Positions 1 through 42,232 of a stretch of 42,232 nucleotides of DNA are shown piece after piece (within the stretch, counting starts at the first letter, position 1; every line of letters begins with the position of its first letter). The notes beneath the pieces were generated by a model. The model ran no database searches. It was not told the origin of the DNA and was given only the letters and a program-made list of their open reading frames with translations. A program made the position numbers and the translations under genes. Origin of the DNA: a virus; the IMG/VR virus record IMGVR_UViG_3300030099_002696, positions 1 through 42,232 of that record; one strand, 5' to 3'.

Positions 1-2
1 AA

Positions 3-731
3 CCCGGTGATGTGGTAGACATAGATTATTTGTATGATTTTAGTAAAGGGCTAGACCAACCGTTCCTGACTACAAATGAGGATGACGAAGTGAAGAATTT
101 AAGTGTATTTGCAGAGGGTGGCCCTACAGATGCGGTGGATATGCTTACTAGAAGGCCGGGGCAGTTTGGTAGACGCTATTTTACTCCCGGCAAGTTTGTA
201 GCCACTGGTACAGCCTTGGGTGGGGAACCGTTAGATTCCACTAAACTACAGATACCACAGTACAGATTTGAAAGAGATCTGTTGCCACAATTTGCAGAGC
301 CTGCTCAGACACCTTTAGATATTATGACTGCTATAGCACCAGCTACGGATAAACCTGTGGCGGATATGGAAGACTCAGAGTTAGATTTAGATTTGTTATC
401 AGAATTAACTGGGTTAACTGGGCTTTTCGGTCTTCCGGGGCTGGACGAATTTGCTATGGGTGGCATGGCTATGAGTAGCCCTAACTATCTGTCAGGAGCT
501 ACAGATGGCATGGCTGACCTTATACCTGCTACCATAGAGGGAACACAACCCGCTGCTTTGAGTGACGGAGAATTTGTAATACCTGCTGATGTGGTTAGTC
601 ATTTAGGCAATGGCAACTCAGACGCAGGGGCAAAACAACTATACGCAATGATGGACAGGGTGCGAAGTAAACGCACTGGGACTACTAAACAAGGCCCAGA
701 AATAGATCCTGTCAAGATGATGCCGAAATAG
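3..731 (+). CDS. Uncharacterised phage virion-cluster protein, 5' end missing
   Basis: The frame is open to the left edge (Pro-Gly-Asp codons precede the first possible GTG start at 12), so the N-terminus is almost certainly missing. About 242 residues remain. The middle is acidic and rich in Leu, Asp and Gly with no recognisable enzyme motif. The C-terminus carries a compact block, DGEFVIPADVVSHLGNG, followed by LYAMMDRVRSKRTGT. I recall this type of tail from uncharacterised structural-region proteins of marine phages. It lies 9 bp upstream of the next gene in a co-directional late cluster that includes a transglycosylase and a giant ejection-type protein, so a virion or assembly role is inferred. 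No signal peptide or membrane segment is visible. The function is unknown. Confidence 0.75.
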   Translation, partial: PGDVVDIDYLYDFSKGLDQPFLTTNEDDEVKNLSVFAEGGPTDAVDMLTRRPGQFGRRYFTPGKFVATGTALGGEPLDSTKLQIPQYRFERDLLPQFAEPAQTPLDIMTAIAPATDKPVADMEDSELDLDLLSELTGLTGLFGLPGLDEFAMGGMAMSSPNYLSGATDGMADLIPATIEGTQPAALSDGEFVIPADVVSHLGNGNSDAGAKQLYAMMDRVRSKRTGTTKQGPEIDPVKMMPK

Positions 732-740
732 GAGACTAAA

Positions 741-1616
741 ATGGCTGATCCAGTAGGTTCAGAGCTAGCGGCAACAGAATCAGTATCGCCTTACGCTGCG
801 CCGTATGTAACAGAAATGTTGGGCAGAGGCCAAGCTCTTGCAGCCACGCCTTACCAGCCCTATACAGGCCCGTTGACTGCTGGCCCCTCTGCTCTTCAGA
901 CTCAGGCGTTTGGAGGACTTGCTTCTTTAGGCGTGCCTCCGGCGGGTATGGCAGGCTCGTTTACTGGCGTTGCACCTCAAGTCCCCACGGCACAAAGTCT
1001 GGTGGATTCTGGAGGGCAACTGCCTGATATGGGTATGCCCACTAGCCCTATTCAACAGTATATGAACCCTTTTTTAGAAGCAGCATTACAGCCGCAGCTA
1101 CAGGGTATTATGCGTGACGCTCAAATAGCACAAAACGAGCTTGCCAGTCAGTACGCAAAGGCCGGAGCTTTTGGAGGATCACGCCAAGCAGTAGCTGATG
1201 CGGAGCTAGCCAGAGGTGCTTTGGATAGAATGGCTGCTACACGAGGGCAAGGTTATGCACAGGCTTTTGATAAAGCAGCAGACTTGTTTGGGGAAGACCG
1301 GCGGTTTGGTATGGATGTTCTTGACGCACAACGTCAGGCAGGAACACAGCAAAGAGCCATAGAGCAGGCAGGCATTGAAGCTGATATGGCGCAATTTAGA
1401 GAAGAGCGGGATGACCCGTTCAAGAAAGTACAGTATATGCAGTCTCTACTACAAGGCTTGCCAATAGAAGCGGTACGGCGTGATTACATAGAGCCTAGTG
1501 GTATAAGCCAGTTACTGTCTGATTTAGGCTTGGCCGGAGCCGCATTTCAAAGTTTTGCGACTCCAATCGCTCAGTATCAGGCCGCTAAAGCTGCTGCTAA
1601 TCAAGGAGAGCCTTAA
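741..1616 (+). CDS. Uncharacterised phage virion protein, 291 aa
   Basis: It starts with ATG 9 bp after the preceding stop, behind a GGAG-type ribosome site, and ends 2 bp before the next gene, so it is part of one late operon. The N-terminal 100 residues are rich in Pro, Gly and Ala. Residues about 115-235 are Ala/Gln-rich, probably long helices, and include AGAFGGSRQAV and GEDRRFGMDVLDAQRQAG, a pattern I associate with conserved tail or internal-virion proteins of podovirus-like marine phages. The segment near residue 240 (KVQYMQSLLQGLP) is also typical of that group. No catalytic motif or transmembrane segment is seen. Position next to the transglycosylase supports a structural or ejection-complex role, but this is inference. 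Confidence 0.8.
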   Translation: MADPVGSELAATESVSPYAAPYVTEMLGRGQALAATPYQPYTGPLTAGPSALQTQAFGGLASLGVPPAGMAGSFTGVAPQVPTAQSLVDSGGQLPDMGMPTSPIQQYMNPFLEAALQPQLQGIMRDAQIAQNELASQYAKAGAFGGSRQAVADAELARGALDRMAATRGQGYAQAFDKAADLFGEDRRFGMDVLDAQRQAGTQQRAIEQAGIEADMAQFREERDDPFKKVQYMQSLLQGLPIEAVRRDYIEPSGISQLLSDLGLAGAAFQSFATPIAQYQAAKAAANQGEP

Positions 1617-1618
1617 CA

Positions 1619-4321
1619 ATGGTTGCTAGCGTACAAGAACAAGTTGACGGTCTACAGGCTAAAGGTTTACCTGCGCTTCAGCAAATGCAGCGGGTAGATC
1701 CTAAAATGCTCGTTGGTATTGCAATAGATAATCTGGAGCAAGATCTAAAAAACGATCAGCGTGCCAAGCAGATGGGCGGTGGTGACGTTGGCCCTCCTGT
1801 AATAGATAAAAAACTTGCCGGTTTAGCCAGTTTAGGGCAAAGACAAGCCGTTGCTACCGCTAGCCCCGGCCTGCAACTACGTGGACGGCAGATGCAAGCA
1901 GAGCAGATGCGTAAGGCAATGCAAGGACAGCCTCAAATGGCACCTAGGCGCATGGCCGAAGGTGGTGTAGCTCGCTTTGAAAATGGCGGTGCCGTAGACA
2001 TAGAAAATTTGCTTAACGCTTTGATGATTACAGAAAGCGGAGGAGATCCTCAAGCAGTTGGCAGTGTAGGCGAGTTGGGTGCGTACCAAATTAGACCTTC
2101 AACTGCGGCAGATCCGGGGTTTCGTGTAGCTCCTTTTACGGGCGATCTTACTGACCCCGTAGCCAGTAGAAATTTTGCCAGAGATTACCTTCAGGCTTTC
2201 CTTGATCGCTATGATGGAGATGTTGAAGCAGCCTTAATTGCATATAACGCGGGCGCCGGCAACGCTGACAATTTTATAGCAGCGGGTAGAGACTATGACG
2301 TACTACCTCAGACCGGCATAACCAAGCCTTATGTAAACAAAATAATGACTATGGCAGAAAGAAGAGTTCCCACTCCCAATCCGGGCAGGATAGGTTCTGC
2401 AAGGGCTGCAAGGTCAATGCGAGGTTTAGCAAGAGATGCGCGCGACTTTTTAGGAAACATATTTGAAGACACCAGACCAGAAAGCGTAAGGCGTGACGAG
2501 GTTGATTTTAACCGAAAAGTACGAGCGGCTAACCAAGCCCTAAGAGAAGGCAAAACTCGCGCCGAACGTGCTGCTGCCATACAAGAAGTTAAAGACGCTA
2601 TAGCCAAAGAGAAAGAGACAGAAGTAGAACAAGGGTTTGATTTTACCCCTGAAGAAGTAGAACAGGGGGGTTTAGGGTATTTGCAAAGCATAGGCAGAAT
2701 GCAAGAGGAAACAGCAGACAATGCCGCTGATTATCTGCGTATGATGCAAAACCAAGAGGATATGATCTCTCGCGCTAATCCCGCTACTACAATGAGAGGT
2801 ATAGATACAGACAGAGTTTTCGATACAGAAAGCAGTATAAAGAGTCCTGCACAACGCTTTGAAGAAGCATTCCCCGGCTCACGAGATGCTGCGGCTCGTT
2901 ATGCTTTAGATAAAGCAGCGGGGCTAACCGCAATCCAACAAACACCTCCACCTGAAACAAGAACAAGAAGTAATAATCCGCTTGTAAATCTTGGCGCAGA
3001 TCTTGGTGAAATAGGTGGATACCTGCGTAGGGTGCTTGGGTTTCAAGAAGGTGGAGAAATTAAGAACTTTCAGGAAGGGGACATTGTTGAAGTAGATGGC
3101 GAACAAGTTATACCTCTCAGCAGTGTAAGCGACGATCCCGGTTTTGTTGAGAAAGGTTTTCAGCTTTTAAAAGACAATCCAGATGTTGCCCTAACTTTAG
3201 GACTTATGGTTATACCCTATCTCGGGCCGGGCCTTAGTCTTGGTAGACTAGCGGCTAGTAGAGCTGCCGCAGCAGCAGCAAGAAGATTTGGCCCTCAAGC
3301 AACGAGAGGTCTAGCTGGTTTAAGAAGGGCAGGATCTAGAGCGGCAGATTCTCCTTTCTTCTCAAAACCACGTAAAATGCCAAAAGACTTTAAAATAGAA
3401 GACCCTACGTTACTAACTAAGGCGGGTAAGCCTACCACGTTAAGAGGGCGAAAAGGTTTTGAAGCAGCAACGAAACCAAGGGCAGCGGTAGAAAGAATAC
3501 CCGGTGCGCCAAGGACACGTAGAGGAAAGCCAATAGGCGGTAGAAATCCTGATATAAGAAGAGCATCTCCGGCCAGAGGGCCATTAATTAGTGCCAGACA
3601 GTTTAGTCCGGGTCGAACTGCTCAAACCGCAGGAGCAGGATACATAGCAAGTAGAGGTTTAGCAGGTCTACTCGGTGGAGATGAAACGCAAGCAACACCC
3701 AGAGATACTTCAAATCTTCCACGCAATAGACCTTTTGATGTAGAAGCATTTTCAGAGGCGTTTCCTGAGTTAGCAGAAGAAATGCGTCAACGACCACAAG
3801 TTAGCTACGATGAGCAGCTAGCAGACGTTAGAGCACGCAACGTGCGAGATGAAGGCACTGACCGTTCAGGCATATTGCGTAATCTTGGTACTGCGCTTAC
3901 TTCCGATAATGCTAGAGCTTTGTACAGCGCGTTTGCAGATTTAGGTCTTGCAGGCGGTGCGTCAAGAGGTTTTGAAGGTGCTCAACTTGCAGAGAATCTT
4001 GCAGCTAGGGACTTCCAACAGCAAGAACTGGATGCCATGCAAAGAGCTATGGATATAGATGAAGCGCAACTGCAAACTCAAAGAGACATATCTGAACGGG
4101 AGCTTCTTAACGAGTTAGTTTCTTCTGGAACTTTTATGAGCCTTCAAAATCAAATAGCTGACGAACTGGACCTAGAGCCTGAATCACAAAAAGTAATATC
4201 TGAAACTCTAAAAAGAATTATAACTGCTATGGGCGGGGCCGGTTTAGGAGAGTTTACTAAAGATATTTTAGCAGACGATGGTTCTACACTTAATGACGCA
4301 GACAGCATAGTCGGTATTTGA
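1619..4321 (+). CDS. Virion protein with lytic transglycosylase (SLT) domain, 900 aa
   Basis: Residues about 125-245 form a soluble-lytic-transglycosylase-like domain. The probable catalytic Glu139 lies in the ESGGDP motif, followed by GELGAYQI and then AYNAGAG near residue 208, all hallmarks of the goose-lysozyme/SLT fold. Such domains cleave the glycan strands of peptidoglycan, and in virions they open the cell wall locally during DNA ejection. The rest is long and low in recognisable motifs. Residues about 260-350 are helical and charged. A hydrophobic Ala/Gly/Leu-rich stretch at about 521-560 could insert in membrane, and a basic Arg/Pro-rich region follows at 585-690. A FQEGG...EGDIVEVDG segment near residue 475 resembles the first residues visible at the left edge of the window. 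The gene begins 2 bp after the previous stop and abuts the giant gene downstream. Confidence 0.88.
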   Translation: MVASVQEQVDGLQAKGLPALQQMQRVDPKMLVGIAIDNLEQDLKNDQRAKQMGGGDVGPPVIDKKLAGLASLGQRQAVATASPGLQLRGRQMQAEQMRKAMQGQPQMAPRRMAEGGVARFENGGAVDIENLLNALMITESGGDPQAVGSVGELGAYQIRPSTAADPGFRVAPFTGDLTDPVASRNFARDYLQAFLDRYDGDVEAALIAYNAGAGNADNFIAAGRDYDVLPQTGITKPYVNKIMTMAERRVPTPNPGRIGSARAARSMRGLARDARDFLGNIFEDTRPESVRRDEVDFNRKVRAANQALREGKTRAERAAAIQEVKDAIAKEKETEVEQGFDFTPEEVEQGGLGYLQSIGRMQEETADNAADYLRMMQNQEDMISRANPATTMRGIDTDRVFDTESSIKSPAQRFEEAFPGSRDAAARYALDKAAGLTAIQQTPPPETRTRSNNPLVNLGADLGEIGGYLRRVLGFQEGGEIKNFQEGDIVEVDGEQVIPLSSVSDDPGFVEKGFQLLKDNPDVALTLGLMVIPYLGPGLSLGRLAASRAAAAAARRFGPQATRGLAGLRRAGSRAADSPFFSKPRKMPKDFKIEDPTLLTKAGKPTTLRGRKGFEAATKPRAAVERIPGAPRTRRGKPIGGRNPDIRRASPARGPLISARQFSPGRTAQTAGAGYIASRGLAGLLGGDETQATPRDTSNLPRNRPFDVEAFSEAFPELAEEMRQRPQVSYDEQLADVRARNVRDEGTDRSGILRNLGTALTSDNARALYSAFADLGLAGGASRGFEGAQLAENLAARDFQQQELDAMQRAMDIDEAQLQTQRDISERELLNELVSSGTFMSLQNQIADELDLEPESQKVISETLKRIITAMGGAGLGEFTKDILADDGSTLNDADSIVGI

Positions 4322-4322
4322 T

Positions 4323-7300
4323 GTGGATCGCCTCAATCGTTATGCGTCTTGGATAGTCGAAAACCAAGATAAGCAAGGCACTACTGAGTTTGAAACAGTA
4401 GCAAATGCCTATAAGCAGCTAAGGGGTGCGCCCGGCGTGCCTGCTGCGCCTATTGCCCCATCCCCAGCAAGACCTCTTCCTGATGCAAGTGAAAGAAACC
4501 TTCTAAGAGAAGCCGTTGTTGACCCTGCTGCACAAGTTTTTAAGGGCGCTGCTACCGGAGTGCGTTTTCTTACTGATGTCCTCGGTGCCGATAACCCCAT
4601 ATCACGAACTGTAGGGGGCGCGGAGGATTTCTTTGACAGTCTGCTCTCGGCTCAATCCAAGCGTGATCAACAGGAAGTCGCAAGGATATTAGAAGAGGCA
4701 GAGGACAAAGGACTAGGAGATCAGATTAAAGCAGGTTTACAGGCACTTACTGTAGCTCCTGTAGATCTAATCGCAAATGCTTTTGGTACATCAGTGCCAA
4801 CTCTAGCCGCCGGACTTCTTGGTGGCGCAACTCGTGTGGGTGCAGGGGCTATAGCTACTGGCGTAGGTGCATTGACCGGAGTTGGTATTACTAAGAGTGC
4901 TGTTTACGAAGCTGTTCTTCAAGAATTAGTAAGCTCTGGTGTGTCCGAAGAAAATGCAAAAGAAGCTGCCAAAGAAGCACAGGCATATGGAGGAGAAAAC
5001 CTAGATAACATAGCACTGGGTGGTGCGCTGGGTGCCTTAGCTGCCAGATTCGGTCTGGAAGACACTGTATTTACTAGAGCTATAGGGCGCAGGTTAGCAA
5101 AAGAGGCACCGGAGAAAGGCATAGAAGAAGCAGCGAAGAGCGGAGTGATAGCAAGAGCTAGTCGCAAAGCCTTGGAAGAAGCCATACCTGAAGCTCTGCA
5201 AGGCGGTCAGGAACAGTTTGCACAGAACATAGCACTACAGAGAGAAGGCTTTGATACGCCCACATTCCGTGGTGTTGCAGCAGGAGCTACGTTAGAAGGT
5301 GCAGTCGGCGCGCCTGTAGGAGCGATAGCTGAAGCTGCACCAGAGCTTGCATCCAGAGCGCAGAAAAGATTAAAGAAAGAAATAAACTTAGTCTCTCTTG
5401 AAGAAGCAAAGCGATTAGTGGATGAGCTAGCTAGAGAAACAGATGTAGAAAGAGAAGAAGTAAAGGCAAAAAGAGCCACTGAAGAAGAGCTAAATAAATT
5501 CCTAGAGCCTCTGATAGCAGAAAGTAAACAGGAAAAAGAAGCAAAGGCTCAACTAGCAAAAGAACTAGAAAGAGAAGTAGATGATCCTGTTGTAGAACGT
5601 GAGTTTAACAAGCGTCTACAGGCGGCAAGAGATGAAGAATTAGGTATAGATCCTCAAGAAGAAGCCTTAAAAGAAGAAATAGCAAGAGAATTAAATTTAT
5701 TTGTACTAGATCCAGAAGTAGAACGTGAGTTTAGAAAACGTCAACTTGCTGACCCTGCCAACTTTGAAAAGCAAACACAATTAGAAGCGCAGGAAAAAAT
5801 TATATTGCGAGCGGCTGGCCCTGAAGCAAGTTTGAGAGAAGAACAATTTATAGAAGATGTACTAGCTGGCGAGAATGAAAACCAGTTACTTCAAAGACTC
5901 GCTGAGTCTATTCTAGATCAAGACACAAAGAACTTTATAGAAGGGCGAAGGCAAGGTAGAGAAGACGCTCTGGCAGGGTTGCTAGGGGAAGAAGCTCAAC
6001 AACGCGCCGAAGAAAGGCAAAGGGAGTTAGAAGAAGAGCCAGAAGAAGTTATAACTCTTGAAACACAAGAATTAACAGATAGTGAAACACAAGCAATAGG
6101 TGCCTTTTTAGCCAAAGTAAATGAAGCAAATTTAGATAAAAATGAAGCGATTGATGCGCTTATAAAAACGCCTGAGAAAAAAGTAAAAAACAGGACGCTG
6201 TCGGATGCCCGCAAGACTTTTCTTAGACTTCAGGAAACAGAATCGCAGGCTTACGACAATTACAGACTAACGGTTAAAAAAGCTCTTGCTGGAATTGGAA
6301 AACCAAAAGACAAAGACATAAGAGACTTTTTTGAGGCAGAAAATAGAGGCACCGTAAGTCAACTATACCCAGATCTAACTAGAGAAAATCTAATTGCCAT
6401 AGCAGCAGCCAGAAAAGACTTAGAAGACATACAAGAAAATCTATTCATAATAGACCCAACAATCAGACGAATAGTAGATAAAAAAGGAGTAGGGGGTTAT
6501 GGAGCGGAATTACTTGAGGGAAGAAAAGATCCTTCAGCAGATCTTGTTCAGGAGGCAGATGAAGAAGGGATTGAACAGTTCTATAACGAAAGTCTAAATA
6601 AATTAAAAGTTAAAGAAGAAGACCTTGCAACTGTTGAACGATTACAAGGTACAAAGCCCGCAAAAGGCATTGAAAACGAGCAACAAGCAAGTGCAATGAG
6701 AAGGGCGAGTAAGTATTTCAAGTTACCTACTGTAAGTAAAAATCCTGCGCGTGCTCTTGCAGAGTTAGCCTATGACTTGGCTCACGATCCCAGTGCTGTT
6801 GTAGAAAGAATACAGAAAGACAGCATTAGAGCGTCTATTCAAAAGATGCCCGCCACAGCCGTTTCACAGAGATTACCGGGTAGAGCAGTAGGAAGGCTTA
6901 CAGATAAAAGTATAAAGCAAGCTCTAAAAGGTAAAAGAGTAAAAGGAGAAGACGTTTATAGGGGGTTAGAAGCTGGATTGCTTAGAGGAGAAGGAGAGCG
7001 CACTGAATTAAAAACTCAACAGACCGTAGATGCTGTAAACTATATATATTTTGATTCACCTTTAAGCGTTGACACAAAACAAAATTTTTTAAACTTAGTT
7101 ACAGAGTTTAGAAACGAATACATAGAACGTGTAAGAAACAGCGCGACAGCTATTCAGCTTGAGGATCGACTACAGAAAGCAGAAGAAAAACGTAAAAAAG
7201 CAGACACTGAACTAGCAAAACAAGATAAAGCCGAAGAAAAAAAGAGAAAGCAAGAACTAAAAAGAATAAGGGATACTTTAGAAAGAAGATTAACCACGTT

Positions 7301-10300
7301 TGGTGGTAGAAAATCAAAAGTAAAACTTAATGACTTTGCGGTGCTCAGAGTATTAGAAGGCGAAGCAACGATAGACGAAGTTTTTGACGAAAGTGTATTT
7401 GCTACAGTAGAGCAAGCACAGAGAGCAGAAGAGTTAGAGCAAGAGTTAAATGACCTTAATACTGCCAAGCAAGAGCTAATAGAAGAAGCAGCACTACGCG
7501 AAGTGCTAGCTGACATGCAAAAAGCGTATCCAAAAGCGGGAAAATTTACTGTAGGTAGAAGCAAAGAATTTGATAGAAGGCTCGCAGAAAAAATACTGGA
7601 ATTTAGCAGGGTGGCGGCGGAGATAGAGTTTACTCCAGAAAAACTAAAAAGTGACATACAAAATTATATAGACCGTGGTGGTGTAATTCAAAAAGGAACT
7701 GCCTCTAAAGGAATAGATCCCGATACGTATAAAGTAACTACACCAAAAAAACAGTACAAACTAAGAAAAGCAACTATTGAGGGTGTAGACCCTGAATTTG
7801 AGGAATATTATGACTTTCTACTAGACAACGATGCTTTTGAGCAAGGAAATGTTTTTGATGGAAAGACCAGTCTAAGTAAATTAGTAGGAAAACCAGTAAG
7901 TAAATTTAGCGAAGCTCTTTACGAAGGAAGTGCATACGATGCCATAGGGGAAATATTAAAATCCACACCAAATGAATTACGCCCGTTAATACGTAGAATG
8001 CGTAACATGGCGCGTGACACATCTATAGAGATACGTCCTTTAGATGATGCTGAGTTTGGAGCGAAAGGCGAAGTAACAGGTGCTTACTTCTACGAAGATA
8101 ATGTAATAGTTTTAGACCCGGACATAGGGCTTACTAAAGGAACTTTGCTCCATGAACTTTCCCATGCAGCTTTAGATAGCGTCTTAGAAAATCAAAATTC
8201 GGAGCAAGTAAAACAACTCTTTGATTTTTATTCTTCCATAAAGACTCAGATGGGCGATGCCTATGGAGGAGAAGATCTGTATGAATTTGTTGCTGAGTTA
8301 GTGGGCAACTCTGAGTTTCAAAACCTCTTAAAAGAAATAAAAGCTCCTAAAAGCAAGTCGCTTTGGGAAACTATAATAGAGGCTATATTAAACTTTTTTG
8401 GCGTGCGTAAAGGACAAACTGCATATGATGAATCTCTCAAATTTCTCAACGACATAATAACAGCGCGTCCTCCTATAGAGCCAAACTCTGTAGAGAAAGT
8501 GTTTCTTGCAAACACAGATCCTGACGCAGCAATGAAGGAAGCAATAGAAAAGTTCCCCCCGTTTCGTCCTCGTCGCATTAAAGAAGCCGTTGCAGATGCC
8601 AGTAGCACCATGTCTGACACAGCACTGACTGCAACTTGGGGCGGGTTTAGACTAGACAACCTAAACGAAATGTTTGGAGACAAACTAAAAGCACTGAAAG
8701 ACTTAATATCTAACATTGAGAAGAGACAAGCGAAACAAGAAAAAGATATAGAAAGCATAAACAAAAAGTATAACGCTTTTAAAATCATATCTGAGAAGCA
8801 CAAGCCTGCTTACGAAGCAATGAGTAAATTTGCCATAGATATGAGCCGTGCTCGTGTAGACATCTTTGACGCTCCTCCTAATCCACTAGGTCAAAAAGTC
8901 ACATCTGAAAAAGCCAAAAAAGAAGTAGAAGAAAAATTAAAAATCTATAAAAAAGGTAAAGCCACATACGAAAAGATCGGCAAGATGGAAGGTGGTAAAG
9001 CAGTGCAGGATATGTATAAAGCCATGCGCGGCGATTACGACAGAATGTACGTGGACTACAGAGAAACCATACTAAGTGGTATATCCAATCCGCGTATGCG
9101 GGAACAACTAAAAGAACGCTTTGCCGAAAATCCACCCATCGCGGGGTACATGCCTTTAAGACGCTATGGTGATTTTGTATTGATATACAAAGATAAAGAT
9201 ACTGGAGAAAGGACAGTTCTTACCTTTGAATCTCGTTCTCAAAGAGACAGAGAAATAAATGCTTTGAATTTAACACAGCGTGTCGATATTCAAAAAGATA
9301 TTGATGATGCCAAAACAAAAGAAGAAGCAGAGGAGCTTAAAAAGAAAAAACGTGAAGCTGACCTAGCGGCTAACGAATACTTTACAGTGGATAGCATAAA
9401 AGATTTGTCTACCAAGACAACTCCACCAGAGGGTTTTGTCGCAGACACCATAGATGCAATAAAACAAAGCCAGAGAGAAATAGGTTTAAGTGAGAGACAA
9501 ATAGAAAAAATCTCCAGAGAGGTTTACGAAAACTACATTGACTTTTTTCCCGACAACTCTCTCATGCAAAGTTTTAGAAGTAGAGAAGACACAGCGGGTG
9601 CATCAACTGATGTAGTTCGTACCTACGGGGATACCATGATTAAGTGGTCACGCAAACTGGCTGACCTAGAATATAACCCTGAAATATCAAATGGATTTAA
9701 CAGGGTAAGGGCTGAAGGAGCACAATCTAACGACAAACTTGTAAGGGCTGCTGCACAAAATATAGGTGATCGAGAAGATTTTACTCTTAACCCCGTTTAC
9801 AACGACACTGTAAGAAAACTTACTAGTGGCAGCTACTTTCTGTTCATGTCAGGTAACATATCTTCGGCACTAGTAAACTTGAGTTCGGTGCCTTTGTTAA
9901 GCTATCCCATATTGGCAAGTAGACACGGAGCAATTAAAACTGCCGAAGCTCTTAAAAAAGCAGGGGCTGTGGCTGTTAATGATTGGAGTAAAAACGCTAA
10001 ATACGCAACTCTCTACAAGACATTAGACGATCATGGGCAGCTTAGACATACTCTAGAAAGAGAAGTGCTTGAAGGAGCCAGACAAGCCACTGAAGATTAC
10101 AACACGATATGGGCTAAATCCATGAGCTTTCTTTCGTTCCCCATATCTGCAACGGAAAGGCTTAACCGTGCCACCACCGGAATAATGGCTTATGATTTGA
10201 TGAAGGCTGAAGGTAAGTCAGATCAAGAAGCAGCAGACTACGCACTGAAAATAGTTAAAGATGTAAACACTTCGGGTATGTCAACCACTGCACCCAAGTG

Positions 10301-11324
10301 GATGCAAAGTAACGTGGGTAGAGTCGCATTTACATTCAAAGGGTTTATTTGGCAAAGCACTTACGTAACAGCCCGTGCTTTTGTTCAAGCGACTAGAGGG
10401 CAGGATAGTGAAACTAAAAAACAGGCATTTAAACAGCTTCTTTACATGTACGGTATAAGTTTTGCTGTAGGTGGCACCTTTGGGCTTCCTTTGTTTGGCC
10501 TTGTTAGTACACTGGCAGAAATAGTGATGGTAATAGCCGGTTCGTTTGACGATGAAGAGGATGCTCCTTTTAATGCTAAAAAAGCCTTGCGAGAAATGGG
10601 TCTATCTCATTTAGTGTTAAAAGGGCCGTTAAATGAATACCTGAATATAGAAGTATCCAACCGGGCGAGTATTGCAAACGGTATAGGGTTTAGAGAAGAG
10701 CCGTATGACGTAGATAAATATGGACGTGGTATAGCCTACGGACTACAGTTACTTGGCCCCTCGGGTAGTTACGTGTTGGACGGGTTCGAGACTGTACCTA
10801 AAGCATTTGAAGACGTTAGAAACTTTGAACTGGGACGAGGCATTGAAAGACTGGCTCCTAGCTGGCTTCGTAATGGCATCAAAACCAACAGGTTCTTACA
10901 AGAAGGAGCCAGAACAAGAGATGGCCGTCCCATAGATACAGATGTAAATGCTTGGAACTTGTTCATGCAGGCTCTTGGATTTACTCCCGCAGATGTATCA
11001 GACCTTTATGAAGTTAGATCGTTAGGTAAATCGTATGAAAATAGGGTTTTAAAAATACGCTCTCAACTGTTAAAAGAAAGATATTTAGGCATAACCACAG
11101 GAGATACAGAGCTACTTGAGCGTGCAAATACACGTATAAATAACTTCAGAAGAATCTATCCACGACTAATAACAAATGACACTTTGGATCGTTCCTTTAA
11201 GTCTCGCAGAGCAGCAGAAAGAGAATATATATCGGGTATACGATATAGCCGTAATTTCCGAAGGGAACTTGACCCGCTGTTTCGCAGCATGGACAACATA
11301 ACTTACTATGGCGGCTTCAGCTAG
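4323..11324 (+). CDS. Giant internal-virion/polyvalent protein with embedded zincin motif, 2,333 aa
   Basis: The likely start is GTG at 4323, because an in-frame stop lies at 4308 and the overlapping ATG at 4321 is quickly closed. An Ala/Gly-rich hydrophobic stretch lies near residues 145-200. Residues 340-600 are a highly charged coiled-coil region with an internal repeat (DPVVEREFNKR and later DPEVEREFRKR). A metallopeptidase motif, HELSH, occurs at 1277-1281, with a downstream EFVAEL that could give the third zinc ligand. Hydrophobic segments lie near 1836-1870 and 2040-2075. Size, late position beside a transglycosylase and mixed domains fit the large DNA-ejection proteins of podoviruses and the polyvalent proteins of phages and plasmids. 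That the protein enters the cell with the DNA is inference. It ends tail to tail with the leftward genes, overlapping by 3 bases. Confidence 0.85.
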   Translation: MDRLNRYASWIVENQDKQGTTEFETVANAYKQLRGAPGVPAAPIAPSPARPLPDASERNLLREAVVDPAAQVFKGAATGVRFLTDVLGADNPISRTVGGAEDFFDSLLSAQSKRDQQEVARILEEAEDKGLGDQIKAGLQALTVAPVDLIANAFGTSVPTLAAGLLGGATRVGAGAIATGVGALTGVGITKSAVYEAVLQELVSSGVSEENAKEAAKEAQAYGGENLDNIALGGALGALAARFGLEDTVFTRAIGRRLAKEAPEKGIEEAAKSGVIARASRKALEEAIPEALQGGQEQFAQNIALQREGFDTPTFRGVAAGATLEGAVGAPVGAIAEAAPELASRAQKRLKKEINLVSLEEAKRLVDELARETDVEREEVKAKRATEEELNKFLEPLIAESKQEKEAKAQLAKELEREVDDPVVEREFNKRLQAARDEELGIDPQEEALKEEIARELNLFVLDPEVEREFRKRQLADPANFEKQTQLEAQEKIILRAAGPEASLREEQFIEDVLAGENENQLLQRLAESILDQDTKNFIEGRRQGREDALAGLLGEEAQQRAEERQRELEEEPEEVITLETQELTDSETQAIGAFLAKVNEANLDKNEAIDALIKTPEKKVKNRTLSDARKTFLRLQETESQAYDNYRLTVKKALAGIGKPKDKDIRDFFEAENRGTVSQLYPDLTRENLIAIAAARKDLEDIQENLFIIDPTIRRIVDKKGVGGYGAELLEGRKDPSADLVQEADEEGIEQFYNESLNKLKVKEEDLATVERLQGTKPAKGIENEQQASAMRRASKYFKLPTVSKNPARALAELAYDLAHDPSAVVERIQKDSIRASIQKMPATAVSQRLPGRAVGRLTDKSIKQALKGKRVKGEDVYRGLEAGLLRGEGERTELKTQQTVDAVNYIYFDSPLSVDTKQNFLNLVTEFRNEYIERVRNSATAIQLEDRLQKAEEKRKKADTELAKQDKAEEKKRKQELKRIRDTLERRLTTFGGRKSKVKLNDFAVLRVLEGEATIDEVFDESVFATVEQAQRAEELEQELNDLNTAKQELIEEAALREVLADMQKAYPKAGKFTVGRSKEFDRRLAEKILEFSRVAAEIEFTPEKLKSDIQNYIDRGGVIQKGTASKGIDPDTYKVTTPKKQYKLRKATIEGVDPEFEEYYDFLLDNDAFEQGNVFDGKTSLSKLVGKPVSKFSEALYEGSAYDAIGEILKSTPNELRPLIRRMRNMARDTSIEIRPLDDAEFGAKGEVTGAYFYEDNVIVLDPDIGLTKGTLLHELSHAALDSVLENQNSEQVKQLFDFYSSIKTQMGDAYGGEDLYEFVAELVGNSEFQNLLKEIKAPKSKSLWETIIEAILNFFGVRKGQTAYDESLKFLNDIITARPPIEPNSVEKVFLANTDPDAAMKEAIEKFPPFRPRRIKEAVADASSTMSDTALTATWGGFRLDNLNEMFGDKLKALKDLISNIEKRQAKQEKDIESINKKYNAFKIISEKHKPAYEAMSKFAIDMSRARVDIFDAPPNPLGQKVTSEKAKKEVEEKLKIYKKGKATYEKIGKMEGGKAVQDMYKAMRGDYDRMYVDYRETILSGISNPRMREQLKERFAENPPIAGYMPLRRYGDFVLIYKDKDTGERTVLTFESRSQRDREINALNLTQRVDIQKDIDDAKTKEEAEELKKKKREADLAANEYFTVDSIKDLSTKTTPPEGFVADTIDAIKQSQREIGLSERQIEKISREVYENYIDFFPDNSLMQSFRSREDTAGASTDVVRTYGDTMIKWSRKLADLEYNPEISNGFNRVRAEGAQSNDKLVRAAAQNIGDREDFTLNPVYNDTVRKLTSGSYFLFMSGNISSALVNLSSVPLLSYPILASRHGAIKTAEALKKAGAVAVNDWSKNAKYATLYKTLDDHGQLRHTLEREVLEGARQATEDYNTIWAKSMSFLSFPISATERLNRATTGIMAYDLMKAEGKSDQEAADYALKIVKDVNTSGMSTTAPKWMQSNVGRVAFTFKGFIWQSTYVTARAFVQATRGQDSETKKQAFKQLLYMYGISFAVGGTFGLPLFGLVSTLAEIVMVIAGSFDDEEDAPFNAKKALREMGLSHLVLKGPLNEYLNIEVSNRASIANGIGFREEPYDVDKYGRGIAYGLQLLGPSGSYVLDGFETVPKAFEDVRNFELGRGIERLAPSWLRNGIKTNRFLQEGARTRDGRPIDTDVNAWNLFMQALGFTPADVSDLYEVRSLGKSYENRVLKIRSQLLKERYLGITTGDTELLERANTRINNFRRIYPRLITNDTLDRSFKSRRAAEREYISGIRYSRNFRRELDPLFRSMDNITYYGGFS

Positions 11325-11515
11325 ACTCGCCATACCCGAATGCCTCGCACTCCATCCTCTATACTTACTTTAGTAATAACTTTGTAGTTAAGTCGCTTAG
11401 TTTCTGCTACCAAAAGTTTTTTCACTTCTGCTGCATCTAGACATGGAATAAAAAACGACCACCCCTTTTTAAACTTCTTCCAGTTGATCTGGTACTCCAC
11501 CTTCTCTATCTGCAT
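11321..11515 (-). CDS. Small conserved phage protein, 64 aa
   Basis: This is the last gene of the leftward replication operon. It starts at ATG 11515 inside the 3' end of the primase-helicase gene (47-base overlap) and ends in a convergent overlap with the giant virion gene. A shorter GTG start near 11500 is possible. The sequence is basic and hydrophobic, with INWKKFKKGWSFFIPCLD and a C-terminal EDGVRGIRVWRV. I recall very similar small proteins, of unknown function, from replication regions of marine phages. That recurrence, and good codon structure within an overlap, make it more likely real than a shadow. There is one Cys, no membrane segment and no recognised domain. Confidence 0.65.
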   Translation of the reverse strand: MQIEKVEYQINWKKFKKGWSFFIPCLDAAEVKKLLVAETKRLNYKVITKVSIEDGVRGIRVWRV

Positions 11516-14288
11516 CTTCTTTCGCTTTTTCCACTACTCTGGACATATCTATAAATTCAGGATGCGCTGCGTCAAACATGGCACAGCGTTGGGCCGGAGA
11601 TGTAATAATCATTCCTTTAGACATTCTCTTATTAACAGTATCTAAGTATATGCCACGCTGTTTTAAATCACTTATGAAAGCCTTGTAATCAGTGCCATCT
11701 TTATTAAGCTCGTTTCGTAGCTCTTTTACAGGTATAAAAAGTTTCTTCGTATCAGACTCATGCCTCATAACTAACCTGCCCCAAGTGGGTTCCAGAGCCG
11801 GTTCTTCTATCTTTGAACTACGTTGATCCACGTTATCTTTGACATCAAGCAGGTTTTTAAAGTTGTTTATTACGAAAGCTCCGAGAATAGAAACATACGA
11901 GTCCATAGGAGCAGCAGTGTCTTTTCTTAACTGTTTAATTAGTTCAGCAGCAGTTAAGTAAATCCTCTCCATATCAAACTTAATTAGACCTAGCTTCGTG
12001 GCGATTATGCCCCCTGTTATATTGGCAGCAACTATGGCTGACCAATTTCTCTCACGGGAGGTTAGGCGCAGTTCTTTATCTATCTTTTTCTGCACAGCAA
12101 GCACATCATTTTTAACACCCTCCGCATTAGCTATGACGTACTGAATAAAAGGCACTATAGCGTGACCGTAGTTTTGAAGAAGCTGATGGTCAAACAACTG
12201 CTTACCTTCTGCTGTAGAAATAATATTCGCATCTGAATAGTCGATATAGAACTCCATGATTCGCATCAACTCGCCTTCAGGCAGGGTCTTTTTGGCATAT
12301 AGCTTTTGATAGAAAGAATTGTTTGAGGTGCTTAAAGATATGTTACGCCACGTAGTATGGTTTTCTCGGTTAGCACTTATATCGTTCCTCCCTTTGTCCT
12401 TACCTTTACCCTGAGATATTTCGTAGGCAAGCCAACTTACATCGTTATCATCTAAGTTACTAAGTTCGTCCATAGTGTTTACTATGTTGTTTAGTATCCC
12501 TAGTTTATTGATACGAGCTACTGCCGTATCCGCAGGTTGACCTAGCAATTCTTCAGGACTACCACATATGCTGTTAGCCATACGCAATATAGTCGTTTTG
12601 CCAGTACCCGCGTTTTTGTGAACAAGGCTTATGATTGCACCTTTCTGCCCTGTCAAGTTTAACAACGGAGAGCCAAAGCCAGACAAGGCGGCAAACGCAT
12701 GTACTTCCATGCCCTCTCTGTTATAGACATTAAACACTTCGCTCCATTTTTCTAACGTGCCTTGTGGTTCAAAGTACCCTGCATATGCTCTAGTAACACT
12801 AGATGCTGGTGTGTGATATACCCCGTCAACATGTATTTCTCTTTCACCCACTACAAATTTAGTATTGTTGTCTGCCCATCCAAACTGTCTTCTCATCATT
12901 TCTGCCTTGTGTTCTGTTTGTCTAATCTGAATTGATTTAATAACGTATTCATGTAGTCCTGCTGTTCCAGCAGGTTGAGTTAAGACTCCATTGTGTGCCA
13001 ACGCTTTGGTCAGCAGTCTTCTATCTAGGTCACTATTTTTTATATTAAACTCGCGCACGCCGTCCTGCGGAGAATGAAATACAAAGACAGAAACAAATCC
13101 ATCCTCGTCATCCCACATCTGTTTCTTTAAGTAAAAGTCATGCTCGTATATCAGAGTTGCATCGTCACCGTCTGCCCTGTATACGCCACCGTTTTCACCC
13201 CTGAAATAATTACCAAGCTCATTTATAGGGCTTTTCGGTGCTCTCTTTATTACTTTGCCTAACTCAAAAGGACGTTCTATCTTGCCTTTGTGTACGCATC
13301 CTTTGCACCCATCGGGGTTATTCTTGTTAAACTCTTCGCACGAATGCGGCCCTTTTATACCTACTATTTTTCTCTCTACAGCATAGTAATCATAGTCAGG
13401 GTGTCTTCTGGACACTGCATGTATGGCATCACCACCATCAGCAGTAAACTTGGCAGTTGATAGCGCGTTGAACCATCGTGGTTCGGACAGAGTTGCCCTG
13501 TTAATCAGACTGTCTTTTAGCTGCAAACATGGGTCTGCACGGCTTATTATCTTTTTAAAAGAATAGTCTTTGTTTTGTTGCAGCAGCTTGGCAAAAGGAT
13601 CTAGCCCCGCTTTGGTGCTTTTACTCTTCTTTGTAGTTACTGCGTCAGGGTCTACTCCTAGCAAAGAACGTATATAGTCAGGTGCATACCGTTCAGTTAC
13701 AGGGTTCATTACCCTTACTAACTTAGGAGTATCCCTTTTTTGGTTGTAAGTATTAGGAACTCGCAATATCCGAGATACGTCAAATACATTCGGGTCAGCA
13801 TAAAATTCTTGAGTAACACATATTTCTTCCAGTCTTCTAGCGATGGGTAGCCATTGTTCAGTTGGCAACTCTTCCGTAAAAGCCCAATAGACATGCAGAC
13901 CGTACCCAGAGTTAACTATTACAGGTTCCGGTAAATCAACAGTATCACAAAAGTTCTTGAGGGCTTTGAGTCCCTCTACCTGACTAATGTATCCCTTTGG
14001 CAGACCTGTAGAAGATTCTATTTCTTGTGCTTTATCCCCGCCACAATCTATATCGAGCCATATCGCTCCGAGCGACTCTACGTTTTCTGCCTTTCTGCTG
14101 CCTTTCTCTTTCAGTTTCCCCAAGGCAAAGTAAACGTCCATGCCCTGTTCAGAAAACTCTTCTGCTATTTCATATGCTACTTCTAAGCTATCAGTAAACT
14201 TTGGTTTTAGTTTACCCTGCTCCATGCCGACCACATTGTAGATGCCGCCCGTTGGAACGACATGTCCTATGAGGTCAAATTGTTTCAT
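11469..14288 (-). CDS. Primase-helicase: AEP-type primase plus DUF927-like ATPase, 939 aa
   Basis: The N-terminus is an archaeo-eukaryotic primase domain. WLDID supplies catalytic Asp79 and Asp81, SGYGLHVYW contains the active-site His132, and a downstream DVSRILRVPNTYN supplies the third conserved segment. A probable zinc-binding region (HSC...C-x2-C-x-H) lies near residues 315-336. The C-terminal half is a P-loop ATPase with NAGTGKTT near 560 and MDELSN near 606, resembling DUF927/D5-type replicative helicases. Together these would synthesise primers and unwind the fork. The start overlaps the stop of the HTH gene in an ATGA junction, showing translational coupling. The gene belongs to the transcript probably started by the promoter at 16.2 kb. 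The length is normal for such fusions and all key residues appear present. Confidence 0.9.
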   Translation of the reverse strand: MKQFDLIGHVVPTGGIYNVVGMEQGKLKPKFTDSLEVAYEIAEEFSEQGMDVYFALGKLKEKGSRKAENVESLGAIWLDIDCGGDKAQEIESSTGLPKGYISQVEGLKALKNFCDTVDLPEPVIVNSGYGLHVYWAFTEELPTEQWLPIARRLEEICVTQEFYADPNVFDVSRILRVPNTYNQKRDTPKLVRVMNPVTERYAPDYIRSLLGVDPDAVTTKKSKSTKAGLDPFAKLLQQNKDYSFKKIISRADPCLQLKDSLINRATLSEPRWFNALSTAKFTADGGDAIHAVSRRHPDYDYYAVERKIVGIKGPHSCEEFNKNNPDGCKGCVHKGKIERPFELGKVIKRAPKSPINELGNYFRGENGGVYRADGDDATLIYEHDFYLKKQMWDDEDGFVSVFVFHSPQDGVREFNIKNSDLDRRLLTKALAHNGVLTQPAGTAGLHEYVIKSIQIRQTEHKAEMMRRQFGWADNNTKFVVGEREIHVDGVYHTPASSVTRAYAGYFEPQGTLEKWSEVFNVYNREGMEVHAFAALSGFGSPLLNLTGQKGAIISLVHKNAGTGKTTILRMANSICGSPEELLGQPADTAVARINKLGILNNIVNTMDELSNLDDNDVSWLAYEISQGKGKDKGRNDISANRENHTTWRNISLSTSNNSFYQKLYAKKTLPEGELMRIMEFYIDYSDANIISTAEGKQLFDHQLLQNYGHAIVPFIQYVIANAEGVKNDVLAVQKKIDKELRLTSRERNWSAIVAANITGGIIATKLGLIKFDMERIYLTAAELIKQLRKDTAAPMDSYVSILGAFVINNFKNLLDVKDNVDQRSSKIEEPALEPTWGRLVMRHESDTKKLFIPVKELRNELNKDGTDYKAFISDLKQRGIYLDTVNKRMSKGMIITSPAQRCAMFDAAHPEFIDMSRVVEKAKEDADREGGVPDQLEEV

Positions 14289-14512
14289 TTGTATTCAGCT
14301 ATTATATCTTCTATAAGCCCTTTCAAATTTTGATTAGGTTCATGTATACCCATGAACCAGTTGTATACGGTCTGCCTACTAACATCCAACTGAGAGGCTA
14401 CCTCAGTAACAGGCACATCATAGTCGATGCACACTCTACCGAGGCGTACTCCCAACAAGGATTGGTCAGCCTCTTCATTAAGACTAACTAAACGTGTTGT
14501 ATATCCGATCAT
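14285..14512 (-). CDS. Small helix-turn-helix DNA-binding protein, 75 aa
   Basis: Residues about 32-55 read VTEVASQLDVSRQTVYNW, a clear helix-turn-helix of the Cro/Xre or Fis-like type with a recognition helix around SRQTVYNW. The protein is otherwise short, with an acidic C-terminus, and has no effector domain. It is wedged between the SSB-like gene (TAATG overlap) and the primase-helicase (ATGA overlap), so it is co-translated with replication genes. It may be a transcription regulator of the early or middle operons, or an origin-binding accessory factor. The sequence does not tell which. It is a natural candidate to bind one of the palindromes in this window, but nothing here proves that. 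Confidence 0.8.
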   Translation of the reverse strand: MIGYTTRLVSLNEEADQSLLGVRLGRVCIDYDVPVTEVASQLDVSRQTVYNWFMGIHEPNQNLKGLIEDIIAEYK

Positions 14513-15780
14513 TATTTCTTACTGCTCCAAGTAGAAATGATGTCTTCTATATCTTCGTCAGACTCATCAACTTCCTGCTTGTTTTTACGCTTTACAGGTT
14601 CTTTGACTTCTTCTACCGCTTCTGTCTTTTTTCCAAAAGGGTTAGCTTTTGTTTTCTTAGCTTCTATTGGTACTACTTTGTCTTCTGTATCGACAGAACT
14701 ATCATCACTTTTCACAAAGCCTTTTTCTTTTTGAAAAGGATTACGCTTTCTTGCAGGTTTTTGCTCAAGCACTTGCACAAAATCCACACGCAAACTAACG
14801 CCCCCACCTGCTAACTTGTAAGGCACAAAACCAACCGCTAGATTAACAACGCTTTCGTGAGTTAATTTAAAGCCCTCTAGCTCGTTTAACTCTGCGTCAT
14901 AGTGGATAGGAGGTGTAGCAAGTCCGTTTCTATACATTCCTTTTTTCTTAGCTTTGTGTCGAAACGTGCCATCTTCCTGCTCTACAAATGGGAACTCAAA
15001 CTCGTCAGGCCAACCGCTTTCACCACCTGCTTTCAAAGTAGTAACGTGGTCTTCATACGCTTCTACCATAGCGTCCCAAAGTTCCTTTGCTACTTCCTCA
15101 CTCATAATAAAATCTGTTCTGTAGTTAGCATCGGGTGTGGAAGGGTCACATGGAACTGATCTTCCTTTGGTATCATCCCAAATATAAGTCTGATCTATGC
15201 GTGGGTGTAGTACAGTTACGTTTCTTATAATGTATTGTTCATAATTAGCCATATATGTTTCCTCGTATTTTAGCTGCCTTATAGATTTAAGTTCTTCCTC
15301 ATACAAAGGTCGAACGGGTTTAAAGTACATCTTGTAAAATTGCTTATACTTAACAAAGTATATGTTGGTTAAAACGCTTCCAATTTTTTCTTGATTACCT
15401 TCCAGATGCGCTTTGTATTTATACAAGCTCATCTTATTCTCTGCCTTAGAAAATAAACTAAGAGAGTTTAGTCTAAGTTCGTAGAGAAGCTCTTGCCCAA
15501 GAAACGCCACCTTAATTCTAGTAAAGAATTTACAGGGTGCCGCTCCTGTGTTTCCTACTGTTTTAATGCTATGAGCGCAATCCATGCACCTTTTAGCTTG
15601 TTTGTTAAGAACATTGGTATCTGGAAAGTCGCATCCCGTTGACCAACAAACAAGGTTGTTATCTTTGTAATAGTTTCTAGACAATACTCCTTCATCCGCT
15701 ATAACAACTTCTATCGAGTGCAGCGACTCGTTGGTATGAGGATGCACAAAGCACCCATCATGTGTTTGTAGCCGTATCAC
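14512..15780 (-). CDS. Putative ssDNA-binding-like protein with Cys cluster and acidic tail, 422 aa
   Basis: I recognise the protein type from marine phage replication clusters but no named domain. Residues 45-83 hold five cysteines (C45, C50, C65, C68, C83), spaced like a zinc-binding module. The middle (90-310) looks like alternating beta strands. The C-terminal third is low-complexity and lysine-rich and ends in a strongly acidic tail, DESDEDIEDIISTW. A disordered linker plus an acidic tail ending in aromatic and hydrophobic residues is the layout of single-strand DNA-binding proteins such as T7 gp2.5 or bacterial SSB, where the tail recruits partners. The gene sits between a conserved small gene (ATGA overlap) and the HTH/primase genes. 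The SSB role is inferred from architecture and context only. Confidence 0.55.
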   Translation of the reverse strand: MIRLQTHDGCFVHPHTNESLHSIEVVIADEGVLSRNYYKDNNLVCWSTGCDFPDTNVLNKQAKRCMDCAHSIKTVGNTGAAPCKFFTRIKVAFLGQELLYELRLNSLSLFSKAENKMSLYKYKAHLEGNQEKIGSVLTNIYFVKYKQFYKMYFKPVRPLYEEELKSIRQLKYEETYMANYEQYIIRNVTVLHPRIDQTYIWDDTKGRSVPCDPSTPDANYRTDFIMSEEVAKELWDAMVEAYEDHVTTLKAGGESGWPDEFEFPFVEQEDGTFRHKAKKKGMYRNGLATPPIHYDAELNELEGFKLTHESVVNLAVGFVPYKLAGGGVSLRVDFVQVLEQKPARKRNPFQKEKGFVKSDDSSVDTEDKVVPIEAKKTKANPFGKKTEAVEEVKEPVKRKNKQEVDESDEDIEDIISTWSSKK

Positions 15781-16166
15781 TTACTTGAAGGCTTGCGAAC
15801 AGATATTACGTGTTTGCGAATTACTTGCAGATTAGGAGGCACTACTTCTGGATTTACCTCCAGAAACTCCTTCATGTTTTTGCCGTTAACTCTTTTCTCT
15901 AGTAGGTGCATGGCTTTGTGCTCCAACAAGAAGTTGTGCATTTCATCCCAATCACTTACTTGATAAGTAGTTTGCACTCTGCGAGATACAGTGCCGGACT
16001 GTAATTTTAGCGACTCACCTTTTTCGCCAAAGTAAGAATCTAATTTACTTGCCACTTTATCCTGCTCTACTTTTATACTTTTTATTTGTTCTTCTAACTC
16101 TTTAATAGAGTTTCTCATCTTGAGATATATGTTAGTCAGTTGATCTGCTTTGTCGGTGTTATTCAT
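15777..16166 (-). CDS. Conserved phage replication-region protein, 129 aa
   Basis: This is the first gene behind the strong promoter at 16.2 kb, with an excellent AGGAGG ribosome site. Residues 10-60 form a coiled coil rich in Lys, Glu and Gln (MRNSIKELEEQIKSIK). The C-terminal half has the block VQTTYQVSDWDEMHNFLLEH and then LEKRVNGKNMKEFLE. I recall related proteins of unknown function next to helicase and SSB-like genes in many phages. Being first in the transcript and overlapping the next start (ATGA), it is probably made in quantity alongside the SSB-like protein. There is no catalytic motif and no membrane segment. A structural or accessory replication role is inference. Confidence 0.8.
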   Translation of the reverse strand: MNNTDKADQLTNIYLKMRNSIKELEEQIKSIKVEQDKVASKLDSYFGEKGESLKLQSGTVSRRVQTTYQVSDWDEMHNFLLEHKAMHLLEKRVNGKNMKEFLEVNPEVVPPNLQVIRKHVISVRKPSSK

Positions 16167-16192
16167 TTTTCCTCCTTTTGAACGGGAGGAGA

Positions 16193-16220
16193 ATTTTAAC
16201 AGTACACTTTACTATGTCAA
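16193..16220 (-). promoter_or_regulatory. Sigma70-type promoter for replication operon
   Basis: On the minus strand a perfect -35 hexamer, TTGACA (16220-16215), is followed after 16 bases by TAAAAT (16198-16193), one mismatch from the -10 consensus. The predicted start is near 16186, about 20 bases before the 129-aa gene. The -35 overlaps the last codons of the SNF2 gene. A TCCTCC...GGAGGA inverted repeat (16190-16170) straddles the predicted start and the ribosome site. Confidence 0.78.
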
Positions 16221-17770
16221 GTTTTTATTTCTTGTTTGTACAAATCGACTATCTTGTTGTGGTGGTCAATGTTAGACCTCAACATCTTGTATAGGCGTGT
16301 TTCAACTTCGCTGCCTTTAATATGAATAATAGTCATTGGATTGTGTTGACCGGGCCTGTCAATACGTGCGTTTGCTTGTAAATAAGTTTCTACACTAGTG
16401 ACGGGTGCGTACCATATTACTGTATTAGCAGCAGTGAGAGTCAGTCCGTGTGAAGCTGCTTGAGGCTGTATTATTAACACGCGCGGTTTTTCATTATCTT
16501 GAAAGTCTTTTATTATTTTGTTTCGTTTGTTTACAGACACCTTACCCGAGATAATCTCGCAAGATATTTTACTAGTGGTAAGGAATTCTTTTAGTAATTC
16601 TATGGTATGTGTAAAAGGCACAAACACGAGCACTTTGTTTGATGCTTCTTCGATAACCTCTTTTACTACTTGCAGACGGTTTTGCACATCAAATTCAATA
16701 ACTTCTTTATCATCTGAATAGACTGCTCCGCCTGATATTTGCAGTAGTTTGTTTAGGTTGGTGGCAGCGTTTACAGATGTGACCTGCTCTCCATCTGCCT
16801 CCATAATCATTTTGTTCTTTAAAGTCTTATAGTAAGTAGCCTGTTGCCTAGTCAACGGCACTTCGCGCTCTAAGTGTGTAACTGGGGGTAAGTCAAGACA
16901 TTCGCTTTTCTCAAACCGTATGGCAGGTTGTAGTACGTCATGCACTATTTTGTCAGCGTTTTTCTTAGGTCGCCACGTAAACTGTGTGGCTTTGTACATA
17001 ACTTGATCTCTAAACTGTCCGAAATACTTTGGTGCGCTGTTGGGATTGACCAGCTTTGCCAAACCAAACGCATCTACAGGCGATTGTGCTGCGGGAGTAC
17101 CTGTAAGCATCCACAGCCAAGGTGTCTTTGCCGTTATGTCTCGTAGAGTCTTCCATCTGTTAGTCTGAGTGTTTTTGTACGCATTGGCTTCATCTACAAC
17201 AACCATGTCAAAGCCACCGTTCATTATCTCGTCTTTTATTACGGCTACACCATCAAAGTTAATAATTACAAACTCAGACCCTGCTGCTACTATTTTCTTT
17301 CTTCTAGTGGATGTGCCATGTGCAATCGAGCATGTGCGGTGCATAGCGAATTTAAATAGATCCTCTTGCCATGCTGATTTCATAATAGACAGAGGGCAGA
17401 TAACTAACACTCTGTTTACTAAACCCTGCTGCATGAGGTAATCAACTGCCCATATAACTGAGGCAGTTTTACCCGTGCCTTGTTCGTTAAAACAAAACCC
17501 TCTCTTATTCAGCGTAAGAAAAAAAGATGTTTTCTTTTGATGTTCAAACGGTTCGTACCTACCACTAAACTCGTAGTCACGAGCCATAGGGGATGGCACT
17601 TTTTTTACGTTAAGATCAACTAACGCTTGAGACTCTTTAAGTCCCCAAGGAATTACAATTTTATAAACGCCATTTTCTTCTTTTAATATTTTGTAGTTGT
17701 CTACTCTTTCCGTAACAAGGTGTGGCTGTCGTGTGTTTAGCACCACAGCCCTATCATGTACAATTTTCAC
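16217..17770 (-). CDS. SNF2-like superfamily 2 helicase/ATPase, 517 aa
   Basis: All core SF2 motifs are visible. Motif I is NEQGTGKT with Lys101, motif II is VVVDEANAYKN with Asp193-Glu194, motif III is MLTGTP near 223, and the second RecA lobe ends with QANARIDRPGQ near residue 466, the SNF2-type motif VI. Such enzymes use ATP to translocate on duplex DNA, remodel protein-DNA complexes or unwind forks. In phages they accompany replication and recombination. The length fits stand-alone phage members, with a short N-terminal extension and no added nuclease domain. The start overlaps the upstream 94-aa gene by 4 bases. The stop lies just beside the promoter of the following operon. Confidence 0.92.
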   Translation of the reverse strand: MKIVHDRAVVLNTRQPHLVTERVDNYKILKEENGVYKIVIPWGLKESQALVDLNVKKVPSPMARDYEFSGRYEPFEHQKKTSFFLTLNKRGFCFNEQGTGKTASVIWAVDYLMQQGLVNRVLVICPLSIMKSAWQEDLFKFAMHRTCSIAHGTSTRRKKIVAAGSEFVIINFDGVAVIKDEIMNGGFDMVVVDEANAYKNTQTNRWKTLRDITAKTPWLWMLTGTPAAQSPVDAFGLAKLVNPNSAPKYFGQFRDQVMYKATQFTWRPKKNADKIVHDVLQPAIRFEKSECLDLPPVTHLEREVPLTRQQATYYKTLKNKMIMEADGEQVTSVNAATNLNKLLQISGGAVYSDDKEVIEFDVQNRLQVVKEVIEEASNKVLVFVPFTHTIELLKEFLTTSKISCEIISGKVSVNKRNKIIKDFQDNEKPRVLIIQPQAASHGLTLTAANTVIWYAPVTSVETYLQANARIDRPGQHNPMTIIHIKGSEVETRLYKMLRSNIDHHNKIVDLYKQEIKT

Positions 17771-18051
17771 TTTTTCTTTCGCTCGCGCTTACTTGTTTCA
17801 GATACTAAATTACCCTTAGAGTCTCGTTTAAAAGATCTATTTTTTGACTTACTCTCTATTCTAGTACCATCAGAGTTCTTACCGCCCTTGTCCATAGCTT
17901 TTTTATGAGCTACATCCTTGCCGTCACCTTTTCTAACTTTACCTGCTTTTGCAGCTTTACGCCTAGCAGCGTTGCGCTTGGCACGTTTTTTCTTTTGCTC
18001 TTCTGTGCCTTGATAGTTAGCGTATTCTTTTTTGTAGTTACGTTTCTTCAT
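17767..18051 (-). CDS. Small basic HNH-like phage protein, 94 aa
   Basis: The protein is very basic, with an N-terminal Lys/Arg helix (QKKKRAKRNAARRKAAKAG) and a central GKVRKGDGKDVAHKK followed by SKSKNRSFKR. I recall a widespread phage family with the pattern GDGKDVDH...N...SKSKNRS that resembles a minimal HNH nuclease, where Asp-His and later Asn form the metal site. Here the position before His reads Ala rather than Asp, so catalytic activity may be weakened or lost. Expected location is on DNA. It overlaps the start of the SNF2 gene (ATGA) and is overlapped by the end of the 119-aa gene. It could instead act only as a DNA-binding or capsid-packaging accessory. Confidence 0.7.
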   Translation of the reverse strand: MKKRNYKKEYANYQGTEEQKKKRAKRNAARRKAAKAGKVRKGDGKDVAHKKAMDKGGKNSDGTRIESKSKNRSFKRDSKGNLVSETSKRERKKK

Positions 18052-18397
18052 CTATTTCACCATCTAATGTGTAACCATTGAGCTTTAGAAATAAAGCTAA
18101 TTTAAGCATGGCCTGTATGAAATCACGTTTTTCGTAATCTCCTTCTATGCAAATAGTAGCTTTTTGAACGTCTTCTAGTTTACCCTTGCTTTTATATCCA
18201 TCATTTCCATAAACATCAAAAAGATACCCACCGTGAGCACCTATTTCTATCCCGACTTTTGATTCGGTCTTAAACTCGCCGTTGTTTATACGAACTTTAA
18301 TTTCAAGCCCTCCCTGAAAAGGGTACTCCCAATCAAATTCTAATTCGTCATCGGTTATATACTTTTCTATTTCAGGATAACTTTCATTTGCGTGCAT
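18038..18397 (-). CDS. Hypothetical phage protein, 119 aa
   Basis: I do not recognise this protein. It is acidic, with alternating hydrophobic residues suggesting a beta-rich fold (LEFDWEYPFQGGLEIKVRIN, then KVGIEIGAHGGYLFDVYG) and a C-terminal helix (RDFIQAMLKLALFLKLNG). There are no cysteine pairs and no catalytic signature. It begins 1 bp after the Cas4-like nuclease gene with an AGGAGATAAT ribosome site, and its 3' end overlaps the HNH-like gene by 14 bases. Tight packing within the replication operon supports it being a real gene. Confidence 0.75.
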   Translation of the reverse strand: MHANESYPEIEKYITDDELEFDWEYPFQGGLEIKVRINNGEFKTESKVGIEIGAHGGYLFDVYGNDGYKSKGKLEDVQKATICIEGDYEKRDFIQAMLKLALFLKLNGYTLDGEIDEET

Positions 18398-18398
18398 A

Positions 18399-19061
18399 TT
18401 ATCTCCTGTTATGTTCGCAACTAATCACCGGACAGAATCCACATAAAGGACCATCTACTGCATTCCATACGTTGTTTTCTAATGCTACTTCTATGCGTTC
18501 AAGCTCTTCGTCAAACACATTTATATAAGATTTATACAAATCAACAGTGTGTTCTTTAGTAACAAAACCTTTACACACTACAAACGATAAAGCGGATTTA
18601 ATTTTTTTTAATTGAGGAAAAGTAATAAACAACGCACCAGCTATCAAATCTAATTGTTTGGTATCTGCATATCTAGTGCTCTTGCTGGTTTTATAATCTA
18701 CGCTAAAAGCGGTGTCTCCATCAATTATAACTAAATCCGCTATGCCTCTGTACCAAACTTCTTTACTCCAAAAGCTAGTGGGTATGTAGCCATCATCTTC
18801 TTTAGACACCCCAAGCCTAAGCTCACAATGCTTCTCGCCCTCTATCTTGTTAAGCACATCTAGAGTGCCTTGCATAAAGTTATATTCTCTATCTAAAGGT
18901 TTGCCTTCTTTTATATATTTTTCAGCAGCCCTATGCACTCTGCCGCCGTATCTGGTGGCTGCACTTCCCGTGTCTTTTACATCTTTTTTAACATTAAGAT
19001 GATAATACTTCTTAGGACATTGCTTGAAAGTGTTAACTCTACTGTAAGACCAAGCTGTCAT
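18399..19061 (-). CDS. Cas4/RecB-like PD-(D/E)XK nuclease with Fe-S cysteines, 220 aa
   Basis: The protein has His43 (GGRVHRA), Asp109 (GIADLVII), Asp122-x-Lys124 (SVDYKTSK) and the downstream QLD of motif QhXXY, the full PDDEXK_1 nuclease set. Cys15 (KQCPKKY) and Cys207, Cys210 and Cys215 (CGFCPVISC) match the four cysteines that hold a 4Fe-4S cluster in Cas4, AddB and phage exonucleases. The expected activity is single-strand end resection for recombination or packaging-related DNA processing. There is no CRISPR array or other cas gene here, so it is a phage recombination nuclease rather than a Cas protein. Its start overlaps the stop of the SNase gene by 4 bases (ATGA). Confidence 0.9.
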   Translation of the reverse strand: MTAWSYSRVNTFKQCPKKYYHLNVKKDVKDTGSAATRYGGRVHRAAEKYIKEGKPLDREYNFMQGTLDVLNKIEGEKHCELRLGVSKEDDGYIPTSFWSKEVWYRGIADLVIIDGDTAFSVDYKTSKSTRYADTKQLDLIAGALFITFPQLKKIKSALSFVVCKGFVTKEHTVDLYKSYINVFDEELERIEVALENNVWNAVDGPLCGFCPVISCEHNRR

Positions 19062-19465
19062 AGCTTACCTTGCTCTATTAATGCTATTCGATTCTCCTCC
19101 TGTTTAATGGCAATATCTTTCTTGCTTTGTCCTGCGTATGGAACCGCGAGAAGCTCTTTGATGAGGAGCTTGTTGATCGTTGTGCGCCCGACTTTAATCT
19201 CGCCGAGGTAGCGGCCATACTTGCCTTTCTCTCTTGTTCTAAGCGCATAAACTTCTCCAAGTCTAAGTGCGTTCTGGACGTATTCTTTTGCGAGGAGTCC
19301 ATGCGCCTTTTCAGCTTTATTTCTAGTTCTACATTCGGGTGTATCAATTCCAAATAAACGAATACGCTGACTGCGAACCCAAACGTCAAAACCAAGATCA
19401 ATGTCCACATCGACTGTATCTCCATCAACTACTCTAATAATCGTTGCGTTGTATTCGTACACCAC
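19058..19465 (-). CDS. Staphylococcal-nuclease-like thermonuclease, 135 aa
   Basis: It is a full SNase domain. DGDTVDVDID gives the calcium-binding acidic residues, RIRLFGIDTPE gives Arg36, Asp41 and Glu44, and GKYGRYLGEI gives the second catalytic Arg85. The family cleaves DNA or RNA phosphodiesters with calcium. There is no signal peptide, unlike secreted bacterial members, so it would act in the host cytoplasm, perhaps on host DNA or replication intermediates. The start is GTG at 19465, overlapping one base of the upstream stop. A second GTG at 19462 has better spacing from GAGGA and may be the real start. It is translationally coupled to the Cas4-like gene. Confidence 0.92.
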   Translation of the reverse strand: MVYEYNATIIRVVDGDTVDVDIDLGFDVWVRSQRIRLFGIDTPECRTRNKAEKAHGLLAKEYVQNALRLGEVYALRTREKGKYGRYLGEIKVGRTTINKLLIKELLAVPYAGQSKKDIAIKQEENRIALIEQGKL

Positions 19466-19635
19466 TATTCCTCTACTAGTTGCTCTCTAAGTATGCTTTT
19501 CTTAAACGTTTCGCAGTTAGGGCAGTACCAACCCGCTCGTTTTGCTTTTGGTGGTTCGTTATCTGTATAACCTATGACCTCTAACATTAATTCACCACAA
19601 TCGCACTGCGTTTCAAGATTCTTGTACATCTTCAT
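19465..19635 (-). CDS. Small zinc-ribbon protein, 56 aa
   Basis: This short frame encodes two Cys pairs, QCDCGE at residues 10-15 and YCPNCE at 37-42, the layout of a zinc ribbon. An acidic and charged C-terminus follows. It starts at ATG 19635 inside the 3' end of the preceding 41-aa gene and its stop touches the start of the SNase gene. Such overlaps are the rule in this operon and support it being coding. Small phage zinc ribbons often bind nucleic acid or host RNA polymerase. Nothing here decides which. Confidence 0.72.
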   Translation of the reverse strand: MKMYKNLETQCDCGELMLEVIGYTDNEPPKAKRAGWYCPNCETFKKSILREQLVEE

Positions 19636-19738
19636 CCTGTAACATATCTTCTACTCGTTCTAACGCATCTGTAAGTTTTTTAACTAACTGTAAAATTTCT
19701 TCTAGCTCATGTTGTTCTAAATCTAATCTGACTTTCAT
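19613..19738 (-). CDS. Small coiled-coil protein, 41 aa
   Basis: The frame begins with ATG 19738 behind a good GAGGA ribosome site and encodes a short helical peptide with leucine heptads (LEQHELEEILQLVKKL), probably a dimeric coiled coil, with an acidic tail. It is the first gene after the structured 210-bp gap and overlaps the zinc-ribbon gene by 23 bases. The function is unknown. Being too short for family recognition, it is supported by ribosome site, overlap and position. Confidence 0.6.
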   Translation of the reverse strand: MKVRLDLEQHELEEILQLVKKLTDALERVEDMLQDEDVQES

Positions 19739-19753
19739 AGTATCCTCAATTCA

Positions 19754-19864
19754 GTGCGTGCCCTCTCAAGGGGTTAAGGCACGACTAGCCTTAGCGCGGC
19801 TTCCTCGGTATACGCACGCAGGGGAGAACCACACAAAGCGTCAACCCACAGGAACACGCTTTGT
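19754..19864. other. Structured intergenic region with three inverted repeats
   Basis: The 210-bp gap between the polymerase gene and the small coiled-coil gene holds nested inverted repeats. An outer TGCGTGC (19755-19761) pairs with GCACGCA (19814-19820). An inner TAAGGC/GCCTTA hairpin with a 7-base loop spans 19775-19793. A separate perfect 9-bp stem, ACAAAGCGT/ACGCTTTGT, spans 19833-19864. No reading frame is convincing. It may be a structured leader of the 41-aa/zinc-ribbon/SNase genes, a small RNA or a replication site. The sequence does not decide. Confidence 0.5.
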
Positions 19865-19920
19865 TATAGCCGAAACCTCCGCCGTATACTGTGAGTGTTT
19901 TTAAGGGGAAAATCGTAACC

Positions 19921-19951
19921 AAAAAACCCTGCCCACCGCTCACTGGGGCTA
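19921..19951 (-). terminator. Probable Rho-independent terminator after DNA polymerase
   Basis: On the minus strand, immediately at the polymerase stop, a GCCCcA...TGGGC hairpin is followed by AGGG and six T residues. The stem is short with one bulge, so strength is uncertain. Its location at the end of the polymerase gene and before the structured gap fits partial termination. Confidence 0.45.
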
Positions 19952-21793
19952 ACAGGCTCCGTAGGAATCGCCAAACCCTCCCTCACAGTCGAGGGGCAGG
20001 TCTTGCGCCCATCTGGGCCGTATTCTCATAATCTTCTCTACTACACGCATACCCTCTTCCACCTCTGCTTCTGGCACTATGCAGCCCACGGCATCATGCA
20101 CCGTCATCACTACCTTGTACTTTTGAGATATGCGTAACAACTGTTCACCGATAACGATCCGTGCCAGTGCCTGACACACGTTCTCGATTACTTTACCTCC
20201 ATATATTCTAGTATCTATAAGTGTCCTACCACGCCGGGACTTATATACAGTTTCAGTATTACCCTCTTCGTTAACTTCTTTTCTAAGCTCTGGGTATTTT
20301 ATATACAAACCATTGGGTAGCTTTATGCCTTTGCTACCCTCTACTTCTAGCATACTAGAGGGTCCGAAAGCACTCACACGGTCTTTTCTTATCACCTCTA
20401 GCATCTTGTTTGCCTTACTCCACAGCTTAGGTATCTTGGGATAAGACCTTCTGTATACCTTTATAATACGCTCACACTCGGACAAATCCAGATCTACCCC
20501 AAAGTTCTTTAGCTGCGCCTGAAACTTAGCGGCGCCCATGCCGTAGCCTGCTCCTAGTATAGTAGTCTTACCAACAAATCTTTCCTGTTTGGTTATTTCT
20601 TCTTCAGGTTTGGCGTATATAGCAGACGCCATTATGCTGTAGACATCATCACCTCTGGCAAAGGCATCGACTAGCTTACGCTCTTCAGCTAACCATGCCA
20701 GTGTCCGTGCCTCTATCTGAGACAGGTCACAGTCCACAAACTTGTACCCGTCTGGAGCGCACATGGCTTTCTTCAGTTGAGAGCCACGGGGCAGGTTCTG
20801 CATGTTTATTTTGTCATCACCACCCCACCGTCCGGTGTGTGCTGCGTAGTAACGCAGGGGTATGGGCAGAGTCCCTCTTTCGCTTATCGCAATAAATCGT
20901 TCGGTGCGCTTTTCTTCGATGGTAGACCTTACACCTAGCCTAGCAGATACAAGAGCCTGTACCGCTGGATTCTCATGTTCTTGCAAAACTTTAAAGTTTT
21001 CATCGCTTTTGGCAAAGGCAAAGGTCTCCTTGCCCGTGGTAGGGCTTATCTTAGTAGGGGGTTCAATACCATACTCACGTAATAGTTCTGCGAATTGTGG
21101 ATTAGATGTTAGCTGTGTTTTTTCATGTTTGACTTTAGCCATCAACGCTTCTTTTTTATCTACAACATCTTTTAAGTGTGCTTTCAATACATCAGCGTCT
21201 AGGCGTAACGTAGGCTCACTAAACATGCGAATAGTTAAATCTATTAACGCAAGTTCGAAAGGAGGAAAGTTTTCGTTAAGCACATTGAATAACTTGTGGG
21301 TAAGTTCTACATCCTGTATGCAGTACCCGCCATAGGCTTCTAACTCTGACTTCGTAAAGTCCAGACGCTTCTTACCTATGGCACTATGTACCTCCGTGCC
21401 TTTAGCACCTAAACCATAGTATTCGGACAGCGCCGCAAGGCTCCCTCCTACTTCTATAGAATGAATAGCACGGGACATTGCCAGCGTATCAATTATTTTT
21501 GCTGGCTTGATATTGAAATGCCAATTAAGGATTGCCATGTCGAACATGGCATTGTGTGCTACGACGGCAGAGTCAGCCCAATCGAACTGCTCTAGGAACT
21601 TTGTTATTTGTTTTTTTGAACCAGAAAACCACGTTGGCGCATTTGCTCTATGATAGTTGCCGCCCTCGCCCTGCTTGACAGCAACTCCGATAACCTCGAA
21701 ACGAGGATCTCGAATATACTCTTCAGTGGTTAGTTTGTTTAGGCCGTAATCTTTTGCGTAATATGTTTCAAAATCTAAAGTTAAGGTTTTCAT
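19949..21793 (-). CDS. Family A DNA polymerase with 3'-5' exonuclease, 614 aa
   Basis: The N-terminal proofreading exonuclease has LDFET (Asp7, Glu9), AHNAMFDMAIL (Exo II) and YCIQDVELT (Exo III). The polymerase domain has motif A DCDLSQIEARTLAW near residue 354, motif B with Lys and GAGYGMG near 406-418, and motif C MTVHDAVG near 565. It therefore looks fully active in synthesis and proofreading. At 614 residues it is a compact phage type without a 5'-3' exonuclease domain. It would copy the phage genome with the primase-helicase and SSB-like protein coded downstream. The start at 21793 lies inside the end of the VRR-NUC gene (26-base overlap), implying translational coupling. A probable terminator follows the stop. 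Confidence 0.95.
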   Translation of the reverse strand: MKTLTLDFETYYAKDYGLNKLTTEEYIRDPRFEVIGVAVKQGEGGNYHRANAPTWFSGSKKQITKFLEQFDWADSAVVAHNAMFDMAILNWHFNIKPAKIIDTLAMSRAIHSIEVGGSLAALSEYYGLGAKGTEVHSAIGKKRLDFTKSELEAYGGYCIQDVELTHKLFNVLNENFPPFELALIDLTIRMFSEPTLRLDADVLKAHLKDVVDKKEALMAKVKHEKTQLTSNPQFAELLREYGIEPPTKISPTTGKETFAFAKSDENFKVLQEHENPAVQALVSARLGVRSTIEEKRTERFIAISERGTLPIPLRYYAAHTGRWGGDDKINMQNLPRGSQLKKAMCAPDGYKFVDCDLSQIEARTLAWLAEERKLVDAFARGDDVYSIMASAIYAKPEEEITKQERFVGKTTILGAGYGMGAAKFQAQLKNFGVDLDLSECERIIKVYRRSYPKIPKLWSKANKMLEVIRKDRVSAFGPSSMLEVEGSKGIKLPNGLYIKYPELRKEVNEEGNTETVYKSRRGRTLIDTRIYGGKVIENVCQALARIVIGEQLLRISQKYKVVMTVHDAVGCIVPEAEVEEGMRVVEKIMRIRPRWAQDLPLDCEGGFGDSYGAC

Positions 21794-22079
21794 TTGGGTT
21801 TAGGTACTCGTCGAGTACGCCTAAGTTCTCTTCATTAATTATAAAAGTTGTGCCTCCTGCTTCTCGAATAGCAGAAAGCTCTCTAAGCTGTAGAGGTGTT
21901 GCCTTGTTCTTACCTGCCTTGCATTCTATGCCAATAAAATAACCACGATAACAACAAACAATATCAGGCACACCACTTCTTCCCATGCCATAACTGGACG
22001 GAAAAAAATAGTACGCCCCGTATTTTTTCAATACACGCACTACACTGTTTTTGACTTTCTTCTCAGGGGTGAGAGCCAT
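21768..22079 (-). CDS. VRR-NUC domain nuclease, 103 aa
   Basis: The small single-domain protein carries the VRR-NUC version of the PD-(D/E)XK fold: GVPDIV (Asp39), GIECKAG (Glu52, Lys54) and TPLQLRE (Gln64). Stand-alone phage and bacterial members act as structure-specific nucleases, for example on Holliday or flap junctions. Here it would resolve replication or recombination intermediates. It is the first gene after a strong hairpin terminator, with a promoter-like sequence ending six bases upstream of its ATG, and it overlaps the polymerase start by 26 bases. The first helix is basic (EKKVKNSVVRVLKKYG), as usual. Confidence 0.9.
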   Translation of the reverse strand: MALTPEKKVKNSVVRVLKKYGAYYFFPSSYGMGRSGVPDIVCCYRGYFIGIECKAGKNKATPLQLRELSAIREAGGTTFIINEENLGVLDEYLNPNENLNFRF

Positions 22080-22085
22080 TCAGAA

Positions 22086-22114
22086 AGAATAGCTTATAGA
22101 TTGGACTTTGTAAA
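22086..22114 (-). promoter_or_regulatory. Candidate promoter for VRR-NUC/polymerase
   Basis: On the minus strand TTTACA (22114-22109) is followed after 17 bases by TATTCT (22091-22086). The predicted transcription start falls on or beside the ATG at 22079, so the message would be leaderless. It lies directly behind a terminator, as expected for a new transcription unit, but the hexamers have three mismatches in total. Confidence 0.5.
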
Positions 22115-22117
22115 GTG

Positions 22118-22142
22118 AAAAGATCCCCGCCCGTAGGCGGGG
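22118..22142 (-). terminator. Rho-independent terminator ending the accessory module
   Basis: A 7-bp GC-only stem (CCCCGCC/GGCGGGG, 22125-22142) with a 4-base loop is followed on the minus strand by ATCTTTT. It lies 50 bp past the end of the last module gene and just after a copy of the dispersed palindrome, and separates the module from the polymerase genes. Confidence 0.75.
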
Positions 22143-22152
22143 TAAAGAAAGG

Positions 22153-22174
22153 GCATGTAGTTTTCACTACATGC
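22153..22174. repeat. Dispersed 22-bp palindrome, copy 1
   Basis: Arms GCATGTAGT and ACTACATGC are perfect 9-base inverses around TTTC on the plus strand. Read as minus-strand RNA, the loop is GAAA, a stable tetraloop. It lies 20 bp past the last gene of the accessory module and before its terminator. Identical or near-identical copies lie at 24057, 29158, 30149 and 31185. Confidence 0.9.
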
Positions 22175-22193
22175 TATTAGGGAAGGGGTAATG

Positions 22194-23174
22194 CTAGGAG
22201 TCATACTCCATTTCTTCTGCGTCGATAAAAAAGCTATCGTCATCGAGCTTGTAGCCTGCACCTGTTATAAAAGTATTAGGTTCTGCAACTTTTAACAAGC
22301 CCAATGCTAGTCGCACCTTTTCAGACAGATGTTCTTTCGCGTAACCGGCTCTATGGTCGGTGCAATCGGGAGGGCGCGTTGCCCAATGATGCTCATTATA
22401 ACCTTCAAAGTAGTAACGCTCTTCTCCGTTAGGAAGTTTCTTCCTTAGCAAGAACGCGCCGTGATTGGTATCAACTTTCTTATATGCGGCTGTAACCAAC
22501 GAGTATTCCTCACGTTTATCAAGCCAAGCAGTAACCAGATCAATAGCACCTGCATTATTCATGTACTCTGCAAATAGCTTGTCATTATTGTTTAACTGAG
22601 TTTTGATATACTTAATAATCGCAGACTCAGCATTTCCTACTTCACTGTTTGAGGAATACCTAGTGTTATTTATCTTAGTAGATACATTGTTCCGTATCGC
22701 TTTTAATTGCTCTTTAAGAGTTATTGGTGTGAAGTATGTGCGAAATATACTCTTGGCCGTAGCAAGTTTAGAGGTCTTCTTTCCTCTTTCCCGATGTAGC
22801 CTTTGGTCAATACGGTTGTTATAGAATATATAAACTGTCTTTTGCCAGCTCGTATCAGCATGGTTTTGTATTCTACCCAAACATTCAGTGCCATTGAAAA
22901 CATACACGTTATGTACCCCTTCAAAACTGTGACGAGGCTCTACCCAAAACTCAAGATCAAAACGAGTTTGAGCAATGTCGGCTAGAAACTTGGCTATCCA
23001 ATCGTGATCTTCACAAGGCACAAGCCCATGCTCTTCAGCAAGACTATTATCCTGCTGAATACTAATCACATTTCGGGGCAAGTTCTTGAAGCGCGGATGC
23101 TTCGTTTTCTGAGGCATGTATTCATCAACAATGCGATCAGACATTCTGTTGCCATCATATACTTTAGAGATCAT
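22194..23174 (-). CDS. Hypothetical accessory-module protein, 326 aa
   Basis: I do not recognise a domain. The N-terminal 60 residues are polar (NRMSDRIVDEYMPQKTKHPR). Residues about 75-135 look beta-rich (RFDLEFWVEPRHSFEGVHNV, then TVYIFYNNR). The middle is basic and helical, and the C-terminus is acidic (DDDSFFIDAEEMEYDS). No membrane segment or known catalytic motif is seen. It is the last gene of the AAA+/VWA module and starts 10 bp after the 286-aa gene with the module's standard GGAGAAC ribosome site. Its stop is followed by a palindrome copy and a terminator. Position suggests that it serves the same pathway as the ATPase and VWA proteins. Confidence 0.8.
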   Translation of the reverse strand: MISKVYDGNRMSDRIVDEYMPQKTKHPRFKNLPRNVISIQQDNSLAEEHGLVPCEDHDWIAKFLADIAQTRFDLEFWVEPRHSFEGVHNVYVFNGTECLGRIQNHADTSWQKTVYIFYNNRIDQRLHRERGKKTSKLATAKSIFRTYFTPITLKEQLKAIRNNVSTKINNTRYSSNSEVGNAESAIIKYIKTQLNNNDKLFAEYMNNAGAIDLVTAWLDKREEYSLVTAAYKKVDTNHGAFLLRKKLPNGEERYYFEGYNEHHWATRPPDCTDHRAGYAKEHLSEKVRLALGLLKVAEPNTFITGAGYKLDDDSFFIDAEEMEYDS

Positions 23175-23184
23175 TAGGTTCTCC

Positions 23185-24045
23185 TTACCATTCGTACGAT
23201 TTAATGATTGAGTCCACTTCCTCCTTCACTTCCTTACGGACAGTTGGGGAGTCTTTGAACATGTCTTTTGTTTTACCTACCATAACATCCTCAAGACGTT
23301 GTACGGCTTCATCTATCTTGGGGTCATTAGTTAAGTTCATATGTTTGAGTATACGGCACAGATCCATAGGGTTACTGACAAAGGTGTCATGCCACCGCTT
23401 CTTGTCATCCTCCTCATCGTCACCAGTGTCCGTACACTTTTCACTTATTGACTGCAACTCTTTAAGTAGTCGCTTGTCATTCTCTTTCATGGCTTCTGCC
23501 ACTTTACGCTCTACCTCGGCATCGCATGACTGTTTGAGTTCTTGCATTTCCTGTGCGGGTAAGTCAATGCACAAGTGGCCTGACTCCGGCACAGGAGACA
23601 CAACAAAGTTCCAAGCAAACTTACCCATCACCTCTTCTACAGGCGGGTAGTCCTCTTCTCGAAACAAATCACCACGATGGTCCTTGGCTGTTTCGCGGTA
23701 GCTCCAATACTTCACTCGGAATGTATCTAGCATACTCTCGAACTCAGTCCGTTTTAGATTGTGTTGAGACTTGTAGTCTAAGAATAGGCTGGTAGGACAA
23801 AGCCTGTACCCACGCTCGTCCCACGGGCGTGTCATGTAGTTGTGCCACAGTCGTGACTTAGCTGCATGTTTCTGAATATCCTTGTGGCCGGTTGAACCGA
23901 CCATCAAGTTATCATAAGTGCGTATGGCTTTTGGGTCTGCGTTTTTATTCCTAGCCAACTCATTCTCGATGTGTTGATTGCGCTTGCTTGCACCCCACAC
24001 ACTAATGTTGAGGCGTACTAATACTGCGCTGTTTGCTATACTCAT
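23185..24045 (-). CDS. Putative DUF3150-like partner of the AAA+/VWA pair, 286 aa
   Basis: The N-terminus reads VLVRLNISVWGASKRNQHI, which resembles from memory the opening of DUF3150-type phage proteins found beside CobS-like AAA+ and CobT-like VWA genes. The assignment is tentative. Residues 60-110 carry a conserved-looking helical block with many aromatics (LWHNYMTRPWDERGYRLCP). Residues 170-220 are a charged coiled coil with an acidic patch (TGDDEEDDKKRWHD), and the C-terminus is helical. It sits directly downstream of the VWA gene. The palindrome and then AGGAGAACC stand immediately before its ATG. It may be a substrate adaptor or a third subunit of the ATPase complex, which is inference. 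Confidence 0.72.
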   Translation of the reverse strand: MSIANSAVLVRLNISVWGASKRNQHIENELARNKNADPKAIRTYDNLMVGSTGHKDIQKHAAKSRLWHNYMTRPWDERGYRLCPTSLFLDYKSQHNLKRTEFESMLDTFRVKYWSYRETAKDHRGDLFREEDYPPVEEVMGKFAWNFVVSPVPESGHLCIDLPAQEMQELKQSCDAEVERKVAEAMKENDKRLLKELQSISEKCTDTGDDEEDDKKRWHDTFVSNPMDLCRILKHMNLTNDPKIDEAVQRLEDVMVGKTKDMFKDSPTVRKEVKEEVDSIIKSYEW

Positions 24046-24056
24046 TTGGTTCTCCT

Positions 24057-24076
24057 ATGTAGTGAAAACTACATGC
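24057..24076. repeat. Dispersed palindrome, copy 2 (loop inverted)
   Basis: ATGTAGT (24057-24063) and ACTACAT (24068-24074) flank GAAA on the plus strand, followed by GC. The loop is inverted relative to the other copies, so minus-strand RNA would show a TTTC loop. It overlaps the last base of the VWA stop codon region and ends directly at the AGGAGAACC ribosome site of the 286-aa gene. Confidence 0.88.
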
Positions 24077-25311
24077 TAATCAATGTTAATGGTTTTACCC
24101 ATAGGGGCAGTTATTTTTGAGGTATTGCATATCACCCAAAGAAGAGGGACAGTCCAATTACCCCAGTCATTTATCTCGCCGTCAGTCAACATCACTACTG
24201 CGTCTGGCTTGATGTTGTTATCTTTGAGATAGTCAGACACGCATCTAGGATTCGTGCCTCCTCCGCCTATCACTTCTTTAATAGGTGGAGCGTTCTGTAG
24301 TTCATCGCTAGTAAACACACCCCGATGTTCGGCAGTGCCATCCCAGTCAATGACATGTATCTCATCAATGTTAAGCATCTTGGAAATGCCTACCATTTCG
24401 CTTGTTACCTTCTTGAGACGATCTTGATAAAACATAGAACCCGATGCATCTCTGCACTCAACCAGACATTTGATGCTATGTCCTTCTAGCGTAGGCATTA
24501 TGATGTCTTGATATAAGTATCTACGATTGGGTCTGCGCCAAGATGAATGTTCTTTCTTGCGACAAGTAGAGTTGAGAAACTGTCGTAGCTGCATGGGCCA
24601 ATTCACTTGCGGGGCCACTAGCTCCTCCAAACCCAACGCATCTCGTAGCCCTCCTTGACCGGGCCGCGAGTTAGCGTGCAGGTTACTGCGTATGGCTTCA
24701 ACAATATCCCGCTTGAGTTCTTGCTTCTCCTCCTTGGTCAGTTCATCAGCACCGTCCCAGTCATGCTCGTCAAAGCTAGGGCTGTCACCGTCACCAGTGC
24801 CTTCACCTTCGCCTTTACCTTCGCCTTCAGTTTCTTCGCCGGATTCTTCATCCTCTTTCTGCTGCTCAAGTATGTCGTAGAAGATTCGCTTGATCGTCCA
24901 GTCTGCATACTTGGGATCAAGCAAGCCACAGATGTTTCCATCTGCATCCTTCGGCATTTGTACATATTCGCCTTTGGGGTCAGCTAGTATGATGCGGTTG
25001 TTATTCCACTGGTCAGCAGCCATGTTTGCAACAATAGCATTCATCAATCTCAGCGTTTGGTAAGTGGTAAAGTGCATACCCGCTTTGTGCATCCACTCAT
25101 GCACGATCACAAAAGCCGCTGCCTTGTCACCGTTAGCAAAACCAAAGATGAAGTCAGGGTTGTACCAACAGTCCCGTCCATCAGTCATGGCTGTGGGTAT
25201 GTCAGTAGTCAGATAAGACTTGCCATGCATGGCAACACCACGCAACAAGCCAAACGGTTTAGATCGCATAAGCCCGATCTTGATAGCTTTAAACTTACGC
25301 TCGATTTTCAT
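24076..25311 (-). CDS. Metallopeptidase-like plus VWA domain protein, 411 aa
   Basis: The N-terminal domain contains HEWMH (His71-Glu72-x-x-His75) and a further His80, a zincin signature as in VWA-like predicted metallopeptidases (DUF2201 type). Residues 150-190 are a highly acidic, Gly/Glu-rich linker. The C-terminal domain is von Willebrand factor A-like with a complete metal-ion site: DASGS (Asp288, Ser290, Ser292), GGGGTN (Thr353) and LTDGE (Asp377). VWA proteins of this kind pair with MoxR or CobS-type AAA+ ATPases, here coded about 1.6 kb upstream in the same transcript. They are thought to remodel protein complexes or insert metals. N4-like phages also carry an AAA+/VWA pair (gp24/gp25). 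Substrate and peptidase activity are unknown. The start lies within the end of the 145-aa gene. Confidence 0.87.
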   Translation of the reverse strand: MKIERKFKAIKIGLMRSKPFGLLRGVAMHGKSYLTTDIPTAMTDGRDCWYNPDFIFGFANGDKAAAFVIVHEWMHKAGMHFTTYQTLRLMNAIVANMAADQWNNNRIILADPKGEYVQMPKDADGNICGLLDPKYADWTIKRIFYDILEQQKEDEESGEETEGEGKGEGEGTGDGDSPSFDEHDWDGADELTKEEKQELKRDIVEAIRSNLHANSRPGQGGLRDALGLEELVAPQVNWPMQLRQFLNSTCRKKEHSSWRRPNRRYLYQDIIMPTLEGHSIKCLVECRDASGSMFYQDRLKKVTSEMVGISKMLNIDEIHVIDWDGTAEHRGVFTSDELQNAPPIKEVIGGGGTNPRCVSDYLKDNNIKPDAVVMLTDGEINDWGNWTVPLLWVICNTSKITAPMGKTINID

Positions 25312-25732
25312 TGGTATCTTTCTCCCAATTTTTCTTACAGTATATTTTGCCGCCGTAGTACAAATACCCCCTTGCTCCTTTCAAACTTCTCTCTTTGAGA
25401 TTTTTGGGGACAAGTATTCGTTTAGCTCCGTCAGCTAGAGAACAGTAAACTTCGTGGTCACAGGTTCTGTCCACGCCCAACTCGTTTACTATGTGGTTGA
25501 TTAACAGGTTGTATCTATCTAAGTAGGGGTAGATAGAGTTACCTTTAGCGTTGACCGCAAAGAAGTTACTTATCCGATGCCAACCATTTCTCTTGGCACG
25601 TTGCATTAGCTTCCACGGGTCTAACCTTTTGCCATACACATCAATAGGACGCATGTTGTGCATGTCAAAACCGTCAAAACCAACAGCCAAACCCTGACCA
25701 TTGGTTCGAGCTTTTACTCGCGTATCACTCAT
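25295..25732 (-). CDS. Hypothetical accessory-module protein, 145 aa
   Basis: The preferred start is ATG 25732, six bases after AGGAGG. Longer in-frame starts up to 25771 run into the preceding gene. The protein is basic, with many Tyr and Arg residues (AVGFDGFDMHNMRPIDVYGK, then KLMQRAKRNGWHRISNFF) and a C-terminal GYLYYGGKIYCKKNWEK. No domain is recognised and no membrane segment is seen. It ends 17 bases inside the VWA gene, so the two are probably co-translated, which suggests a partner role. Confidence 0.75.
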   Translation of the reverse strand: MSDTRVKARTNGQGLAVGFDGFDMHNMRPIDVYGKRLDPWKLMQRAKRNGWHRISNFFAVNAKGNSIYPYLDRYNLLINHIVNELGVDRTCDHEVYCSLADGAKRILVPKNLKERSLKGARGYLYYGGKIYCKKNWEKDTNENRA

Positions 25733-25745
25733 CTGCATCCTCCTG

Positions 25746-26003
25746 TTAATGTATAGAGTCTCGATCGCCAATAGTCCCTTTACTTTCAGCGCAACAAATA
25801 CTCACTAGTTTCATAAAGGTCTCTTCTTCCCATTCTCCCTCCTCAAAGGCTATGTCCGCCGCTTTAGATATGAGCATGGCAATCAAAGCTAAGGTTGGAG
25901 TTCCGTCTAATGTGGATATGAATTCAGCCATCTTCACATCAAACTTTTTCCACTCTTCAGCCATTCTTTCACTTATGTGATCTATTATTTCCTCTTCAGT
26001 CAT
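25746..26003 (-). CDS. Hypothetical small acidic protein, 85 aa
   Basis: It is largely helical and acidic (MTEEEIIDHISERMAEEW, later EEGEWEEETFMKLVSICC), with one hydrophobic helix (TPTLALIAMLISKAADIAF) that is too polar around it to be a sure membrane span. It starts inside the end of the preceding 48-aa gene. A GGAGGAAAAC ribosome site there also codes the tail of that gene. The function is unknown. It resembles no family I can name. Confidence 0.7.
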   Translation of the reverse strand: MTEEEIIDHISERMAEEWKKFDVKMAEFISTLDGTPTLALIAMLISKAADIAFEEGEWEEETFMKLVSICCAESKGTIGDRDSIH

Positions 26004-26142
26004 TCTCGTTTTCCTCCGGTCTGGTTAAGTTAACTAACTGCCAAGCAAGTTCATGCAAAGCCGCTTTATCATCTCTCGAAAATTCAAGTTCAATTAGATT
26101 AATCACTTCTAGTATTTTCTGGTGGTTCGTCATCATAGTCAT
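25996..26142 (-). CDS. Hypothetical small protein, 48 aa
   Basis: The preferred start is ATG 26142, seven bases after GAGGAG. An upstream extension of this frame overlaps another gene and looks non-coding. The peptide is helical (HQKILEVINLIELEFSRDD) and ends in an acidic EENEND tail encoded by the ribosome site of the next gene. It overlaps the 56-aa gene by 44 bases and the 85-aa gene by 8. The function is unknown. Confidence 0.6.
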   Translation of the reverse strand: MTMMTNHQKILEVINLIELEFSRDDKAALHELAWQLVNLTRPEENEND

Positions 26143-26269
26143 TTTCATTCTCCTCACGCAAAATATTAGCTTCCTTTTCGTACCTTTCTTTAAGAATAGG
26201 TGCAATTTCGTCGAACAAACTTTGCAAGTCTTCCGTTGTCCACTCGTTGTAGTCGAAATCACTCATCAT
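26099..26269 (-). CDS. Hypothetical small acidic protein, 56 aa
   Basis: The frame follows one of three identical 19-bp initiation cassettes (GGAGAACG then ATGATGAGTGA on the minus strand). It is strongly acidic, with Trp and Leu near the N-terminus (DYNEWTTEDLQSLFDEIAPI) and an Asp/Glu/Asn-rich tail. Either of two adjacent ATGs (26269 or 26266) could start it, and the second is better spaced. An acidic DNA-mimic role is conceivable but unsupported. Confidence 0.62.
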   Translation of the reverse strand: MMSDFDYNEWTTEDLQSLFDEIAPILKERYEKEANILREENENDYDDEPPENTRSD

Positions 26270-26277
26270 CGTTCTCC
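26259..26277 (-). repeat. 19-bp initiation cassette, copy 3
   Basis: Identical to the copies at 26739 and 26929. On the minus strand it holds GGAGAACG, two ATG codons and AGTGA. Here it both ends the 69-aa gene (tail QENDDE) and starts the 56-aa gene. Confidence 0.9.
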
Positions 26278-26468
26278 TGTATATCTTTTAGAATTTCTCG
26301 CCGTAGTCTCTTGCGATCTTCGGGCGAACACTTTGTAGCTATGCGAATATCACTTAGCTTTAGTTTGTAACTGGAGGGTTGCCAGTACAGTGCGGCGGGA
26401 GGATCAGTGACAAGCATGTACTGCCACTGCTCCCCGTCGATGTCTACGTAGAAAGATTCACCTGTCAT
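26259..26468 (-). CDS. Hypothetical small protein, 69 aa
   Basis: The N-terminal half looks like a small beta sheet (SFYVDIDGEQWQYMLVTD, then ALYWQPSSYKLKL). The C-terminal half is a charged helix with SPEDRKRLRREILKD and an acidic QENDDE tail. The start overlaps the stop of the AT-hook gene (ATGA). The function is unknown. Overlaps at both ends and a normal amino-acid mix support coding. Confidence 0.7.
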   Translation of the reverse strand: MTGESFYVDIDGEQWQYMLVTDPPAALYWQPSSYKLKLSDIRIATKCSPEDRKRLRREILKDIQENDDE

Positions 26469-26749
26469 CTGCCTTTCCCCTTAAACGTAGATGCTTTCAG
26501 TATTGAACCGTCAGGATCATGCTCCGCTATCCAGTCTTTGATTATCATTTGGACTACTTGAGTAGTTGTTAGTTGTATCCCTACTTCCTGAGATTTAATA
26601 GCAACGCAATCCCATATAAGTTCTGCTACAGATCGGGGTAGGGTTATAGCTTTGTATGCTACCCTCCTGTCTTTCACTGCCGCTTTTCGTTCTTCGTTAG
26701 TTTCGTACTTTCTAGGTCTGCCTCTTCCTCTTTTTACTTCACTCATCAT
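26465..26749 (-). CDS. Small AT-hook/ribbon-helix-helix-like DNA-binding protein, about 94 aa
   Basis: The preferred start is the double ATG at 26749/26746 inside the 19-bp cassette, because the longer frame back to 26776 lies within the upstream gene. The N-terminus contains KRGRGRPRKYE, a classic AT-hook that binds the minor groove of A/T-rich DNA. Residues 30-75 (YKAITLPRSVAELIWDCVAI, then TTTQVVQMIIKDW) resemble a ribbon-helix-helix dimer. It may regulate this module or bind the A/T-rich repeat region at 29.8-30.1 kb, which is inference. The C-terminus is basic (KASTFKGKGR). It is coupled to the 69-aa gene by an ATGA overlap. Confidence 0.7.
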   Translation of the reverse strand: MMSEVKRGRGRPRKYETNEERKAAVKDRRVAYKAITLPRSVAELIWDCVAIKSQEVGIQLTTTQVVQMIIKDWIAEHDPDGSILKASTFKGKGR

Positions 26750-26757
26750 CGTTCTCC
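26739..26757 (-). repeat. 19-bp initiation cassette, copy 2
   Basis: Same 19 bases as at 26259 and 26929. It encodes the EENDDE tail of the 66-aa gene while giving the ribosome site and start codons of the AT-hook gene. Confidence 0.9.
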
Positions 26758-26939
26758 TCGATTTTGGTAAAAACAATAAACAAATCCACCCCTCGCTCTT
26801 CTGCTATTTCATCATCCTGTTCGCAGTCTATCCCCATCTCACGTAACACTTCCGCCATCGTCGAAAACATCTCGTCATGGCTTGCGTCACTTTCAACCAC
26901 ACTGCACCAATACTTCGGTAATTCTTGTTCACTCATCAT
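26739..26939 (-). CDS. Hypothetical small acidic protein, 66 aa
   Basis: It starts at ATG 26939 or 26936 within the first 19-bp cassette, 10 bp past the AAA+ gene. The sequence is acidic and helical (ASHDEMFSTMAEVLREMG, then GVDLFIVFTK), with two Cys residues that do not form a clear metal motif. The tail is EENDDE. The function is unknown. It is the first of a run of small overlapping genes between the AAA+ and VWA genes. Confidence 0.7.
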   Translation of the reverse strand: MMSEQELPKYWCSVVESDASHDEMFSTMAEVLREMGIDCEQDDEIAEERGVDLFIVFTKIEENDDE

Positions 26940-26947
26940 CGTTCTCC
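26929..26947 (-). repeat. 19-bp initiation cassette, copy 1
   Basis: Same 19 bases as at 26739 and 26259. Here it lies after the AAA+ stop codon and is used only as ribosome site and start of the 66-aa gene. Confidence 0.9.
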
Positions 26948-26948
26948 T

Positions 26949-28013
26949 TTACAGTAAGTCTTCGTTGTCAGCGGCCCACAGTGCGAACGCGCGGTTATGG
27001 TGAGCAATCTCTTTCTTGGTGTTGTGTCGAGCCAACGTCACGTTAAACACCACCTGCCACTCTTCTTCCATCCTAACCAGATACTTCAGGATATTAGTAA
27101 GAGTGTCTGTCTCCACATGCTCTAGCAGTCCGAACGTAAGAACTGCCCGCGCGCCCGGCTGTTCAGGAATGTCAGCACTCATAGGAGATTCTAGGATGGA
27201 CTTAACAGACGGCAATGACTCTTGGTACCGGATGAAAGACACAATGCTATTGCCGAACGCGCTACCCGCTGTACCTACCAACGCAGCGAGAAGAGCACCT
27301 TCGTCATACTTATCACGGTTCTTGATAATCCTACTGGCGATCTCCAGTGTGCGAGGAGACACCACGTTATCGTCTGGATTGGAGGGATGGAATATGTATT
27401 CGTTCTTTACTCCATCCAAGTAGGAGGCCATGCACTGTCTGTATCTGTCCACCCACGCCATGACAATCGGGTCAATGTCATTGTTGAAAGCCCATGCAAG
27501 CCAATCGTCTGCGGTAGGCTTCATAACAATCAACTCAACGACACGTTGTCTGGTATGTTGGGCCAGACCATCACCCACGCCATCAGTATCCAGATTGCCA
27601 GTCAGATAAATAATGGTGCCATCAGGTGTCGGTATATCACCGAGTCTAGGGTTAAATACTTCTAACGCAGGGTGAAGCATATTCTTCACTGCGTCTGCGC
27701 CTTTAGTAAACTCGTCAAAGCACATAACCACAGGCTGTCCGGTGTGGATACCGAACCTAGCATTGGGGTAGTAGCGAGTTACCTTAGTCTCATGGTCAAT
27801 GACGGGCATACACACATCGCCCAGATCCATGTTAGGAATATCTAGCATGGATAGCGGATAGCCCACCACCCTTGCTATTTCCATTGCAATGCTAGACTTA
27901 CCAACGCCCGGCTCACCACGTAGCATGAAGCGCACGTTGGGGTTGTTGACGATAAGCTGTACAGCTTGCTTGAGTGTTACGGTTAAGATTTCATTTATTT
28001 CAGTTGCATTCAT
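26949..28013 (-). CDS. MoxR/CobS-like AAA+ ATPase, 354 aa
   Basis: The Walker A motif is GEPGVGKS (residues 33-40), Walker B is VVMCFDEFTKG (Asp100-Glu101) and the sensor-1 Asn140 is in YLTGN. Arg155/Arg157 in HTRQR are likely arginine fingers. The order and the GDVCMPVID and NPRLGDIPTPDG segments fit the MoxR/CobS branch, which works as a hexameric ring that remodels or loads partner proteins, usually with a VWA protein. The VWA-metallopeptidase gene lies downstream in the same transcript. In other phages such pairs are often labelled CobS/CobT-like although no cobalamin step is implied. It starts with GGAGAACC six bases before ATG. Its substrate is unknown. Confidence 0.92.
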   Translation of the reverse strand: MNATEINEILTVTLKQAVQLIVNNPNVRFMLRGEPGVGKSSIAMEIARVVGYPLSMLDIPNMDLGDVCMPVIDHETKVTRYYPNARFGIHTGQPVVMCFDEFTKGADAVKNMLHPALEVFNPRLGDIPTPDGTIIYLTGNLDTDGVGDGLAQHTRQRVVELIVMKPTADDWLAWAFNNDIDPIVMAWVDRYRQCMASYLDGVKNEYIFHPSNPDDNVVSPRTLEIASRIIKNRDKYDEGALLAALVGTAGSAFGNSIVSFIRYQESLPSVKSILESPMSADIPEQPGARAVLTFGLLEHVETDTLTNILKYLVRMEEEWQVVFNVTLARHNTKKEIAHHNRAFALWAADNEDLL

Positions 28014-28040
28014 TGTATAGGTTCTCCGAATAAAAATTAA

Positions 28041-28232
28041 TTAAAGGGTTGATAGAAAACAATCAAAGACCTCCGGCTTTGCAGTTACGTGTAGCTTTTG
28101 TTCATCCATAGTCACAACCGCTACTTTGTTATTGTGAACGTGGGACACATAATATCGTCGCCCACCCCTATCTCTTACTACTTCGCCAGTAAGCACTGGC
28201 TGTTGTGTTTTTGCTCGAACTAATTTTTTCAT
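28041..28232 (-). CDS. Hypothetical small basic protein, 63 aa
   Basis: The preferred start is ATG 28232, which overlaps the stop of the 305-aa gene in an ATGA junction. The frame could extend 7 codons further. The sequence is basic and beta-like (TGEVVRDRGGRRYYVSHV, then NKVAVVTMDEQKLHV), perhaps a small SH3-like barrel. No known motif is present. It precedes the AAA+ gene by 27 bp. Confidence 0.68.
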   Translation of the reverse strand: MKKLVRAKTQQPVLTGEVVRDRGGRRYYVSHVHNNKVAVVTMDEQKLHVTAKPEVFDCFLSTL

Positions 28233-29146
28233 AACCTCATGCCCCCTTCGCATTTCACAAACATGTCGTTGTTGTTATAGCAAAGTGTCCTTACTTCCCG
28301 CAGTTCAAAAATCTCCTTTGCATGGACTGCTTTAACTACATCAGTTATGTAAGCCGACACATCTTTAGGGCGAATCTGATAAGAACCCCATCCACTCAAA
28401 CGCCCATGTTCATCGCGCTGTTCCACGCACTTCCTTAGTATGTATGCACTGGCTTTGGGCCATAACTCTTCGTCTAACATGCACTTCCACAAATCTCTTG
28501 CTCTAACATTATTCAGTGCAGCTATTCCTTCTAGTTCATTTCCCGCTGTTGAAGACCCTATGTAGTCTTCTGCATTCGCCATCTTTGCCATTGCCCTAGT
28601 ATATTTAGTGAACGTAGCTACCAGCTCTTTCTTCTCGTTCAGCACTTTGCGCTTGGCATAGTAGCCGTACATCTTGGGACGCTCGATAAGATGCCACTCA
28701 GCACCGCCTTTCCATTTGCGTAGTCTGAGTTGTATGCCATCCGTTATAGTGATCCAGTCTTTAGTGGCTCTATCGAATATAAGCGCATCACAGTAGCCAT
28801 GTGCTCTAAACACCAAGTTATCGGGTGGCATATAGCGACCAGTTCCACGCCTGAGTATGAGATCAACAACGGTCATAGCCAACTTCATCCAGCCACCACG
28901 CTCCGGTGTCACGGAGACATATTCATCTGAGCCTTGCTTTATAAACTCAAGCACAGTATCACCGTAGACTTTTATGCTTACCGTGTCCTTGCCGTTGTAA
29001 CATATGGATATTTCTTTGTGCTTCCTACCTGTACCCCCTGTTATGAAAGGGCGTATGCTTTTGCCCCTCAGGGGTTTGATAGATTCATAGTGTTTTAGTG
29101 CTTCTTTGAACGTGGTTAGTTTTGGTACATAGTCTAAATATGACAT
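28229..29146 (-). CDS. Hypothetical accessory-module protein, 305 aa
   Basis: No domain is recognised. It is basic with many Tyr and Trp residues. The N-terminal part looks beta-rich (KEISICYNGKDTVSIKVYG), the middle has KWKGGAEWHLIERPKMYGYY, and the C-terminal half is helical, including LWKCMLDEELWPKASAYILR. It follows a palindrome copy and AGGAGAACC directly, the same arrangement as the 286-aa gene. It lies upstream of the AAA+ gene in the same direction. It may be a module-specific factor or nucleic-acid-binding protein, but this is not supported by any motif. Confidence 0.8.
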   Translation of the reverse strand: MSYLDYVPKLTTFKEALKHYESIKPLRGKSIRPFITGGTGRKHKEISICYNGKDTVSIKVYGDTVLEFIKQGSDEYVSVTPERGGWMKLAMTVVDLILRRGTGRYMPPDNLVFRAHGYCDALIFDRATKDWITITDGIQLRLRKWKGGAEWHLIERPKMYGYYAKRKVLNEKKELVATFTKYTRAMAKMANAEDYIGSSTAGNELEGIAALNNVRARDLWKCMLDEELWPKASAYILRKCVEQRDEHGRLSGWGSYQIRPKDVSAYITDVVKAVHAKEIFELREVRTLCYNNNDMFVKCEGGMRL

Positions 29147-29157
29147 TTGGTTCTCCT

Positions 29158-29177
29158 ATGTAGTTTTCACTACATGC
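29158..29177. repeat. Dispersed palindrome, copy 3
   Basis: ATGTAGT and ACTACAT around TTTC (plus strand), with a trailing GC. It contains the stop codon of the upstream 45-aa gene and ends at the AGGAGAACC ribosome site of the 305-aa gene. Confidence 0.88.
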
Positions 29178-29307
29178 TAGTTGATGGTTTGTCAGAAGTA
29201 TCTGACTCTTGATCCTGCTCTTGCTCCTGCTCTCGCAGCCACTTGCGTAGCACTTCGATGTCGTACTCCGCTAACAGGTCTGCGAGTGTTACTTCTTCGT
29301 CTGACAT
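29170..29307 (-). CDS. Hypothetical small acidic protein, 45 aa
   Basis: The preferred start is ATG 29307, six bases after GGAGGG and directly after the stop of the membrane protein gene. A longer frame to 29439 only shadows that gene. The peptide is acidic and helical (ADLLAEYDIEVLRKWLREQ), followed by a Gln/Glu repeat (EQEQEQDQE) and a Ser/Thr tail. Its stop lies inside a palindrome copy. The function is unknown. Confidence 0.62.
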   Translation of the reverse strand: MSDEEVTLADLLAEYDIEVLRKWLREQEQEQDQESDTSDKPSTSM

Positions 29308-29309
29308 AG

Positions 29310-29549
29310 CTATCCCTCCAGTATCAGCATCAGGCTTGCCAGTGCCCATACAAAGAGCACTGAGGCTACTACCGTAGTGGTAAGACCAAAGATCTGCAAC
29401 GGGCGAACCCATACAGGCAGCTTGGGTTCTTCTGCCCACTTGAGTTTGTTGTTGGGATCATGGATATTCAGATTGCTGAAGTCATCATAGTGTGGCTTTT
29501 TGTATACTTCGCCTACTGTCCAGTTGTTCTTTTTCATTGTCGTTCTCAT
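29310..29549 (-). CDS. Small single-span membrane protein, 79 aa
   Basis: Residues 1-48 are polar and charged, and residues about 51-77 form one long hydrophobic segment (IFGLTTTVVASVLFVWAL and onward), a C-terminal membrane anchor. It has no signal-peptide cleavage site and no lysis signature. With its charged N-terminus it could anchor a module partner at the inner membrane or be a holin-like protein, but neither is shown. Two in-frame starts, each preceded by the same GAGAACGACAAT, arise from a 12-bp tandem duplication. It follows the zinc-ribbon gene closely. Confidence 0.72.
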   Translation of the reverse strand: MRTTMKKNNWTVGEVYKKPHYDDFSNLNIHDPNNKLKWAEEPKLPVWVRPLQIFGLTTTVVASVLFVWALASLMLILEG

Positions 29550-29559
29550 TGTCGTTCTC
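29536..29559 (-). repeat. 12-bp tandem duplication of initiation site
   Basis: GAGAACGACAAT occurs twice in a row on the minus strand, giving two ribosome site/ATG pairs in the same frame four codons apart at the start of the membrane protein gene. Confidence 0.9.
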
Positions 29560-29560
29560 C

Positions 29561-29752
29561 TTATGTGGTTCGCTTTGGGTTTAGTTGCTTTAGCTCTTCG
29601 GTTGAAAGAACCATGTAGTTGCTCTTGTTTAGTGGTGCTATAGTATGTCGTACTTTTCCTGCCTCTTGTTCACCACACAACATACAAGTTGTCTTACCTA
29701 GCTTTGCCCTTGCGGGTGAGAATGGTTTGTTACATTTACTGCATACAGCCAT
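29561..29752 (-). CDS. Small zinc-ribbon protein, 63 aa
   Basis: CSKC at residues 4-7 and CMLC at 23-26 form a treble-clef or zinc-ribbon finger with basic residues between (PARAKLGK). The C-terminal half is polar and ends NPKRTT. Similar short zinc proteins in phages may bind nucleic acid or RNA polymerase. It starts with AGGAGAAC seven bases before ATG. It is the first gene after the repeat-rich region at 29.76-30.12 kb and its stop overlaps the ribosome site of the membrane protein gene. Confidence 0.75.
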   Translation of the reverse strand: MAVCSKCNKPFSPARAKLGKTTCMLCGEQEAGKVRHTIAPLNKSNYMVLSTEELKQLNPKRTT

Positions 29753-29759
29753 GATGTTC

Positions 29760-30115
29760 TCCTTTGTTACATTGGTTGATGGTTAGGGTGTTACATTGTT
29801 ATGGAAATGCGGTGCGATGTTACGCAGTGTATAACAATACAAGCCGCTTGAAAGTATTGATGAACACTGGTCTGTAGTAATGTTATATTTGTATTGTTAT
29901 ATTGTTATGGAAAAAACAGAAAAACAGACACACACTTCATTTGCTTTTTTCACTTGCCGAGAGGGGTAAGAGAGGGGTAAGAAAATATTGTGTGTTCTTT
30001 TTTTGCATAACATTACACAAAAGCCTTTCTTTGCTATATACAACAAGACTTTAGGGCGTAACATTAAACATAACATTAAGAGTTTTGCATAACATTGCAT
30101 GGCGCATTACCTCCA
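29760..30115. repeat. A/T-rich region with oppositely oriented TAACATT/AATGTTA repeats
   Basis: This gene-free stretch is packed with a short motif. On the plus strand TGTTAC, TTGTTAT and AATGTTAT forms cluster at about 29765-29910, and TAACATT forms cluster at about 30005-30095, including TTGCATAACATT twice. The two halves are roughly mirror images around 29,950. Such an array suggests a replication origin with iteron-like sites or a multi-site operator. Nothing else that is coding is convincing here. Confidence 0.6.
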
Positions 30116-30120
30116 TAACT

Positions 30121-30141
30121 ATCATCAGCCTTGCTGATGAT
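30121..30141. repeat. Perfect 9-bp inverted repeat
   Basis: ATCATCAGC and GCTGATGAT are separated by 3 bases and lie 7 bp from palindrome copy 4. There is no T-run on either side, so it is not a typical terminator. An operator or a tight hairpin is possible. Confidence 0.75.
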
Positions 30142-30148
30142 CTAGGTA

Positions 30149-30170
30149 GCATGTAGTTTTCACTACATGC
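30149..30170. repeat. Dispersed 22-bp palindrome, copy 4
   Basis: A full-length copy with arms GCATGTAGT/ACTACATGC around TTTC on the plus strand. It lies between the terminator of the 45-aa basic gene and the A/T-rich repeat region, not next to a start codon. Confidence 0.9.
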
Positions 30171-30221
30171 GCTCTACCTTGGGTCAAAATAGGCGAAAAT
30201 CGGCCATTTTTTTCAGGCCCA

Positions 30222-30252
30222 AAAAAATCGCCCCGCCAAAAATGACGGGGCA
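30222..30252 (-). terminator. Rho-independent terminator
   Basis: On the minus strand an 8-bp stem (CCCCGTCA/TGGCGGGG with one G-T pair) and a 4-T loop are followed by CGATTTTTTT. It lies about 20 bp past the stop of the 45-aa basic gene and closes the first leftward transcription unit. Confidence 0.85.
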
Positions 30253-30272
30253 ATCTGTGACATACGGCGCGC

Positions 30273-30410
30273 TTATGGATTGTTTAGTAGGTATAACGCT
30301 TCTCGCTTTGCGCGACGCGCTTGTTTGCGCGCTTTGCGTTTGGCGATGTCTTCTTTTAAGCGACTACGTTCCAAGCATACCGGAGGCTTGATCTTAGTAT
30401 ATCCATTCAT
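30273..30410 (-). CDS. Small very basic protein, 45 aa
   Basis: The frame starts at ATG 30410, overlapping the stop of the 254-aa gene in a TAATG junction, with GGGAG upstream. The peptide is dominated by Arg, Lys and Ala (AKRKARKQARRAKRE), so it probably binds nucleic acid. A strong terminator follows its stop. Its shortness limits certainty, but coupling, ribosome site and terminator agree. Confidence 0.65.
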   Translation of the reverse strand: MNGYTKIKPPVCLERSRLKEDIAKRKARKQARRAKREALYLLNNP

Positions 30411-31174
30411 TATAGCTTCTCCCTTATCACTTCTAGTTTAGCTATAACATTAGTGATAGCGTCAGTGACATCTTGACGCTGCTTTTTGGTGCCGCATGAC
30501 TCTTTTTCTACATACTTCTCTAACAACGTATTATAGTTAGTCTGCGTATTGTTAAGAGCACGCACAAGAGTATCGATACTCTGATTTGCTCCGGCTGCTG
30601 ACATGTTCGATGAGCCTTTCTTTTTCTCATTATTATTCCGCCATACTTTCGAAAGTGTGACACTCGATACGTTGCCGGTCTTATTTCTGGCGCGTGTTTT
30701 GGCTTCTTTGCCTTTATTGCCATCGTCTGGATCACCCCATGCCATTTGTCGCGCAATACCTTGCTTACGCGTATTCCATTGCATGCTGACAGACTTGGCG
30801 TCTAGCAATTTCTTATGATGGTCACCCAGCTCAATCGCAGCGGCTTTGTTTCTATTCCAATCTTCCTCTACAGTGCCGCGTGCCTTTTCTTTTGTGGCAT
30901 TGCTAGCGTTAGCAGCGACAAATAATGAAGACCATTTATCCCAGAAAGTATCAAACTTAGACGTAGCAGCAGCGTCTACAATAGGAAACATGTACAGACC
31001 GTTAGCGTCTAATACTCTCCCTATTTCCTTTTGTGCTTTTGCTGCGTCTGCCTTGTTTGATACTTCTTTCTTTAATACTTCATCCTGTACACCTAACGCA
31101 GCGCGAACCGCTTTAGGTAATTTATCTTCTTGCATGGTTACTGATTTTTTCTTAGTCATAATATTTGTACTCAT
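30410..31174 (-). CDS. Hypothetical early protein, 254 aa
   Basis: This is the first sizeable gene of the leftward strand. It is basic, rich in Lys, Ala, Asn and Gln, with little predicted hydrophobic core. A helical central part (KFDTFWDKWSSLFVAANAS) is followed by a basic linker (KTRARNKTGNVSSVTLSKVW) and a C-terminal coiled coil (VTDAITNVIAKLEVIREKL). I recognise no domain. It may bind DNA or RNA. No Shine-Dalgarno sequence precedes either ATG (31174 or 31159), and the start overlaps the end of a 17-codon frame that crosses palindrome copy 5. It is the natural candidate for an immediate-early host-takeover protein, judged by position only. Confidence 0.75.
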   Translation of the reverse strand: MSTNIMTKKKSVTMQEDKLPKAVRAALGVQDEVLKKEVSNKADAAKAQKEIGRVLDANGLYMFPIVDAAATSKFDTFWDKWSSLFVAANASNATKEKARGTVEEDWNRNKAAAIELGDHHKKLLDAKSVSMQWNTRKQGIARQMAWGDPDDGNKGKEAKTRARNKTGNVSSVTLSKVWRNNNEKKKGSSNMSAAGANQSIDTLVRALNNTQTNYNTLLEKYVEKESCGTKKQRQDVTDAITNVIAKLEVIREKL

Positions 31175-31184
31175 TAGTTAATTA

Positions 31185-31206
31185 GCATGTAGTTTTCACT
31201 ACATGC
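31185..31206. repeat. Dispersed 22-bp palindrome, copy 5
   Basis: A full-length copy (GCATGTAGT, TTTC, ACTACATGC on the plus strand) 10 bp before the first leftward gene and about 130 bp downstream of the likely leftward promoter, so it would be in the 5' leader of the early transcript. Confidence 0.9.
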
Positions 31207-31335
31207 TCGACGCGCGAGTAATGCCATGCGGCACCATTAAAAACAAAAGGGGCCGCGTAACACTTTATAGCTCGCAATGAATTAGCGCGCAAAGGAATCG
31301 CGCGCGGGCCGAAGTGAAACTCTCGACTTACATAT

Positions 31336-31344
31336 ACTATAGCA
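31336..31344 (-). promoter_or_regulatory. Candidate leftward early promoter (extended -10)
   Basis: TGCTATAGT on the minus strand is an extended -10 element (TGn plus TATAGT, one mismatch). The only -35-like sequence, TTGCTG, is 19 bases upstream, a little far. It faces the first leftward gene, with a leader of about 155 bases. Confidence 0.5.
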
Positions 31345-31453
31345 TTGATTTTGAATTATGCAGCAAAAAAGGGTACCGGCCCCCTATCTACCACTCTATT
31401 TGGGCCACGCGCGCGACTATATACATAGTAATCTGCACAAACAATGACCCAAC

Positions 31454-31481
31454 TTGACAAACTCAAGCACTAAACTCTAAT
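31454..31481 (+). promoter_or_regulatory. Sigma70-type rightward promoter for packaging/head operon
   Basis: A perfect TTGACA (31454-31459) is followed after 16 bases by TCTAAT (31476-31481), one mismatch from consensus. It points at the terminase genes, with no other gene between. The 10-bp tandem repeats begin about 30 bp past the predicted start. Confidence 0.7.
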
Positions 31482-31515
31482 TAAATCAATGACTTAGCTT
31501 GGTCGCAAGACGTAC

Positions 31516-31555
31516 CTCAACACATCTCAACACATCTCAACACATCTCAACACTT
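31516..31555. repeat. Tandem 10-bp repeat, 4 units
   Basis: CTCAACACAT occurs at 31516, 31526 and 31536 and as CTCAACACTT at 31546. A further CTCAACACAG lies at 31607. The 10-bp period places each unit on the same face of the helix. Just upstream of the terminase genes, it could bind small terminase or a regulator. The rest of 31207-31740 holds CGCGCG-rich palindromic patches and the two promoters, with no convincing gene. Confidence 0.85.
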
Positions 31556-31740
31556 CTTGACCCCACCCCCTATTTTTTGTAGCCACATGGCTCGCACCCT
31601 ACCCCCCTCAACACAGGAAACACCCCCCTTTGGAGTCCCGTAAGGTGGTAACGGAAATAATTATTTGGATTACCATGCACCTGTTGCCAGTACGTAACTA
31701 TATGTTAAACTTCGCAAAATTCTGCCCCGGATGCCTGTAC

Positions 31741-32352
31741 ATGGCTGTTGTACAAGTAGAACCCACCAAAGACCATCCGATTCCTTATGATTTATCAGAG
31801 GAGAAACCCGCGACTCTGCTCGAAGAGATGGCGGTAGCGGGCAATACAGCGGAGCTACAGGAGTCACTGGGTGCAGCGTTAGATGTTACCGAAGGTGACG
31901 TTGAGCGTGAAAAAGAGCTTCTGAAGGCAGTTGCCGAAGCCAAAAAACCCTCTAATCTCACTAATCAGACCACTGCGTTTGCAGCCGCAGCCTTTCTGCG
32001 TACATATGGGGCGCATTTAGCTATGGACGCAGCCGAGGCTAGATCGGCCATAACGCACAAACTTATGGAAATAGCTGACTGCGGCGACCCGCGATACGAG
32101 TTGAAAGCACTGGAATTGCTGGGTAAACACAGTGATATAGGCATTTTCACTGAACGTAGCGAAGTCACCATCAACTACAAGAACCCCGAAGATCTAGAAA
32201 AAGCGATCAAAGACCGGGTTAAAAACCTGCTTAATGCCACGGTGGTAGATGTAACACCGGCAGGAGCTACTTCAGAAGAAGAGTTAGACGCTATGCTAGG
32301 TGTAGCAGAACTGGACATTGACAAGGATGACGATACAGACATCGCCCTTTGA
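31741..32352 (+). CDS. terS: Putative terminase small subunit, about 203 aa
   Basis: It lies immediately upstream of, and overlaps, the large terminase gene. The core (residues about 75-165) is helical, with FLRTYGAHLAMDAAEARS and KALELLGKHSDIGIFTERS, a pattern I associate with small-terminase proteins of marine phages. The C-terminus is acidic. The small subunit recognises the packaging site and feeds DNA to the large subunit. The tandem repeats just upstream could be that site. The start is uncertain: ATG 31741 gives a natural-looking N-terminus but has no clear ribosome site, and in-frame ATGs at 31702 and 31675 are no better. The assignment rests mainly on position. Confidence 0.7.
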   Translation: MAVVQVEPTKDHPIPYDLSEEKPATLLEEMAVAGNTAELQESLGAALDVTEGDVEREKELLKAVAEAKKPSNLTNQTTAFAAAAFLRTYGAHLAMDAAEARSAITHKLMEIADCGDPRYELKALELLGKHSDIGIFTERSEVTINYKNPEDLEKAIKDRVKNLLNATVVDVTPAGATSEEELDAMLGVAELDIDKDDDTDIAL

Positions 32353-33862
32353 CAATATTACGCTTAGTGATATACCCAAAGTATTACCACTACTCTCGCA
32401 GGCAGAGCAGGAGAAGCTGCTGGCAGAATTAAAAGTTCTGGAAAAACTTAAAAAACAGCGCAAAGCCCAGACTAGGTTCTTAGATTTTACTAAACAGATG
32501 TGGCCCACGTTTATAAGCGGGCGGCACCATGCGAGGATGGCTGAAGCGTTTGAGCGGGTGGCCCGGGGTGAGTGTAAACGGCTTATTGTGAATATGCCGC
32601 CTCGTCATACCAAGTCTGAGTTTGCCAGTTATCTCTTGCCAGCTTGGTTTTTGGGACAATTTCCGCACAAAAAGGTTATTCAAACGTCCCACACCGCAGA
32701 ACTTGCGGTTGGTTTTGGTCGAAAAGTAAGAAATTTAGTAGACAAAGAGGAATATCACGAGATATTTCCTGATCTGCACCTGTCTTCGGACAGTAAAGCG
32801 GCAGGAAGATGGAACACAAGCAAGGGTGGAGACTACTTTGCGATAGGTGTCGGGGGTGCGGTTACTGGAAAAGGCGCAGATTTGCTCATTATTGACGATC
32901 CGCACTCGGAACAGGAGGCTGCACTAGCTGAAATAAACCCGGATATTTACGACAAGACCTACGAGTGGTACACATCCGGGCCTCGGCAGCGTTTACAACC
33001 CGGCGGGGCCATCGTTATTGTAATGACTCGCTGGAGTTTGCGTGATTTAACGGCAAAAGTGCTCAGAGCAAGTGCTCAAAGAGGCGGTGATGAGTGGGAA
33101 GTTATTGAATTTCCGGCTATTATGCCGTCTGGCAACCCGTTATGGCCGGAATTTTGGTCAAAAGATGAGCTTGGGGCGCTAAAAGAGGAACTTCCCAACG
33201 CAAAATGGATGGCTCAGTACCAACAGGAGCCAACCGCAGAGACATCAGCCATCGTCAAGCGCGAATGGTGGCGTACATGGGAGAAAGAGCAGCCTCCACC
33301 GTGTGATTTTTTGCTAATGGCGTGGGATACGGCGTTTGAAAAGACAAATCGGGCGGATTACTCGGCCTGTACAACGTGGGGAGTGTTCTATACGCCGGAT
33401 GAAGACGGTGTGGAGCAGGCAAATATCATACTTCTCAACGCATTTAGGGATAGAATGGAGTTTCCCACGTTAAAACGTGTGGCGGTGGAGGAATATGATG
33501 AGTGGCAACCCGATACACTCATTGTAGAGAAGAAAGCATCGGGCGCACCGCTGATATACGAGATGCGGGCTATGGGTATACCAGTGCAGGAGTTTACTCC
33601 GACCAAGGGCAACGACAAGATTACGCGATTGAACGCGGTATCTGACTTATTCGCCTCCGGTATGGTCTGGGCGCCCAACACTAGCTGGGCAGAGGCGGTG
33701 ATTGACGAGGTTGCGGCGTTCCCAGCGGGGGAGCATGATGATTATGTGGACTCTGTATCGCTGGCACTGATGAGATACAGAAAAGGCGGCTTTGTAAGAT
33801 TGCCATCGGATGAAGAAGACGAAGTGCAATACTTCAAGCAACGTAAAGGCGGGTACTACTAA
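32327..33862 (+). CDS. terL: Terminase large subunit, about 511 aa
   Basis: The packaging ATPase-nuclease shows a Walker A variant, MPPRHTKSE (residues about 90-98), Walker B LLIIDDPH with Asp190-Asp191, and coupling-region TRWS. The C-terminal RNase H-like nuclease has AWDTAFE, VEKKASG and EHDDYVDS as its acidic sites. Both halves appear intact. It pumps DNA into the prohead through the portal and cuts it. ATG 32327 is the likely start. A TTG nine bases earlier is in frame but less likely. It overlaps the small subunit's end by 26 bases and its stop overlaps the next start by one base. Confidence 0.95.
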   Translation: MTIQTSPFDNITLSDIPKVLPLLSQAEQEKLLAELKVLEKLKKQRKAQTRFLDFTKQMWPTFISGRHHARMAEAFERVARGECKRLIVNMPPRHTKSEFASYLLPAWFLGQFPHKKVIQTSHTAELAVGFGRKVRNLVDKEEYHEIFPDLHLSSDSKAAGRWNTSKGGDYFAIGVGGAVTGKGADLLIIDDPHSEQEAALAEINPDIYDKTYEWYTSGPRQRLQPGGAIVIVMTRWSLRDLTAKVLRASAQRGGDEWEVIEFPAIMPSGNPLWPEFWSKDELGALKEELPNAKWMAQYQQEPTAETSAIVKREWWRTWEKEQPPPCDFLLMAWDTAFEKTNRADYSACTTWGVFYTPDEDGVEQANIILLNAFRDRMEFPTLKRVAVEEYDEWQPDTLIVEKKASGAPLIYEMRAMGIPVQEFTPTKGNDKITRLNAVSDLFASGMVWAPNTSWAEAVIDEVAAFPAGEHDDYVDSVSLALMRYRKGGFVRLPSDEEDEVQYFKQRKGGYY

Positions 33863-34683
33863 TGGCTGAAAAAAATGTATTTACCGAGCTACAAAGGCGA
33901 AAAGACGAGTACGACAATCTCCCAAAAGAAATGCGTGATTTTTTATTTACGCTGACTCCAGAAGAATTGGACGAATTTGACGCATCCATGAAGATGATGG
34001 ATCAGGAGAACATTGTTGAAATTCAGCGGCAGCTTCCTGAAGAGCTTAGATTTGGCGGTGATTACGGATTACTTAGTGCGTTAGGCTATTACGGTGATGA
34101 TCCTGAAGATCCTGCGGATATAAAAAATTATTACACTCCTGAAGGGGGGCTAGCTAGTATAGTTGGGGAGTATATGCGCCCAGAGAACCCAAACCTGTAT
34201 ATTGCAGACAAGTCTCCTAACGCAAGGTTTTTAGATGAGGTTGATCTCCCAAGAAAAGGTAAAGATGTAGCTGTATTTGCTGGCTCTTTAGGTAGTCCAT
34301 CAAGCCCTTTAGAACGTCGATATATGTCTAAAGAAGGGTATTCGACGGATAAAGATACAGATTCGTATGCAAGAACAGTAGCGCACGAATTACAACATGC
34401 AGGTCTTGACAGCCCGGTTGTTCGCAGGTTTTTAGAGGAACAGGGCAAAAATCCACTTATGTCAGTCTATGACCAACACAGGCTTATTGATGCTGCTAAT
34501 CGTCCAGATGCGCCATTATCTAAGTACGATATTCCACGATACGAAAATTTTATCGAAGACCTTACGGAATTTATAACTCCTGAAATAGCAGAGGAGTACG
34601 GGATTAGGCTACCTATCCGGTCTCTTCCTCCTGAAGAACCATCAACCATAGACAAAATCATAGATTTTATAAGAGGCAGGTAA
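33862..34683 (+). CDS. Zincin-like protein between terminase and portal, 273 aa
   Basis: Residues 171-184 read TVAHELQHAGLDSP, an HExxH zinc-protease motif (His175, Glu176, His179) with following Ala-Gly, as in many metallopeptidases. A third ligand may be an Asp or Glu in NFIEDLTEFITPE. The N-terminal 60 residues are helical and acidic (TPEELDEFDASMKMMDQENI). There is no signal peptide or transmembrane segment. Head-maturation proteases commonly sit between portal and capsid genes, and none of the usual serine type is visible here, so this could supply that function. It could instead be a polyvalent-type injected protease. Its start overlaps the TerL stop by one base, so it belongs to the packaging operon. 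Confidence 0.8.
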   Translation: MAEKNVFTELQRRKDEYDNLPKEMRDFLFTLTPEELDEFDASMKMMDQENIVEIQRQLPEELRFGGDYGLLSALGYYGDDPEDPADIKNYYTPEGGLASIVGEYMRPENPNLYIADKSPNARFLDEVDLPRKGKDVAVFAGSLGSPSSPLERRYMSKEGYSTDKDTDSYARTVAHELQHAGLDSPVVRRFLEEQGKNPLMSVYDQHRLIDAANRPDAPLSKYDIPRYENFIEDLTEFITPEIAEEYGIRLPIRSLPPEEPSTIDKIIDFIRGR

Positions 34684-34688
34684 GACCG

Positions 34689-37043
34689 ATGGCAGAATTA
34701 GAACTTGATATTGTCAACCCTGATATGGTGACACTGGACGATGGTAGCGTTGAAATTACTCTAGTCCCCGAAGAGGGACTTGAAGAAACTGCGGGTGCGC
34801 CGTTTGATGCGAACCTTGCGGAATATCTGGATGAAGGCGCTCTTACAGAGATATCGTCAGAGCTTACAGGTCATGTGGAGTCTGATACATCTAGTCGCAA
34901 AGAATGGGCAGATACATTTGTCAAAGGTCTAGATGTTCTTGGATTTAAATACGAAGAGCGCGTTGAGCCGTGGGAAGATGCTTGCGGTGTATATTCTAAC
35001 GTACTAGCTGAAGCAGCCATCCGTTTTCAAGCGGAAGCTATGAGTGAAACCTTTCCCGCCGCTGGCCCTGTCAAGACCAAGATACTAGGAGAAGTAACCA
35101 AAGAGAAAGAAGATGCTGCCCTTCGAGTTCGGACAGATATGAACTATGAACTCACGGATGTCATGGTTGAGTATCGTCCCGAACATGAACGGTTACTTTA
35201 TTCTCTTGGTCTTGCAGGGTCAGCTTTTAAAAAGGTCTACTATGACCCTAACCTCGGCAGACAGGTGGCTATGTACATTCCTGCCGAGGATGTCATCGTT
35301 CCTTACGGTGCGTCTAACATAGAGTCAGCGGAGCGTGTTACTCATGTAATGCGTAAAACTAAGAACGAGCTAGTTAAATTACAGGCTGCTGGCTTTTACA
35401 GAGAAGAGGAGTTAGGCGAACCTGTCTCTTATCACACCGATATAGAAGAGAAAAAAGCAGAGGAAGGGGGGTACACCCTCAACGCTGATGACCGTTATAC
35501 GGTCTTAGAAGTCCACGCAGACCTTATTATTGACGATGTAGATCAGGAAGACAGGGATTTACAGATAGCAAAACCCTATGTGGTTACTATTGAACAAGGT
35601 TCTGGCAAAGTTCTAGCGATTCGCCGTAACTGGAACCCCGACGATCCTCTGATGCTCAAGCGTCAACATTTTGTTCACTATGCCTATGTTCCGGGTTTTG
35701 GCTTCTACGGTCTTGGTCTGATTCATATTATTGGTGGATATGCTAGAGCAGGTACATCCATCATTCGTCAATTAGTTGACGCAGGCACGCTAGCTAACTT
35801 GCCGGGAGGCTTAAAGTCCCGTGGACTGCGGGTTAAAGGAGATGACACTCCCATCGGTCCCGGTGAGTTCCGTGATGTAGATGTGCCGTCCGGGTCTATC
35901 CGCGACAATATAATGACGCTCCCCTACACCGAGCCTAGTCAGACACTTCTTGCATTATTAAAGCAGATAACCGAAGAAGGCCGTAGGTTGGGCGCAATCA
36001 GTGATATGAACATCTCTGATATGAGCGCAAATGCGCCGGTAGGTACAACTCTCGCTTTGCTAGAGCGTACGCTCAAGCCAATGGCTGCGGTACAAGCCCG
36101 TGTTCATTATTCTATGAAGCAGGAGTTCAAACTACTCAGAGCGATTATTGCGGAGTATGCTCCTGAAGAATACATGTATATGCCAGATCGTGCCGAACCC
36201 CGTGCGCGGCAGGCTGATTACGCGACTACAGAAGTTATTCCGGTCAGCGATCCTAACAGTAGCACGATGGCGCAAAGGGTCGTGCAGTACCAAGCTGTCA
36301 TACAACTGGCGCAAAGCGCACCTCAAATATACGACTTGCCTCAGTTACATCGCCAAATGATTGAGGTTTTGGGTATTAAGAACGCAGATAAACTTGTGCC
36401 TACTAAGGATGATATTAAACCACTTGATCCTGTAAGTGAGAACATGGCGTTCTTGGTGGGTAAGCCAGTAAAAGCCTTTATATATCAGGACCACGAAGCG
36501 CATATAGCTGTGCATGAGGCTTTCCTGCAAGATCCGCAAATCATGGCATTTATAGGTCAGAATCCCGCCGCACAACAGATAGTCGCTGCTATTAAGGCGC
36601 ATATTGGTGAGCACATGGCCTTCCTGTACAGGAAGCAGATCGAAGAAAGACTTGGCGCTCCCCTTCCAGAAATGGGCGAAGAGATGCCAGAACGCATTGA
36701 AGCAAGCCTGTCTAGGCTGATGAGCCAAGCTGCAATAGAAGTTTCTAAGCAAAAACAAGCAGTTGCCGCACAGCAGCAAGCTCAAGCTCAAATGCAAGAT
36801 CCTGTATTCCAGCAAAAACAGGCAGAGTTGCAGCTTAAAGCGGCTGAACAACAGCGGAAAGCACAGAAAGATCAGGCAGACACTGCCTTAGATGCTGCGC
36901 GTTTGCAGCTTGACAAAGAAAAGGCGGATAATACTGCTGCCACAGAAGCAGCACGTATTGCTGCTCAGACGGATCAAGCTAACGCAAGGCAAGATTTAGA
37001 TGAGGCTAAAGCCATACTAGACCTTGCTAAGAACAGGAACTAA
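34689..37043 (+). CDS. Portal (head-tail connector) protein, 784 aa
   Basis: Position after terminase, length, and internal features fit a large podovirus-type portal. An N-terminal acidic arm is followed by a core with VEPWEDACGVYSNVLAEAAI, YVPGFGFYGLGLIH and ISDMNISDMSANAPVGTT, segments I know from marine phage portals. The C-terminal 110 residues are a Gln/Ala/Lys-rich coiled coil (KQKQAVAAQQQAQAQMQ), resembling the barrel or crown helices that project into the capsid. A dodecameric ring at the packaging vertex is the expected form. The gene begins 5 bp after the zincin gene. Confidence 0.88.
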   Translation: MAELELDIVNPDMVTLDDGSVEITLVPEEGLEETAGAPFDANLAEYLDEGALTEISSELTGHVESDTSSRKEWADTFVKGLDVLGFKYEERVEPWEDACGVYSNVLAEAAIRFQAEAMSETFPAAGPVKTKILGEVTKEKEDAALRVRTDMNYELTDVMVEYRPEHERLLYSLGLAGSAFKKVYYDPNLGRQVAMYIPAEDVIVPYGASNIESAERVTHVMRKTKNELVKLQAAGFYREEELGEPVSYHTDIEEKKAEEGGYTLNADDRYTVLEVHADLIIDDVDQEDRDLQIAKPYVVTIEQGSGKVLAIRRNWNPDDPLMLKRQHFVHYAYVPGFGFYGLGLIHIIGGYARAGTSIIRQLVDAGTLANLPGGLKSRGLRVKGDDTPIGPGEFRDVDVPSGSIRDNIMTLPYTEPSQTLLALLKQITEEGRRLGAISDMNISDMSANAPVGTTLALLERTLKPMAAVQARVHYSMKQEFKLLRAIIAEYAPEEYMYMPDRAEPRARQADYATTEVIPVSDPNSSTMAQRVVQYQAVIQLAQSAPQIYDLPQLHRQMIEVLGIKNADKLVPTKDDIKPLDPVSENMAFLVGKPVKAFIYQDHEAHIAVHEAFLQDPQIMAFIGQNPAAQQIVAAIKAHIGEHMAFLYRKQIEERLGAPLPEMGEEMPERIEASLSRLMSQAAIEVSKQKQAVAAQQQAQAQMQDPVFQQKQAELQLKAAEQQRKAQKDQADTALDAARLQLDKEKADNTAATEAARIAAQTDQANARQDLDEAKAILDLAKNRN

Positions 37044-37045
37044 GT

Positions 37046-37243
37046 ATGGCTCAAACTGTATTTGATGTGTTGGACAATAAACTTGTAGAAATACAGAAAC
37101 AGCAAGAAGCATTCCTTTCTGGTGGGGGAGCTAAGGACTACCCCGACTATATGGAATCGTGTGGGGTGATCCGAGGTCTAGCCGCTGCACGCCGTGAAAT
37201 TCAAGACCTTGCGCGTAACTATATGGATGATGTAGATGACTGA
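37046..37243 (+). CDS. Hypothetical small head-cluster protein, 65 aa
   Basis: Starting 2 bp after the portal stop and overlapping the co-chaperonin gene by 8 bases, this is a helical protein (VFDVLDNKLVEIQKQQEA, then GVIRGLAAARREIQDLARN) with an acidic end. The Asp-Tyr-Pro-Asp-Tyr turn in the middle suggests a helical hairpin. I associate such proteins with portal-adjacent genes in marine phages, but the function is unknown. Confidence 0.78.
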   Translation: MAQTVFDVLDNKLVEIQKQQEAFLSGGGAKDYPDYMESCGVIRGLAAARREIQDLARNYMDDVDD

Positions 37244-37652
37244 ACAAGCCCAACTAACCCCGCTTGAAACAAAGCGGCGCAAACAGATAGAGGCAAAGAA
37301 GGTCGCAGAAGTAATACTAGATAAGCATATTCCCATTCCTGTGGGCTACAGAGTGCTTGTACGTTTACCTTCTGTAGAGGATAAGTTTGAAGGAGGAATA
37401 GCTAAAGCAGCTTCCACAATCAGAGAAGAGTACATTTTGTCTATGGTGGGAGTTGTAACTGACATGGGTGAACAAGCCTATAAAGACGCAGAGCGATTTC
37501 CTGACGGCCCTTGGTGTAAAGAGGGTGATTACGTCATGTTTCGTGCAAATACAGGCACGAGATTTAAGGTTGGCAAAGAAGAGTACCGTCTGATGAATGA
37601 TGACTCTATTGAAGCCGTAATCAAAGACGTAAGCAGATTAACTCGCGCATGA
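37236..37652 (+). CDS. GroES-like co-chaperonin, 138 aa
   Basis: From residue 33 the sequence follows the Cpn10 plan. GYRVLVRLP...EGGI matches the first barrel strands of GroES, the next segment (KAASTIREEYILS) takes the place of the mobile loop, VGVVTDMG matches the following strand, and KEGDYVMFRANTGTRFKV with EYRLMNDDSIEAVIKD matches the C-terminal strands and the residues that bind the neighbour subunit. It is longer than bacterial GroES (about 97 residues) by an N-terminal helical arm. Phage co-chaperonins such as T4 gp31 replace GroES on host GroEL so that the capsid protein can fold in an adapted chamber. Its place between portal and scaffold/capsid genes fits that job. Confidence 0.85.
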   Translation: MTEQAQLTPLETKRRKQIEAKKVAEVILDKHIPIPVGYRVLVRLPSVEDKFEGGIAKAASTIREEYILSMVGVVTDMGEQAYKDAERFPDGPWCKEGDYVMFRANTGTRFKVGKEEYRLMNDDSIEAVIKDVSRLTRA

Positions 37653-37662
37653 GGACTAAAAC

Positions 37663-38751
37663 ATGGGAATGCAACAAGTAGAGTACGAGTTTCCTAATCC
37701 TGATGTGGATGAAACTCTGCAAGAAGTAGAAATACCTAAGCAAGAGCCAGAAACACCACCTCTTGAAATAGAAGAAGCTGTAGGTCGTGAAACCATAGGA
37801 AAGCCTTCTAAAAAACAAGAAGTTGAAAAAACTATAAAAGCTGGTGATGTCGAAATAGAGGTCGAAAATGATGTTCCAGTCGAGGACAGGGACAGAGAAC
37901 CTGTAGAAACTCCTGAAGACTTAACTGACGATGAACTTAAAAGTTACGAAAAGAAAAGCATCAGGAAGAGAATACAGAACTTTAGTAAGAGCTACCACGA
38001 CGAGCGTAGGGCTAAGGAAGAGGCTTGGCGCGAACGTGAAGCTATGGAGAGGTATGCCAAACAGTTAGTTGAAGAAAATCAACAACTTAAAAGCAGAACA
38101 GACCAAAGTCACAACGCACTTATAGAGTCTGCTAAAAGACAGGTTCAGTCTGAACTTGCTTTTGCCACCCAGCAGTACAAGAAAGCGTATGACTCTGGAG
38201 AAACAGACGCTATCGTTGAAGCTCAACAAGCGTTAAACACGGCTCAGATCAGAGCTGATAAAGTCAGTGGTCTGAAGCCAAAAGAGATTGAACAAAGTAA
38301 AGAGGCTTTACAACCTCAAGAAAATAATGTTCAATCACAAGAACTTGCAGCCCAACCAGCCGCCGAATTGCCGCGCGATGAGGTAGCAGAGGCATGGGCT
38401 GACAAGAATACTTGGTTCGGAAACGGGCCAGAAGGTGATCCTGTCATGTCGGGAACGGCATGGGGGATACACACTATGTTAGGCAACGAAGGTGTAGTTG
38501 CTGGAAGTGAGGAGTATTATTCGCGTATAGATGCTCTAATGCGAGAAATATATCCTAAAAAGTTCAGTGACGAGATAGACGAAAGTTCCAAAGCCAAACC
38601 CAGTAATGTGGTTGCACCCGCTACGCGGAGCACATCGCCTAATAAGATTAGGCTAAAGCAATCAGAAATTGCTGTCGCAAAAAGGCTTGGAGTTTCACTC
38701 GAAGAATATGCCAAACAAGTTGCTAAATTAGTGAGGGAACAAAATGCCTGA
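37663..38751 (+). CDS. Probable capsid scaffolding protein, 362 aa
   Basis: It is an acidic, largely helical and disordered protein. The first 110 residues are Glu/Pro-rich, and a coiled coil runs at about 95-230 (SIRKRIQNFSKSYHDERRA, then QLVEENQQLKSR). A Gln/Ala-rich hinge and a basic C-terminus (NKIRLKQSEIAVAKRLGVSL) follow. Scaffolds have this design, with the basic C-terminal helix-turn contacting the capsid shell. The gene lies between portal and major capsid, where scaffolds are found. No protease motif is present. It ends 8 bases inside the next gene. Confidence 0.8.
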   Translation: MGMQQVEYEFPNPDVDETLQEVEIPKQEPETPPLEIEEAVGRETIGKPSKKQEVEKTIKAGDVEIEVENDVPVEDRDREPVETPEDLTDDELKSYEKKSIRKRIQNFSKSYHDERRAKEEAWREREAMERYAKQLVEENQQLKSRTDQSHNALIESAKRQVQSELAFATQQYKKAYDSGETDAIVEAQQALNTAQIRADKVSGLKPKEIEQSKEALQPQENNVQSQELAAQPAAELPRDEVAEAWADKNTWFGNGPEGDPVMSGTAWGIHTMLGNEGVVAGSEEYYSRIDALMREIYPKKFSDEIDESSKAKPSNVVAPATRSTSPNKIRLKQSEIAVAKRLGVSLEEYAKQVAKLVREQNA

Positions 38752-39196
38752 TAAAAAGTTACGGATGCCAAGAGAGCAAGAAACCAGAGAAAAGCATACT
38801 CGTAAAAAAGCGTGGGAAAGGCCAGAAACATTGCCTAATCCCATACCGGAGGACGGGTATTGTTATCGTTGGATTCGTATTGCTACACGAGGTGTTTCAG
38901 ATGCTACTAATGTTTCCTCCAAAATACGTGAAGGCTGGGAGCCGGTAAGGGCTGACGTTCATCCTGAGATATTTGCAGATGCTGTTATTGATGACAGATT
39001 TAAAGACAATATCGTGATTGGTGGATTGATGCTGTGTAAAGCCCCAGAAGAGATGGTCAACGAGCGCAACGATTATTACAAGCAGCAAACCGCTGCTCAG
39101 ATGCAATCTGTTGACAATAACTTAATGCGAGAAAGTGATCCCCGTATGCCTATATTTAATGATAGGAAATCGACGGTATCTTTCGGTAAAGGTTAA
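38744..39196 (+). CDS. Conserved head-cluster protein, 150 aa
   Basis: A charged N-terminal arm (PREQETREKHTRKKAWER) is followed by a compact block, YRWIRIATRGVSDATNVSSK and REGWEPVRADVHPE, and a C-terminal IVIGGLMLCKAPEEMV. I recall this block from uncharacterised proteins placed just before the capsid gene in marine podovirus-like genomes. It is most likely a structural or assembly factor. The last third (ERNDYYKQQTAAQMQ) is helical. The start overlaps the scaffold gene by 8 bases. Confidence 0.8.
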   Translation: MPDKKLRMPREQETREKHTRKKAWERPETLPNPIPEDGYCYRWIRIATRGVSDATNVSSKIREGWEPVRADVHPEIFADAVIDDRFKDNIVIGGLMLCKAPEEMVNERNDYYKQQTAAQMQSVDNNLMRESDPRMPIFNDRKSTVSFGKG

Positions 39197-39210
39197 CCTA
39201 GGAGTCTATC

Positions 39211-39816
39211 ATGGCAACTTCTGCTGCCCCTTACGGTCTAAGACCGTTAAATCTGATAGGAGGACAGCCTTATGCTGGTTCCACCCGTCAGATTAAGATC
39301 GCTTCCGGTTATAACACCAATATATTCAATGGCTCCGTAGTGTCCATTGTTGCTGGTGGTACAATCGAGATAGTGACTACAAATGGAGACAACTCTACGA
39401 CTTTCCCCGCCGGCACTGTCGGTGTGTTCGTAGGTTGTTCCTACACTGATCCCAATACTCAGCAATTAACATTCCGACAGAGTTGGCCTGCCAATACTGT
39501 AGCGGCTGATGCGAAAGCGTATGTTGTGGATGATCCAGATTGTTTGTTCCAAGTACAGGCTGATGGCGCTGTAACTCAGGCTGATCTGGGCCAGAATACT
39601 CACTTGGCTGCGGTACAGTCTACTAGCACAGGAAGCACCACCACTGGTAATTCCACTAGTGCGGTAACTGCTACAACTGCTGTAACCTCTGGTTTTGCTT
39701 TCAGAATCGTTGATTTTGTTGACGGGCCAGAGTCCACCGTTGGCGATGCGTTTACGGACTTGATCGTTAAGTTCAACCCTGATTCGCATTCATACACCAA
39801 TAAGACTGGTATATAA
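39211..39816 (+). CDS. Probable capsid decoration/structural protein, 201 aa
   Basis: It is a beta-rich, Thr/Ser/Gly-heavy protein that starts MATSAAPYGLRPLNLIGG and contains FNGSVVSIVAGGTIEI, typical of small head-associated proteins located next to capsid genes. A low-complexity Thr/Ser loop lies at about 145-165 (TSTGSTTTGNSTSAVTATT). No catalytic residues or signal peptide are present. Its place 14 bp upstream of the major capsid gene with its own AGGAG-type site suggests high-level expression and a capsid surface role, although this is inferred. Confidence 0.78.
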   Translation: MATSAAPYGLRPLNLIGGQPYAGSTRQIKIASGYNTNIFNGSVVSIVAGGTIEIVTTNGDNSTTFPAGTVGVFVGCSYTDPNTQQLTFRQSWPANTVAADAKAYVVDDPDCLFQVQADGAVTQADLGQNTHLAAVQSTSTGSTTTGNSTSAVTATTAVTSGFAFRIVDFVDGPESTVGDAFTDLIVKFNPDSHSYTNKTGI

Positions 39817-39829
39817 GGAGTATTGAGAC

Positions 39830-40741
39830 ATGGCTATTTCAAGAGCGCAACTACTCAAAGAACTCCTACCGGGCCTAAATGCCCTATTTGGCATGGAGTA
39901 TGAGAAATATAGTGAAGAGCACGCTGAAATTTTCGAGACTGAAAGTTCAGAGCGTTCTTTTGAAGAAGAAACCAAGCTGTCTGGCTTTGGTGCAGCACCT
40001 GTTAAGAATGAAGGTGCAGCCATTGCGTATGACAACGCTCAAGAAGCGTTCACTGCTAGGTATAACCACGAGACAATTTCTATGGGATTCTCAATAACCG
40101 AAGAGGCTATTGAGGACAACCTGTACGATTCACTGTCTGCACGTTATACCAAGGCATTGGCACGAGCTATGGCTTACACCAAGCAAGTTAAGGCTGCTGC
40201 GATTTTGAACAATGCGTTCGATCCGTCAGTAACTTACGGCGATGGTGTAGAGCTTTGTTCTACTGCACACCCTCTGGTGTCTGGTGGTACCAACTCTAAT
40301 GAGCCTGCCACTGGTGCTGATCTGAACGAAACTTCTTTGGAAGCGGCTGTTATTCAGATCGCAGCTTGGACTGATGAGCGTGGATTGCTAATTGCATCTA
40401 GGCCCACCAAGCTCGTTGTTCCACCCGATCTTCAGTTCGTAGCAACTCGTTTGCTTGAGACTGAGCTTCGTACGAACACGGCTGATAATGACATCAACGC
40501 AATCCGAAGCATGGGGTCAATTCCAGAAGGTTACACTGTTAACCATTATCTGACTGACACTAATGCTTGGTTCTTGATGACTGATATTCCTAACGGTCTG
40601 AAGCACTTTGTGCGAACTCCAATGCAAACCTCTATGGATGCTGATTTTGATACTGGCAACAGCCGGTACAAGGCCCGTGAGCGTTACAGCTTTGGTGTAT
40701 CTGATCCACTGGGTATCTTCGGATCGCCCGGCGCAAGCTAG
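39830..40741 (+). CDS. Major capsid protein, 303 aa
   Basis: The protein resembles the Mu gpT/HK97-fold major head subunits. An N-terminal arm (LLPGLNALFGMEYEKYSEEH) is followed by AYDNAQEAFTARYNHETIS with the E-loop region. A spine helix (LYDSLSARYTKALARAMAYT), GVELCSTAHPLVSGG and a C-terminal MDADFDTGNSRYKARERYS are all typical of this capsid family. It would form the icosahedral shell with help from the scaffold and co-chaperonin coded upstream. A strong terminator follows, as often after capsid genes. The length is standard. Confidence 0.92.
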   Translation: MAISRAQLLKELLPGLNALFGMEYEKYSEEHAEIFETESSERSFEEETKLSGFGAAPVKNEGAAIAYDNAQEAFTARYNHETISMGFSITEEAIEDNLYDSLSARYTKALARAMAYTKQVKAAAILNNAFDPSVTYGDGVELCSTAHPLVSGGTNSNEPATGADLNETSLEAAVIQIAAWTDERGLLIASRPTKLVVPPDLQFVATRLLETELRTNTADNDINAIRSMGSIPEGYTVNHYLTDTNAWFLMTDIPNGLKHFVRTPMQTSMDADFDTGNSRYKARERYSFGVSDPLGIFGSPGAS

Positions 40742-40754
40742 AGGTGTGACTGAG

Positions 40755-40782
40755 AAGGGGGCGCTTGTAGCCCCCTTTTCTT
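40755..40782 (+). terminator. Rho-independent terminator after capsid gene
   Basis: GGGGGC (40757-40762) and GCCCCC (40770-40775) form a GC-only stem with a 7-base loop. A-T pairs extend it and TTTTCTTT follows. It lies 14 bp past the capsid stop and would limit or attenuate read-through to the next virion genes. Confidence 0.9.
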
Positions 40783-40785
40783 TGC

Positions 40786-40791
40786 TATACT
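40786..40791 (+). promoter_or_regulatory. Possible -10 promoter element downstream of terminator
   Basis: TTGCTATACT contains a good -10 hexamer, TATACT, but the only -35-like sequence, TTGTAG, is 15 bases upstream and within the terminator hairpin. It could restart transcription for the genes from 40857 on. Evidence is weak. Confidence 0.35.
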
Positions 40792-40856
40792 ATAAATCTA
40801 TCCTGACTGCGCTCCACTGGGGAGGCGGCAGACTTTAGCCACGACAGGAGACTCAT

Positions 40857-41558
40857 ATGGCTACTCATCACAATACTCCCGTGTTGTACAGCGGCTATGC
40901 GTCTGGTTATAAAGACCTGCGCGAAATGCCAATGTCAATTAATCCCGATTATTACTGCCTAGAAGACGATTTCGTATATGAACTCGACACTGGCTGGGTG
41001 GTTGTCAAAGACTCTGGTGCTACTGTAGCAATCGTAGCTGACACCATAGGTGGAGAGCTTGCTATTACATCAGCAGGTACTACCGACAACGATGGTGGTT
41101 CAGTGCAGGGCAATGAAATATTTGCTGTTGCCGCAGACAAAAATATGTTCTTTCAGACTCGCATCAAAAACAATGATGTAGACCAGTCTGACATCTGTGT
41201 TGGTTTTACAGTTAACTTTGCTACCAACCCAGAAAACATGCTTACTGCCACTGACCGTATCGTTTTTCAAGTAGATGATGGAGATGCCTCTATTAACTGC
41301 ATTACTGAAAAAGACGGCACAGCTACTACCACTGATTCTGGTGTAGACATGGCTGACAATACTTATGTCAAGTTAGGTATTGCATGTTCAGGCACAGGTA
41401 AAGTCGAGTTCTTTGTTAATGACAGGCTGGTAGCTACTCACAGCACTAATATTCCTGATGACGAAAATTTGGCTATCGCTGCAATGAGTTTGTCCGGTAG
41501 TGCTTCAGGCACTCGTGCAACTACCATTGACTATTTAATGGGCGCTAGAACACGTTAA
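40857..41558 (+). CDS. Probable beta-sandwich virion protein, 233 aa
   Basis: After a short N-terminal region (SGYKDLREMPMSINPDYY) the rest looks like a beta-jelly-roll or concanavalin-type sandwich: alternating strands such as GWVVVKDSGATVAIVAD and NMFFQTRIKNNDVDQ, then VKLGIACSGTGKVEFFVND near the C-terminus, a pattern found in lectin-like or laminin-G-like domains. No catalytic site is recognisable. With the AGGAG ribosome site and the position after the capsid gene it may be a capsid decoration or head-fibre protein, possibly carbohydrate-binding. The function is inferred. Confidence 0.72.
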   Translation: MATHHNTPVLYSGYASGYKDLREMPMSINPDYYCLEDDFVYELDTGWVVVKDSGATVAIVADTIGGELAITSAGTTDNDGGSVQGNEIFAVAADKNMFFQTRIKNNDVDQSDICVGFTVNFATNPENMLTATDRIVFQVDDGDASINCITEKDGTATTTDSGVDMADNTYVKLGIACSGTGKVEFFVNDRLVATHSTNIPDDENLAIAAMSLSGSASGTRATTIDYLMGARTR

Positions 41559-41570
41559 TAGGGGGTAGTT

Positions 41571-41699
41571 ATGACTACGGCTAAGAAAAAGGCACCCGCT
41601 AAGAAGAAAGCGGCCCCTAAAAAAGCTACGACTGGCAATCTTGTACCCGGCACTGCTGAGTACAAGGCCGCTGTCTTGCGTGGCGAAATTAAGGAGTAG
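41571..41699 (+). CDS. Small Lys/Ala/Pro-rich protein, 42 aa
   Basis: The first half is KKKAPAKKKAAPKKAT, like the tail of histone H1 or bacterial histone-like proteins, and the second half is a short helix (GTAEYKAAVLRGEIKE). A GGGGG-type ribosome site lies before ATG 41571, and the next gene starts 3 bp after the stop. It may bind DNA inside the head or RNA. It is too short for a firm call. Confidence 0.62.
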   Translation: MTTAKKKAPAKKKAAPKKATTGNLVPGTAEYKAAVLRGEIKE

Positions 41700-41702
41700 A
41701 GC

Positions 41703-42232
41703 ATGTCTAAAGGTGATATTTTCGCCATCACTCCGTCTACCAGTGCTACGTTACTAAAAGCAGCAGCATCTGTATCCGGTGCGGGGGCTATCACATTACT
41801 TACTAATGATGTGAGTCCTTTTGGAACTGGGTATAAGTTGTTGTTTACCTCTGCCGGAGATGACAGAGGTATAACTTTTACCATCACAGGTATAAAGGTT
41901 GGTAGCTTGCATGGACAAGCAACTACAGAAGTAGTCACAGGCGCGAATGCCAGCACTGCTTCTTCCACTAATTTTTATACGGTAGTCACTAGTATAGTAG
42001 CTAGTGGTGCTTCCGCCGGTAATGTCAGCATAGGCACTACAGGTTCGTTAGCGTTTGGACGCACTAGAATCAAGAGTGTTTATTATGTAGGTGCGGGTTC
42101 TGCGGGGTCGTTGAAGTTTAATTTGAACAGCACGAGCGGAACTCTGCTTATGCAAGTAGATACTCCCGCTTCTTCGTCTTCTTTTGCTGACAGTGTAACC
42201 ATACCGGACGAAGGTATTCTTACGCAGCGTAG
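41703..42232 (+). CDS. Beta-rich virion protein, 3' end missing
   Basis: The frame starts with ATG 41703, 3 bp after the Lys-rich gene, and is still open at the right edge (about 176 codons). The protein is rich in Ser, Thr, Gly and Val with repeated strands (TFTITGIKVGSLHGQATT, then VVTSIVASGASAGNVSIG), a beta-sandwich look typical of phage head-to-tail or decoration proteins. There is no signal peptide. The sequence SVYYVGAGSAGSLKFNL further suggests a repeat-built beta structure. The function is unknown. Confidence 0.72.
   Translation, partial: MSKGDIFAITPSTSATLLKAAASVSGAGAITLLTNDVSPFGTGYKLLFTSAGDDRGITFTITGIKVGSLHGQATTEVVTGANASTASSTNFYTVVTSIVASGASAGNVSIGTTGSLAFGRTRIKSVYYVGAGSAGSLKFNLNSTSGTLLMQVDTPASSSSFADSVTIPDEGILTQR

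Follow-up and report, generated by a model that had tools for sequence, protein, structure and literature searches.

The window analysed here is the whole of IMG/VR record IMGVR_UViG_3300030099_002696, a linear and probably incomplete sequence of 42,232 bases from a marine tailed phage. Its terminase shares 50-58% identity with those of the pelagiphages HTVC027P and HTVC023P, of DSL-LC04 and of the cyanophage MinM2. The plus strand carries the genes for the terminase, a protein in the portal position, a GroES protein and a Mu gpT-like capsid protein, and the minus strand encodes a family A DNA polymerase, an SNF2 helicase, a PD-(D/E)XK nuclease, an SNase and a DUF927 primase-like protein. The cassette described below, which contains a MoxR-type AAA+ ATPase and a metallopeptidase-VWA protein, is located near the start of this leftward run, on the same strand as the replication genes and opposite to the terminase, portal and capsid genes. 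All of the features given below are on the minus strand, and all open reading frames named in the initial annotation are present where it had placed them. A promoter scan revealed no excess over shuffled sequences.

Core proteins of the cassette

The ATPase (26949..28013, 354 aa) is a homologue of N4 gp24 (phrog_1297, E 1.3e-41) and matches Pfam AAA_5 above cut-off. Alignment of 16 clade members showed that Walker A (GEPGVGKS), Walker B (CFDEF), the sensor-1 asparagine and the arginine of HTRQR are kept, so that both Walker motifs, sensor 1 and the arginine finger, by which MoxR-class members are recognized, are all intact. A profile built from the family recovers N4 gp24 at 4e-48, and its closest solved structures are the AAA domains of midasin (E 3e-9). 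The family match and the conserved motifs are in agreement with the MoxR/CobS-like assignment made initially.

The second core protein (24076..25311, 411 aa) joins an N-terminal HExxH metallopeptidase-like domain to a C-terminal VWA domain and is a homologue of N4 gp25 (phrog_1314, 2.4e-71). Both DUF2201_N (7e-24) and DUF2201 (7e-11) exceed the Pfam cut-offs, an arrangement like the fusion of an N-terminal zincin-like domain with a C-terminal vWA domain described by Iyer et al. (2021). The metallopeptidase residues H71, E72, H75 and D100 and the MIDAS residues D288, S290, S292, T353 and D377 are invariant across 19 aligned sequences, including that of cyanophage MinM2, which upholds the original reading of HExxH joined to a VWA domain with a complete DxSxS...T...D site. 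HExxH and DxSxS are also kept in the homologues from N4, PA5oct and phage G. Several bacterial members of the VWA family lack HExxH, suggesting that peptidase activity may be dispensable. No solved-structure relative was detected by sequence with the VWA profile. The database records of N4 gp25 and many of its relatives carry the misleading name 'HNH endonuclease', which was unsupported in a Pfam scan and is corrected by the present assignment.

The third component is a protein of 286 aa (23185..24045), which matches an annotated DUF3150 protein of MinM2 (tblastn, 1e-14) and whose family profile detects plasmid-encoded relatives at 6e-27 to 1.5e-34. No member of this family (A6) exceeds the curated cut-off of Pfam DUF3150 (PF11348), the relative from Cupriavidus scoring 22.1 against 24.9 bits. 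Since the family is related to annotated DUF3150 proteins yet falls outside the Pfam model, it is named DUF3150-like here, and the initial guess of a possible DUF3150-like protein thus proved correct for a protein that lies below the Pfam model itself. Its profile has no solved-structure relative by sequence. Papers mentioning DUF3150 were not found in the literature searched, of which coverage was incomplete, and with the same incomplete coverage no earlier statement was found that names it as the third member of a phage machine.

Conserved gene order and fast-evolving partners

The neighbourhood was compared across 37 IMG/VR loci of one marine phage clade, several of which are near-identical to one another. 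Wherever the contigs reach, the order is 305-aa protein, (63-aa protein), AAA, VWA, DUF3150-like, 326-aa protein, VRR nuclease and DNA polymerase. The VRR-NUC/Hjc-like nuclease (21768..22079; phrog_93, 6.5e-19), a replication gene downstream of the cassette, follows it in 35 of the 37 relatives, the remaining two contigs being cut off there, and is succeeded in the window by the family A DNA polymerase with its 3'-5' exonuclease (19949..21793; DNA_pol_A 8e-36, exo1 3.9e-9). In all relatives whose contig includes the DUF3150-like gene, this gene adjoins the VWA gene, apart from a few in which a small open reading frame intervenes. The suggestion of a dedicated multi-gene unit with a core of AAA+, VWA-metallopeptidase and DUF3150-like proteins is supported by this comparison.

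The VWA gene with its complete MIDAS likewise adjoins the ATPase gene in the relatives, where the gap is at most 187 bp (21 relatives), whereas the two are separated by 1637 bp in the window alone. This block (25312..26948) is unique to the window and encodes proteins of 66, 103 (AT-hook), 69, 56, 85 and 158 aa. Homologues of the 69-aa and 103-aa proteins sit elsewhere in the relatives, and the 158-aa protein has no match. The insert is probably not part of the machine, and the view of all approximately 12 neighbours as a single system was dropped. Because the small open reading frames occur only in the window or elsewhere in relatives, the conserved system amounts to about six genes rather than 12 or more. 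The initial annotation had counted about 12 co-ordered companions, of which only the 305-, 63- and 326-aa proteins and, usually, a zinc ribbon and a membrane protein keep their place. It had also asked whether the companions were random neighbours; this was not so for the 305- and 326-aa proteins, which are fixed in the clade; the small open reading frames differ, being mostly a window-only insert.

The two usual upstream neighbours are a zinc-ribbon-like protein of 63 aa (29561..29752) and a 79-aa protein with one membrane-span-like stretch (29310..29549). Direct reading confirmed the two CxxC pairs of the former and the single hydrophobic, C-terminal stretch of the latter, as had been proposed. 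Their genes were found in place in 17 and 18 of 31 tested loci, respectively; some of the other loci are cut off.

The 305-aa protein (28229..29146) is a fast-evolving, fixed upstream partner; it is encoded upstream of the ATPase in each of the 24 phage loci that extend far enough in that direction. Between the two lies the gene of a 63-aa protein (28041..28232; start taken as the ATG that matches relatives), which occupies the same place in most relatives at 59-80% identity and is absent from L001, L016, L017, L019 and L028. The 326-aa protein (22194..23174), a fast-evolving, fixed downstream partner, follows the DUF3150-like protein in all 37 relatives. Over 18 loci, divergence relative to the DNA polymerase reached 2.8-fold for the 305-aa and 3.25-fold for the 326-aa protein, compared with 1.3-fold for the ATPase and 1.2-fold for the DUF3150-like protein. 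Distances of the 326-aa protein correlated with those of the ATPase (r 0.93; partial 0.77 given the DNA polymerase) and those of the 305-aa protein showed no excess correlation; as the 18 loci are related and non-independent, these correlations are indicative only.

Contig L028 carries an extra, diverged unit of 305-aa protein, AAA and VWA upstream of the usual AAA-VWA-DUF3150-326 genes, with HExxH and MIDAS retained in its VWA protein. This second unit ties the 305-aa protein to the AAA/VWA pair. In the VWA tree, the extra copy is placed inside or beside the clade on a long branch.

Neither partner has a Pfam, PADLOC or clear PHROG match. The best PHROG for the 305-aa protein is phrog_19389 at 2e-5 (9/17 family members), and matches of the 326-aa protein are scattered and chance-like. 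As the sole IMG/VR query the 305-aa protein yielded zero matches, and its relatives were found through the neighbourhood route. The predicted structure of the 326-aa protein (pLDDT 82) comprises a long helix (153-195) flanked by two small alpha/beta parts; in a fold search its PDB matches reached E 0.38 at best, and the top VIA match (Z 5.7) fell on the lone helix. The model of the 305-aa protein (pLDDT 70) is too uncertain for interpretation. For both proteins, the BFVD fold search matched solely unnamed phage proteins.

Related pairs and triads in phages, plasmids and bacteria

The AAA+/metallopeptidase-VWA pair is a member of a kind that has already been described. The MoxR two-subunit chaperone of phage 0305phi8-36 was pointed out in 2007 (PMC2147016). 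The MoxR/metallopeptidase-vWA pair of jumbo phages was described by Iyer et al. (2021), who suggested that it acts in virion assembly (PMC7824862). The jumbo-phage pair has the same domain fusion and partner ATPase, with homologues in PA5oct and phage G, and was described as a pair only, whereas the window adds the DUF3150-like protein and the clade partners and places them among replication genes. In N4 (Schitoviridae), gp24 and gp25 belong to the same families as the window's pair (phrog_1297 and phrog_1314) and are middle-transcribed genes (PMC4193335). Like the window's genes, they encode a homologous AAA+ and HExxH-VWA protein and lie adjacent or near to each other in the middle/replication region; their identity to the window's proteins is only 23-27%, and in the N4-type stretches that were read, profiles detected no DUF3150, 305 or 326 gene. 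The initial remark that N4-like phages have such a pair was therefore right, and its suggestion of an undescribed system does not apply to the pair. What is new, judging from homology and gene order, is the fixed cassette, which adds a DUF3150-like protein and two fast-evolving putative partners of 305 and 326 aa not linked to the pair before. This gives the phage pair a short list of candidate partner genes that can be tested.

MinM2, a Synechococcus/Planktothrix phage with a related terminase, has all of AAA+, DUF3150 and VWA, yet differs in its interspersed small open reading frames, its order (AAA-DUF3150-VWA) and the undetectable 305- and 326-aa proteins. HTVC027P and DSL-LC04 have the terminase in common with the window, and the AAA+/VWA pair is absent within the 50 kb read of each.

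Triads of AAA+, DUF3150-like and VWA proteins also occur on proteobacterial plasmids of Cupriavidus (pRK1-1, beside a PRTRC system), Rhodovastum and Simplicispira, where the phage-clade profiles detect all three components. These triads lie beside PRTRC, toprim or ParB genes, and virion genes are missing from the stretches shown. Of the 80 bacterial loci that the DUF3150 profile recovered, after plasmid members had been added to the profiles, 54 carry the triad, mainly in Burkholderiales and always as AAA-DUF3150-VWA. Two more have DUF3150-VWA with the AAA gene cut off or unseen, and 24, mostly from planctomycetes, have no recognizable AAA or VWA, in part on the evidence of a motif scan that was run without a positive control. 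As in the window clade, the three components are adjacent and each is homologous by profile, whereas the order is AAA-DUF3150-VWA on plasmids and in bacteria and AAA-VWA-DUF3150 in the clade, and the plasmid and bacterial VWA proteins (DUF2201 VWA-like) come with no 305-, 326- or 63-aa protein found by profile. A phage-specific reading of the system is thus not supported. That the phage pair has its third component in common with triads of plasmids and chromosomes argues against a core role limited to virion assembly.

The combination of MoxR, vWA and a third conserved protein recalls the MoxR-vWA ternary conflict systems, in which the third protein is of the VMAP, iSTAND or FtsH type (Kaur et al., 2020, PMC7159879). 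Effectors in those systems are C-terminal to the vWA domain, whereas the window has a DUF3150-like protein and an N-terminal peptidase domain, and its VWA protein ends with the VWA domain and carries no C-terminal effector. When the full protein set was scanned with PADLOC models, only weak similarity of the AAA core to IetA was obtained (E 9e-4 or worse), and a known anti-phage defence system was not retained as a reading. Membership of the B12/CobST group was dropped, no cobaltochelatase subunit being seen.

Possible function of the cassette

MoxR/VWA machines are widespread and are understood in few cases. For the present cassette, the chances are about even that it encodes an ATP-driven remodelling machine of early or mid infection, with the DUF3150-like protein as third subunit and the 305- and 326-aa proteins as clade-specific partners. 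The AAA+ protein would assemble into a ring, and the VWA domain may grip a substrate via its MIDAS metal site and serve as a co-chaperone, as in the NorQ/NorD and midasin systems. By analogy with these systems, the ATPase would pull on the substrate held at the MIDAS site; in NorQ/NorD, a VWA finger inserts into the AAA pore, and the ATPase brings about the remodelling of its partner (PMC13036017). Once delivered, the substrate may be cut, or simply bound, by the fused HExxH domain. The part of a constant third subunit would fall to the DUF3150-like protein, and those of 305 and 326 aa could act as clade-specific adaptors, regulators or substrates. N4-like phages, however, have the pair alone, which indicates that the DUF3150-like protein is not obligatory, and 24 of the 80 bacterial loci have it with no recognizable AAA or VWA. 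The products are probably made early or mid infection, alongside those of the replication genes.

A late function, in which the pair remodels and trims structural proteins as a chaperone of virion assembly or maturation, is a less likely alternative. Iyer et al. (2021) put it forward for the jumbo-phage pair, drawing a parallel with ATV, a two-tailed virus of archaea (PMC7824862), and it is kept alive by the virion proteins encoded near the gp24/gp25 homologues in roseophage RPP1 (PMC4193335) and by the record of the PA5oct AAA+ homologue, which is flagged ESI-MS/MS. Nevertheless, the cassette lies among replication genes and on the other strand from the structural genes, the N4 homologues are middle genes (PMC4193335), and the triad is found in many bacterial genomes and on plasmids whose shown stretches hold no virion genes. 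This layout and the plasmid occurrence would favour a function of the cassette that precedes virion assembly or is separate from it. Host takeover or counter-defence, with a complex that unfolds or cleaves a host protein, appears quite unlikely. The roughly threefold faster divergence of the 305- and 326-aa proteins than of the DNA polymerase, which the core does not share, would match changing host targets, and the position near the start of the leftward run with the replication genes is in line with it; relaxed constraint, however, also fits the fast divergence, and PADLOC returned no host-target or defence family beyond the weak IetA similarity. Metal or cofactor insertion into a metalloenzyme, in the manner of CobS/CobT or NorQ/NorD, is highly improbable: it is the job of the best-studied MoxR/VWA pairs (PMC13036017), yet neither the phages nor the three annotated plasmids show a gene for a metalloenzyme substrate next to the triad.

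A narrower form of the remodelling machine is considered unlikely. In it, the pair would require the DUF3150-like protein as a constant third subunit, the fast-evolving proteins of 305 and 326 aa would serve as exchangeable substrate receptors directed early in infection against a host complex, and plasmids would combine this core with different receptors.

Family naming

The DUF2201 metallopeptidase-VWA family (phrog_1314), to which gp25 of phage N4 belongs (NC_008720.1; L152:3165-4307), is labelled 'HNH endonuclease' by both PHROGs and RefSeq, and this label propagates into numerous phage records.

Features of related phage contigs

One related phage contig carries a second, tandem copy of the genes for the fast-evolving 305-aa protein, the MoxR-type AAA+ ATPase and the metallopeptidase-VWA protein (L028:3587-9965); this second unit is divergent in sequence from the main copy and retains the catalytic motifs. 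The DNA polymerase ORF of this contig (L028:12367-15048, 893 aa) is split by an additional segment, some 280 residues long and in frame; this insert shows intein-like features, starting with CIGAGTRVLCETGW and ending with VIAHN preceding C. In another relative, a series of short repeat units of the RQP...NES type lies between the module and the replication genes (L004:10697-11659), and this run reads open on both strands.

DUF3150 genes in plasmid and bacterial loci

On the Cupriavidus plasmid pRK1-1 (L039:1-11080), a PRTRC system is followed, several genes downstream, by an AAA-DUF3150-VWA triad. DUF3150-like genes without a recognisable nearby AAA+/VWA pair are found in bacterial loci L129-L151, for the most part from planctomycete genomes.

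Phage-encoded GroES

The window encodes a GroES (Cpn10) within its structural cluster (37236-37652), annotated likewise in phages HTVC027P and DSL-LC04, whose terminases are related to that of the window.
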